Assembly (NCBI RefSeq): GCF_022539505.1
Contig: NC_061510.1
Location: 400,192,249 to 400,256,248 of the forward strand
Direction of reading: 5' to 3'
Length of the DNA: 64,000 nt
DNA from: Lolium rigidum
Lineage: Eukaryota > Streptophyta > Magnoliopsida > Poales > Poaceae
A model generated the notes under the pieces. It worked only from the letters and a program-made list of their open reading frames with translations. It was not told where the DNA came from and did not search any database. Each line of letters starts with the position of its first letter. Position 1 is the stretch's first letter. This document shows positions 1 through 64,000 of the stretch, in pieces. A program made the position numbers and the translations under genes.

Positions 1-51
1 CACCACCATCAGTAGCAGCGCACAGCTACGGCGAGCTCCTCCGAAAGCCAT
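1..51 (-). CDS. 5' end of a secreted-protein gene, cut by the window edge
   Basis: On the minus strand an ATG whose first base is at 51 opens a frame that stays open to base 1. The 17 visible residues read MAFGGARRSCALLLMVV: two arginines followed by a hydrophobic run, the look of a signal-peptide start. A TATA-like box lies about 150 bp upstream, which would leave a leader of roughly 115 bp. Because promoter spacing and signal peptide agree, this is probably a real gene continuing to the left. The family cannot be told from 17 residues; a lipid-transfer protein or another small secreted protein would fit, but this is inference only. Confidence 0.45.
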   Translation of the reverse strand, partial: MAFGGARRSCALLLMVV

Positions 52-197
52 GGCTGTTGACTAAGCTAGATGATCGGCCGGCGGCGAGCTAGCTATAGCT
101 ACTACTGTCACTCTTGCTTGGCGACTTGTTTCTTGCGTAAGCGCTCGTGTGGCTTGCGTGTGGCGACGTGTGGTGCTCGATCTTGGGCTAGCTTGGG

Positions 198-206
198 TTT
201 ATATAG
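198..206 (-). promoter_or_regulatory. TATA box for the edge gene
   Basis: The minus strand reads CTATATAAA here, a near-consensus plant TATA box. Transcription would start about 30 bp to its left, near 165-170, upstream of the ATG at 51. Confidence 0.45.
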
Positions 207-209
207 AGG

Positions 210-1361
210 ATACGCGTGTACGTACGTCGCGCGCAAGGAGAACTAGAGAAGTGTGCGTATGTTCTACTGACAGGTCAGGTCCGTCGTCAACCAATGGATC
301 CACCGAGAAGACTGCTAAGGCGGTTGCGACCGGCCGATATGATCAATCGGACGATTAATTTGAGTTGGTTGGGGAGCTGTGGCTGCCTTAGCTAGATTGC
401 GTGCGTGCGCATGCGTCTTCTCCATCGATCGTGGGGCAAGTACCGTGTACTGTATACGTGCGCATGGGTCGAGAGAGTGAGGGGTGGTCGATCCTATGTA
501 CGGCACGTCTACATGATGAAGTCGAATGCAAAGTTGAAACTTCATAACGGGTACTACTACGGCATGTATATTATCTGTCTCTGCAGATTGGGAGCTGTTT
601 GTTGCTTAATTACTTCTACATGTGCTAATGACGCTAAGGATGGAAAAAAATATGTGGTAGGACAAACTCCTAAAAAATGATGGAAACATCAAAAGGGTCT
701 GACATTCAACAAATACATTATTCTAATACAATGATTTTGTACAATATAAGCAAAACCTAAAACATATCAACAATGAAGCTTAAAGGATGTATACAAGTTA
801 TACGCAATGGAAAAGCTCGATCTTTTTTTATTATAACTTTCGAATTAATATCCCTCGCTTAGTGTACCACATTAAATCATCAAGAAGCCATCACAGTCAT
901 CTCGTTACACAACTTGGTCTTGAAGATCTTTGTCGCCGAGAAAGCACTTTGAACTGTTGTCAGCACCACAGATAAAACAATGCCAAATCAATGAGGATAT
1001 AAACCGCGGGACACATGATGTGCCCTTCAATTATCAAGACAATCTCTAAAGCTTTCAATTTTTCGCGTATGAATAATGAATAAATCAAAGTTATCTTGTA
1101 TATGCCCATGCTCATACTGAGTCCATGAAAAATCTCTCAAGATGTGCAATCTTATTCGCGTTGATCCTAGAAAATGAGCCTCTAGGATGAAGAAATTTTG
1201 AAGTAGCTCTTGAAAATAGCTCATTAGAGAGATGGTCAAAGTTGGTGGTAATAGTCTAAAACAACATAGGTGTCCACAATGTAAAATTAATCAATAAGTA
1301 CTGACCTAGCTACTGTTTTTTTCTTGATTTCCCATATATCCTTACCATTTCATCCATACTT
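210..1361. other. Intergenic DNA without recognised genes
   Basis: Short open frames occur on both strands, but none has a recognisable domain, and no terminal repeats or RNA genes were seen. The first 350 bases are probably the distal promoter of the edge gene; the rest is AT-rich. Confidence 0.5.
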
Positions 1362-1384
1362 AGGATTTGATGTCGTATTCGCAA

Positions 1385-1672
1385 TTTTTTTTTTGAGAAA
1401 CACAGTACAAACGTAGACGCCCACATACACGCGCATACACTCACCCCTATGAACGCACACATGCACACCCTACCCCTATGAGCACCTCCGGAAGACTGAG
1501 CTGGCGGATTGGATCTTGAAATTGACGAAGTTACCACAGACGCCTCGCTGTCGACGGAAACGTCGCCTCCCACTGAATGAATATTCCGCCATTATGAGAC
1601 ACACAGATGTCAAACCTGGGGTTTGAACTCTGGTGGGCGGGGGTACAACCACCCTCCTAGCCACCCAACCTC
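1385..1672 (-). mobile_element. tRNA-derived SINE of the Au/Poaceae type with intact target duplication
   Basis: The element is on the minus strand. Its 5' end (near 1672) reads GGTTGGGTGGCTAGGAGGG, followed by the box-B-like GAGTTCAAACCCC of a Pol III internal promoter. Its 3' end is a run of ten A (ten T at 1385-1394 on the plus strand). The same 23 bases flank it at 1362-1384 and 1673-1695 without a mismatch, which fixes both ends and gives 288 bp. The body matches what I remember of the Au-like SINEs of grasses, mobilised in trans by LINE machinery. The family name is from memory; the SINE structure itself is read directly. Confidence 0.85.
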
Positions 1673-1695
1673 AGGATTTGATGTCGTATTCGCAA

Positions 1696-2915
1696 ATTGA
1701 CATCTTCCAATAAGGGATCACCCCATAAGTTGGCAAAAATGCCTGAAAGACCTTAGATACACCACCCGGGACATTGCTTAGAATTGGGTTTTGTTAGACG
1801 GGAATTAGACATTGCAAAGAAAAATACTTTCCGACTAGAGTAGAGGTTGTCCCCGTCTACGGTTCAAATCAGTTTTCGCAGTATTCATTAAAACAAGCAT
1901 AACTTTCACATTAAATTGAAAAAAAAACACTTAATGAACATTGTGAAAAGTTTGACCACTTAAATTGTTCAGGAAAAACACTTAATTTGAAATAGTTCAC
2001 AGAAAATCAAGGTATGGTATCTGCTCTACCTTGCCTTACTAGGAGCTCCACCATGCATGGCGTGTGGTGTACATGGACGTACGCGGCGTGCATGTATATA
2101 CCATACGCAATTCAAGTAGGTATATATATAGACCGTACGTAGTACTAAAAGGAGCACTTTAGCATTTTAATAAAAAGTATAAAAGTAGTGCATGCAGGAG
2201 TACAAAAGCAGTATAGCATTCAAAAACGAAGTAGTATAAAAGTACTAGATGCATGAGTACACACGAACATCAGAGCTTAAAAGTAGTAGATGCATGAGTA
2301 CAAACGAACAACAAAGCATTAATACTGGTGACACTGGTACACTTCGGTCTTCAGAATGGCAGCCCCCTGTTTATGGTTTGGTTAAACTGTCCATGTTAGC
2401 TAGCTAGCGCAATGCCTGCGCTGCGTACAAGCTGGTGCTGCTGGTGAGGTTGTCGATGCTGCACTACACTCAATAGGCCCGGCCTGCAGAGCGGTGCCCC
2501 TGTTGACCCCGTTGCCCGATGGTCATAGACTCATAGTACAGAGCGGTTCTGTAGGAACTTGACTGCCTCACCGCCAGCGTCCTGGCTCTTGTCTCTAGTA
2601 ATGCTTTTGGTGCTGATGCACGAACTATGCCGGCCGGTTGAACACTGTGATCCAATTGTATAGTGCTGCAGCCGGCGAATTAATCCCGTGCGTTATTCAT
2701 GCCCAACCGAAGTACTCCCTCCCTCGACCAGCTTTGTAGATCGACGTGGATGCTTGTTAACCAGGAACGTCTTGTCATTTGATTTGTACTAAATAGTTGT
2801 CTCAAAACAAAAGCTGATTGTGGTTTTTCGCAAAAAAAAAAAGCTTATTGTGGTTACTGGTTAGCACATAATAACTAAACATTTTAATTTACAACAATAG
2901 TGGATTCGCACGCAT
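1696..2915. other. Intergenic DNA, AT-rich with short repeated words
   Basis: No gene seen. Between about 2150 and 2320 the words AAAGTAGTA and GATGCATGAGTACA recur at short spacing, a degenerate local repeat. The GC-richer stretch 2395-2680 has short open frames but no domain. Confidence 0.4.
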
Positions 2916-2917
2916 TG

Positions 2918-2985
2918 TCGAGTGTCCGTGGCACTCGGCAAAGTCCGGAAAACACTCGGCATTCACTTTGCCGAGTGTGGCATCT
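2918..2985. repeat. CACTA-like subterminal repeat fragment
   Basis: Three copies of a 12-base word occur within 70 bp: CACTCGGCAAAG, ACACTCGGCATT and, inverted, CTTTGCCGAGTGT. Arrays of TTTGCCGAGTG in both orientations are typical of subterminal regions of some grass CACTA elements. Neither end nor transposase is present, so this is at most a remnant. Confidence 0.4.
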
Positions 2986-3346
2986 CGGAACATGACCAAC
3001 CTAAGGCTGGTGCCAACGCGGGCGGTAGCAGGGGCGGTAGCGCCAGCGTCGGGGCGAGAGGGAGGCGAGAGAGGGGCGAGACCAGATGGCGGGGCGGTGG
3101 CGCGGGCGCCCGGCGGTAGCGCCCGCTATCGCCCGGCTGCCGCCCGCGCTGGGGGCGATAGCGGGGCGAGAGGGAGGCGGCAGCGTTGGCACGTCGGGGC
3201 GAGAGGCGGGGCGAGAGGGAGGCGGTAACGGCTAGCTGAGGTGGCGCGATCTGATTCGTCCACCTCAGCTAGCCGTTGGGGTAGCCGTTGTCGGCTCAAA
3301 AAATTCGAAAAAATGCCAAAAACCCCAAAATTTCATCCCCACCCCC

Positions 3347-3354
3347 TATAAATA
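3347..3354 (+). promoter_or_regulatory. TATA box of the transposase gene
   Basis: TATAAATA lies about 80 bp upstream of the ATG at 3429 inside the Harbinger element, at a suitable distance to drive the transposase. Confidence 0.5.
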
Positions 3355-3428
3355 CCCCCCATATGGTTTCACTCATTCCACACCTCACTTCATCTCTTCC
3401 ACTCTCCATTTCCACTCCTCTCAACGCC

Positions 3429-4682
3429 ATGTCTTCGTCTAGCAACAGTTCGAGCGACGGAATGGAGGGTGATATGATCGATGCATTCCAGGCGGAGTAT
3501 GAGGAGGAGATGCTCAACGAGGAAGCGGAGCCAAGACGGCCGCGCCGCCGCCGAGAGTTCATCAGGCGTGATCGTCTGGGTGCCCACGATCGGCTCTTCG
3601 AGGACTACTTCGCCGACGACTGCAATTATCCTCTGAGCTTCTTTCGGCGAAGGTATTGGATGAGGCGATCCCTTTTTCTGCGCATTGTGGATAGATTGGG
3701 TGAATACTCTCCGTATTTCACCCAAAGAGTTGATGCTCTCAACCGTGCTGGTTTTTCTCCCCTACAAAAGTGTACTACGGCTTTGCGTCTGTTAGCTTAT
3801 GGAGCCGCTGTAGATACGATGGATGAGTGGCTTAAGTTAGCTAGACAAACTTCATCAGATTGTCTAGATAGAATCTGTGAAGGCATCATTAACTGTTACG
3901 GGGAGACGTTTTGCCGTCGACCAAATGTCGAGGATACTCAGCGTCTGTTAGCAAAAGCCGAGGAGCGTTCCGGGCATGTTAGGGAGCATCGATTGCATGC
4001 ATTGGCAGTGGAGGAACTGCCCAGTGGCTCATGCTGGTCAATTCACAAGGGGAGACATCAAACACCCTACCATAATCTTAGAAGCCGTTGCGTCGTATGA
4101 TCGTTGGATCTGGCATGCCTTTTTTGGAGTGGCCGGGTCCAACAACGACATCAATGTACTCAACCGGCCGCCGTTGTTCACCGATGTGCTTAGAGGAGAA
4201 GCACCCGTAGTGAACTTCACGGTGAATGGACACGAGTACAACTATGGTTACTACCTTGCCGACGACATCTACCCCTCCCGGCCGGTGTTCATGAAAGGTG
4301 TTACTCTTCCACAAAGTGAAAAGCATCGACTGTTCACTCGCTTGCTCAATCAGCTTGACGCAAAGATGTCGAGTGTGCCTTTGGAGTGCTGAAGGCTAGG
4401 TTCAACATTCTAGCAGTTCCGGGACGCTCCTACTCGAGGCGTACTCTTGGGTTGATCATGCGTGCATGTGTCATTCTGCACAACATGATCATCGACGATG
4501 AGCGTGATATAAATTTGGAGAACATCTATGAGACAGTTGATTCCAATGTCGGCCTTGCAATACACAACCATGCACCACCAAGCCTAGCAGCCAGGATTCA
4601 GATGGACAACGAAATGAGGGACTCACCGATGTATACACAGCTCCAACATGATTTGATTGAGCATGTGTGGGCTAATGCCTAG
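3429..4682 (+). pseudogene. PIF/Harbinger transposase (plant DDE family), two frame breaks
   Basis: Three consecutive segments in different frames together cover a normal plant Harbinger transposase of roughly 415 residues. Segment 1 starts at the ATG at 3429 (serine-rich and acidic, then a helical region with FRRRYWMRRSLFLRIV). Segment 2 contains GSIDCMHW, with the first catalytic Asp near 3991, and GVAGSNNDINVL, with the second Asp at 4147. Segment 3 contains KDVECAFGVL, with the catalytic Glu at 4371, then RACVILHNMIIDDERD and a stop near 4680. The frame slips near 3966-3970 and again near 4345-4360, where a TGA also appears. All three catalytic residues are preserved across frames, so inactivation is recent or one of the slips is an assembly error. 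The closest domain I recognise is the Plant_tran/DDE_Tnp_4 family, seen also in HARBI1-like proteins. Confidence 0.85.
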
Positions 4683-4981
4683 ATTATGTAATTTTTTCAA
4701 ATTTTTATGTAATCTTTTCAAATTTTTATGTAATTTTTTTTATGATGTAATCGGTAACAATTTTAGTTCAATAAAATAATTTCCTTGCATTATTTTTAAT
4801 GTTGTAATCTGAAAAAGAAATGCTGATGTTGAGGAGAGAAAAAAGCTGATGTGGAGGAGAGAGAAGTGAGAGCTGACACTATAGCCCGTGCACTGGCACC
4901 GTGGGGTGAGAGTGGGGTGAGAGTGAGGAAAAAAGCTGACGTGGCAGGCTATAGTGGTATGGTGCATTGGCACCAGCCTAA

Positions 4982-5585
4982 GAAGACGGAAAAAATATTG
5001 TGAGAGTGGGGTCGGTGGCCAGTGGCGGATCCATAAACCTCTCGAAGCCCGGGAAAACATTCTTAACATGTTGTTTTTTCAAAAAGAAATGTAGAAAGTC
5101 ACGCAACACAAGCAGGAGTGTTGCTGCAAGCTTGGAAAGCTAGCGGGGCTAGAGGGATGTTAAATCCATCCACGTTGGTGGCCTTAAAGTGTGAGTTTTG
5201 CAATATAAATGTAGAATCTTCTTGCGGGATATTTCTATTTGTGACCCAAGTGTCACTTCACATTTATGTGTTGTTTTTTCTTTACGTCAACTTTACATAC
5301 TCATATTACGACCTCATGCAAGAGGGGAGGGTTTCTAACTCTTTCTCGTGCGATTTCAGGCAAAACCCTGATTCATGGTCTCCGTGGCGTCTATCCCTAG
5401 CTAGCTCTCCATCTAAAGTGGTGATTCTTACTCTTTTTTAAAGTTAGAATAGATCGTAGGAACATGAGCAACAAAAGAATAGGCTATGTTCTTACAAAGT
5501 TGGTTCGGTGGTCTTGAAGTGTTAGATTTGCACTATAAGTTCAGAACATTCATGCAAGATAGTCATGTTTGTAAAACTTTGGCTT
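4982..5585. other. Intergenic DNA, no gene seen
   Basis: AT-rich with short ORFs lacking domains. No terminal repeats or tandem arrays were recognised. Confidence 0.4.
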
Positions 5586-5589
5586 CAAA

Positions 5590-5880
5590 GTTGTGTAGGG
5601 TATAGATCTAGGGATCTATGATATATATGTAGGGTTAGGGTCGATGATCTAGAGTTTAGGGTTTATGGCATAGATCTATATCCTTTATTACTTAACCTAA
5701 ACCTAGATCTATATCCTTTAGGGTTTAGGTTTTAGATCTATATCCTTTATCCCTAAACCCTTAGGTTTTAAATCTATATCCTTTATCACTTAATCTAAAC
5801 CTAGATCTAAACCTTATATCCTAAATCATATATAGCTACACCCTCGTCCTTAACCCTAACCCGTAGAACTAAAATCTATA
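5590..5880. repeat. Degenerate repeat with telomere-like words
   Basis: TAGATCTATATCCTTTAT recurs several times, with TTTAGGG, CCCTAAACCC and GGTTTAGG scattered between copies. The spacing is irregular, so this is neither a clean telomere tract nor a clean minisatellite. It may be a decayed array. Confidence 0.45.
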
Positions 5881-5884
5881 TATG

Positions 5885-6525
5885 TACGGTTGATATAAAT
5901 ACTAGAACTTTGCCACAAGTATTGCTCCAAGACCCAGGGTCTACACTACCTTGTGGCGTAAGATTAATGACGGAGAGTAATCAGCCTTTTGTTCTCGTCC
6001 TCACTCTGAATCGTCTTCGGTGGGACAAGTTCAGTCCCCTCAAGGAGACCCATTACACGAGCACCGCGGATAGTGGGCAACACCTGAGGAAGTTTTCCCT
6101 GGTCAGCTTTGTTGCAGTCGGTGCACCAATGGTGGCCGCTGCGGACAAAGTCAAAGAAGACGCATCAGTTCCTAGTTCCTGCCGCGGCAGAGAAAGGACA
6201 CGAAGTCCTTTCATGGTTCCTATCGTGGCAGAGAAAAGCCGCTAAGTCCTGTCGTGATAGAAAAAGAGCTACGGCGATGAGGGTTCTTACGATTGAAGGC
6301 GGACGGATCTTGGGGAACCGAGGAGATTGGATCGAGGCTTGACTTGCGTGATCGTTGATGGAAGAAAACCGAGGCCGAGAAAAGGTTCTCGGCGTCGAGG
6401 CGGAGCAGATCCTGGTTCTTGAGCCGTGGACACGACGAAGTCCTTGCGACGGGAGGAGTTGAACACACGGCTAGCGGTAGCTAGACGGGAAGAGCCTCAT
6501 CTGATATGGTGAACTTAAGACCTCT
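5885..6525. other. Probable retrotransposon-derived DNA of unclear family
   Basis: The 6150-6280 stretch carries a repeated phrase (GAGAAAGGACACGAAGTCCT and a variant about 50 bp later). The right part, ending in AAGACCTCTTGGCT, resembles the internal end of the TRIM copy to its right. No protein domain was found. Confidence 0.35.
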
Positions 6526-6833
6526 TGGCTCTGATACCAACAATATATGATTAATGCACTAGCCAAATTTTTCAAAAGACCGATCTGATGGAATGAGGCT
6601 AGGCACTATATTTATATTCAACACTCTCCTCATGTCTAGGTTATTTAGGCCTTAGCGTGGATTCGGTGCACTATTTTAGTCCTTAGCGTGACCCACAAAA
6701 TCCTTTTTCGCTTTTTAATATGCGCGAGTAGGGTCTTCAACTTGTGACCTCTTGGCTTTGATACTAAATAGCATGCGCTAATCGGTTTAACTAAAAGACC
6801 GATCTGATGGAGGAGGGTTAATTATATTCACCA
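6526..6833 (-). mobile_element. TRIM/SMART-like small LTR retrotransposon, partly tandem
   Basis: Read on the minus strand the order is LTR (6833-6767), primer-binding site (6766-6753, a variant of TGGTATCAGAGCC, complementary to initiator Met tRNA), a short non-coding interior, a GAGGAGAG purine tract (about 6631-6624) and a second LTR (6623-6540). A further primer-site match, TGGTATCAGAGCCA, lies just beyond, at 6539-6526, as if a second unit shared the LTR. The LTRs are about 70-85 bp and share CAAAAGACCGATCTGATGGA. No coding capacity: a terminal-repeat element in miniature. The same LTR family is found inside the NLR gene at 53386-53470. Confidence 0.65.
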
Positions 6834-9150
6834 ATCCCTTTACTGCCGTTAAACATGACCACTCCGGCAATGTCTCTACTCCTTCGTCTTCGATGTCAGT
6901 CACCGGTGAGTCCACCGTCTTTGCGAGGTTGACACCTGCCTAATACAAAACCTTCCGAGTTACTGTACTGCACTAGCAACAAAAAAGCAGCCAACATTAC
7001 GGACCACATTTATAGGCTGATGCGCAAGCGCAACAGTACCGATCTGCTTAATCGCGTACGGTTTGTTAGTGAATCTAGCCCATACTGTACATGTCTTCCA
7101 CCATGAGCGACTGAACAGTATGCTAATTAGCAGCAGTGGCGTAACAGAGCAGAGCAGCACATGCTGATGACTGCATTATGAGCTGATCAACAGATAGTAA
7201 GCTCTTGGCTCCCCTTTAATGGCGTCCACCCTCCCACCCGTCCATCCGGCCAGGCTTAATTGGCTCCGACGACGACGTTCCAGGGAGGCGTGCGTGCGTG
7301 AAACTCGTGACGCATGTGTACATTTTAGCTATTACCGGCAGCCTTTTCCGTGGATTTAATTCGATCTCAACTTGCACGAGATCTTCTAGTTTGTTGCTTT
7401 GACAATGATGATCCAACAAGAACCTAACCTAGCTAGCCAGTACTGTATATAGCCTTTTGACCTAGCTAGCAGGCATAGATACCATAGGAATTTGGTTTGG
7501 GAGCCGGACGAAAAAGATCGCCCGCTCGTTAATTTTAGAGTGTGAATGTCTTCTTAAACCCTTTCCCGATTTCTCCCTCTTGATCGTCCCTCACTTTAAC
7601 TGACCCTTTCTAACTCAACCACTCGCATGTTGTCACATGTTGTCAGTTGTTTTTGTTGGCCCTGTCATTTCATCATTTTTTTAAAACTATGTCGCCCTGT
7701 CTTGATTTGCCCCCATCAAATGAGGTGGGAAACCAACAGGCGACGACCATAGGGGCGGGGGTCATCGTAGCTACGTGCCATGCCACTTGTCATCGATCTC
7801 TCTCTAACTTCCTTCTCCACGTCCTTCTTGGCATGTGGTTGTTCGCTCCATTAAGGTCCAGGAGTGAACAACCCCGCATTAGATTTGAAATTTTAAATAG
7901 CCGGCTATATCCTTTAGAGAGCCTTGTGGTTACAACTAAGGCATTCATATGATATACCGAGAATAGCCGCTAATAGCTCTGCTAAGTCAATCTAGCCCCT
8001 TTACTCTCAAAAGGTAAATTTAGCCCCTTTAGCCGCTAAACTTCCCGCTCAGCCAACCCAAAAAATTTGGACCAAAAATTTTCTACCAGCCCAATTTCGC
8101 AACCAAAATCGATTCCTCTTCTAACTCTACCAATAATCCCCACTTTTCCCTACTCTCCCCCAAAAAAGGACGGGAGAGGCGACCATCGCAGCGGCGTGCG
8201 CACTCCCACTCTCGGCGGCCCTTGCTGCGCGATGGAGCTCAAGCTCCTCGAAGATTGCTAAAGTTGAACGTGGGTGTGCTCATCCTCAACGAATATATGC
8301 TGCCGAAATTTTGAAATTTTTTATCTAGGAAAATCGCCTTATGGACTTAGATGCACTGTAGTATGGCTATAGCCTTTTATAGCCGATAGAATCGCCGCGG
8401 CTAAATGCAATAGTCCGCTACTTTGAACTTTGATTCTTTTCTTCATTTGGGGCCGATGCATCTAGCTAAACCTCTAATGCGTGACAGACAACAAAATCCA
8501 GCCAGCTACTTAGCTAGCTGTATGTAGCAATGAGCAATGATCGACGTTGAAGGCCAGTTGGGCTGGACACGTACATCATGGGGTGCGGTCTTGTTACATT
8601 TTTAAAAAAGAGAGGAGCTACCGGTTGTTGCAGCATGCATGCATGCATATGCAGGTGGTCACCGTACAACACACTATTGTCCTACATTTCAGGAGCTTTA
8701 TGAAAATCATTATTGATTCAATTCAACATTGGTTTTTGAACGACATTAGTTCATCAATCAACATATATGTGTGCATATGGAGTCAATTAGGTCCTCTCGA
8801 GCTAGACCCAGCAACAGTCGACGCATGTTACCCCTAGGTAGCTCGAGCTAGAGACGTCCCGGAGACCTCAACCTCCTCGACCTCGATGAGTATATCATTC
8901 CGTCGAGAAATAACATGATGGATCGCGAGCTGGACTGAGAAAATAATGCCGCAACGGCACTGAAAGCGAGCGAGAAAAGTTAACGCGCGCCATGAATAAT
9001 GAGCTAGCATGGCTGAGCTTAGCTATGTCTAGCTGTCGGAGTGACCCGCGCACCACGTTTGCTCGCGGTGCTGATCGATGATCGATCGCTTGTGGCTGGG
9101 AGGGAGCCGACGTCGTCGGCGACCGATCGGGATCAAGCGCGTGCGTGCAG
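6834..9150. other. Intergenic DNA with scattered repeats
   Basis: No convincing gene. Around 7885-8430 the words AGCCGGCTAT, AGCCGCTAA and CCGCGGCTAA recur in both orientations, suggesting a decayed MITE whose ends I cannot fix. A GCATGCATGCATGCAT palindrome sits near 8635. Short ORFs elsewhere lack domains. Confidence 0.35.
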
Positions 9151-9394
9151 GGAAGATATGATGGGCGCGCCAGCCGGTCGACGATCGGCGGCGGACGGCG
9201 GTGCGATTGGGATTGGATGCGTACCGCGTCGTTGTACGGGTGGTTCGCGGTTCGCGCGGCGCTGCATAATTATCATGTACCCAACATAAGTTCATTTTGG
9301 AGCACAAAAATCATGGCAAGTAGCATCATGTCTCTCTGTGGAACGTGTAGCAACATTCTAGGTTGTACTGGTGTTCTTTTTGCGCAAATTTCAC

Positions 9395-9665
9395 CTGATA
9401 ACCATCCGTAGCATTACAAAGAACTTAAAAGCAGTAAAGATTACAAAGAGACCCATAGATCATCTAGTGACGACTACAGACACTAGCACAAGTCGAATGT
9501 CCTCGCCTCTCTTTATCACTGGAGCCGGGCAAACTTTATCATAATAGAGCTTGTTGTAGTAGACAAATAAGAAGTCGTCCTGCTATAAGGCCTGAAAAGA
9601 CCAATGCACCAGAGCAGCAACCATTGACATAGATGAGACCCGTAGATCGGAAGAGATAAACTTAA
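9395..9665 (-). other. Possible 3' end of a non-LTR retroelement
   Basis: On the minus strand the stretch ends in GTCTCTTTGTAATCTTTACT and GTTCTTTGTAATGC after a GTAGTCGTCACTAGATGATC segment. It reminds me of 3' tails of Pooideae retroposons. No reverse-transcriptase frame accompanies it, so the call is tentative. Confidence 0.3.
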
Positions 9666-9699
9666 AAGAGAATATCTCCAATTTAGTCTATGAAGTTGT

Positions 9700-11530
9700 C
9701 TCGGATGTGCGCTTTGGTCAAGAACTTGCAAATCGTAAATTGTGGATCAAGAAGTTGCCTCGCGCGAGAGCGTTTTGGTAATTCAGTCACGACCACTATT
9801 AGTTTGCTGACTAATTGTGCGTTTGCAAATCGCCCCCTAAAAAGTTAAACTAGGGACTAGAAAATCAGAAAAAATAAAAATTTAGGGGCCAATTTCCAAA
9901 AAAGCCAATTGGCCACATCATCAAACTAACTGTTTCTCGACTTGAAACAACACCAACCAAAACCAGTTGGATCACACAAGACCCGCGGGACGCACAACTC
10001 CACACGCCCTTTGCTGGCGCTTGAAGCACCAACAAAGTGAGGAGTCGTGGTCCGCCATGTCTCCAAGGCCCCAAGGCCACTGGAGGGAGAGCGGACCGGT
10101 GGCAACGCCGACGAGGGGGGGGGGGGGCGAACCCTAGATGGGTTTTAGAAGTCGCCTCACCTCACCTCTCTCAACTCCTGATGTCCCGTTTTGTAATATT
10201 AGAGTTTTTTCAGGAATGTTCAAAAATGTTTGACCAAATGTTTAGCTTCTTCCGAAACATGTAGGAAAGAACAAGTTTGTGTCAAAATTTTAACAGCGGT
10301 GACTAATTTTCATTACACTGTGATGGCATTGAATCTTAACTGTTGACTAGCACGAATCACGAAGTAGCCCAACATTTCGAGATATTTTTGTTAGTTGCAA
10401 CCCACGTTAAGACCCATGGCTAACACGAATGTCAAACCAATGCAACCGTTCATGTGCGTTTTTCTTAGTTGCAACTCCATGTGCAACTGGAAAATTTTAT
10501 GTCGTAAGTTGTAACACATGTTGCAATTCGTAGCTAGCAAGAATCACGATGCAACTCTATGATTTTTAGAGTTGATATAAAATTAAGCTAATTTTGAGAA
10601 ATAGCAAAACCAAATTTTAATACTGTATCCATGTCTCTCCTTTTCTCCAAACTTTGCCTTCGATTGTTTTGTGCGAGTACCTGAAAAAAAAAACGCCCGT
10701 GGACCATGGTATTCGTGGGCTTCCTCCCACTTGAGGCCAGACACATCGGCCGGTACGAGTTCTTTTCGACTTAATTCTGAAGCACCACTGCAAGTGATGA
10801 CGATGATGGATACGGGCGATCACGATGTTGTCTCTACTTGGTCGTCTCGTCGCTGTGACAAGAGTCGCCTTAAAAAGGATCATTCATGGCCAACACGTAT
10901 AATAGACAGACAGCGCAGGATCTTATGAGAGCGTGACCGTGCTTTAACGGTTTGCTATCAGAATCATCTTTCCAGACGACGCACAGGTCGAGCAGTCAAG
11001 GATCACAACATATTTATTCTTATTTTTCTTCCAACAATAACCATGCTTTGTTGCATGTCCATCCATCAGTAAGTGTCAACTGCTAACCACTGACCTCTGC
11101 CACACGGCGATGTGATATGCGAATGAGACGGGTCCCCTTCAAATCCCACAAGAGTAAGATGAAGATGGGAAAACTCAGCATCCAAAACCCATGGGAATTT
11201 TGTGGTCCATTATTCTTCCAAGTGGCAAACACATACAATGAAACTGAATTTCGATACATTGATGGGGTGGCCGTACGAGACCAAAACGATATATCTAGCA
11301 TTGAACGCCTAGGGTTGTGCAGTCGACATCGGATGCCCGCACAGCTGCTGTCTGCTACAAGGCAAAAGGGGGAGGAAGAAGAAAGAAGAAGATACATCTA
11401 CCCTGGCTTGCGATGCAAAACTGAAAACTTTTCGTTTACGGCTGAAAGTGAACATTAATACAGCACATTCCAGTTGGCCACAAAAGCTTAGCTGCGTCAG
11501 CGTCGCTGGACCCTGCAGCTTCGTAGTTAA
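9700..11530. other. Duplicated intergenic DNA (copy 1)
   Basis: No gene seen. A run of ten G lies at about 10117-10127. The part from about 10690 to 11350 is recognisably the same sequence as 42890-43520. Confidence 0.4.
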
Positions 11531-11639
11531 GCAGCTTGTGGAGAGGGAGGTAATACGGTGCTAGCGATGCCAACACGATGGAAATTAGTTCTGCGATTCC
11601 AACCCACCAGGCAAAGAGTGGGGTCCCGAGAAGTTCATC

Positions 11640-12180
11640 TCAGTAGCGGCCGCGCGGACTGGAGGGGCGTCGCGACGCGGAGGTGGGGAGCCAGAGCCGC
11701 CTCGGGGCCGCTTGCAGTCCCTGCTGGTGTGCTGAGAGCCGCCGCAGCGGACGCACAACGTGTCGTTGACACACTGGGAGGCAATGTGCCCTTCCTCGCC
11801 GCAGCAAGAACTCAGGGAGGGCCTCCTCGCCCATGTCCGGTCCACAATCTCAAACATTGCCCTGAACTCCTGATAGGCTCTCCTTTACGGTGCAAGTAAT
11901 GGACCTCTTCGCTAGCATCCTAGCCACATTTGGCACAAACTCCGCCACCTTGGCCCCATCTAACCGCTAGTTAGAAACAAGCCCGCTCACCATTGCCCAC
12001 CGCGTAGCTGCTGGCCGCATCGAAGATAGCGGTGCAAAGGCTAGGCAGCTGGATGTTGAAAACCTTGAGCCCAGTTAAGTTGTACAGGAATCCTTGCACG
12101 CGGTCACATATTTTGCAGGGCAAGCACTTGAAATTATTACCTTCACGCAGACAAGCAGCTCACATAGCTTGCCCATGTCA
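11640..12180 (-). mobile_element. Retroelement ORF1 fragment with CCHC zinc knuckles
   Basis: Minus-strand frames encode GFLYNLTGLKVFNIQLPS and, in another frame downstream, CGEEGHIASQC followed by CVRCGGSQHTSRDC, the latter a perfect CX2CX4HX4C zinc knuckle. Tandem knuckles after a folded region are typical of gag or LINE ORF1 nucleic-acid-binding proteins. Frames are broken, and the fragment abuts the last exon of the pseudogene to its left, having removed that exon's splice acceptor. It could also derive from a gene with the same knuckle type. Confidence 0.5.
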
Positions 12181-13020
12181 GCTCCAAACCCGTTCGACAT
12201 TTCTTGAGGTTTTGCAGTACTCGACTAAACTTATCGTATACATTCATCCAACTTCATATTGGCCACGCCAAGCATGAAACGGACATCTTCTCAAACAAGA
12301 CATTACGCTAAACACATATTAGATATGTTGCTGTTTACACAACTTATAAAAACACTTTAAGGCTCCAAACCATATACCAACAGCAGAAGACTCAAGTGAA
12401 TGGATAGATCACTGTGAAATTTGCCACTAGAACACGTTATGAATACCTGATAAGATAGAATATTAGAATATATCATACCTTTTAGTCTTTTACTTTCCAA
12501 AACGGAAAGAACCCAAACAGCACAATAGCTCAAAACCAACCCAAAAAGACAAAGCCACCAACTTCATCAACTAACTGAAAGCATATAGCAAGTTCACAGG
12601 CACGCACCCGCGCACCGACACAGTTGACAAAATTATGGAACTTAATTAAGTAACATTACTCACAAAAGCAAACAGCATGAGAAATCAACAAAGTGCCACC
12701 AAAACACCTAGTACTGAAATAGTTCATTACAACGTCACAAACCCTTAATTGACTCTATGACATTATCAATCTTATTGGTGAGACACACCACAGGGGTCTG
12801 TCCAACACATCACCGGTGACGCGCAGCAACCGATGCCCGTGCTGTAAAACTTGTTCCAGCTTGCCATTCCGCGAAACCGAACAAGTTTTGTTAGTGTGGC
12901 TCCCAATGTTTTGGTGCATTGGTCTAAGATTAGACCATAATAAAATGAATCAAAGGAGAAAACGGGATACTAGTTAGAATGCTAGATTATGTAGCAAAAG
13001 CACGTCTAGCTAGACGTTGC
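12181..13020. other. Intronic/intergenic DNA without recognised gene
   Basis: AT-rich, no domains, within the enlarged intron of the decayed membrane-protein gene and downstream of the F-box pseudogene. Confidence 0.4.
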
Positions 13021-13022
13021 GA

Positions 13023-14195
13023 TCAAGGATTACAAAGAACAATACCTGGATAGTAGAAGCTCATGAAGGGGAAGAACGGTCGAATGGCTTGTCCTTCACA
13101 CAACTTTCTTGACCGCAGCAACTTGAGGTCAATAGCATAGACGCCAAGAGCTGTGGTGGCGAAGATGATATTGGCACCCTCCACAGAGCCAATCAACTCC
13201 ACTTTGATCGCAGGATCTCCAATGGGGAGAAACGGCATGAGGCCGATGACTCTATATTCCGCCCATGCTGCAACTCCGTCAGGACCCACCTCCCTTGACC
13301 ACAGGTGAAGGATAAGCCTGTCCAGGTGGGCGACTCCCAGCCTTCCATCCTCTGTTGCCATGAGAATGGAACTCCGGTAATGAACAGCCGCCGGCAGGAC
13401 GATCACCGAGAGGAAATGCCTTCCTACGTCATACTTGAGAATTCGAGAGCCTTGTGGCCCAGACATAAGGAGGAAGTGGAGGGAGTCTTCAACGAGCACA
13501 CTGTGCAACGCAGCACCGTCTTCAATGGGGCCAAGCTCGTCGAAGAGGTCAGGCTCCACGACAATGTCATGCTCGTCGAAGAGGGCAAGCTCAGACGTCG
13601 GCGTGCTCCACTCACCCGTCTCCGACGAGTACTTGTAGGCGGTTGCGCTCCCCGCCTCTGCATCAATACTGACAAAAACAACATGGAAAGGGCCGTCGTG
13701 GCAAGTGGCATGGTCGCAGCCGTACACAGCACATAGCACTGCGGTCCCGAGATAGAACAAGGACCTGCAGGGGTTGCTCAGGTCTTTTCGGCGGCCCGTC
13801 ATGGGGTCCCGCACCACAAGCTCCATGGACACCTCACCGTTGTCGAGGAGGACACGGCCGTGGCGGCAATCGCACACGATGAAGTCAGCCCGGCCGGGGG
13901 TCAAAAGTGCATGGGGGCAGGGCCCCGTGGCGGGGACAAAGTGAGTGACAGTAGCTCACCTCACCGTTGTAGATGAAGCCGAGCATAGGAGGCGACCGAT
14001 TGAACTTGCGGTAGTTGTGGTGGAAATCAGGATCGGAGAGGAGACTCGCGCTCGTGGATTGGAGAGTACGGAGAGACTGAAAAGGCATGCGGGCTCATCC
14101 GGCGGGAGGCGAAAGAGGATCTCATGGACAAGTTCGTCCGGCAGATCCGGAGAGAGCGTCGCCATGACTTGCGTATCCGGAGAGAGTGTCACCAT
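13023..14195 (-). pseudogene. F-box protein gene, frame broken twice
   Basis: The first segment (ATG at 14195) carries an F-box motif, LPDELVHEILFRLPPDEPACL, around residues 18-38. F-box proteins bind Skp1 in SCF ubiquitin ligases and choose targets with their C-terminal half. The following piece, SDPDFHHNYRKFNRSPPMLGF, is in a second frame (about 14060-13955). The remaining 300 residues (CHFVPATGPCPHALLTPGRADF to MSFYYPGIVLCNP, stop at 13023) return to the first frame and resemble the C-terminal domain of grass-expanded F-box proteins. Total about 390 residues, the normal size. The two slips compensate each other and the long C-terminal frame is clean, so the gene may be recently dead, or intact and misassembled. 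It has no counterpart in copy 2. Confidence 0.7.
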
Positions 14196-15756
14196 GATTT
14201 GCAGATCTGGAGGCGGAAGAGGGTATCTCCTTGGGGAAGCCGGAGGCTGAGAATTGCACTTTATTGGAAATAGGAACTAGTCCTTCTATATCTATAGATG
14301 GAAAAAGGTTGCTTGGCTTACCAAATAGTGACCCAGATCCCACGGCCCTCGCAGAAGCCGCTACTGTCTTCTTGGCCGGTTCCCATTGTTCCCGAGGAGA
14401 GGAGATGATCCACAACAAAAGAACAAGCCAAACAATTAATTACAACTAGCTAATAGCCTGTTAATCCTAGCTAGCACACGGCTGGCCAGTTAGCCATCCA
14501 TCACTACGAGGTAATCAGAGAAGGGCAGGCACATGTTACTAGCACCTCTGGCACGTTTAAGCACTAACTTAATTTTCACCTCTGTCTACTCGTTATCCAA
14601 TGCAGGATGTGCTAGAGCTACTTTTTTTAAAAGATGAAAAGGCTTCATGTATGACATTATTTGTCAAAGGTAAACTTGGAAAGTGTTGGGGCCTTGCTAC
14701 TAAACAGAGTTTATTTGTTTGGTATTTAATTACGACATTCTTTATGTTATATTTATTTTAGTCAATTTTTCTCTCGTTCTTCATCGAACCAACGTACGGA
14801 GAAAAGCACCGTATGAAGATAAAGTGAACGAACGGTAATTACCACCAAACCAAGTACTAATTATGCCAAGTTAAGAAGGTAACTGGAAAATATCTACAGC
14901 ACTCCAATTTCGGTGCAACTGACGCCTCAAGTTTCCTTATCTGTAAGATTCAACCAATTCAAGTTTCAGATCATATCATAAACACAATGTAATCCATGAG
15001 CCAATAATCCAATATATACACAATGTAACTAGCAAGGAAAGTTACAGTATATGATTACCAAATACTGAACCACAGAAAGTAGTACATCACGGGAACGGAC
15101 CTTTTAAGGAGAGACTTTGGGTTGCAAGGGAATAAATCCTTCTGATGAAGATCTTCCAATGTTCTCTTTAACAAAAAGAGACATACATTAGCACTTAGGA
15201 AAAGCCGTTTTTCGCTATGACTAACCTTGTCACGTGCGAAACCTAACTTAGTGTCCTGAATTGAGCTAACGGTGAAACTATTTATATTTTTCAAGGTTAT
15301 TTGCCCCTTACAAGTGAGTTATGTATTTGCACCTTGTAAGCTAAATGATCAATAAAAGCATTCCAGCACTGGGACACCAGTCTAAGCACCTGACAGAGAG
15401 ATATACATCACAGTAAGAATAACTCAAACATGGGGGAACATATGATAACACTAATAAAACAAGGCATTAAGAAGATAAAGCCTTTAGCCTGGATTACAAT
15501 TAACAGTGGACGAACGGGAGCAAAGAGTAGAGGAACTGTATGTGGAAAGAAAAACATTGGCGGCTCTCAGATATAATGAGTATGATATCTCACCGGTGCT
15601 CCAACATAGAAAGCAGCTCTCTAGCATATAGATCCAAATGCTCTACTGTTAAGAAACAAACTACCCACAGAAGTGACGACAATTGTATGTATGAAGAGAC
15701 ACAGACAAAGAAATGCATGTGTGAAAATGACACCAAAATTATCTAGTATCCACAGG
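14196..15756. other. Intron-like DNA of the decayed gene
   Basis: No coding signal beyond the short region upstream of the F-box start. Two near-copies of AGAGAGNGTC(G/A)CCATGA at 14150-14200 show that the F-box start region was duplicated locally. Confidence 0.4.
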
Positions 15757-17355
15757 CAACAACAAACAACAACAACAACCAAGCCTTTCAGTCCCAAACA
15801 AGTTGGGGTAGGCTAGAGTTGAAACCCATAAGATCTCCAAGTCAATTCATGGTTCCGGAACGTGGATAGCTAACTTCCACGCACCCCTGTCCATGGCTAA
15901 ATCTTTGTCGATATTCCAAACCTTCAGGTCTCTCTTAACGGACTCCTCCCATGTCAAGTTTGGTCTACCACGACCCCTCTTAACATTCTCAGCACGTTTT
16001 ATCCGTCCGCTATGCACCGGCGCTTCCGAAAGCCTCCGTTGGATATGTCCAAACCATCTGAGACGATGTTGCACCAGCTTCTCTTCAATCGGTGCTACCC
16101 CAACTCTCTCCTGTATATCGTCATTCCGTACCCGATCCTTTCTTGTGTGGCCACATATCCATCTCAACATGCGCATCTCTCGCTACACTTAACTCGTTGG
16201 ATATGTCGTCTCTTCGTTGGCCAACACTCCGCGCCATATAACATCGCATGTCGGATAGTTGTTCTATAAAACCTCGCCTTTTAGCTTTTGTGGCACTCTC
16301 TTGTCACAGAGTACGCCGTAAGCTTGGCGCCACTTCATCCAACCAGCCTTGATTCGGTGGCCCACATCTTCATCGATATCGCCATCCTTCCGCAACATGG
16401 ACCCCAAATATCGAAAAGTGTCTCTCTCCGGTACCACCTCGCCCATCAAGGCTAACCTCTCCCTCCTCGTGCCTAGTAGAACCGAAACCGCACCTCATGT
16501 ATTCAGCTTTTAGTTCTACTAAGCCTAAAACCTTTCGATTCTAGAGTTCGCCTCCACAACTCTAACTTTCTATTAACCCCGCTCGCCTATCATCGACTAG
16601 CACCACATCATCCGCAAAGATGCATACACCATGGGATATCTCCTTGTATATCCCTTGTGACCTCATCCATCACCAAATCAAAAAGATAAGGGCTCAAAGC
16701 TGACCCTTGGTGTAGCCCTATTCTAATTGGAAAGTCATCAGTGTCGCCATCACTTGTTCGAACACTTGTCACAACATTATCATACATGTCCTGGATGAGG
16801 GTAATGTACTTTATTGGGACTTTGTGTTTCTCCAAGGCCCACCACATGACATTCCGAGGTATCTTATCATAGGCCTTCTCCAAATCAATGAACACCATAT
16901 GAAAGTCCTTCTTTTGCTCCCTGTATCTCTCCATCACCTGTCGTACCAAGAAGATGGCTTCCATGGTAGACCTCCCAGGCATGAAACCAAATTGGTTTTT
17001 GGTCACGCTTGTCAACCTTCTTAAGTGGTGCTCAATGACTCTCTCCCATAGCTTCATAGTATGGCTCATCAGCTTGATTCCACGGTAATTAGTACAACTT
17101 TGAACATCCCCTTGTTCTTGAAGATTGGTACTAAAATACTCCGCCTCCATTCTTCGGGCATCTTGTTTGACCGAAAAATGAGGTTGAAAAGCTTAGTTAG
17201 CCATACTATCGCTACGTCTCCAAGACCTCTCCACGCCTCGATGGGGATACCATCAGGACCCATCGCCTTGCCTCCTTTCATCCTCCTTAACGCCTCCTTA
17301 AACTCAGACTCCCGGATACGTCGCACAAAACACATGTCTGGTATCATCAAAGGAG
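15757..17355 (-). mobile_element. RTE-clade LINE, 5'-truncated, with (TTG)n tail
   Basis: Minus-strand frames give successive reverse-transcriptase parts: GGKAMGPDGIPIEAWRGLGD, then NYRGIKLMSHTMKLWERVIE, FGFMPGRSTMEAIF, FIDLEKAYDKIPR and GLHQGSALSPYLF. The catalytic FADD is present near 16612 but one frame away. Next come [20 protein letters not shown] and RLRWFGHIQRR. The element ends in the TTG repeat typical of plant RTE elements (CAA repeats at 15757-15780 on the plus strand). The endonuclease is missing and several frames are broken, so it is dead. It lies inside the long intron of the decayed copy 1 gene and has no counterpart in copy 2, so it probably arrived after the duplication. Confidence 0.9.
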
Positions 17356-18424
17356 TCGTCTAGCTCAATGGTAGAGCTCTCAACCTCTCCATTCTGTAAA
17401 AATACAGCCACTGAAACAAAATGGAATCAATGTGTAAGAAGCTTCACAATCGAAGTACTAAAAGAACATTTAACTACAAAAATCATACTGCGTAACTCAG
17501 AGACAGCGGAAATATTCATTCTCAAATTGAGGGCATTTTATTCTGTCCTCTTTTTTATAGAGGAGGGGAGCAAAATAATTAGGTATGATTGCGTACAAAT
17601 GAAGCAGAGTTTGGTACAATCGTGCTAATGCAATTCAGATGTGATAAGATTCAACTGGTCAGGAGTCAGGTAGTGGCAATTGGAATTTAAGTATTTATAT
17701 TTTAAGGCCAGAAGACACAAAATAATGCTTCACTCTTTAATGGGAATGGAAGACATTCATACTAAACTAAACTTTGTAGAACAGCACACTATTCACTAGA
17801 GTTCCAAAAGAATACTGTCGTCATGCAAACATATAAGGACACATAGATTGCATATAAAGAAAAGGTGAACAGTAAAAACAAAATGGAGGATCTTCTAGAA
17901 ACTGTTAGTCTGTTAGGTTAGTGAACAATAATTTAATTTCTCTTCAAGTGGTTACTTTAGGTGGTTTATGTCAATATCGTCGAATAGTACTATCTGCATA
18001 TCATCTACTTCACCAATACAATTAATTCTGTATCACTATTTTAGGTTAGGTTGTACAGGAATATTTATTTTATGGAAGGATGTTCACCAAATTTCAAGAG
18101 CTTTACCCCCCTAGATAAACTGGGATATGACACTGAGCACTGAGCAGTTTCAAATTTGTGATGCTGCTGAAAGCAAAAGCTCATTTTCTGGGCTGATAGG
18201 ATAAAACTATGAACCAGATCAAACATAGTGGTAAGCTCAGCATGGTAGTTACACTTACAAAACTTTCTGTCCTAGCTGGATTAATCTCATTATAATATTA
18301 CATGGCAGGTGAAACATAAAAGACACTATAAGCATTCTAGCTTACTAATGGCTATGGCTTATTAGTTTTGAGTATCACCTAGGAAAACTGAAATGTAAAG
18401 AAACAGCAACACGCACAAGCTTAC
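17356..18424. other. Intron-like duplicated DNA (copy 1)
   Basis: Matches about 44690-46130 of copy 2. It contains a single copy (near 17908) of the 49-bp unit that is repeated five times in copy 2. Confidence 0.5.
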
Positions 18425-19418
18425 CAATATTGAACAGAGCAATCTCTCTCTCCGGCATATTCGGCTTCGCAATCACACCTTCAGGCTCCACCGTGACAAG
18501 AACATAAACCTATATTCAATCACGAAAATACACTATAAATCATCCCAACAATGGGGTGTCACTCCTATTCTGCATCCAACTAACAATTCGCTGAACACTG
18601 ACCGGTTCAGTGCTCTCAGCTTTGAAAATTATCTTCTCCATGTTGAGCAGGCCTCCTGTTCTTGCTCCCCAAATCCTCCACACCATCAGGATCATTCACC
18701 AGCCGAACTGAAAAGCTGGACGGTATCTGCAACCAGAAGCAACGCATTCAAGAACAACAAACTGCAATGGATTCATTCACTGGAGAAACAAGGTTCCTTG
18801 TTTCTTCACAGCCAAAGGAAAGTTGAGATCGTACGGAGGCCGGGTAGGAGATCTTGACTTCGTACCACGCGGGCGGCCGCAGCCCGGCGAGCCTGTAGAG
18901 GCTCCGGCCGTGGCAGAGCGGCATCGTCTTCCCCACTAGCTCATCGCCGACGGCAAGGGCCCTCGCTTCCTCGGCCTCCAGGCTGGCAGGCTGCTGCGTG
19001 GAGACGCACGGGGAAGAGGCGTGGATGGAGACAGCGAGAGAGGCGCACCTGCTCACGGAAGAGAGCAGCAGACGATAATCAGGAGGATGTGCTGCGGCGG
19101 CATGGTGAGGAGAGGAGAAGCGGCGGAGATGGCATCCGCGCGCCCTCCGGCGACCTCGACGGCGTCGGATGCTTTGCTCGGCGAGGCCCTGAATCCAAAG
19201 CCCATGGATTCGCAACTGTCTTGGTGATGGTTTAGATGGGCCTCCAGAAATTGAGCCGTACGGGCTAGGATGCTTCGTTAAGGTGGATCGTATGGGCCAT
19301 AACTCCGGCCCTTCGTAGCCCATTCAGACCATCGCAGTTCGCACTTCGCAGCCGTCGGATCCTTAAACCCAAGAGGCCGAGACCCTACAAAGCCACTCTC
19401 CCACCCGCCGTCACCTCT

Positions 19419-19655
19419 CTGTCGTCGGAGGCGGCCAAGCTGTTGCCCGAGTCAGTGCTCCGCAAGGCGAAGCGGGAGGAGGTTTGGCCACCGAGAAGAA
19501 GACCAAGGCCGTCGAAGGAGGGCAAGGTGGTGCTAGAGTCGGTGCACCTTCCGGCGAAGCGGGATGAGATTTGGGCCACGAGAAGAAGGCCAATGCCATT
19601 GACGAGAAGAAGTTGACTATGAACCGCAAGGCCATCTTCGCCCGAGCCAAGCAGG
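19419..19655 (+). pseudogene. RPL7 exon 1 remnant (copy 1)
   Basis: The sequence follows exon 1 of the intact gene at 47238. The start codon has become CTG (19419-19421), the leader intron is absent, and an internal segment around AAGGTGGTGC...GCGAAGCGGG is duplicated with frame changes. It ends after a segment matching ENRK.IFARAKQ, where sequence homologous to the left end of the duplication begins. No later exon exists. Not functional. Confidence 0.8.
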
Positions 19656-20323
19656 AGAGATATGATCGCCGCGAGAACATCGAGGCGGCCCTGTGTAAAG
19701 GTACATTGCCCCTATGTGTGGTTTTGGTAATTAATGATAACCCCTATGGACTAATGTTTTCATTGAGTTTATATAAAGGAATATTCCATAGGTACTACTT
19801 GTATTCCATGTGTTGGATTCAAGTATGGATGCCATGAAGATAAAGATATACCTTGTGTATTGGCATCAAGTTCATCGATTTGAAGATATATATGTGATAT
19901 GATCAAGAAGAAGAAATGAAAATGGAGTTCTTATGTGGAACTCAATATTAGCCATGCTCTAGCTTATGTGATAAGCAATGGATGATCAAGATCTTGAGTG
20001 CTTGATTCCAAGTGAAGAATTCAAGTTATGGCTCTAAGTCGGTGTCATGATAGTCTCATAAGTTGAGCTATGGTTGACTAAGATTTAGAGCATGCAAACA
20101 AATGAAGAATTCTCTATACACCTCAAGATAGTATGATAGAGCATGAGAAGATACAAGGTTGACCAATACAAAGAGTGAAAAATAGATTCAAGTTTGGTCA
20201 ACACATGAAGCATGAAGAATGTGTCACGTGAAGTCATGTGGTATGGTAAGCCTTGTCAAATATGCTTTATGAACTAACCCATCATATATGTGCCCTTGTG
20301 TTGTCTATGTGGGTTAGGTATCT

Positions 20324-21785
20324 GATACGTCTCCAACGTATCTATAATTTCTGATGTTTCATGCTAGTTTTATGACAATACCTACATGTTTTGTTCACAC
20401 TTTATATCGTTTTGATGCATTTTCCGGAACTAACCTATTAACGAGATGCCGAAGTGTCAGTTCCTGTTTTGTGCTGTTTTTTGTTTCAGAAATCCTACAA
20501 AGGAAATATTCTCGGAATTGGACGAAATCAACGCCCGTGGTCTTATATTTCACGCGAAGCTTCCGGAGAGCCGTAGAGGGACCAGAGGGGAGCCCTGGGG
20601 GCCCCACCCCCACCTGGCGGCGCGGCCAAGGGGGGGCGCCCCCTATGGTCTGGCTGCCCCAGGACTCCTCCGAGGCTGCCCTTCCGCCTATATATTCTCT
20701 CCGCCTCGAAAACCCTAAAAAAATAAGCCATGATACGAGAAAAGTTCCAGAGCCGCCGCCATCGCGAAGCCAAGATTCGGGGGGACAGAAGTCTCTGTTC
20801 CGGCACGCCGCCGGGACGGGGAAGTGCCCCCGGAAGGCATCTCCATCGACACCACCACCATCTTCATCGCCGCTGCTATCTCCTATGATGAGGAGGGAGT
20901 AGTTCTCCCCCGAGGCTAAGGGCTGTACCGGTAGCTATGTGGTTCATCTCTCTCTCCCATGTGATCTTTATGTGATCATGAGCTTTGTATCACTATTACT
21001 ATGTGCTACTCTAGTGATGTTATTAAAGTAGTATATTCCTCCTTCATGATGTAATGTTGACAGTGTGTGCATCATGTAGTACTTGGCGTAGATTATGATT
21101 GTAATCTCTTGTAGATTATGGAGTTAACTATTACTATGATAGTATTGATGTGATCTATTCCCCCTTTCATAGCTTAAAGGTGACAGTGTGTATGCTATGT
21201 TAGTACTCGGTCAACGGTCTATTATGCACTCTAGAGGTTACTTAAATATGAATTCCGAATGTTGTGGAGCTTGTTTACTCCGGCTTGAGGGAGCTCTTGT
21301 AGCCCTACACAATGAATGGTGTTTGTTATCCAACAAGAGAGTGTGAAGTAGCATAAGAGAAGAGAACTTATTTATTTATGTGATCATTGTTGAGAGTGTC
21401 CACTAGTGAAAGTATGATCCCTAGGCCTTGTTTCCGAATATCGAAACTCCGTTTACTTACTGTTCTACTGCATGTTTACTTGCTACCATATTTATTTCAG
21501 ATTGTTATTACCACTCATATTCATCCATATCACTTGCATTTCACTATCTCTTCGCCGAACTAGTGCACCTATACATCTGACAAGTGTATTAGGTGTGTTG
21601 GGGACACAAGAGACTTCTTGTATCGTAATTGCAGGGTTGCTTGAGAGGGATATGTTTGACCTCTACCTCCCTGAGTTCGATAAACCTTAGGTGATTCACT
21701 TAAGGGAAACTTGCTGCTGTTCTACAAACCTCTGCTCTTGGAGGCCCAACACTGTCTACAGGAATAGAAGCGTGCGTAGACATCA
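20324..21785 (+). mobile_element. Element A: solo LTR of an Athila-like Ty3/gypsy element
   Basis: It begins TGATACGTCTCCAACGTATC, ends GTAGACATCA, and is flanked by a perfect five-base duplication GTATC (20319-20323 and 21786-21790). It is 1462 bp. The family is that of element B, but this LTR ends at ACATCA without the 86-bp extension seen in B. Open frames at 20354-20902 on both strands are LTR sequence, not genes. Confidence 0.9.
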
Positions 21786-23883
21786 GTATCTTTCCATGGG
21801 CATGCATCAAAAGTGAGATCTCATATAGCCCATGAGAGGATAACATCAAGTGGTGATCGTCATCAAGGTCGAGTTGGTCAAGTTCAAGATGAGCATCTCA
21901 AGTGTATCACATGCTTGAAGCTTTCCGTCCATTTGATGATAATGGACATGTGAAGATGTGCATCAATGGAGCTATCCCATCATGGTGTATGGGGGAGTGA
22001 TACGTCTCCGACGTATCGATAATTTCTTATGTTCCATGCCACATTATTGATGATATCTACATGTTTTATACACACTTTATGTCATATTTATGCATTTTCT
22101 GGAACTAACCTATTAACAAGATGCCGAAGTGCCGGTCCTCGTTTTCTCGCTGTTTTTGGTTTCAGAAATCCTAGTAACGAAATATTCTCGGAATCGGACG
22201 AAATCAAGACCCGGGTTCCTATTTTCACCGGAAGCATCCGAACACCCGAGAGCCGCCGGAGGGGGCCCCGTGGGCCCCGGATGATAGGGTGGCGCGGCTC
22301 GGGCCCCGGCCGCGCCAGCCTATGGTGCCGCCGCCTCTTCGACCCTCTGACGCTACCCTTCCGCCTATTTAAAGCCTCCGTCGCGAAAACCCTATTACGA
22401 AGGACGAAACCCACAGAAACCTTCCAGAGCCGCCGCCATCGCGAAGCCAAGATCTGGGGGACAGGAGTCTCTGTTCCGGCACCCCGTGATGACCCACAAG
22501 TATAGGGGATCGCAACAGTCTTCGAGGGAAGTAAAACCCAATTTATTGATTCGACACAAGGGGAGACAAAGAATACTTGAAAGCCTTAACAGCGGAGTTG
22601 TCAATTCAGCCGCACTGAAAACAGACTTGCTCGCAAGAGTTTATCGGTAGTAACCGTTTTATAGCAGATAGCAGATAGCGAAATAACAGGCAACAGAGTA
22701 ACAAAGACAGCGATGAGTGATTATAGTAAACAGCAGGATTAAAATACTGTAGGCACGGGGACGGATGACGGGCGTTGCATGGATGAGAGAAACTCATGTA
22801 ACAATCATAGCAGGGCATTTGCAGATAATAATAAAAAGGTATCCAAGTACTAAGCAATCAATAGGCATGTGTTCCAATTATAGTCGTACGTGCTCGCAAT
22901 GAGAAACTTGCACAACATCTTTTGTCCTACCAGCCGGTGGCAGCCGGGCCTCAAGGGAAACTATCGGATATTAAGGTACTCCTTTTAATAGAGTACCGGA
23001 GCAAAGCATTAACACTCCGTGAACACATGTGATCCTCACATCGCTACCATCCCCTCCGGTTGTCCCGATTTCGTCACTTCGGGGCCATTGGTTCCGGACG
23101 GCGACATGTGTATACAACTTGCGGGTAAGACCATAAACAATGAATATCATGATGAAATAATAACATGTTCAGATCTGAGATCATGGCACTCGGGCCCTAG
23201 TGACAAGCATTAAGCATAACAAGTTGCAACAATATCATAAAAGTACCATCTACGGACACTAGGCACTATGCCCTAACAATCTTATGCTATTACATGACCA
23301 ATCTCATCCAATCCCTACCATCCCCTTCGGCCTACAGCGGGGGAATTACTCACACATGGATGGGGGAAACATGGCTGGTTGATGGAGAGGCGTTGGCGGT
23401 GATGGCGGTGATGATCTCCTCCAATTCCCCGTCCCGGCGGAGTGCCAGAACGGAGACTTCGGCTCCCGCGACGGAGTTTCGCGATGTGGCGGCGTTCTGG
23501 AGGGTTTCTGGCGACTTCGACTTCTCTCCGTGCGTTTTTAGGTCGAGGCGAATAAGTAGTCCGAAGGAGGGCGTCGGAGGCCGGCCGAGGGGCCACACCA
23601 CATGGCCGCGCGGGCCCCCCCTGGGCCGCGCCGCCTGTGGTGTGGGGCCCTCGGGCCTCCACTTCAATTGTCCTTCCGGCTCCGTCATTATTCCGGGAAA
23701 ATAGGCCCTTTCGTCAAAATCCCGAGGTTTTTCCCGAAAGTTGGATTTCTGCACAAAAACGAGACACCGAACAGCTTCTGCGAAAACGGCGTTAGTCCGC
23801 GTTAGTTGCATCCAAAATACACAAATTAGAGGCAAAACAATAGCAAAAGTGTTCGGGAAAGTAGATACGTTTTGGACGTATCA

Positions 23884-23899
23884 ACTCCCCCAAGCTTAG
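23884..23899 (-). other. Polypurine tract of element C
   Basis: The minus strand reads CTAAGCTTGGGGGAGT directly before the 3' LTR, the primer position for plus-strand DNA synthesis. A second such tract (CTTGGGGGAGG) lies near 26190, after the Athila ORF. Confidence 0.7.
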
Positions 23900-26210
23900 C
23901 TTATTGCTTGTCCTCAAGCAATTCAGTTAACAACTGAGCGATAAAAGAACTTTCACGAACACATTTCTCATATGATGTATATATTCTCATGATATGGCTA
24001 ATACTTGAGCAGTTCATAATAAGGTACATGCAAATAAGATCATCTAACAGCTATGTCAATCATGAAGAGGTACCAACAATTAATAATAAGCATCATGAAT
24101 CATGTATATAAGCAGGATTGCAATGTTCATAGGAGAATATGATAAAGTGGTATCTCGCTTGCCTGTATTTGATTGGCAAAACATAAATGCCCGGGCACCT
24201 CTGGAGTTCATAGGAAGACTAGAAGTAGTGATTGTCAAAGATAAAAGCATCAAAGTTATACCACAATCAATCATATTTTGAGACAAGCATATTATACTAA
24301 GAATGACGATGTGCTCTCAAGAAAGTGCTCAAAGAAATAGTGGAGACACAACATAAAAGTAAAAGATTGACCCTTCGCAGAGGGAAGCAGGGATTAACAT
24401 GCGCTAGAGCTTTTCATTTGTAAAGCGGGAGTAAAATTATTTTGAGAGGTGTTTGTTGTTGTCAACGAATGGTAATGGGTACACCAACTACCTCGCCAAC
24501 CGGACTTTCAAGAGCGGCTCCCATGAATTATTTGCATTTTTATGTGGCACTCCTTCCAACCTTTCTTACACAAACCATGGCTAACCGAATCCTCGGGTGC
24601 ACTGCCAACAATCACATACCGTGAAGGAGTGCCTTTTTAGTTTAGTTTTATTATGATGATGACACTCCCCCAACCTTTGCTTACACAAGCCATGGCTAAC
24701 CGAATCCTTCGGGTGCCGTCCAACAATCACAAACCATGGAGGAGTGTCTATTTAAGTTAATTAATTCGGGATCGGGAATCCCATTGCCAGCTCTTTTTGC
24801 AAAATTATTGGATAAGCGGATGTGCCACTATTCCATATGAGAGTCCGTCAAAAGTAAATGACAAGGTTGAAAGCTAAACACCACATACTTCCTCATGAGC
24901 TATGAAACATTAACACAAATTAAGGAGCATTTTGAAGGTTTTAAAGGTAGCGCATGAGAATTTACTTGGAATGGTTTGAAATGCCATGCATAGATATTTA
25001 TGGTGGACACTCTGGAATAACTTGGTTTTCATGTGTTTGGAGGCACGAGCAGCGTTCCCGCTCAGTACAAGTGAAGGCTAGCAAAAGACTAGGGAGCGAC
25101 AAATCAAGAGAGCAATGAATCGTCATAATCATGCTTGCGGCAAAATAAATTAACCGAGGCATAAAAGTGATACAAGAACTCTGAAACAATGTAAATCATT
25201 GAGGCTTAATTGACTTTTGTTCAGTCATATGCATGCGTGGGCATGTGCCAAGTCGATATAAATGAATTATTCAGAGGAGGATACCACAATGCCATACTTA
25301 CTTATGAATAAAACAATGCAAGCAAACATCCATGACATGCTACCCATATTAATAAATTGGAGCTAATCATGAGAGATCATGAACTACTAGACTTTCTTAA
25401 ATAACATATACCTCACATGAACCAACTAAGCATGCTCACATGGATGAGTATATGTACAAAAATGAAAACAAATAGAGTTCATACCAGCCTCTCACCACAA
25501 TCAGATTGTCGTAGATCGTCATTATTGCCTTTTCACTTGTGTAGCTTGGATAATATGAAATGAAAACCACGCTCCAGCCACCGAAGACCATTGAACTCAT
25601 AATGAATTTTACGAACCAAAGAAGAACAGCTAATATTTTTGGTGTTTTCGAATTTGAGAATAAGAACAAAAGGAAACAAGCAAACAAAGCAAAATCTTTT
25701 TGGGTTTTCTTATAGCAAACTAGCAATAGCAAATAAAGCGAAACAATTGCAAGAAACCAAGATAAACAAATGGTGAAGAGAAACAACAGAAATATTTTTG
25801 GTCTTTTTGTGTTTTGGGAAAGAAACAAAGTGGAAACAAGAAATAGCAAACTAAAAGAAACACAGAAAAGCGAAATGGCAGAAATCTGCCAAAACCTGAC
25901 AGCAGTACAGAAATCGATTTTTACAAAAATCTTACGTTGCTCAGTTCAAAAAGTGTTCAACTAATGAAAGTTAGATAACAACCTGGGGAACCTGCACAAA
26001 AATTTTCAACTCAAAATAACGTTCTGGCTGTGCGCACGAATTTTTACGGTAACAGCCCAGAATCTGTTTTCAGGCAGCACTTCCCCAAATATCATCTCCC
26101 TCTCATTAGAAAACCACTCAAAGAGACTAAACAAGTATGTACAAGTATCCAGCAATCATAATATGCAAAGAATGAGTGATGCCGGTATACCTCCCCCAAG
26201 CTTAGGCTTT
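23900..26210 (-). other. Non-coding 3' interior of element C
   Basis: About 2.3 kb between the Athila ORF and the 3' LTR with no long frame. Two near-copies of CAACCTTTCTTACACAAACC/CAACCTTTGCTTACACAAGCC with following text lie at 24558 and 24672, a local duplication of about 110 bp. Confidence 0.5.
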
Positions 26211-26406
26211 TGGCCTAAGTGGAGTTCAATTCCATCGATCCCACGAGGTAGTGTCTCCGTAGTATGACGAAGATGGATCGTATTCCGGGTATGTGCTAGA
26301 AGAAGCACCCGGATACGTGACGGTGTAATCGTAGGAGGGCTCGACGTCCTCGGAGTCATGCTGCTGATGGAAATCTTGTATCTTCATATGTTCTTCCACC
26401 TCCTCC

Positions 26407-27365
26407 TTAGTGCGCGACCATGGTTGCCTCGTCAATATCAAACAAACCTGGCTGGGGAAGAGGGATTTCTTTCTCATCCCCGTCAGCAAACAACATTCTA
26501 TAGGCCATATTGTCTAAAGTAGACTCGGTGGTAACAAATTGATGGCTTTTCATAGCAATGATATCAAGCCTCCTAGGGGTTAATGGCACATCATTAGGAT
26601 CAACAGGAAGCTCTAAATGTGTTAAAATGCGCAGTGCAATAGTTCCTCCAAAAATAGGCCCCTTGGTAGACAAGCGGCGAGCAATAAGAGAACCACGATG
26701 ATAAGACGTCTGTCCAGTAAGTGCAATATTCAAGAAAGCAAGATGGTAACTAGAAATATTGCTAGTGTTCTCCCTACCAAGTATGCTAGTGGCAACGTAA
26801 TATGCAAAATATTTAATAGCGGGGAGTTGAATGTTCCTTATCTTGCCCCGCTGAATGGTGCGACAGTCATCATTGGTGATCCCTCGATAGAGCTCCAACA
26901 AGTCCCGGGGGTTGTTATCAATCCTCCTTGCTGTACCTACAGGGGCAATATCCAATGCACGACAAAATTCATCCAATTCCATAGTAACAGGAGTACCATA
27001 GATCTTGAATGCAACTGTCGGATTATATTCCGCGTTTTGGAACTGGAAGCTCTCGACAAAAATCTTGGTGAGCATGTGGTATTGCTCCCTTTCATCTCCA
27101 ACGTAGGTGGCTAAGCCCGCCCTGTTGACAAGGGTGAAGAAATCATCCAATATCCCTGCATTTGTCAGAAAATCATAACATGGGAAGGATGAGGCGTTAG
27201 GAGCCCCATTGTCCTCTTCGGGCGCGAAGCTAGGCGCGATGATGTCCTCATTGTACGACCGCCTAATTTGGGTGGCGGTCCTAGAAGGCCTCCCGGTGCT
27301 TGGTTGTTCCTTTCTTGAACAATTCTCCAAATTTGAACTTCTTCATTTTCTGAAATTTTCAACAA
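26407..27365 (-). CDS. Athila-type ORF of element C (possibly one frame break near its start)
   Basis: A frame of about 305 residues contains FPCYDFLTNAGILDDFFTLV, VESFQFQNAEYNPTVAFKIY and LDIIAMKSHQFVTTESTLDN. It resembles the ATHILA ORF-1-type protein family of Athila-clade gypsy elements; its biochemical role is not established. An ATG at about 27352 (MKKFKFGELFKKGTT) looks like the natural start but lies in another frame, which implies a slip near 27290 (mutation or assembly). The position downstream of the missing pol, near the 3' LTR, is where some Athila elements carry an extra ORF. Confidence 0.65.
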
Positions 27366-28128
27366 ACAATATAAAACTTGATTTGGTGACATACAATTGA
27401 GGGGAACTACCATAGGAACTTGCTAGAGTACTAATCATGCATCAAAACTAGTTTCTACCACTTAGAACAAGCATGCAAGTTCACTAAACATGTTACCTAT
27501 AGCAGCAAAATATTCAAGATATACTCAACCAAACAAAATTCTACTTGGATGGGTGGAGGAGTCACATACCAAGGAGCAAATGTGCCAAATTTCAGCAGGA
27601 AATCTGAGCTGAACAAAGAGATCGAGAAATCTGGAGTTCTTGAGCAAAAACGCGAGTGAGAGGAAGTTGGTTCGAGTTTTTTCGGGAGAGAGAAGGTGCT
27701 GGGAGAAAGAGATGACAAAGTGGGGCAAAGAGGGGCCCACACCACATGGTGGCGCGGCCACCTCCTTGGCCGCGCCGGCCTGTGGTGTGGCACCCTGTGG
27801 TGCCCCACAGGTCATCCTCTGGTGCTCCCAGGTGCCTCGTCGAAAAATAGGACCAACGGTGTAATTTTCGTGAATTTTTGAAAAGTTTGAAAAATGCACA
27901 TTTCTGGGTATTAAGTTTATTATTACTGGCCAGGAAAAATTTTGAAACCTCAAATTAACTAAGAAACTTTGCAAATTAAAAGTACTACAGCAACTAAAGC
28001 AAGTGGAGGAAGAAAGAGATGTTGTTTACCTCCTCTATGCATATAAAAGGTATTTGTTAACAAGGTTGATCAAGTCTTGCCACCAAATAAATTTTACATA
28101 GCATATGAAGAAATAAACCTCAAATCAA
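27366..28128 (-). other. Interior of element C where pol should be
   Basis: Only short frames occur. GC-rich text around 27720-27830 (GGTGGCGCGGCCA and inverted TGGCCGCGCCGGCC) resembles LTR-like sequence. No reverse transcriptase, RNase H or integrase motif was found. Confidence 0.6.
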
Positions 28129-28440
28129 TCATGTTACCTTGAATTGTATTGATATGGATCCAATCACAAGAGTTTGATATTCTTCTTTAGGCTCATATAT
28201 AGGACAATCAATGGTTCCCACTTTGATAGTTCTCACATGAGAGATAGTATTAACTCCGCACGCTTTTTCAATCCTCTTGGGGAAATAGACGGTGTGTTCC
28301 TTATCATCAATATTGAAAGTAACCTTTCCTTTATTGCAATCAATAACAGCCCCTGCGGTGTTAAGAAAAGGTCTCCCAAGAATAATAGACATATTATCAT
28401 CTTCAGGCATTTCCAACACAACAAAATCAGTTAATATCAA
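28129..28440 (-). pseudogene. Retropepsin-like C-terminal part, element C
   Basis: The frame reads TDFVVLEMPEDDNMSIILGRPFLNTAGAVID, the flap-to-end segment of Ty3/gypsy aspartic proteases (IILGRPFL is the hallmark). The catalytic DTG segment upstream is not in this frame, so the enzyme is incomplete or frame-broken. Confidence 0.7.
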
Positions 28441-28545
28441 GCAGTTATTAGTAACTTGAACAGGAACATCCTCACATATACCAACAGGAATAGCGAGTAG
28501 ATTTATCAGCCATTTGCAAAGATATATCAGTAGGTATCAACTTAT

Positions 28546-30786
28546 CTAAGTAAAGTCTCTTATAAAGAGAAAAAGGCATAACACTAACACCGGCTCCCAA
28601 GTCACATAGAGCAGTTCTAACATAATTATTCTTAATAGAACAAGGAATAGTCGGTATACCGGGTCGCCCAACTTCTTTGGAACTTTACCATTGAAAGAGT
28701 AATTAGCAAGCATAGTGGAAATTTCCTCATTGGGGATTTTCCTTTTGTTAGTAACAATATCTTTCATATACTTTGAATAAGGAGGCAATTTAATAGCATC
28801 AGTCAAAGGGATTTGCAAGAATAAAGGTTTCATCCAATCACGGAATTTATTATAGTGTTCTTCTTCCTTTGATTTTAGTTTCTTAGCAGGAAAAGGCATT
28901 TGCTTTTGCACCCAAGGTTCTCTTTCATTACCATGTTTCTCAAGCAATAAAATCTTCTTTAGTATACTTTTTATTTTTAGCATGCTTTTCAGGTTCTTCT
29001 TCAACCTCTTCTTTATCAGGAGTATCATTCTTATCATTATCTTTATCATGTTCATTACCACTTTCGGTTTCAAGCATCGAAATAGAAATACTATTAGGAT
29101 CATTAACGGGTTCGAGAGGATTCTACAACATTTTTATGTTTCTTCTTCTTTTTCTTAGAATGAGCTCTAGGTTCAATGCGTTGAGAATCTTGTTCAATTC
29201 TTTTGGGATGCCCTTCGGGATATAGAGGATCCTGGGTAGAGACACCACCTCTAGTTGTTACTTCATAAGCATGTTTTTCTTTAGCATTATTTCCTAACAA
29301 GTCATTTTGCACTTTAGTGAGTTGATCAATTTGAGTTTGAACCATATGAAAATGTTTAACAAGCATCTTAACATCATTGGAGGTTCTCTCCACAATATCA
29401 TGTAGTTCACTAATAGCTTGAGAATTTTCCATAAGATGATTCTCTACTCTCATATTAAAATTTTCTTGCTTAACAATATAATTATCAAACTCATCTAAGC
29501 ATTGTGCAGGAGGTTTTGAATACGGAATATCTTCCCTAGTAAAGCGTTGAAGGGAATTTACCTCAATCATGGATGAAGGGGGAATTATCTCACATATATC
29601 TTCTATAGGAGGTAGATTCTTCACATCTTCGGATTTAATACCTTTCTCCTTGAGAGACTTCTTGGCTTCCCTCATATCTTCATCATTCAATTTAATTAAA
29701 CCCCTCTTCTTCACTATTGGCATTGGAGTTGGTTCAGGCGTAGTCCAATCATCATAATTCCGGCCTATTTTAGCCAATAATTCTTCAACGTCGTCCGAGT
29801 TCTTTTCCCGAAAACACAACCAAGCACAACTATCCGGGTATGCCCTAGACTCAATGGTTAGTCCACTATAAAAATATATCAAGTAAATCATGCTTTTCTA
29901 GATCATGGTCGGGCAAAGCTCTAATAAGAGAGCAAAATCTCGCCCAAGCCTCGGGCAATTTCTCTTCATCTCCCCGATCAAAATTATAAACTCTCCGCAA
30001 AGCGAGCATGTTGAGCACTAGCGAGGAAAATATTTCCGGAAGAAAACGGCAAGTAATTCTTTTGGACTTTTAATAGAACCAGGTGGCAAACTATTATACC
30101 AAGTTTTAGCATCATCCTTTAATGAGAATGGAAAGATTTTAGCAACAAAGTAAGTACGCTTCTTAACATCATCAGAAAACAAGCTACTCAAAGTAGATAA
30201 CTCGGTCATGTGTTCAACAGCACTTTCTTTTTCAGTACCACAAAAAGGTGTTTTCTCAACAATAGCTATATGAGATAGATCAAGAGAAAAATCATAATCT
30301 TTATCCTTAATGTTTATAGGAGAGGTAGCAAATTTAGGATCAGGAGACAGTTTATATCTAACGGTATGTTACGCAAGCAACTTTTTAATTTTTCTTGCAT
30401 CGGTAGTAGCATGGCATTTTTCAATAAAATCATCATCAAGTTCCACATAATCTTCATCAAGATCATCACTAAGAGTATTCAAGTTCAGGTGAATTAACAG
30501 GTGTAGTAACATCAGGAGTTTCAGTATTTTCAATTTGTCTAGACCTAGCAATTGTAGCATCTAGAAAAGATCCCAATGAACCACTATCATCAAGCACAGC
30601 AGAAATATTATCAGTATTATGAGAGGTTTCAGATTCAGCAGAAGTACCAGCATTTGAAGCATGTGGTGGTGAAACAAGTTTATCAATCACAGATGGTGAA
30701 TCAAGAGCAGCAGAGGTACTCAGAGTTGTACCTTTTCTTGTAGTGGATGGTAATATGGCGACCTTAGTATCGCGAGTTTTACCCAT
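28546..30786 (-). pseudogene. gag of element C, frame-broken
   Basis: Successive minus-strand pieces form an Athila gag. The N-terminus begins MGKTRDTKVAILPSTTRKGT (30786). The retrotransposon-gag core is FPFSLKDDAKTWYNSLPPGS and FFRKYFPR (30209-30018). The C-terminal part (29891-29103) has a coiled-coil-like stretch and a lysine-rich end, and the region 29103-28546 continues in another frame. No CCHC knuckle was seen. Gag packages element RNA into particles. The broken frames make it inactive as read, unless the slips are base-calling errors. Confidence 0.7.
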
Positions 30787-30844
30787 GATGGAGAATTTGC
30801 AGCGAACAATATAAATCCAAGTGAACTTCCAAATAAATCTATGC

Positions 30845-30862
30845 TCCCCGGCAACGGCGCCA
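30845..30862 (-). other. Primer-binding site of element C (tRNA-Asp)
   Basis: The minus strand reads TGGCGCCGTTGCCGGGGA beside the 5' LTR, complementary to the 3' end of tRNA-Asp as in Athila-type elements. Confidence 0.8.
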
Positions 30863-30873
30863 GAAAATAGTCT

Positions 30874-32270
30874 TGATGACCCACAAGTATAGGGGATCGC
30901 AACAGTCTTCGAGGGAAGTAAAACCCAATTTATTGATTCGACACAAGGGGAGACAAAGAATACTTGAAAGCCTTAACAGCGGAGTTGTCAATTCAGCTGC
31001 ACTGAAACGGACTTGCTCGCAAGAGTTTATCGATAGTAACGAGTTTTATAGCGATAGCAGAGTAGCGAAATAACAAGCAGCAGAGTAACAAAGACAGCAG
31101 TAGTGATTATAGTAAACGAGCAGGATTAAAATACTCGTAGGCACGGGGACGGATGACGGGCGTTGCATGGATGAGAGAAACTCATGTAACAATCATAGCA
31201 GGGCATTTGCAGATAATAATAAAACGGTATCCAAGTACTAAGCAATCAATAGGCATGTGTTCCAATTATAGTCGTACGTGCTCGCAATGAGAAACTTGCA
31301 CAACATCTTTTGTCCTACCAGCCGGTGGCAGCCGGGCCTCAAGGGAAACTACTGGATATTAAGGTACTCCTTTTAATAGAGTACCGGAGCAAAGCATTAA
31401 CACTCCGTGAACACATGTGATCCTCACATCGCTACCATCCCCTCCGGTTGTCCCGATTTGTCACTTCGGGGCCATTGGTTCCGGACGACGACATGTGTAT
31501 ACAACTTGCGGGTAAGACCATAAACAATGAATATCATGATGAAATAATAACATGTTCGGATCTGAGATCATGGCACTCGGGCCCTAGTGACAAGCATTAA
31601 GCATAACAAGTTGCAACAATATCATAAAAGTACCATCTACGGACACTAGGCACTATGCCCTAACAATCTTATGCTATTACATGACCAATCTCATCCAATC
31701 CCTACCATCCCCTTCGGCCTACGGCGGGGGAATTACTCACACATGGATGGGGGAAACATGGCTGGTTGATGGAGAGGCGTTGGCGGTGATGGCGGTGATG
31801 ATCTCCTCCAATTCCCCGTCCCGGCGGAGTGCCGAACGGAGACTTCGGCTCCCGCGACGGAGTTTCGCGATGTGGCGGCGTTACGGGAGGGTTTCGGCGA
31901 CTTCGACTTCTCTCCGTGCGTTTTTAGGTCGAGGCGAGTAAGTAGTCCGAAGGAGGGCGTCGGAGGCCGGCCGAGGGGGCCACACCACATGGCCGCGCGG
32001 GCCCCCACGGGCCGCGCCGCCTCGTGGTGTGGGGCCCTCGGGCCTCCACTTCAATTGTCCTTCCGGCTCCGTCATTATTCCGGGAAAATAGGCCCTTTCG
32101 TCAAAATCCCGAGGTTTTTCCTGAAAGTTGGATTTCGCACAAAAACGAGACACCGAATCGGTTCTGCTGAAAACAGCGTTAGTCCGCGTTAGTTGCATCC
32201 AAAATACACAAATTAGAGGCAAAACAATAGCAAAAGTGTTCGGGAAAGTAGATACGTTTTGGACGTATCA
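30874..32270 (-). repeat. 5' LTR of element C
   Basis: 1397 bp, the same length as the 3' LTR at 22487-23883 and nearly identical to it. Differences are mostly one- or two-base indels at CAG/CTG words. Confidence 0.9.
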
Positions 32271-32275
32271 CCCTG

Positions 32276-33590
32276 CCGGAGCGGGGAAGTGCCCCCGGAA
32301 GGCTTCTCCATCGACACCGCTGCCATCTCCACCGCCATCTTCATCACCGCTGCTGCTCCCATGAGGAGGGAGTAGTTCTCCATCGAGGCTCGGGGCTGTG
32401 CCGGTAGCTATGTGGTTCATCTCTCTCCTATGTACTTCAATACAATAATCTCATGAGCTGCCTTACATGATTGAGATTCATATGATGATGCTTGTAATCT
32501 AGATGTCACTATGCTAGTCAAGTGAGTTTTACTTATGTGATCTCCGGAGACTCCTTGTCCCACGTGTGTAAAGGTGACGAGTGTGTGCACCGTGTGGGTC
32601 TCTTAGGCTATATTTCACATAATACTTACTCACTGTTATGAATGGCGTAGTGAAGTGCTTATTTATATCTCTTTATGATTGCAATGTGTTTTGTATCACA
32701 ATTTATCTATGTGCTACTCTAGTGATGTTATTAAAGTAGTTTATTCCTCCCGCACGGTGTAATGGTGACAAGTGTGTGCATCCGTGTTAGTACTTGGCAT
32801 ATGCTATGATCATGATCTCTTGTAGATTGTGAAGTTAACTATTGCTATGATAGTATTGATGTGATCTATTCCTCCTACATAGCGTGAAGGTGACAGTAGT
32901 GCATGTCTGTGTTAGTACTTGGTTTAGTCGTGTTGATCTTTCTTGCACTCTAAGGTTATTTAAATATGAACATTGAATTGTGGAGCTTGTTAACTCCGGC
33001 ATTGAGGGTTCGTGTAATCCTACGCAATGTGTTCATCATCCAACAAGAGTGTAGAGTATGCATTTATCTATTCCGTTATGTGATTAATGTTGAGAGTGTC
33101 CACTAGTGAAAGTCTAATCCCTAGGCCTTGTTCCTAAATATCGCTATCGCTGCTTGTTTACTCGTTTTATCATTGCATTACTATCGCTACCATATTACCA
33201 CCATCAACTACACGCCAGCAAGCACTTTTCCGGCACCGTTGCTACTGCTCATACTTATTTATACCACCCGTATTTCACTATCTCTTCGCCGAACTAGTGC
33301 ACCTATTAGGTGTGTTGGGGACACAAGAGACTTCTTGCTTTGTGGTTGCAGTGGTTGCATGAGAGGGATATCTTTGACCTCTTCCTCCCCGAGTTCGATA
33401 AACCTTGGGTGATCCACTTAAGGGAAACTTGCTGCTGTTCTACAAACCTCTCGCTCTTGGAGGCCCAACAACTGTCTACAAGAATAGAAGCTCCCGTAGA
33501 CATCAAGCACTTTTCCGGCGCCGTTGCGGGGAACGAAGGAAAGCTACACCATTTCCTCCCTCGTCAACCACGCGCCAGTTGTGGACAGCA
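32276..33590 (+). repeat. 5' LTR of element B, second part
   Basis: Continues the LTR begun at 21998-22486 after element C. It ends GTGGACAGCA, matched by GTGGACAACA at the end of the 3' LTR (38848). The last 85 bp (33506-33590) contain a primer-site-like copy, so the LTR includes sequence that in relative A lies outside the LTR. Confidence 0.8.
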
Positions 33591-33600
33591 AGCACTTTTC

Positions 33601-33618
33601 TGGCGCCGTTGCCGGGGA
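33601..33618 (+). other. Primer-binding site of element B (tRNA-Asp)
   Basis: TGGCGCCGTTGCCGGGGA, ten bases after the LTR end. Two degenerate copies lie nearby (about 33515 inside the LTR and about 33667 downstream). Confidence 0.8.
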
Positions 33619-33754
33619 GGAAAGGTAAAAAGGCACTCATACTCCGGTTCCATGTACAGTACTTTTCTGGCGCCATTGTGTTTGTGCTCGAAGATATTTC
33701 CTTTAGATCCTGCAATTGCATCTTTTTGTTTCTTGTTTACACTAGTTGGGCATA

Positions 33755-34495
33755 ATGGACAACAATGAGCTTCTTATTCTGTTTCCTCATTTAAAACATG
33801 GATTGTTTGATGCGAAAATTAAAAAACCTATGAAATCTTATTTGCATGCTGGTAGTAATATTAGTATGAATTCTTTGAACACCATTGTTGATAATGATAT
33901 AGAAAGTTCTAAGCTTGGGGAAGCTGGTTTTCATGATCTTTTTAGTCCCCCAAGCATTGAGGAGAAAATTTTCTTTGATGATACTTTGCCTCCTATTTAT
34001 GATGATTATAATGATAGTAGTCTTTTAGTACCGCCTGTTATGGAGGATAAATTTGATTATGATTACAATATGCCTCCTATACTTGATGATGAGAATAATA
34101 ATGATAGCTACTTTGTTGAATTTGCTCCCACTTCAACTAATAAAATTGATTATACCTATGTGGAGAGTGATAATTTTATGCATGAGACTCATGATAAGAA
34201 TGCTTTATGTGATAGTTATATTGTTGAGTTTGCTCATGATGCTACTGAAAGTTATTATGAGAGAGGAAAATATGGTTGTAGAAATTTTCATGTTACTAAA
34301 ATGCCTCTCTATGTGCTGAAATTTTTGAAGCTACACTTGTTTTATCTTCCTATGCTTGTTACTTTGCTCTTCATGAACTTGTTTATTTACAAGATTCCTA
34401 TGCATAGGAAGCATGTTAGACTTAAATTTGTTTTGAATTTGCTTCTTGATGCTCTCTTTTGCTTCATACTCTATTTTTCATGTGAGCATCATTAA
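33755..34495 (+). CDS. Single ORF of element B, function unknown
   Basis: The frame encodes 246 residues from the ATG at 33755. The first two thirds are acidic and rich in Asp, Asn and Tyr, with repeated patterns such as LPPIYDDYND, MPPILDDENN and SYFVEFAP/SYIVEFAH. The C-terminal 70 residues are hydrophobic and basic (LFYLPMLVTLLFMNLFIY, then HRKHVRLKFVLNLLLDALF), compatible with two membrane segments. It does not look like gag, protease or pol. I recall similar ORFs in non-autonomous cereal gypsy elements but know no function. That the frame stays open in an element otherwise without genes suggests it mattered for movement. Confidence 0.6.
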   Translation: MDNNELLILFPHLKHGLFDAKIKKPMKSYLHAGSNISMNSLNTIVDNDIESSKLGEAGFHDLFSPPSIEEKIFFDDTLPPIYDDYNDSSLLVPPVMEDKFDYDYNMPPILDDENNNDSYFVEFAPTSTNKIDYTYVESDNFMHETHDKNALCDSYIVEFAHDATESYYERGKYGCRNFHVTKMPLYVLKFLKLHLFYLPMLVTLLFMNLFIYKIPMHRKHVRLKFVLNLLLDALFCFILYFSCEHH

Positions 34496-37052
34496 AACTG
34501 CTGAGCCCATCTTAACGGCTATAAAGAAAGAACTTCTTGGGAGATAACCCATGTGTTATTTTGCTACAGTACTTTATTTTATATTTGTGTCTTGGAAGTT
34601 GTTTACTACTGTAGCAACCTCTCCTTATCTTAGTTTTGTGTTTTGTTGTGCCAAGTAAAGTCGTTGATAGAAAGGTTGATACTAGATTTGGATTACTGCG
34701 CAGTTCCGGATTTCTTTGCTGTCACGAATCTGGGTCTACCTCCCTGTAGGTAGCTCAGAAAATTAAGCCAATTTACGTGCATGATCCTCAGATATGTACG
34801 CAACTTTCATTCAATTTGGGCATTTTCATTTGAGCAAGTATGGTGCCATTTTAAAATTCGTCTTTACGGACTGTTCTGTTTTGACAGATTCTGCCTTTTA
34901 TTTCGCATTGCCTCTTTTGCTGTGTTGGATGGATTTCCTTGTTCCATTACCTTCCAGTAGCTTTGGGCAATGTCCAGAAGTGTTAAGAATGATTGTGTCA
35001 CCTCTGAACATGTGAGTTTTTGATTATGCACTAACCCTCTAATGAGTTTGTTTCGAGTTTGGTGTGGAGGAAGTTTTCAAGGGTCAAGAGAGGAGGATGA
35101 TATACTATGATCAAGAAGAGTGAAGAGTCTAAGCTTGGGGATGCCCCGGTGGTTCATCCCTGCATATTTCAAGAAGACTCAAGCATCTAAGCTTGGGGAT
35201 GCCCAAGGCATCCCCTTCTTCATCAACAAATTATCAGGTTCCTTCTCTTGAAACTATATTTTTATTCGGTCACATCTTATGTACTTTACTTGGAGCGTCT
35301 GTGTGCTTTTGTTTTGTTTGAATAAATGGTTGTGTGGGAGAGAGACACGCTCCGCTGGTTCATATGAACACATGTGTTCTTAGCTTTTAATTTTCATGGC
35401 GAAGTTTCTTCTTCGTTAATTTTTTATATGGTTGGAAACGGAAAATGCTACATGTAGTAACTCTAAAATGTCTTGGATAATTTGATACTTGGCAATTGTT
35501 GTGCTCATGTTTAAGCTCTTGCATCATATACTTTGCACCCATTAATGAAGAAACACTTAGAGCTTGCTAATTTGGTTTGCATATTTGGTTTCTCTAAAGT
35601 CTAGATAATATCTAGTATTGAGTTTTGAACAACAAGGAAGACGGTGTAGAGTCTTATAATGTTTACAATATGTCTTTTATGTGAGTTTTGCTGCACCGTT
35701 CATCCTTGTGTTTGTTTCAAATAACCTTGCTAGCCTAAACCTTGTATCGAGAGGGAATACTTCTCATGCATCCAAAATCCTTGAGCCAACCACTATGCCA
35801 TTTGTGTCCACCATATCTACCTACTACATGGTATTTATCCGCCATTCCAAAGTAAATTGCTTGAGTGCTACCTTTAAAATTCCATCATTCGCCTTTACAA
35901 TATATAGCTCATGGGACAAATAGCTTAAAAACTATTGTGGTATTGAATATGTACTTATGCACTTTATCTTTTATTAAGTTGCTTGTTGTGCGATAACCAT
36001 GTTTCGGGGACGCCATCAACTATTCTTTGTTGAATATCATGTGAGTTGCTATGCATGTCCGTCTTGTCCGAAGTAAGAGAGATCTACCACCTTAATGGTT
36101 GGAGCATGCATATTGTTAGAGAAGAACATTGGGCCGCTAACTAAAGCCATGATTCATGGTGGAAGTTTCAGTTTTGGACACATATCCTCAATCTCATATG
36201 AGAATAATAATTGTTGCCACATGCTTATGCATTAAAGAGGAGTCCATTATCCGTTGTCCATGTTGTCCCGGTATGGATGTCTAAGTTGAGAATAATCAAA
36301 AGCGAGAAATCCAAAATGCGAGCTTTCTCCTTAGACCTTTGTACGAGGCGGCATGGAGGTACCCCATTGTGACACTTGGTTAAAACATGTGCATTGCAAA
36401 GATCCAGGTAGTCCAAGCTAATTAGGACAAGGTGCGGGCACTATTAGTATACTATGCATGAGGCTTGCAACTTGTAAGATATAACTTTCATAACTCATAT
36501 GCTTTATTACTACCGTTGACAAAATTGTTTCATGTTTTCAAAATAAAAGCTCTAGCACAAATATAGCAATCGATGCTTTCCTCTTTGAAGGACCATTCTC
36601 TTTACTTTTATGTTGAGTCAGTTCACCTATCTCTCTCCACCTCAAGAAGCAAACACTTGTGTGAACTGTGCATTGATTCCTACATACTTGCATATTGTAC
36701 TTGTTATATTACTCTATGTTGACTATTATCCATGAGATATACATGTTACAAGTTGAAAGCAACCGCTGAAACTTAATCTTCCTTTGTGTTGCTTCAATGC
36801 CTCTACTTTGAATTATTGCTTTATGAGTTAACTCTTATGCAAGATTTATTGATGCTTGTCTTTAAGTACTATTCATGAAAAGTCTTTGCTTTATGATTCA
36901 GTTGTTTACTCATGTCATTACCATTGTTTTGATCGCTGCATTCATTACATATGTTTACAATATGATCAAGTTTATGATGGCATGTCACTTCAGAAATTAT
37001 CTTTGTTATCGTTTTACCTGCTCGGGACGAGCGGAACTAAGCTTGGGGATGC
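34496..37052 (+). other. Non-coding interior of element B
   Basis: About 2.5 kb with no long frame. AAGCTTGGGGATGCC recurs at about 35130, 35190 and 37040, so purine-tract-like copies are scattered through it. The last one abuts the 3' LTR. Confidence 0.6.
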
Positions 37053-38848
37053 TGATACGTCTCCGACGTATCGATAATTTCTTATGTTCCATGCCACATT
37101 ATTGATGATATCTACATGTTTTATACACACTTTATGTCATATTTATGCATTTTTGGAACTAACCTATTAACAAGATGCCGAAGTGCCGGTTCTCGTTTTC
37201 TGCTGTTTTTGGTTTCGAAATCCTAGTAACGAAATATTCTCGGAATCGGACGAAATCAAGACCCGAGGTTCCTATTTTCACCGGAAGCATCCGGAACACC
37301 CGAGAGCCGCCGGAGGGGCCCTGTGGGCCCCGGATGATAGGGTGGCGCGGCACAGGCCCCGGCCGCGCCGGCCTATGGTGCCGCCGCCTCTTCGACCCTC
37401 CGACGCTACCCTTCCGCCTATTTAAAGCCTCCGTCGCGAAAACCCTATTACGAAGGACGAAACCCACGAAACCTTCCGAGCCGCCGCCATCGCGAAGCCA
37501 AGATGCTGGGGACAGGAGTCTCTGTTCCGGCACCCTGCCGGAGCGGGGAAGTGCCCCGGAAGGCTTCTCCATCGACACCGCTGCCATCTCCACCGCCATC
37601 TTCATCACCGCTGCTGCTCCCATGAGGAGGGAGTAGTTCTCCATCGAGGCTCGGGGCCGTGCCGGTAGCTATGTGGTTCATCTCTCTCCTATGTACTTCA
37701 ATACAATAATCTCATGAGCTGCCTTACATGATTGAGATTCATATGATGATGCTTGTAATCTAGATGTCACTATGCTAGTCAAGTGAGTTTTACTTATGTG
37801 ATCTCCGGAGACTCCTTGTCCCACGTGTGTAAAGGTGACAGTGTGTGCACCGTGTGGGTCTCTTAGGCTATATTTCACAGAATACTTACTCACTGTTATG
37901 AATGGCGTAGTGAAGTGCTTATTTATATCTCTTTATGATTGCAATGTGTTTTGTATCACAATTTATCTATGTGCTACTCTAGTGATGTTATTAAAGTAGT
38001 TTATTCCTCCCGCACGGTGTAATGGTGACAAGTGTGTGCATCCGTGTTAGTACTTGGCATATGCTATGATCATGATCTCTTGTAGATTGTGAAGTTAACT
38101 ATTGCTATGATAGTATTGATGTGATCTATTCCTCCTACATAGCGTGAAGGTGACGAGTGTGCATGCTTTGTGTTAGTACTTGGTTTAGTCGTGTTGATCT
38201 TTCTTGCACTCTAAGGTTATTTAAATATGAACATTGAATTGTGGAGCTTGTTAACTCCGGCATTGAGGGTTCGTGTAATCCTACGCAATGTGTTCATCAT
38301 CCAACAAGAGTGTAGAGTATGCATTTATCTATTCTGTTATGTGATTAATGTTGAGAGTGTCCACTAGTGAAAGTCTAATCCCTAGGCCTTGTTCCTAAAT
38401 ACTGCTATCGCTGCTTGTTTCATTGTTTCTTGCGTTACTACTCGCTACCATATTACCACCATCAACTACACGCCGACAAGCACTTTTACGGCACCGTTGC
38501 TACTTGCTCATACTTATTTATACCACCTGTATTTCACTATCTCTTCGCCGAACTAGTGCACCTATTAGGTGTGTTGGGGACACAAGAGACTTCTTGCTTT
38601 GTGGTTGCGGGGTTGCATGAGAGGGATATCTTTGACCTCTTCCTCCCCGAGTTCGATAAACCTTGGGTGATCCACTTAAGGGAAACTTGCTCGCCGTTCT
38701 ACAAACCTCTGCTCTTGGAGGCCCAACACTGTCTACAAGAATAGAAGCTCCCGTAGACATCAAGCACTTTTCTGGCGCCGTTGCCGGGGAACGAAGGAAA
38801 GCTACACCATTTCCTCCCTCGTCAACCACGCGCCAGTTGTGGACAACA
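37053..38848 (+). repeat. 3' LTR of element B
   Basis: 1796 bp from TGATACGTCTCC to GTGGACAACA, followed directly by the GGGAG target duplication. A perfect primer-site match (TGGCGCCGTTGCCGGGGA, about 38772-38789) lies inside it. Confidence 0.88.
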
Positions 38849-39700
38849 GGGAGTAACTGAGAGTCTTCACGAAGCAACAATGATAAAGTGAGGCATTCAG
38901 GCTTGAGTTGAGCTTGAAGAGCTATCATCAAGATCAAGCGGGATGCGCAAGGCAAAGGTATGGCCTTGCTAGATTTTTCTTTTACCGGTCTCAAGGTGGA
39001 TGTTGGGAGACCAGATTATAGGATAGATAGCCGCACTATCAAGAGGGGCTTTCGGTTGGGTAACTTGATCGCGTCGTCTTAGGGAGCTCAATCCTTTGCA
39101 TACTTTGCATATCCCTATTGCTTCTTGGTATTTCTCTGTGTGAGGTTCTTGAGTTTGTTGCTAGCTTTACAACAAGCCCAAGTTCATCGAAAACGGAATC
39201 CGCATGCATCTTTTATTGCGTTTTCGAGTTTGGACGTCTTCACCATTTCTTGACGGTGGGAGACTCTCTCTCTAGAGTCATCTAAAAATATCCTGTGAGG
39301 AGTTTCAATATTTCCGTTTTTGTTGGGGTTCTATTTTTCGTTATCTTTCCAACAAAATTGGTTTCATATCGATCGGAGTCCAAACACAAAAGTTATCACA
39401 GTTTTTGTATAACATGTTTACCTGCTGGCCCGGTGCCTCGCCCGGCGTGACCGGCCGTCCCACCGGATGGCCCAGTTCCAACCGGCCCCTGGACCGGTGC
39501 ACACCGGGAACCATCCAGGGGAGTTTTCCCCTTCACCCGGCGCTGGCCCGGCGTACGGCCCGATCTGGACCGGCCTGGTCCGGCCTCACGCCCGGTTGGG
39601 CCGACCCCTGGACCGGACGGCCCGGCCCCAGGCCCGGTTGACCGGCCTCCTCGACTGTGCTAAGCTAAAACTCACCCAACGGTTATATCTCTCCCTAGAC

Positions 39701-39709
39701 TATAAATAG
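39701..39709 (+). promoter_or_regulatory. TATA box of the copia LTR
   Basis: TATAAATAG after a GC-rich tract, followed by a CT-rich region; the likely promoter of the former copia element. Confidence 0.55.
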
Positions 39710-40674
39710 GCCTTCTTCCACCTTGTGCTGAATAAGTTCTTACACTCTCTCTCCTCCGTTGTTGACTTTGAAGAACTTGCCCTATCTCTTGATTCCCCCC
39801 ATGATTCTTGCTCATTCTTGAGGGATCTAAGAGAGAAGATCTAGATCTACAATCCCCACCAATCCATTTCTCCTCTAAGTGAGGTGAACCCTTTGGATCT
39901 AGATCTTGGAGTCATTTGTTGATTTCCTCCATTGTTCTTCCTCTCTAATCTCATCCTAGCATTTATTGCTTGGGTGGGATTTGAGTGTGAAGGATTTGAA
40001 CACCTCTAGTGTTTTTGCTTTGCATCATTGCATAGTGTTGAGCTCTCCACCACGATTAGTTCGAGTGAGAGACCGTGAGCTTGTTACTCTTGGAGGGAGA
40101 CCTCCTAGTTGGCTTGGCGGTTGGTGCTCCGGTGATCTCTTCAAGGAAGATTGTGAAGAGGCCCGGGCTTCTCCTTCGTGGAGCTTGTGAAGTGGTTGTG
40201 GAGCTTGCCATCTCCGGAGTGGAGGAAAAGCTAACCATAAGAAAAGGGCCATTATCCTTCATGGGTTTGACTCGGAGAAGAAGGTGAGCCTTCGTGGCGT
40301 TGGGGAATCCTTCGTGGGACCTCCACCTCTCCAAACGTGACGTACCTTCTTGCAAAGGAAGGGAACACGGGAATACATCTTCGTCTCTGCGTGCCTCGGT
40401 TATTTCTATACCCGAGCTTACTTTCCTTGTGATAGCCATCAAGTTTGAAGTATCTATTATATCTTGCTATCACTTGTTGTTCATATATATATATATTGTG
40501 CCTATCTTGCTTAGCTCTAGTTGTTGTTGTTGCACTTAGTTGAGCCTAGCATATTTAAGGTTTGTGCTTGTAGAATAAACATAGTTTAATTCCGCATTCT
40601 TACAAGTCAAATCCGTAAGAGTTTTTAAACGCCTATTCACCCCCCTCTAGGCGATATCTCATCCTTTCACCCTA

Positions 40675-40904
40675 TCATGGCGGTGTGATCGAGATTGGCA
40701 CCGCGTCGTTCCACGAATGGTCCGTGGTTGGCGCGTTGCTGCAGCATGAGCACCAGAACCCTGTACCTCAATATGAAGAGAAAATTAACACGTAGGCAAA
40801 TAGCATTGGACTTTTCGGGAAAAGGAGATTCATATAGTACAATTTTCGGGCGATGGAGAAAAATTGGTTTGATCTTACAAAATTCCTTCAGTGTGGTTGA
40901 TCCG
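40675..40904. other. Start of resumed copy 2, intergenic
   Basis: GGCGGTGTGATCGAGATTGG at 40679 matches GGCGGTGCGATTGGGATTGG at 9197. No gene seen. Confidence 0.5.
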
Positions 40905-42480
40905 TTTTTTTTTTTATTAAACATGCATTGTAGCATACACAACCGTATTAAAACTAAACTAAAACACTCAAATACAAATACAAATCTATACCATGAGGAT
41001 ACAACCGTCTCAATGAACATAAATATGAATGCAACATGTAACTAAAACCTAAACATCCGCAAAGCCCTTTGTGCCCGTCAGGGTTAGCCGACCACCGTCA
41101 TGTTTCATTGACGCTAAAGAAGCCATTGGAAAAGAATGGACGAGCCATTATCTCAAGGGCAAGAGAAACACCATCGAGCGGTAGTAGCAACCCATTCTTA
41201 GCTGAAAGAGCATGGCTCGGGACACACCATGCTTCCCCTCCTAGATACGAGATCCGACCGAACACCAAGATCAGCTCACCACATACATTTAAATAACACA
41301 ACTGCCTCTTCCGATATTATATGAAGATCCGACCGAACACCTTGCTCCGCTCACCACATACCTTTAAATAACACAACTGCCTCTCTTGAGATTATATGAA
41401 GAACGGACCGAGCACCTAGATCAGCTCACCACGTACTTTTAAATAACACAACTGCCCCACCCGATATTATATGATGGACCGGTCTCACCCTGCAGGGAGC
41501 CGAAGCGTCGGATGACCAACTAATCATGAACAATCCACCATAATCAATAGAGAGGACCGAAAAACTGAACCTTCCCGTGCTCCCTATCCATACTAGAAAC
41601 ACCACTGCTAGAGCGGAAAGGACTTATTCCGACGCGAGAATAGCTGCCCAACACCCCGCCGAACTTGCCAAGATAACCTACAGAGAAGTAGGAGCTTCTC
41701 CAATATTCCACATCTCCAATGCTATGGGGGCCCGCGAATCTGGGGCAGTGCAACATGCCCGTGGGAGAGCAATTAAACTAGAACATTCAAATACAAGTAC
41801 ATATCTATACCGAGAGGATACAACCGCGTCTCCACCAACATACATATGAGTGCAACAAGTAACTGAAGAACATAGACATCCGCAAAGCCCTTTGTGCCCG
41901 TCGGGTTTAGCCGGCCGTTGTCATGTTGCATTGACGCTAAAGAAGCCTTTGAAAAAGAATGCACTGGCCATCGTCTCAAGGGCAAGAAAAACACCATTGA
42001 GTGGTAGTAGCCACCCATTCTTAGCTGAAAGAGCATGACTCGGGACACACACTAAGCTTCCCTCCAAGATATGAGATCCGACTGAACACCTAGATCCGCT
42101 CACCATATACCTTTAAATAACACAACCGCCTCTCCCGAGATTATTTGAAGGACCGCTATCACCCTGCAAGGAGCCAAAGCGTGGATGACCAACTAATCAT
42201 GAACAATCCACCATAATCAATAGAGGACCGGGAAACTGAACCTTCCATCGGTCCCCATCCATACTAGAAACCTTTATCGGAAAAAAAAATCCATACTAGA
42301 AACACCACCGCTGGAGCGGAAAATGACTTATTCCGATGCGAGAACAATGCTAGCTGCCCAACATCCAACCAAACTTGCCAAGATAACCTACAGAGAAGTA
42401 GGACCTTCTCCGATATGCCACCTCTCCTAAGTCTATGGGGCCCTGCGAATCCGGGGCAAAGCGACGTGCACGTGGGAGGG
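40905..42480 (-). repeat. 823-bp tandem repeat, two units, with inner 70-bp repeats
   Basis: AAAGCCCTTTGTGCCCGTC occurs at 41061 and 41884, and the surrounding text, from ACAAATACAAATC-type sequence through CTGCCCAACA and GAGAAGTAGGA, follows in the same order in both units. Unit 1 contains three to four copies of a roughly 70-bp inner repeat (ACCGAACACC...CTCACCACATAC...AACACAACTGCC, 41250-41475); unit 2 has about one. A run of T at 40906-40917 on the plus strand looks like the poly(A) tail of a minus-strand retroposon, so unit 1 may be the 3' end of such an element duplicated in place. No coding frame. Absent at this position from copy 1. Confidence 0.7.
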
Positions 42481-43627
42481 CACGCCTCCAAGGACTCTCC
42501 TCAACCTTCTCCGCCTGGCGACGTGGAGCCAAGATTGATCACATCTCCGAAGGTCATGTGGGCCTCCAGATCCGGGGCAGACCGGCAACCACGCCGACTG
42601 GAGGGTGTGCATCCGGATCACCTCCAAAGGATTCTCCTGGTGGCTAGGTTTCTTCGGTTTTCGGCGTGAGGACCAATTTATCTAAAATTATTGCCTTCGA
42701 TATTTCAGTGCCAGTAAATAAGGAAAAATTATAATGAAAGAACGTTTAGATTTACAGCTGTCCTTTTTTAGCGGACATCAAAACAAGTTAAAAAGAAGTA
42801 GCCACGTCGCAATTTTTGACTGGTACAAAACTGTTTGCTCTAGAAAGTCCCGCTCAATATTTAGGTCCAATTTTTCAGTACCATCCATGACGTGCATGGG
42901 CTTCTTCCCTCTTGAGGCCAGATGCATCGGCCGGTACGGGTTCTTTTCACCTTAATTTTGAAGCACCACTACGAGTGATGGTGAATTATTGGTGATGATG
43001 GATACGGGCAATCACGCTGTTATCTCTACTTGGTCATCTCGTCGGCATCAATCAAGAGGAGCCTTAACAAAAAAGATTCAGTCATGGCCGATGTTTAAAT
43101 TACATTGGATAGACAGCTCAGTATCTTTTGAGAGAGTGCCCGTGCAAGCTTAGCAGTTTGTTTTCTATCAGGAGATTATAACTGATAATATGGATGATTC
43201 AGAACTGTTTTGTTGCTTGTCAAGTGTTAACTACTGACCTCTAACACCGGTGACTTGATGTGAGATAATGAGAATGAGACCGGTCCCTTCCCGCAAAAAA
43301 AAGAAGAGAGAATGAGACCGGTCCCCTTCCAATCACAAGAGCAAGACGAGCATGGGAAAATCAGCATCTAAAACACATGGGAAATCTGTGGTCCATTCTT
43401 TCAAGTGGCAAAACATTCAATAAAATCGAATTCTATACATTGATGAGGCAGCCGTACAAGATCGAAATGATATATCTAGCAATGAACACCTAGGGTTGTT
43501 GAGTCACCATCAGATGTTTGAACAACTGCGTCTGGTACAAGGCAGAAAGGAAAGAGAGGAGAAAGAACAAGATACACTAGTCTAATATGAAAAACCAAAC
43601 ATTAATAAAGCAGCATGCTCCAGTCGG
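42481..43627. other. Duplicated intergenic DNA (copy 2)
   Basis: No gene seen. The part 42880-43520 matches 10690-11350 of copy 1. Confidence 0.4.
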
Positions 43628-46600
43628 TCACGAAATCTTGGCTGCATGGACACTGCTTGACTCCGCGGCTTCGTAGTTAAGGAGTCTGTGCAGCGGGAGG
43701 AAATGCGGTGCCAATGATGCCAACACAATGGAAATTAGTGCTGCAATTCCAACCCACCAGGCAAAGTGTGGGATCCCTAGAAGAAGTTCATCGCAAACTG
43801 CACCACAATGAAAATCACAAATCAGGATTAGAAACGTTATTATTATGGTGCTCAAAGCAATCCATAGAAAAGCCAGACAATGATAATCAGAAGTAAATAA
43901 AGGAAAAAGGTAGACATAACTAATTTGAACCAATTAAAGAGGTTGAATGGAATTATTTTACATGATGCTCTTGCTATCCCTTTATTATATTCCTCCATAA
44001 CGGCGATGGTAAATAATTTATATTAGAGACTACTGGCTATGTGTATCCATCGGTTTACCAAACAGGGGTTGCCCATACATATTGATGCTAATCAGATGGT
44101 CTTGGAGTAACTCAGCTTCCCTTTTCTGCCTTATGAACGTGAAAGTTCACTGCTTATAGTTATTGATGCTTGTGTGTACAGTAGTACCAGTTGAAGCCTA
44201 CTCATTGATGCTCATTCACATGGACTTGGAGAAACCAAACTTACTTGCATATAGAAGTTCACTAGGAACCAAGAACCTAGAACTAAGGTCTGTGTATAGT
44301 ACCACTGTGCATGAAGCCGCTTTAAATTTTTATAGATTTGAGTACAGCTTCTGTGGAAATACAGTCACTGAAGCAAAACGCAACCAATATGTAAAAAACT
44401 TTAGAAACCAAGTACTAGAAGGCCAAGTAACCAGAAAAGATACTCAGAAACCCAAGATCTCTACTAGGCCCATCTGTCTGAAGATCAATTTTGAATTTTG
44501 ACCATAGCCAATGAAATATGTCTCTCCAACTAAACGTGCCTACTTTTTATGCTAATTCATATCGCCTCAGATTAAAGCTTCACTGCAAATAAATTTTTAC
44601 TAGGAACCTACAGCTAATGTTTGTGTAATACTATTGTGCAAGAGCCATATTTTAGATTGGGTGCAGCTAATCGTTAGATTGTACAGCTTCTGTAGAAATA
44701 CAGGCACTGAAGCAAAATGGAAACAATGTGCAAAAAGCTTTAAAATGCAAGCATTAAAAGAAGAATCAACTAAAAAAACATAACCCAGAATCCATGGATC
44801 CAGTGGCGGAGCCAGCCCATGCAGAGCCTTGGCAACGTAAAAAGGCACCTGGCTGATGGGCATTTGCCCAAGTAAAATGCTAAATGATCCCTTGTTCCTT
44901 CTATAATTTCCATGGAGGCTCCTAGGCACTAGGCAGAGCCCAGGCAGCAACCGGGGGTGGCCGGACACAGGCTTCACCACTGCACGGATCTCTACTAGGC
45001 CAACTTTCTAAAAACCACTTTCAAAGTTTGATCTGGTCAATGAAATGTCATTCTCAAATTGAACAAAGTTCGGCTATATCCTCTTTTTTTATAGTGAAAT
45101 GGGGCAAAATCATTAGGTATGATTGCATTGAAAGAGAATTTGGTACAGTCGTACTAATGCAATTCAGCTGTGATAAAATTCATCAAGTCAGGTAGTGGCA
45201 ATGAGAACATAATTATTTATATTTTATGGCCAGAAGACACAACAGAATGCTTCACCCTTTAATGGGAAATTGGGAATAGAAGGCATTCATACTAAACTAA
45301 CTTCTAGAACAGCACACTGTTCACCACAGTTCCAAAAGAATATTGTTGTCATGCAAAACATATAAGGACACATAAGTTGCATAAAAATAAAAAGTAAATA
45401 GTGAAAACAAAATGGAGGATCTTCTAGCAACTGTTATTCTGTTAGGTTAGTAAATAATGCATTCATTTTCACTTAAATGGTAATGTTCTGTTAGGTTAGT
45501 AAATAATGCATTCATTTTCACTTAAATGGTAATATTCTGTTAGGTTAGTGAACAATGCTTTAATTTTCTTTTAATTGGTAATATTCTGTTAGGTTAGTGA
45601 ACAATGCTTTAATTTTCCTTTAAATGGTAATATTCTGTTAGGTTAGTGAACAATGGTTTAATTTTCCTTTAAATGGTTACTTTAGGTGGCTTATGTCAAT
45701 ATCGTCTAGAAGTTCTGGCTGCAGATCATCTACTTCACCAATACAATTAATCACACATTAGTACTTGGGGCTGAAAAGTTATTTTGTTGTATGGAAGGAT
45801 GTCAGCAGATTTCAAGACATTTACTCCATAGATAAACTGGGAAATGACATTGAGCACTGATATGTTTCAAATTCGTGATGTTGTCAAAGCAAAAGTTCAT
45901 TCTACGGGCAACCAGATGAATCTAGTGGTAAGCTCAGCATGATAGTTACTATTACAATACTTGCTGTCCTGGTTGGACTAATCTCATTAGAATATTGCAG
46001 GACAAAGTAAACACAAACAAACACTACAAATAGTCTAGCACTCGAGCATACCGATTGTTATTGCCTATTTAGTTTGGAATATCCGTACATCACAACGGAA
46101 AAATGAGGTGTAGAGAAGCAGCGAAATATAGAAGCTTACCAATGTTGAACAGCGCAAGCTCTCTCTCCGATACATTTGGCTTTGCAACCACACCTTCAGG
46201 CTCCACCGTGACAAGAACATAAACCTATATATTCAATCAGGAACAGCATTATAAACCATGCGCGTGCAGTCCAATTCCGCAGCCAAGCAGCAAATCCAGC
46301 TAAAGTGTCACCGAATACCAACCGGCTCGGTGCTCTCAGCCTTGAAGATGATCTTCTCCGTGTTGAGCAGCCTCCTGTTCTTGCTCCCCGAATCCTCCAC
46401 GGCATCAGGCTCGTTCACCAGCCGAATCGAGAAGCTGGACGGTATCTGCAGCCACAAGCAGCGCATTCAAGAACAAGAAGCCGCAACGGATCGGTGGGCC
46501 ATCTCGACGGGAAGGAGCGGACCGTACAGAGGCCGGGTAGGAGATCTTGACTTCGTAGAAGGCATGCGGCCGCAGCCCGGCCAGCCTGTAGAGCCTCCGG

Positions 46601-46849
46601 CCGTGCCGGAGCGGCATCGCCTCGGCTAGAAGCTCATCGCCGACGCGGAGGGACCGCGCGTCCTCTGCCTCCAGGCTGCTGCGGGGAAGGAACCCGTGGG
46701 GGAGGTGTTGGCGCACTGTACGGGGAAGAGGTGTGGATGGAGAGAGCGAGAGGGGCGCACCTGCGCGCGGAGGAGAGCAGGGAGAGGATGGCCAGAAGGA
46801 AGCACGTCCGGCGGCATGGTGAGGAGAGCGGGGGCGGCGGAGCTGGCAT
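43628..46849 (-). CDS. Small secretory-pathway membrane protein, five exons, intact
   Basis: Minus-strand exons are 46849-46761, 46678-46528, 46445-46323, 46224-46140 and 43797-43628; all introns are GT-AG and the phases fit. The product has 205 residues. Residues 1-29 are a signal peptide (CFLLAILSLLSSA). Next come a soluble region with LYRLAGLRPHAFYEVKISYP and RRLLNTEKIIFKAE, then VYVLVTVEPEGVVAKPN. One membrane segment near the C-terminus follows (FAWWVGIAALISIVLASLAP), with a tail of about 25 residues. This fits a type I membrane protein. The family is conserved in plants; I recall the label Expp1 for an Arabidopsis relative but am unsure, and no function is known to me. It is head-to-head with RPL7. 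Intron 4 is 2.3 kb and carries a minisatellite. The duplicate at 11535-19103 is dead. Confidence 0.85.
45439..45683 (+). repeat. 49-bp minisatellite, five copies, in intron 4
   Basis: CTGTTAGGTTAG begins at 45439, 45488, 45537, 45586 and 45635, an exact 49-bp period. Units 1-2 (AAATAATGCATTCATTTTCA) and units 3-5 (GAACAATG.TTTAATTTTC) form two subtypes. Copy 1 has one unit near 17908. Confidence 0.9.
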
Positions 46850-47237
46850 CCCTCCGGCGACGTCGACGGCGTCCGGGAAGCGGTGAGGCCGCTGCGAATG
46901 TGTTTCTGGAGATTGGATGGGCCTGAACCAATAGGTTTGGTGGGCCTTACGTGCGAGCAGGTTTCGTTAAGTTGGGCCGTATTTGCGGCCCGTGATAGCC
47001 CATCAGGACGATCGCAGCCGTCGGATCTCTTCCGAAACCCTAGCCCCAAACCCCGAGACCTTACATAAGCCATTCCCATCACCCGCCGCCGCTTCTCTCT
47101 CGTCCCGCCGCTCTCTCTCTCCCGTCCTCTCCTCCTCTCGCAGGGAAGCTCGCTCATCAAGGTAAGCGCACGACCAAGGCATTTGCTCCCGCTTGCCGCC
47201 TCGATCTGATCCGTGGAGCGGTTGTGGTTGCGCGCAG
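46850..47237. promoter_or_regulatory. Shared divergent promoter and RPL7 leader with intron
   Basis: Fewer than 400 bp separate the two start codons. The RPL7 side has a pyrimidine-rich leader (CTCTCTCTCTCCCGTCCTCT, about 47101-47143) like that of ribosomal-protein mRNAs, then a leader intron 47162-47237 (GTAAGC...GCGCAG) directly before the ATG. GGCCC/GGGCC words near 46917, 46941 and 46996 resemble the site II/telo-box class of elements in plant ribosomal-protein promoters. The assignment is inference. Confidence 0.6.
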
Positions 47238-49137
<1,900 letters not shown>

Positions 49138-50063
49138 GTTGTCTGCCTAGCTTATCATCGATGTTTCCTTGTGCTTGGATGATGTTTCACATTAGGAAGT
49201 GGATGGTGGTTGCAATTTTGATATTTCAGAACCATGCATGTTTGGAAGAATCTGACGTTGTATGTGAGGTGTTGAGACGTATACAATGCCTTAAGCTCTT
49301 ATGTGCTGCCATTATTTTGTGTGTTGCTGTTAACTGTCGGCTGGGGGCCTAATGCTTAGCCCTGGCATTAGGGCCGTTGGGTTTAGATGTTATTTGGTGT
49401 TCTCCTAAAATAGTAAACCTATTTGTTTTTTCTGGTTGTACTGAACTTGCATCCGATGGTAGTTAATACTGCAAGAAGATGACGAAACAGTACGGGCTAA
49501 CATTGCTGCCCGTAACAAATAGGCTATGATCGAAACGTTCAGGAAATAAACAATGCCACTAAGTATCATCAACCTTCTTGTCAACAGTACGTACAATGGA
49601 CAAACAAATGTCTCTGGTGGTTACCCAGGAAGCAGAATTTTCTGACATTTCAAGAAACCTGACTGACATGATGCTGATGAATCCGGAGGAAGTGTGGAAA
49701 GGACTGAAAAGAATCCGGAGGAAGCGTGGAGGCAGCAACGTTGTTCGCTCTTCTCTCAGCGAAGACAAATAATAAACCATTCTCTCCTCAGTTAACACCA
49801 AATTACTGGTGCGACAACCAACCATTGAGCTTCCTTATTTGATTAATCGTAGACCATTTTATATGTTACTTAGAAGTTTTTCTCGGTTTACAGCAACATG
49901 GCACATTGTTCTTCTTGAGGTATCTATTTGCTCAGCGATTATGTGGACATAGCACTCCCACCTTAATTCTTTTAAGAGGAGAGGGAGGCCCTCTGATTTC
50001 CATTATCAACCACAAGTTTCTACACCAGTTCGAAAGAAGGAAAAAAGAAAACAGTCAAGCCCC
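49138..50063. other. RPL7 3' UTR and intergenic DNA
   Basis: The first 200 bases or so are probably the RPL7 3' UTR. At 49595 a short frame starts MDKQMSLVVTQ and runs about 58 residues; a related block (MDKQVGLVIIQ) lies at 56772 on the far side of the NLR. Neither has a known domain. Confidence 0.4.
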
Positions 50064-50475
50064 ACCATGGGCAATATACAGGATTCCTTGTTTGTTCTAT
50101 TGTTTGTTCCCAGGAGAACTTAGCTTCTCCAGCTAAGATATTCAGAACATCATCTTTGCTTCAAGTTTTCATCCTTGAGATAGCAAGTATGTTTCCTCAT
50201 CGTCCAGCATCCAGTAGACTTACACCAGATTTGAGAACTTCAGTTGCTAACTGTCCAAAGAAATTTACCACCATGGGAAATATACAGGATTCCTTGTTTG
50301 TTCTATTGTTTGTTCCCAGGAGAACTTAGCTTCTCCAGCTAAGATATTCAGAACATCATCTTTGCTTCAAGTTTTCACCCTTGAGTCAGCAAGTATGTTT
50401 CCTCATCATCCAGCATCCAGTAGACGTACACAGATTTGAGAACTTCAGTTGCTAACTGTCCAAAGAAATTTACCC
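50064..50475. repeat. 206-bp tandem duplication
   Basis: ACCATGGG(C/A)AATATACAGG starts at about 50064 and again 206 bp later. The units differ at only a few bases, so the duplication is fairly recent. It lies about 1 kb upstream of the NLR start codon. Confidence 0.9.
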
Positions 50476-51461
50476 CCAAGAGTAGCGATTCTTTGTTTGC
50501 CTTTTTTGTCTGCATAATTGACTCGGTAGTTAATCAATGCCCCACCAGATGAATGATAGCAAAACGATCAATGATCTGTTTATTATTACAACAAGCATCT
50601 TCAGGAACTTTCAACAGAGTGCAGAAAACCAGAGTAATTCCAGCTGTAATCAGCTTTTTTTTTTTATCTTGCTTCACAAATCTAGGGAGCCATGTACTAA
50701 ACAGGGATTGAGCAGTATCAGGAACAGAGTATTTAAGGTAAGGCTAAATTGAATTATGAAGAAGGATGACAGTGCCATGGATCGATCATTCGCTTGGGCC
50801 GAGAAGAGCTCGAAGGATCCCTGTGTGATGGATCGAGACTGTCCCGCGTTAATTAAAATATTCTATGATTAATCATGCCATATGCATGCACCATCAAGCT
50901 AATATTGTTCTACAACCGGAAGGTTTAGACAACTTTGATGACGATGAGATAGGTGCCACAGTGGTTGATAGTCTAGAGACTGAACAACTTAACTCATTTT
51001 GCAGTCCAATATATTTGCTAATTAATCACTTCCTGAAAGTATCTGATATTGGAGATGTATATATGTGTGAAAGCTCGTGATCGTGTGATCTAAGTTCTTT
51101 TAGGACTTTTATGCCTAATCAAGTTAAGTCTCCTGCATTAATGAAAAAATTATGCACAAACAGCCAGCCATTAAGTCTGGATCTGCACGCTTACAAGAGC
51201 ATTGACAAAAGGGAACCACATGCACGTGAATAGATTGTGTATTCAACGCCTAGATCTGTGTGATTATACAGCTGACCATATACTAGTGCAGGTTATACAG
51301 CCGAGGCAGTTGACTTTGGGATGCATGCATACGCCAAAACAAATGTATCATCCATCTTGCTATAACTACAAAGAGCAACCCTGCAGCACCCACATTGGCA
51401 GCAACCACTATGCACTTCTCAATATACAACAAAGCAATTACTTAAGAGGCCGAGCATAGAC
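50476..51461. other. Upstream region of the NLR gene
   Basis: No gene seen. It must hold the NLR promoter, but no clear TATA box could be chosen. Confidence 0.4.
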
Positions 51462-54400
51462 ATGGATCTGGCAACAGGCGCAATGGGTTCCCTGCTCCCC
51501 AAGTTAATCGAGCTTCTGAACGAGAAGTACAAGCTGCAGAAGGGCATCAAGAAAGATGTCAAGTTGCTGGAGAGAGAGCTGAGGAGCATGCACGCTGCCC
51601 TCAGCAAGGTGTCGGACGTGCCGCGGGACCAGCTTGATGAGCTGGTAAAGATCTGGGCTGACAACGTTAGGGATTTGTCCTACGATATGGAGGATGTCGT
51701 TGACAGATTCCTAGTGCATGTCAAAGGTTTTGAGTCTGCTGCCAACTCGCAAAAGCTCAAACAGCTCATGAAGCAGATGGGAGACTTGCTCACCAAGGGC
51801 AAAACTCGAGATCGGATAGCCGGTGAGATCAAAGACATCAAGGTTCGAGTCAAGGAGGTGGCTGACCGGCGTGACAGGTATAGAGTTGACAGTGTTGTTG
51901 CTAATTCAGCAGCCACAACTGCCATTGACCCTCGCTTGTTAGCTCTCTACAAAGAAAATCAAGAGATTGTTGGTACCGCAGAGGCAATGGATGAGCTAAT
52001 CAAGAGGCTCGCTGATGAAGATATTGTGTCCAAACCCCAGCTAAAGATTCTATCCATTTTCGGATTTGGGGGATTAGGCAAGACGACCCTTGCGAAAGAA
52101 GTGTATGACAGGCTTCAAGCACAATATGCTTGCAAAGCATTTGTTGTGGTGGGCCGTAATCCCAACCCAAAGAAAGTTTTCAAGGATATTCTCCTTGAAC
52201 TCGACAAGCAAAGGTACATGGATTTCAATCTAGCCATGTTGGATGAAAGGCAGCTCATCAATGAACTTAGAGAACAACTCATGAACAAGAGGTATCCACC
52301 CACCCTAGTATACTTCAGTTCGTATTTTTATCTACTCGGCACGTATCTCAATAACATTGATGGTAATTATAGTATTCTCATAAATATATGCATAAATCTA
52401 TTTATATATCAACACTGTATTTGATCACTTGAGTGATGCATCTAAGAGGCATAAAAATTGAATCTAAGTAAGTAATGAGTGGCTTATTTTGCTTCAAATG
52501 TCCTTAATTATGTTTGGGATTAACTCAATGTCGTGTGGGATTTTATTGGGTACCCTAGGGATATTCTTATGATTTTTAGAAGACAAAAAAGCAAATTGTG
52601 CCTTTTTCTTGGATATATCTCTACTGTTTCCTCACGTTCATTCAATGATTATTTGGGTTACGTTAGAGATCTGGGTAACTAATGAAAAAATGTAATGCAT
52701 GTCCTTCTCTAGCAGCTTTAGTTTACTTCAACTTACATCGTGGTGATGTACACTGAATAATGACATGTTTAGATTCCTCACCGGTCGAGGTGATTTGTCG
52801 CGTTTGTTGTTTTTCTGTAGATAATCAACTGGTTTACTAATTCATGGCTGTGGTGCTGTAATGCGGATAGGTACTTCATCGTTATTGACGATGTATGGGA
52901 TACCAAAACATGGGGAATAATCAGATGTGCATTTATGGATAAAGATTTTGGAAGTAGAATAATCACAACTACTCGAATTTTTGAAGTCGCCAGAAAGGCT
53001 GGTGATGTTTACAGGATAAAACCACTTTCTCCCAAGGAGTCTAAAGAATTATTCTATACAAGATTATCTAGTGATAAAAGGAAATGCCATTACGAACAAC
53101 AAGCTGAGCTATCTGAGAAAATTTTATGTAAATGTGGTGGTGTACCGTTAGCTATCATTACCATAGCTAGTTTGTTGGCCAGTAAACCAAGGAATGGTTG
53201 GTCTAAGGTGTACAGCTCTATTGGTTTTGGTTCAGGACAAAATGAAGATGTCAAGAACATGAGAAAGATACTGTTATATGGCTATTATGATATGCCTTCT
53301 TATCTAAGAACTTGCTTATTGCATCTAAGTATATACCCAGAGGATCAGCGGATATACAGAGTAGAATTGATATGGAAGTGGGTAGTGTTAAGCTTCATGC
53401 ACTAGCCACTTGAACCAAAAGTCCGAACTGATGGAAAGGGCTAGGCAATCCACATATACATTTCACAACAGGTAGCAAAAGGATTTGTACACGAGGAACC
53501 TGACATGACACTATTTGAGGTTGGAGAGAAATACTTCAACGAGCTTATTAACAGAAGTATGATCCGTCCATTTCAAGAAGTACACCATGGTGACGTCATT
53601 GGTTGCTATGTCCATGACATGGTACTTGATATGATATGTTCCTTGTCAAAAGAAGAAAATTTTGTTACCATATTAGGTAGTGATGAGCAATGCATGTCCT
53701 TGCAAGGCAATGTTCGTAGGTTAGCAATCCAAAACGGAATCATAGATAAACAGGGCCCTTTGGCTAACACAGGCACTCGACAACTGAGATCATTTAATGC
53801 CACTGGATGCTGCATCGATATGATGCCTTCACTTACAAAATTTGAAGTTCTGCGTGTCCTAGATTTTCAAGGATGCAATAATGTACATTCTTATAATCTG
53901 AAGCATCTTGGGAAGTTACTTCAGTTGAGGTATCTTGGAGTACGGTGCACTGCTATATCTGAACTACCGGAAGAAATTGGAGATTTGAAGTTTCTGCAGA
54001 CACTGGACATAAGGCAAACTGCAGTAGAAGAGCTGCCGCGGGGCATTGGTCGACTGAGGCAGCTCAAGCGCATCAGTATGGAGCATGGTTGTGTAAGAGT
54101 GCCGGAATGGATGGGAAACCTGGCATCCCTGGAAGACCTATCTGTGGACAATGTCAGCGAATCCCCAAACTTTGTGAAGGAACTGAGCAAGCTGACAGAG
54201 CTAAGGAGGCTCAATATTTATATTGGGGAGTTGGGTGTGGAGGGCTGGAAGTGCAAAGCTTTGGCGGAATCACTAGAAAAGCTGCAGAAAATCCAAGTTC
54301 TGGGTATTTGGTCGACCAAGGAGGCCAACTTGGAGACCCATGTGCCCTCTGGACAACTCCGTGAACTGTTCCTAGCCACTGTATCCTCCAGGCTGCCGAT

Positions 54401-55002
54401 GTGGATCAATTCATCGCTTCTTCCAAACCTCACCTATGTATGGGTGAGTCTGAAGGATGTGAAGGAACAAGATATTGAGGTTCTTGGGAGGTTCCCGGAG
54501 CTTCTCACTATGCAGCTGATTATCAGAATTTCTGCTGGCGGTGGCTCTGATCCTCCATGCGAATGCAGTGGAGGGTTATTCCCCAAGTTGAAACACTATG
54601 CCACGCCAGCACCGCTGCTGGCTCTCAAGGGAGCTATGCCGAGCATTGAATCCATCAGATTCCAAGTCCATGTGCGGTCTTTGAAGGATTCCAAATTCGA
54701 CTTTGATTTCAGTAGCTTAATGAACCTCCCTTTGCTGGAGAAAGCAGAAGTTAATATCATCTGCACGGGCGCCCACGCACATGAGGTGGAGGAGGCAGAG
54801 GCAGCTTTGACGCATGCAGTCCAAGTCCATCCCAACTATCCATTCCTTTCTCTCACAAGATATGGTATACATACCTCTCCACCCTGCTCTTCATCACATT
54901 CATATTTTTTTCGGGCTAGCTATAGCTAGTGTAGTCTTGAGATCCCTCTACCTAATCCATATAGTATATCCTTATTTTCTTACTTTTGCAGGCGAGACAT
55001 AG
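51462..55002 (+). CDS. CC-NBS-LRR immune receptor (NLR), four exons
   Basis: Exons are 51462-52291, 52871-53381, 53472-54864 and 54992-55002, giving about 914 residues. An N-terminal coiled coil has the MEDVVD motif near residue 76. NB-ARC follows: P-loop GFGGLGKTT near 201, kinase-2 YFIVIDDVW near 280, RNBS-B GSRIITTTR, CGGVPLA near 364, RNBS-D YLRTCLLHLSIYPED, and VHD in place of MHD near 494. The C-terminal half is LRR (LRYLGVRCTAISELPEEIGD and further repeats). Such proteins sense pathogen effectors in the cytoplasm and trigger cell death. Intron 2 (53382-53471, 90 nt) is a transposon insertion; if it is not removed the frame stops at a TAG within it. Intron 3 is inferred from TATG|GTATAC and TTTTGCAG|GCGAG; without it the protein would end about 18 residues later, at 54929. 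No integrated HMA or other decoy domain is seen. Confidence 0.9.
53386..53470 (-). mobile_element. Solo LTR of a TRIM/SMART-like element forming an intron of the NLR
   Basis: 85 bp from TGTTAAGCTTCATGC to CACAACA, flanked by a perfect five-base duplication GGTAG (53381-53385 and 53471-53475). It shares ATGCACTAGCCA, a CAAAAG.CCGA.CTGATGGAA core and GGCTAGGCA with the LTRs at 6540-6623 and 6767-6833; the orientation call follows those. The likely intron is 53382-53471: GT comes from the left duplication copy, CAG from the LTR's last bases plus the first base of the right copy. Confidence 0.85.
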
Positions 55003-56444
55003 TTACCTTGCTTAATGATCACTGTCTCCAGCCTGTATTGAGTACAGCTACATAGTATATACTGCACGCACATTGTTTATTTGGTCGCATGCCAAGTATA
55101 CTAGTTTCTATTTCTTCTTTACACACTTTTAACTGTCATGCATATCCCTTTTACTTATGCTATAAGCTAGGGGATACCTTTGCCACACATGTTTGCTTTC
55201 TTCGGTTTATAACTATTAAATATTTGTAGGATCCCATTAAGCATATGTGCCACAATATAGTGAAATAAATATTTGGAATTCTGAATTAAGGAAGCACTCA
55301 AGAAGTCCATTTGTTGCAGTATAAATTAGCCTCTATAATCGCAGGATACCGAATCCTGGGCACTACAATCTGTGTGAAGTAGACATACTGATGTCTGTCT
55401 GTCTGTGTGTCTTTATTGCCACTTCTAGACATGTCTCCAGTAAGAAAAAAATCAAGTATCTAGATTCCAAAGTACATACAGATTGCTATGCTCTCTTATT
55501 TGCGCAAACCATGCATATTTATCTTCGTAGCACATTATTTTACAGGTTGGTATTCTTAATTGAAGACTTCTACAACCATGTCAGCAGCTACACAAGATCA
55601 ACTCGTTCTTTCAGAAAAAGAAAAAGAAGTTCTTTCAGAAAAAGGAAAGAAAGTTCCAAATAATGTACTTGCTTTGTGACCTCTAAGTAGTCAGTTGCTT
55701 TAAACCCGTTTAAAACTCGAAATATTGAAACATAAATTCTAGTTTTAGTGTTTTATTGTGCGTGTGAAATGTCTTTTTTGTTTGGTAGGGGGTGGGAAAC
55801 CCTGCCTACGCATCATACGGATAATTGTGCATAGCCAGTCCCAAGCACAGAACAAGGAGGGTCCAATGCTAGACTTAATGGGGATGTTGTGAAGTGATGA
55901 TTTTCAAGAAATATTCAATGTATCCTTTTTGGCAGTATTTCTTCTTTACAAAAGATAATAATTTGTTTTAAATTTGTTTTTGCTATGGTTTCTGTAGTCT
56001 ATTGTTTCTTTACAAAAAAAAACTACAAAAATACATATAGGAGAGGGATTTTCTGTGGCTTTTAGTGATTTTTGATGTATTGTGCCAGCCAAAAATACAT
56101 ACAGGACATGGATTTTATGTGGCTTTTAGTGGTCTTTCACGTATTGTGCCAGCCAGATCTCGACTCATTTAGGGACAGGCAAGCGTGTTTTTGTCAATTC
56201 TAGCTATACGGTCTCCCTTGTATTTTAAAAACAGGTATAACAAACTTCCATCAAGGAAACGGTATAGTTTTTTTTTCCTTTTCTTTGAACTTCTTTTGTA
56301 GCTCTGCTACCTCCATGTATGCTCCTGTCTTCTCGACGGCTTATTCTAATATACAATGACGCATGCTTAGGTATATGCTCGAGAAAAAAATCAAGGAAAC
56401 GGTATTGATACAGATTATACATAGACCACCAAAGGTAAACCCTC
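55003..56444. other. Downstream region of the NLR
   Basis: No gene seen. It contains a tandem duplication of about 64 bp at 56027-56154, each unit ending TATTGTGCCAGCC. Confidence 0.5.
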
Positions 56445-57035
56445 CTAATTTGAAGAGCTTAATCTGGACTCATGGGTACAGAAGGCACTAAGGCAGAAGA
56501 GTTGTATGAAACTGTAGAATGCCCCTAGCTTGGAAGCTGTACTGGCATCATGTTGAATGATGTCAGATAGGTTTGCTGGGAGCTCCTTTTCCATGTAGGA
56601 AGATGTTAGATCGTTCAGTTCACATAACGAAACTAGTATCGGCACAAGCTTAGGTGGACAAGTTTGAGGAGTTTCTGAGCTTGATGACTGGCGATGAGGA
56701 AGGATAACCAATCACTCACAGTACCCCAAATAATTAGTATGTGTGGACTCTCAAGTGTATATTCAGCACCAATGGACAAACAGGTCGGTCTGGTGATTAT
56801 TCAGGGAGATCTAAGGAGGACGATCCAGAAGAATTCTGCGAAAATTCTTACCTCGAGTGTTGCTCCTCGGCCACTCCGCCATTGCCGCTGCTCCCCAGCC
56901 ACTCCGCCATTGCCGCCGCAGTCCAACCCCTTAGCGCCCCCGCCGCGTGCCGCCGCTCTCTTCGCCCTCCTCGAGCCCATCTCATCATACTCGTCGACCC
57001 CGTCCACACGCGGGGGGCTGGACACCAGCCGCTGA
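56445..57035 (-). CDS. Candidate two-exon gene or gene fragment, unknown product
   Basis: On the minus strand an open stretch RLVSSPPRVDGVDEYDEMGS ... SGRGATLE ends at 56852 just before GTAAGAAT, a good donor. A second open stretch begins at 56687 right after TCCTTCCTCATCGCCAG, a good acceptor, in the same phase: SSSSETPQTCPPKLVPILVS ... SSSN, stop at about 56445. The joined frame gives about 140 residues, basic and glycine/alanine-rich first, then helical. No start codon is visible in the frame, so an upstream exon may exist or this may be a fragment. I recognise no family. The frame and splice sites fit, but the support is modest. Confidence 0.35.
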
Positions 57036-57284
57036 GCATAGCGGCCTGTTCAGGTACAGGGAGGGGCATCGGCAGCCAAAAATATGTTCACGGGATGGAG
57101 CTCATCGGCGGGGGAGCTAGGTCCGGCGGCGGCAAAGCTAGACGTCGCAGCGGCTCCTCCATCCAGGCATCCAGCAGGAGTCTTTTTTTCTTTGACATGT
57201 TATTCATATTTTGCATCCAGCAAGGAGTTGCGGCAGTGGTTGACGGCAATTTGCCTCAGAAGTCAGAACCAGCTCCGGTGGCCC

Positions 57285-57690
57285 TAATGGTGGCCATCGG
57301 GCCGGGTATTTTTGGGCCAACAGGAAGCACGACTAGAAGCATCGAAGCCCGGCCCGGCCTGAGACTTTCGGGCTGTGCCAGGCATGAAGCCCGCAGCAGG
57401 CCAGGCCTTTTCCCACTCTAAGGCCCATGGGCCGGCCAAGGACGGCACAAAATAGTATATGTACATGAAAGTAGAAAAAACATGCAGGCTTTTTGTGCAT
57501 GTTCCATGTGCCCAAGTCGAAATGGGCCGCCTCGGATTTTTCGTGCCGCTGGACTAGGCACGAAAATTTGCCGGGCCATGCTTCTTCCTAGTACGAGGCG
57601 CGGGTTTGCCTGGCCCGGCACGAAAAAATCGTGCCCGTCTGGGCCATGCCTTGCTGGGCCGGTGGCGGGCCGGCCCGATGGCTAGCATTA
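57285..57690. mobile_element. Non-autonomous hAT element, GC-rich
   Basis: The left end reads TAATGGTGGCCATCGGGCCG and the right end, inverted, TAATGCTAGCCATCGGGCCG. Eight-base duplications GGTGGCCC (57277-57284) and GGTGACCC (57691-57698) differ by one base, as expected for hAT. The 406-bp interior is filled with GGCCCGGC and GGCACGAAAA words in both orientations and has no transposase. Confidence 0.8.
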
Positions 57691-57754
57691 GGTGACCCTG
57701 GCCCACAACGTGCCTCGGAACCAGCTAGAAGTCACCAGAGTAAGTAAGAAAAAA

Positions 57755-57860
57755 TACTATCTCCCTCAAAAAGTAAATGTCACACAAAGACATATATTAT
57801 TTATAGATGCATTCGTATTTAAAGTGTGGACGATTTTGAACCATGGGGACGGATAGAGTA
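57755..57860. mobile_element. Possible short Stowaway-like MITE
   Basis: TACTATCTCCCTC at the left and GGACGGATAGAGTA at the right are weakly inverted, with AT-rich text between (GTCACACAAAGACATA). The ends are degenerate. Confidence 0.35.
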
Positions 57861-58195
57861 CTTTAGCGTTTAGTTACTATAGAAACTCTATATCCATCCC
57901 CAATGAGGGCTCTCTGAGGTATATATATAATATATAGGTTGATTCAAAGTTGATAGTCTACTTGATGGTTACCTCCAAAAAAATGCAACATGATGCCAAC
58001 AATTACACAACACTGACATAGGCATATATCAATAAATAATGTACTAAAAAATATAGTAAGTAAAAATATCACACAAATGAATTTAGCCTATGGCAAAACC
58101 GAGTTAAATAAAGTTGTTACACAACCGAAAAATCGTGATAGAACAAACAATAGAGGCCAAGATATGAGCTCTAAAAAAGTTTGAACATCAAGAAT
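57861..58195. other. AT-rich intergenic DNA
   Basis: No gene or repeat structure recognised beyond a short TA-rich run near 57920. Confidence 0.4.
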
Positions 58196-58199
58196 GCTT

Positions 58200-60045
58200 A
58201 AATTAAATATAAAGTTTTCTTGATAAATGACGTTTTATTACTCAAAAGGTTTTAACCATTACACCCAGCATCTGTATAACTAGGATGCACACACCCATCC
58301 ACATTACGAACAAACAAGTAAAAAACGATACAAAAAGGAACTCTAAAAGTCTGAAATCCATCTAAACAGGAGGAGCATATTTCCTAAGATTATGTAGCCA
58401 CCTATGTTGGGTAAAAATTTCTTCGTTGTATCCTTCAATCGCGTAGACACCTCCATAAATTGGTCGTGATCCTCCATACGTTGAAGCGACAACCATGAAT
58501 GGAGACCGTACACCGACAGATTACCTGCATAAGAGAATATTTTTATTATTAAAAAACTTGTCATTTCTACATAGCCAAAGCGACGATATCACGACAGTGG
58601 CTCCCTCTCTAGTAACTTAAAGCTAGATACCACACCATTTAGCCAGTTCCCAAAAACATTTGCAACACTTTCCGGTGGGTGTAAAATAGAACTTATCTGA
58701 ATGATTGACCATATAAATCTAGCGAAATGATATTGGAAGAAAAAGGTCTCATCTTCGTGACAGAAAACACATTTCTTACATCCGTGCTTGTTGCTTCTTG
58801 CAAGGTTATCTTTAGCAAGAATAACACCTCGACAGAGATACCATGCGGAAATCTTTTTTTTCAATGGTATCCTCATCTTCCAAATAGATTTATTAGATAC
58901 CGGTTGAATGAGATTGATTAACGCATCAATACATGGACCCTACCAAAAATATACCATTCTTGGCAAGTCCACAACGGAACTCATCAGACCCTCAGTCAAC
59001 TAGACTGAAGCTATATGTTGTAGTAATTCATTCCACAATGCCAACCTTGGTCCTACTAGATCTCATCTGAACGTCATATTTCGTGGAGATGTTTCCATCA
59101 CCTTTGCTAAGGTATCACCTCTGTGACGCACAATGGTGTACAATGCTGGATATTGTTCTCGAAGGGTAGTTGGTCCTAACCACTTGTCCTCCAAGAACTT
59201 ATCTTCGACCCATCCTTAATGGAAAAGGAACCATATAAAAAAGTATTTCTTGGTAGCCGTAATACCAGCCCAAAAACGAGAATCTCCAGGTTTCCAAATA
59301 ACCCGAGAGATCGCATTTGAGCCAACATACTTTCTCCTCAATAGATTTTGCCATACACCATCCTCGCTTAACAACCTAGGCAACCATTTTCCAAGCAATG
59401 CCATATTTTTAACTTCTAGATTGTGGCAAGTCCCCCTTGATCCTTTGGACGACAAATGAGACTCCATCTAGTTAACCGGTATTTTTTTTCACTATCTCCT
59501 TGCCAAAAAAAATCTTAATTGGAAATAGTAAAATCTATTCAAAACTCCCTTAGGCACTTGGAAGAAAGAAATCATACACGATACCATGTTTGTAAGTATT
59601 AAATTTATAAGGACCAATATTTCACCCAGAGATAGTAAATTACCTTTCCTACTATTTAGACACATTTGCAGCCTTTCCTCGACGTGTTTCCATTTAGCCA
59701 GGGTGAGTCTCCGATGATGAATTAGGATACCCAGGTAAGTGATTGGAAAGTTTCCCAATCCAAAACCGAAAAGTTCGGCATACAGACTGGCATCGTCCTG
59801 AGCCTAGCCGAAGCAGAACAATTCACTTTTATGGAAATTTATCTTAAGATCTGACAATTGCTCGAATGCTGATAATATTAACATCAGGTTTCTCACCTTA
59901 TCCAAATCATGCTCCATAAATAGAATTGTATCATTTGCATATTGAAGAATAGACAGCCCACCATCAACTAAGTGAGGGACCAATGATTCAATCTGGCCAT
60001 CAACTTTAACGCGCTCAATTGGATACAAAGCTACTGACAAATAAG
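58200..60045 (-). mobile_element. L1-clade LINE, 3' half, dead
   Basis: Minus-strand pieces run from the RT catalytic region (LQYANDTILFMEHDLDKVRN, where YADD has become YAND) and LKINFHKSELFCFG, through NFPITYLGILIHHRRLTLAK and PRLLSEDGVWQNLLRRKYVG, to a zf-RVT domain (WYLCRGVILAKDNLAR...GCKKCVFCHEDET). The element ends near 58200 after GTGTGTGCATCC...TGTAATGG, the usual 3' end of this LINE group. The endonuclease and front half of RT are missing (5' truncation near 60045), and several frames are broken. Confidence 0.88.
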
Positions 60046-60239
60046 TACTACTATATGAGACAGAAAATATAGCAATAGGATTTATGCGTATTTCATAATG
60101 ATTGATTGGAAGCCGTTGCAGGCATCAACTTCCACAAGCCTAAGTTCAAAAATTTACGGAGTTTCATGTTCATAATGAAGGATAATAATCCATTACGATG
60201 ATTAACCAGAATCCTCAAGAAGGTTATGCTTGAAAGGTG

Positions 60240-60498
60240 CTCCCCTCCATCCGTGAATAAGTGTACGCTTGGCTTTTGTACAAATCAATTTTATCAATTT
60301 GACAAACTTTTTTGGGGAAATAGTGAGATTTATGACACTAGATAAGTATCGCTGCATCCATCGTGAAATGTAGTTTCATAATATTGTAATTTAATGTTGC
60401 ATATGTTTCTATCTTTTGTTAAAAGGTTGGTCAAATTTGAATTTTTTTTGTTGACTTAAACAAGAGCCGAAATGTACACCTATTGGGGATGGAGGGAG
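60240..60498. mobile_element. Stowaway (Tc1/Mariner) MITE
   Basis: Left end CTCCCCTCCATCCGTGAATA, right end inverted CTCCCTCCATCC, with TA just outside the right end (60499-60500); the left TA has decayed to TG. 259 bp, no coding capacity. Confidence 0.75.
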
Positions 60499-60500
60499 TA

Positions 60501-61341
60501 AGAAACATCCGTCCCCTGGTCAGACGGCCGACATGACCAGGAAGAAGCTGAGAAGGAGGACTGAGAAGAATTTTAGGCAAATAATCCCTCCATTTTATAG
60601 AAGGGATTTCTATTTTCCTGCCCCTGGCTTCTTAGTTGTACTCAGTTTTCCCCAGCTCCTTAGTTTTTCCTCAGTTTTCCCCAAGCCCTTGTTTGAAACC
60701 CGCAGAAGCAGCTCAGACGGCAGGATTCCCGTTTAGTTGACCGTTCTGTCACGTGTGGGGCCGCGTCGTGTGGGGCCGCGTCGTGTGGGGCTGGTAGAAA
60801 GGGACCGCGTGGGACAGGACGAGACCGCGTTTGGTTGCACGTGAGCAGGAGCTGGGTTCTGTCTCTCTCGGCCCCAAATTGGCTTTATTAAGAGCACCTT
60901 TTTCCCCTCTTTCTCTCTGTCCTTTTCACCAAAATAGTATCAAATCTAGAGAAGCTTGCATTTCTGTATTTCTTCAATTATTTGTGTCTTTTGGCCCTCG
61001 TTGTTTGCCCAATATGGCAGCAAATCTAGTACTCCCTCCGGTCCATATGTATGTAGTTAAATCTAGAAGTAAATCTTCGTGGTAATGTACGATAAATTCA
61101 CAAGTCATAGTAAATAGAGAAAACAAAGACCAACAAAATATAGTAGAATAGGGATAGATAATAGGGATCCCTCCCTAGATAATAAGCCGCATACACAAGC
61201 AGCCAACATAGTAACAGGTTCGAGGTTCTTGACAAGCACCATCATATTAACAACATAACAACAAGGGATCCCTAGCTAACAACAAAGGGATCCCAACAAC
61301 AAAATGGGAGGCAACAAGCAAGCACACGTCCAGGACTCCGC
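60501..61341. other. Intergenic DNA with a 15-bp tandem repeat
   Basis: CGTGTGGGGCCGCGT is repeated at 60752 and 60767 with a partial third copy at 60782. CTCAGTTTTCCCC, seen at 60647 and 60670, recurs at 62899 and (varied) at 62941 and 63399. CTCCCTCCGGTCC at 61032 is one end of a broken Stowaway element. Confidence 0.45.
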
Positions 61342-62514
61342 CTACCCCATCCGGCTCTCCCTCCACTTGTTGCTGCAGCTCCCCTTGGGAGCCTTGGGCT
61401 TGAGCGGAGGCATGCGCCCGGCGGAGATCTCCACCCGCCGCATGCCGCGGAGGTGCATGCCGAGCGCCCGTGCTTGGCGCGGAAGGAGTAGACGTTCACC
61501 GTCGTGCCGACCTTGGGGAAGGTGTTGCCGATGTTCTCGGCATGCGTGACGAGGCAGTTGAAGTCCGTGGCGCCGAGTCTCCCGGTGCGGAAGGGGCACT
61601 CGTACACACCCTTGGCAAAGTAGGAGATGTACTCGGCCGACCCGCAGCCTCCGCAGCACCTCGGCGAGTCTTGACGTCCTCCTCCTCGTCGTCGCCGCCG
61701 ACGTCGCTGCCGTACATCTGATCCATATCAACCGGAAACTATGAGTGAATGAGTTGCAACGATGACGAACGTGCATGATAACAAAGTTAGGAAAAACAGA
61801 GTCAGCCTCGGTTAGAGTGGGCATGATTATATATCTACAGGGAAGGTGTAAGCGAACCAAAGCTCATGCACAACAGATTTGTACATAGCAATGGTTCGCT
61901 GAACCCTCCCCGTAAAAATTTGTGCCCAACGATTCATCATAGGCAAAGAAACAGCATTCCGGATCTGAACTTGAACACATTCCGGATTATTTGCAAAATT
62001 AAACGGTTGATATCTTTTGATTAGTGCATAAAATAACTGATTGAGATCCCATGATTACTTGCATAAATTAACCGATTGAGATCCAATTATTACTTGCATA
62101 AATTAACCGAACGGCCGAACCCCAAATCTTAAAGGAAATCAAGAAGTGATCAAAACAAAATGGAATAAAATCGGCGCAAATATTAGCCCAACACTCATCC
62201 ATCTATAGATCCATCTACACCAGCAAACATAGGGTTCAAAAAGGAATGGGGAAACAAAAAAGGAAGCAAACCGTAGTTACCTCGTTCCATGGGTCCTCCA
62301 GGAAGGTGTCGTAGGGGTTCGGGGGCGGGACGTACGGCACCGGCTCATAGGGGTCAAATCCCGACGGGATCTGACTGCCACCGGCGGCAGCAGCCTCCGA
62401 TGCACCGGCGGCGGCGGCGGCGACGTCCGTTGAGGGGACGGCATCGAAGAGGGAGGCGTCGCGCTTGGAGCCGACGGCGCCGTCGACGATGGGATTGGCA
62501 TTCTCCTTGTCCAT
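61342..62514 (-). pseudogene. XS-type zinc-finger-like gene, two frame breaks
   Basis: Exon 1 (62514-62281, MDKENANPIVDGAVGSKRDA ... FLEDPWNE) ends at a good donor, GAG|GTAACT. Exon 2 begins at 61717 after GATCAG (MYGSDVGGDDEEEDVK). The frame then shifts to RCCGGCGSAEYISYFAKGVY, runs into YECPFRTGRLGATDFNCLVTHAENIG and KHG, and shifts again to LGMHLRGMRRVEISAGR, with the stop at 61344-61342. The middle resembles the zinc finger found with XS domains (CPxC...H..K..H pattern; SGS3-related plant proteins), but the second Cys is Arg here. The second slip is a missing C in a CCGGG context. About 210 residues in all. Either a recent pseudogene or a gene with assembly errors. Confidence 0.55.
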
Positions 62515-62668
62515 CTCGCCGGCAGAGGAGAGGGAGAGGGAGAGGGTTTTTTGCTTGGGAGCTTTGGAGAAGATGATGGGACGTGAGAGAGGCGTCGTTG
62601 CGTGGGCGAGTGAGAGTGACAGAGATAGTGGGAGGAGGCGTCTATAAAGGCGAGGGGTGGTTAATGCG

Positions 62669-62829
62669 ACCCGCGTCCTACGCGTCCACCGCTGCACGTC
62701 TGCACGTCTTGGACTTCTGCAATGCGACACGCATCCACGATTGCACGTCTTCGACTTCTGCACCGCGACCCGCGTCTACGCGTCAACAATTGCACGTCTT
62801 CCATTTCTGCACCGCAACACGCGTCCTCG
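62669..62829. repeat. Tandem repeat upstream of the zinc-finger-like gene
   Basis: Three and a half irregular units of 41-57 bp share GCGAC(C/A)CGC(G/A)TC, TTGCACGTCTTC and TTCTGCA. They lie 150-320 bp upstream of the start codon, in the promoter or leader region. Confidence 0.8.
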
Positions 62830-63639
62830 AGTCCAACCCTAGAAATTTAGATATACTCAGATATAACCTCGAGTCATGTACTAGCATTTTTTGTGTGCTC
62901 AGTTTTCCCCTTGAGTGCTAATACCGGCTAGTGCAATATGCTCAGTTTTACCCTCAAGTGGCTGGTCAACAGACATTCAACAAATGGGATTAACTAGTTA
63001 AATGAGTCATTTAATGTGCAAAAATTCCGAAAAATAGTAGCACATACTCATGGAGTCTTTACCACAAATTGCCGCTTCTCAAAACATAGATAAGTCATAG
63101 ATAAATCAAGTTTTACCACAAATTGCCACTTCTCAAAGGCCTTCTCAAATCACCTAGTAGCTATGAAGGTGCATGGTTTTCCACAATAAGCCCTTCCCAA
63201 AACAGCTTTCCCCAAAACATACTTTGTCTAAATGAGGCCACAATTCTCACACTCATGTATATTTGTATTGCAAATAGTTTGAGGTAGGCCAAGATGGGTT
63301 TCATTGTACAAAACACGCATTTTCCATTTTTTAAATCTCATATTTGAATCCCTTAGTCCGTTTATTATACAGGTGCCCTTGGTTTCTTGATACTACTCAG
63401 TTTTGCCCTCTCCCTCCACAAATTCTCGCAGACGTGCAACATTGCTCTGATTGGTCTAGCCCATGTCACGCGGATCGTGCCCGCCGACCGTTGATCGTAT
63501 GATCTAACGGGCAGGATAACCCCTCTCTCTCTCTGTCGGCGGTTACCTTCCACTCTCTAAGTATGCTAAAGGGCGGTTTTCTGTATTCATTTTCACGCGC
63601 TAAAAATTATACCAAATTATAAACTCTTTTGGGAAACTC
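62830..63639. other. Repeat-derived DNA without genes
   Basis: Holds CTCAGTTTT(C/A/G)CCC words and two near-copies of TTTACCACAAATTGCC(G/A)CTTCTCAAA (63058 and 63111). No coding frame. It probably belongs to the same repetitive unit as the array that follows. Confidence 0.4.
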
Positions 63640-64000
63640 TTTTAGGCATTACTTTTCACGCAAAAAATGATTAACCATCACCGATTTGTTGTAGTCATTA
63701 ATTTTCACGAAATAATAGGGAAACCATCACCGATTTGTTGTAGCCATTAATTTTCACGCAAAAAATGATAAACCATCACCGATTTGTTGTAGCCATTAAT
63801 TTTCACGCAAAAAATGATAAACCATCACCGATTTGTTGTAGCCATTAATTTTCACGCAAAAAATGATAAACCATCACCGATTTGTTGTAGCCATTAATTT
63901 TCACGCAAAAAATGATAAACCATCACCGATTTGTTGTAGCCATTAATTTTCACGAAAAAAATGATAAACTATCACCGATTTGTTGTATCCATTACTTTTC
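63640..64000 (+). repeat. 49-bp tandem array, at least seven copies, open at the right edge
   Basis: The unit combines CACCGATTTGTTGTAGCCAT with TAATTTTCACGCAAAAAATG and ATAAACCAT. Central copies are nearly identical; the outer ones vary (GTAGTCAT, GAAATAATAGGG, GTATCCAT). The array continues past the window. Confidence 0.92.

Follow-up and report, generated by a model that had tools for sequence, protein, structure and literature searches.

Can the remnant of a retrotransposon that lands in coding sequence be removed from the RNA as an intron, with the target-site duplication helping to supply the splice sites? The question is raised by a 64,000-bp stretch of the Lolium rigidum genome (hereafter the window; C3:400192249-400256248 in a search of the species' own 2.44-Gb assembly), where a SMART solo LTR is inserted in the coding sequence of a CC-NB-LRR immune-receptor gene. 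A first-pass annotation had claimed that the LTR made its own intron. In that claim, the insertion, the supply of GT and AG, and the restoration of the frame all stand; the use of these sites by the spliceosome is a prediction from the sequence.

The insertion and its host gene

51462..52291, plus strand: coding exon 1 of the CC-NB-LRR gene, with Rx_N and the first part of NB-ARC
52292..52870, plus strand: intron 1, 579 bp, at a position conserved in relatives, whose unspliced open reading frames (ORFs) enter the exon at the acceptor
52871..53381, plus strand: coding exon 2, kinase-2 to RNBS-D, last residues LIWKW
53381..53385: left target-site duplication GGTAG, supplying the candidate 5' splice site G/GTAG
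53382..53471, plus strand: predicted new phase-0 intron, 90 bp (4 bp of duplication, the LTR, and 1 bp of duplication)
53386..53470, minus strand: solo LTR, 85 bp, SMART/FRetro129 family, antisense to the gene
53428..53432, plus strand: branch-point-like CTGAT, its A 40 nt before the acceptor
53471..53475: right target-site duplication GGTAG, whose first G completes the candidate acceptor (AACA plus G)
53472..54864, plus strand: coding exon 3, winged helix and LRR
54992..55002, plus strand: probable last coding exon, ending RYGET and stop, as judged from GT-AG signals and frame

The encoded receptor has Rx_N, NB-ARC, WH_DRP, and LRR_14 domains, and its closest solved structures are Sr35 and MLA13. 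The insert is placed after residue 447. Its location, first given as the RNBS-D/ARC2 region, can be refined to a point just past RNBS-D and within the winged-helix domain, which is of ARC2 type (Pfam WH_DRP, residues 431-502). The boundaries of the LTR at 53386 and 53470 are exact, and the same 85 bp with the same TGTT...AACA ends recur elsewhere in the genome. The GGTAG copies on the two flanks are identical; the left one offers a GT at 53382 and the right one completes an AG at 53470-53471. Excising 53382-53471 joins LIWKW to VAKGFVHEEP and restores WKWVAKGF with no base lost, just as the first-pass annotation had it. The predicted product would then have 914 residues, the frame being otherwise open over 914 codons. 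With the 90 bp kept, the frame soon runs into a stop, as had also been noted: a TAG at 53403 ends a product of 454 residues. The stretch at 53281-53303, upstream of the insertion, encodes GYYDMPSY and is presumably the counterpart of the miR9863 target region of barley Mla; it would remain in unspliced RNA.

Identity of the element

The insertion had been described as a TRIM-size solo LTR. The solo LTR holds, and the description can be sharpened to a known family, SMART (FRetro129), in antisense orientation to the gene. SMART has an 85-bp LTR with 5'TGT...ACA3' ends, a 5-bp target duplication, and a published size of 292 bp (Gao et al. 2012, PMC3281118). It is known from grasses alone, commonly lies within introns and in or close to genes, and its solo LTRs measure 79-87 bp in O. 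brachyantha (PMC3281118). The insertion has the 85-bp LTR, ends of the TGT...ACA type (TGTT...AACA), and the 5-bp duplication GGTAG.

Further evidence comes from the alignment of published SMART sRNAs (40 distinct sequences; 41 table rows, one repeat) with the 85 bp and with controls. The element's summed score was 345, compared with a maximum of 301 in 300 shuffles. When 640 85-mers of the window were scored in the same way, the top one (324) overlapped the element and the next best reached 307. The sRNA matches are ordered along the reverse strand of the LTR, which is why the LTR is read as antisense to the gene. This likeness, measured on published sRNAs, allows the element to be identified as a SMART solo LTR. 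Moreover, ATCAG, the reverse of CTGAT, occurs in both rice and maize SMART sRNAs (PMC3281118), so the branch-point-like CTGAT is a feature of the family.

Complete SMARTs are present in the same genome. One lies ~74 kb downstream of the gene (L029, positions 2940-3268; 329 bp). Its LTRs are 83 and 82 bp long with 90.7% identity to the gene's LTR over 75 bp, and it carries a PBS (TGGTATCAGAGCC), a purine tract, and an internal stretch resembling published SMART sRNAs. Three further elements with PBS and purine tract are 348 bp (L069), 381 bp (L064), and 390 bp (L070) long. All four lengths, measured between the outer LTR ends, exceed the published 292 bp, and none of the four elements is long enough to encode a retrotransposon protein set. 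The outer flanks form a perfect 5-bp repeat in L070 (GGTTA), agree at 4 of 5 positions in L029 and L069, and form no repeat in L064. The L029 flanks (CAAGT/CACGT) suggest a duplication with one mismatch. In L069 and L070 the right-hand flank begins with GGT, and by the same rule these elements would make introns in coding sequence; a search of their flanks for open frames did not place them evidently in any.

A genome search with a 95-bp query, the LTR with GGTAG at both ends, listed 41 matches, one being the window itself and one partial. Among these best matches there are 39 other places with the LTR, 32 of them identical over 85/85 bases and 7 with one base different; the query favours high identity and G-starting flanks, and no rate is derived from these counts. 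Many of the copies have a reversed PBS or a reversed purine tract at their side, and therefore belong to longer elements. The gene's LTR has neither beside it, which marks it as a solo LTR. Another lone LTR (L037) lies between perfect 5-bp duplications of GACAA. Within the window, two diverged SMART-like LTRs stand on the minus strand at 6526-6845, adjoined by PBS-like stretches (the reverse of GGCTCTGATACCA and a variant), possibly as a tandem element. Their matches to the insertion amount to 62/80 (6539-6623) and 54/77 (6767-6845) ungapped columns, and in 6480-6900 three of the nine published SMART sRNAs tried exceed their 100 shuffles. The pair was considered for dating the insertion and rejected as too diverged. 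Rfam returned no match at the site up to E = 1 and none above the gathering scores in the window.

Could the 90 bp be an ordinary old intron that merely resembles an LTR with duplications? This was our first suspicion, because GT...CAG ends mimic those of an LTR, and such ends, a length of 90 bp, and a G+C content of 43% are what one might expect of a plant intron. However, the same 85 bp stand elsewhere in the genome beside a PBS or a purine tract, and the state of the site in relatives refutes this reading, as described below.

The site before the insertion

A protein search of the genome for the receptor gene gave 90 matches. One of them is a copy at C3:400663818-400665255, ~420 kb from the window gene, with a protein 95-96% identical. 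Its DNA (L081; C3:400662900-400667100, reverse strand) is 98.2% identical in an alignment of 3,657 bases. The sequence at the site is GAAGTG-GGTAG-CAGAAGG: there is one GGTAG, no element, and exactly 90 bp fewer. The copy is itself broken, having lost 10 bp at window 52256 and 2 bp at window 53356, and carries a TAG at codon 276. Homology between the two regions spans ~12.7 kb, with flanking pieces at ~44.6-45.1, 48.1-48.5, and 56.8-57.3 kb of the window 92-96% identical to the copy region; a fourth outer piece, expected near 60 kb, has its sole match elsewhere at 78%. Either the region was duplicated segmentally, or a second haplotype was placed at another point of the assembly; in both cases the copy shows the state before the insertion.

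The site is likewise empty in 6/6 relatives of the same genome that were read at the DNA level (L075-L080). Judged by match ranges, every row of the 90-match table spans the site except the two of the window and the exon-2 piece of the copy. Relatives from other sources were informative where an ORF lay on unspliced DNA, recognised by intron-1 residues preceding exon 2 or, under a stricter rule, by residues unlike exon 1 before R277. In the first 120 listed proteins, 70 start at the exon 2 start and 39 of these cross the site ungapped; under the stricter rule 57 qualify and 31 cross, the rest not reaching or covering the site. A second set consisted of 55 of 56 metagenome-type proteins from 103 new ones, P0310 being left out as it starts past the site. 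Here 43 begin at the exon 2 start and 43/43 cross, as do 35/35 under the stricter rule, with a query that spanned both sides of the site and so favours crossing ORFs. The strict crossers of both sets number 66, of which 65 are distinct around the site. Because these unspliced ORFs enter at the intron 1 acceptor and run across the site, intron 1 is old and the second position is normally uninterrupted. In other words, the 98% identical copy, the six relatives of the same genome, and the 66 unspliced ORFs leave the reading as an old intron next to no probability. An intron at the same place in relatives is what the first-pass annotation had itself named as refuting its claim; the site is empty in all of these.

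Seven of the 120 listed proteins stop at residues 444-447. Four (P0160, P0164, P0166, P0179) end at the site, where a contig end and a gene-model end look alike, and three (P0169, P0174, P0178) have short unrelated tails from two or three residues before it. None of the seven shows LIWKW followed by an unrelated V-starting tail, as expected of a donor at the window's position. Two JGI ORFs come close to the window gene: P0121 (95% identical) starts at the first ATG of unspliced exon 2, crosses the site, and is frameshifted ~55 residues past it, and P0310 (96% identical) starts ~116 residues past it. Viral contigs searched for plant DNA held no relative by protein; an 18-base pattern gave four matches there (L001-L004), which were not used. 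The parts of PMC5882135, PMC8184838, and PMC4263374 drawn on here state no comparable intron position.

Age and constraint

The empty copy confirms that the insertion into coding sequence is recent. The window gene and the copy differ at 17/866 noncoding positions (intron 1 9/578, 5' flank 3/161, intron 3 5/127) and by 21 synonymous changes on 606 sites. With a rate of 1.3e-8 per site per year, as meant in PMC3281118 (the minus sign is missing in print), a divergence of 2% would place their split about 0.75 My ago. That the insertion is younger than this split is certain from the comparison of the two sequences, and the identity of its LTR with 32 other places agrees with recent activity.

Has selection kept the window gene intact since then? 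The two genes differ in the residue encoded at 22 codons, one of them a stop. Assigned to lineages with ten relatives, few of which cover each codon closely, these changes divide into 10 for the window lineage, 8 (one a stop) for the broken copy, and 4 ambiguous ones; the window copy thus gives no indication of being the more constrained of the two. A pN/pS of 0.31 between the two genes indicates past constraint but does not extend to the period since the insertion, which is so recent that an intact frame proves little about function. These results bear on a plain alternative, namely that the LTR is hardly or not spliced and the gene is a null allele, giving at most the 454-residue CC-NB fragment, which has not decayed for lack of time. 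The recent date with an LTR identical at 85/85 positions to 32 others, a sister copy already broken by its 10-bp and 2-bp deletions, and a window lineage with as many residue changes as that broken copy all speak for it. So does the protein search: no L. rigidum protein of this gene is among the 120 listed relatives, which are cluster representatives and include another L. rigidum protein (P0069). Against it stands the intact remainder of the gene.

Splice signals

The splice signals speak on both sides. GT-AG pairs were examined with donors from 53322 to 53439 and acceptors up to 53531. Eighteen pairs keep the frame open, and 53382/53471 alone restores the exact protein. Its donor, TGG/GTAGTG, is weak, which adds to the case for a disrupted gene: it agrees with the consensus at 4/9 positions, and 86/192 GTs in the gene score higher. 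The gene's other two inferred donors reach only 5/9. By U1 duplex energy (-7.6, register not restricted) the same donor ranks 5/192. The acceptor is not the first AG after CTGAT: two others (53437, 53443) come before it.

An outcome this clean is expected of few insertions. Among 2,729 possible 5-bp targets in the coding sequence, 41 (1.5%) start with GGT and would allow equally scarless removal. A frame-restoring GT-AG pair with no residue change is therefore not what a merely disruptive insertion would usually produce. All considered, we regard an unspliced null allele as a serious possibility, if one short of even chances.

One substitution lies close to the acceptor. At 53478-53480 the empty copy reads GGTAGCAGAAGG and the window reads GGTAGCAAAAGG; codon 450, GAA in the copy, is AAA in the window, which changes E450 to K in the conserved VAEGF motif. 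Among 265 motif-matching proteins of the 343 collected, 259 have E at this residue, 3 have K, and 3 have D. The G-to-A change abolishes a CAG that ends seven bases past the acceptor and is kept in the empty copy; this CAG could compete with the predicted acceptor. As one of 22 residue-changing codons, E450K may be a coincidence.

Splicing might also use other sites, such as a donor at 53361 or 53385 or another acceptor, so that the winged helix would be slightly lengthened or shortened. The 17 further pairs that keep the frame open would allow this. However, they would alter the conserved motif, and none was found better supported, the strengths not being compared pair by pair. We consider this outcome very unlikely.

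How, then, would the 90-nt intron have arisen? A full SMART would have landed first, antisense in the coding sequence and after the split from the 98% identical copy, duplicating GGTAG. Recombination between its LTRs would then have removed the rest and left the 85-bp solo LTR. The left duplication would serve as donor (G/GTAG), the LTR end with the first base of the right duplication as acceptor (AACAG/GTAG), and CTGAT within the LTR as branch point. At least some transcripts would then be shortened by exactly 90 nt and encode the receptor in its full length of 914 residues; unspliced RNA would give the 454-residue CC-NB product or be degraded. We lean slightly towards this account, in which the solo LTR is spliced from at least part of the RNA, and the locus is best described as a candidate for a transposon-born intron gain with predicted splicing. 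The further suggestion of the first-pass annotation, that the insertion acts as a dosage switch, is unsupported, as is any regulatory role.

Implications and comparison with known systems

If an intron was born here, its base rule (a TG...CA element at a GGT target) makes the same event searchable in every grass genome. A bolder reading, which we think rather improbable, is that SMART LTRs are portable, scarless introns of grasses, any antisense insertion at a 5-bp target starting with GGT yielding a frame-neutral GT-AG intron. It follows from the TGTT start, the AACA end, and the family-shared ATCAG, which in antisense puts CTGAT ~40 nt before the end. If it were true, the intron would be the element plus 5 bp, ~330-390 bp long at first and shortened to 90 bp once the LTRs had recombined. 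Some of the SMARTs annotated as lying in introns would have made those introns, and immune-receptor families would be the setting that tolerates such events.

The SMART family is known, and so are transposon insertions that are spliced as introns. Giroux in 1994 reportedly described a de novo intron derived from maize Ds, an exonic transposon spliced from RNA, and retrotransposon 412 in Drosophila vermilion is likewise said to be spliced out. Both resemble what is proposed here, with other elements in other hosts. An exonic copia LTR element, ONSEN, was seen spliced out in Arabidopsis transcripts (PMC12112155). As here, an LTR element in an exon is removed as an intron, which in our case is predicted. 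However, the ONSEN insertions were full-length and freshly induced, and the transcript was observed, whereas the present case is an 85-bp solo LTR in a natural genome, read from its sequence alone.

Introners offer another comparison. Some bring one splice site with them and rely on the target duplication for the second (PMC9860276), and this loan from the duplication is also what is proposed here. Introners exist as many intron copies, and most families bear signs of DNA transposition; the survey, in the parts drawn on here, reports none in land plants (PMC9860276). In L. rigidum, near-identical LTR copies exist, but the candidate intron is known at one gene.

The closest comparison is with SMART itself. 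Published SMARTs lie in introns, UTRs, and three exon fragments, with 11 genes of altered structure (PMC3281118). The present element is like them in LTR size, ends, 5-bp duplication, occurrence of solo LTRs, and sRNA matches. The parts of that paper drawn on here describe no solo LTR that forms a whole intron, whereas the candidate at this locus is one, and the literature searched, which was covered in part, did not mention a SMART solo LTR that serves as an intron. As far as that literature shows, what is new is that a naturally inserted SMART solo LTR is a candidate for an entire intron and that its empty counterpart survives as well; the element, both duplications, and the pre-insertion copy all persist in one genome.
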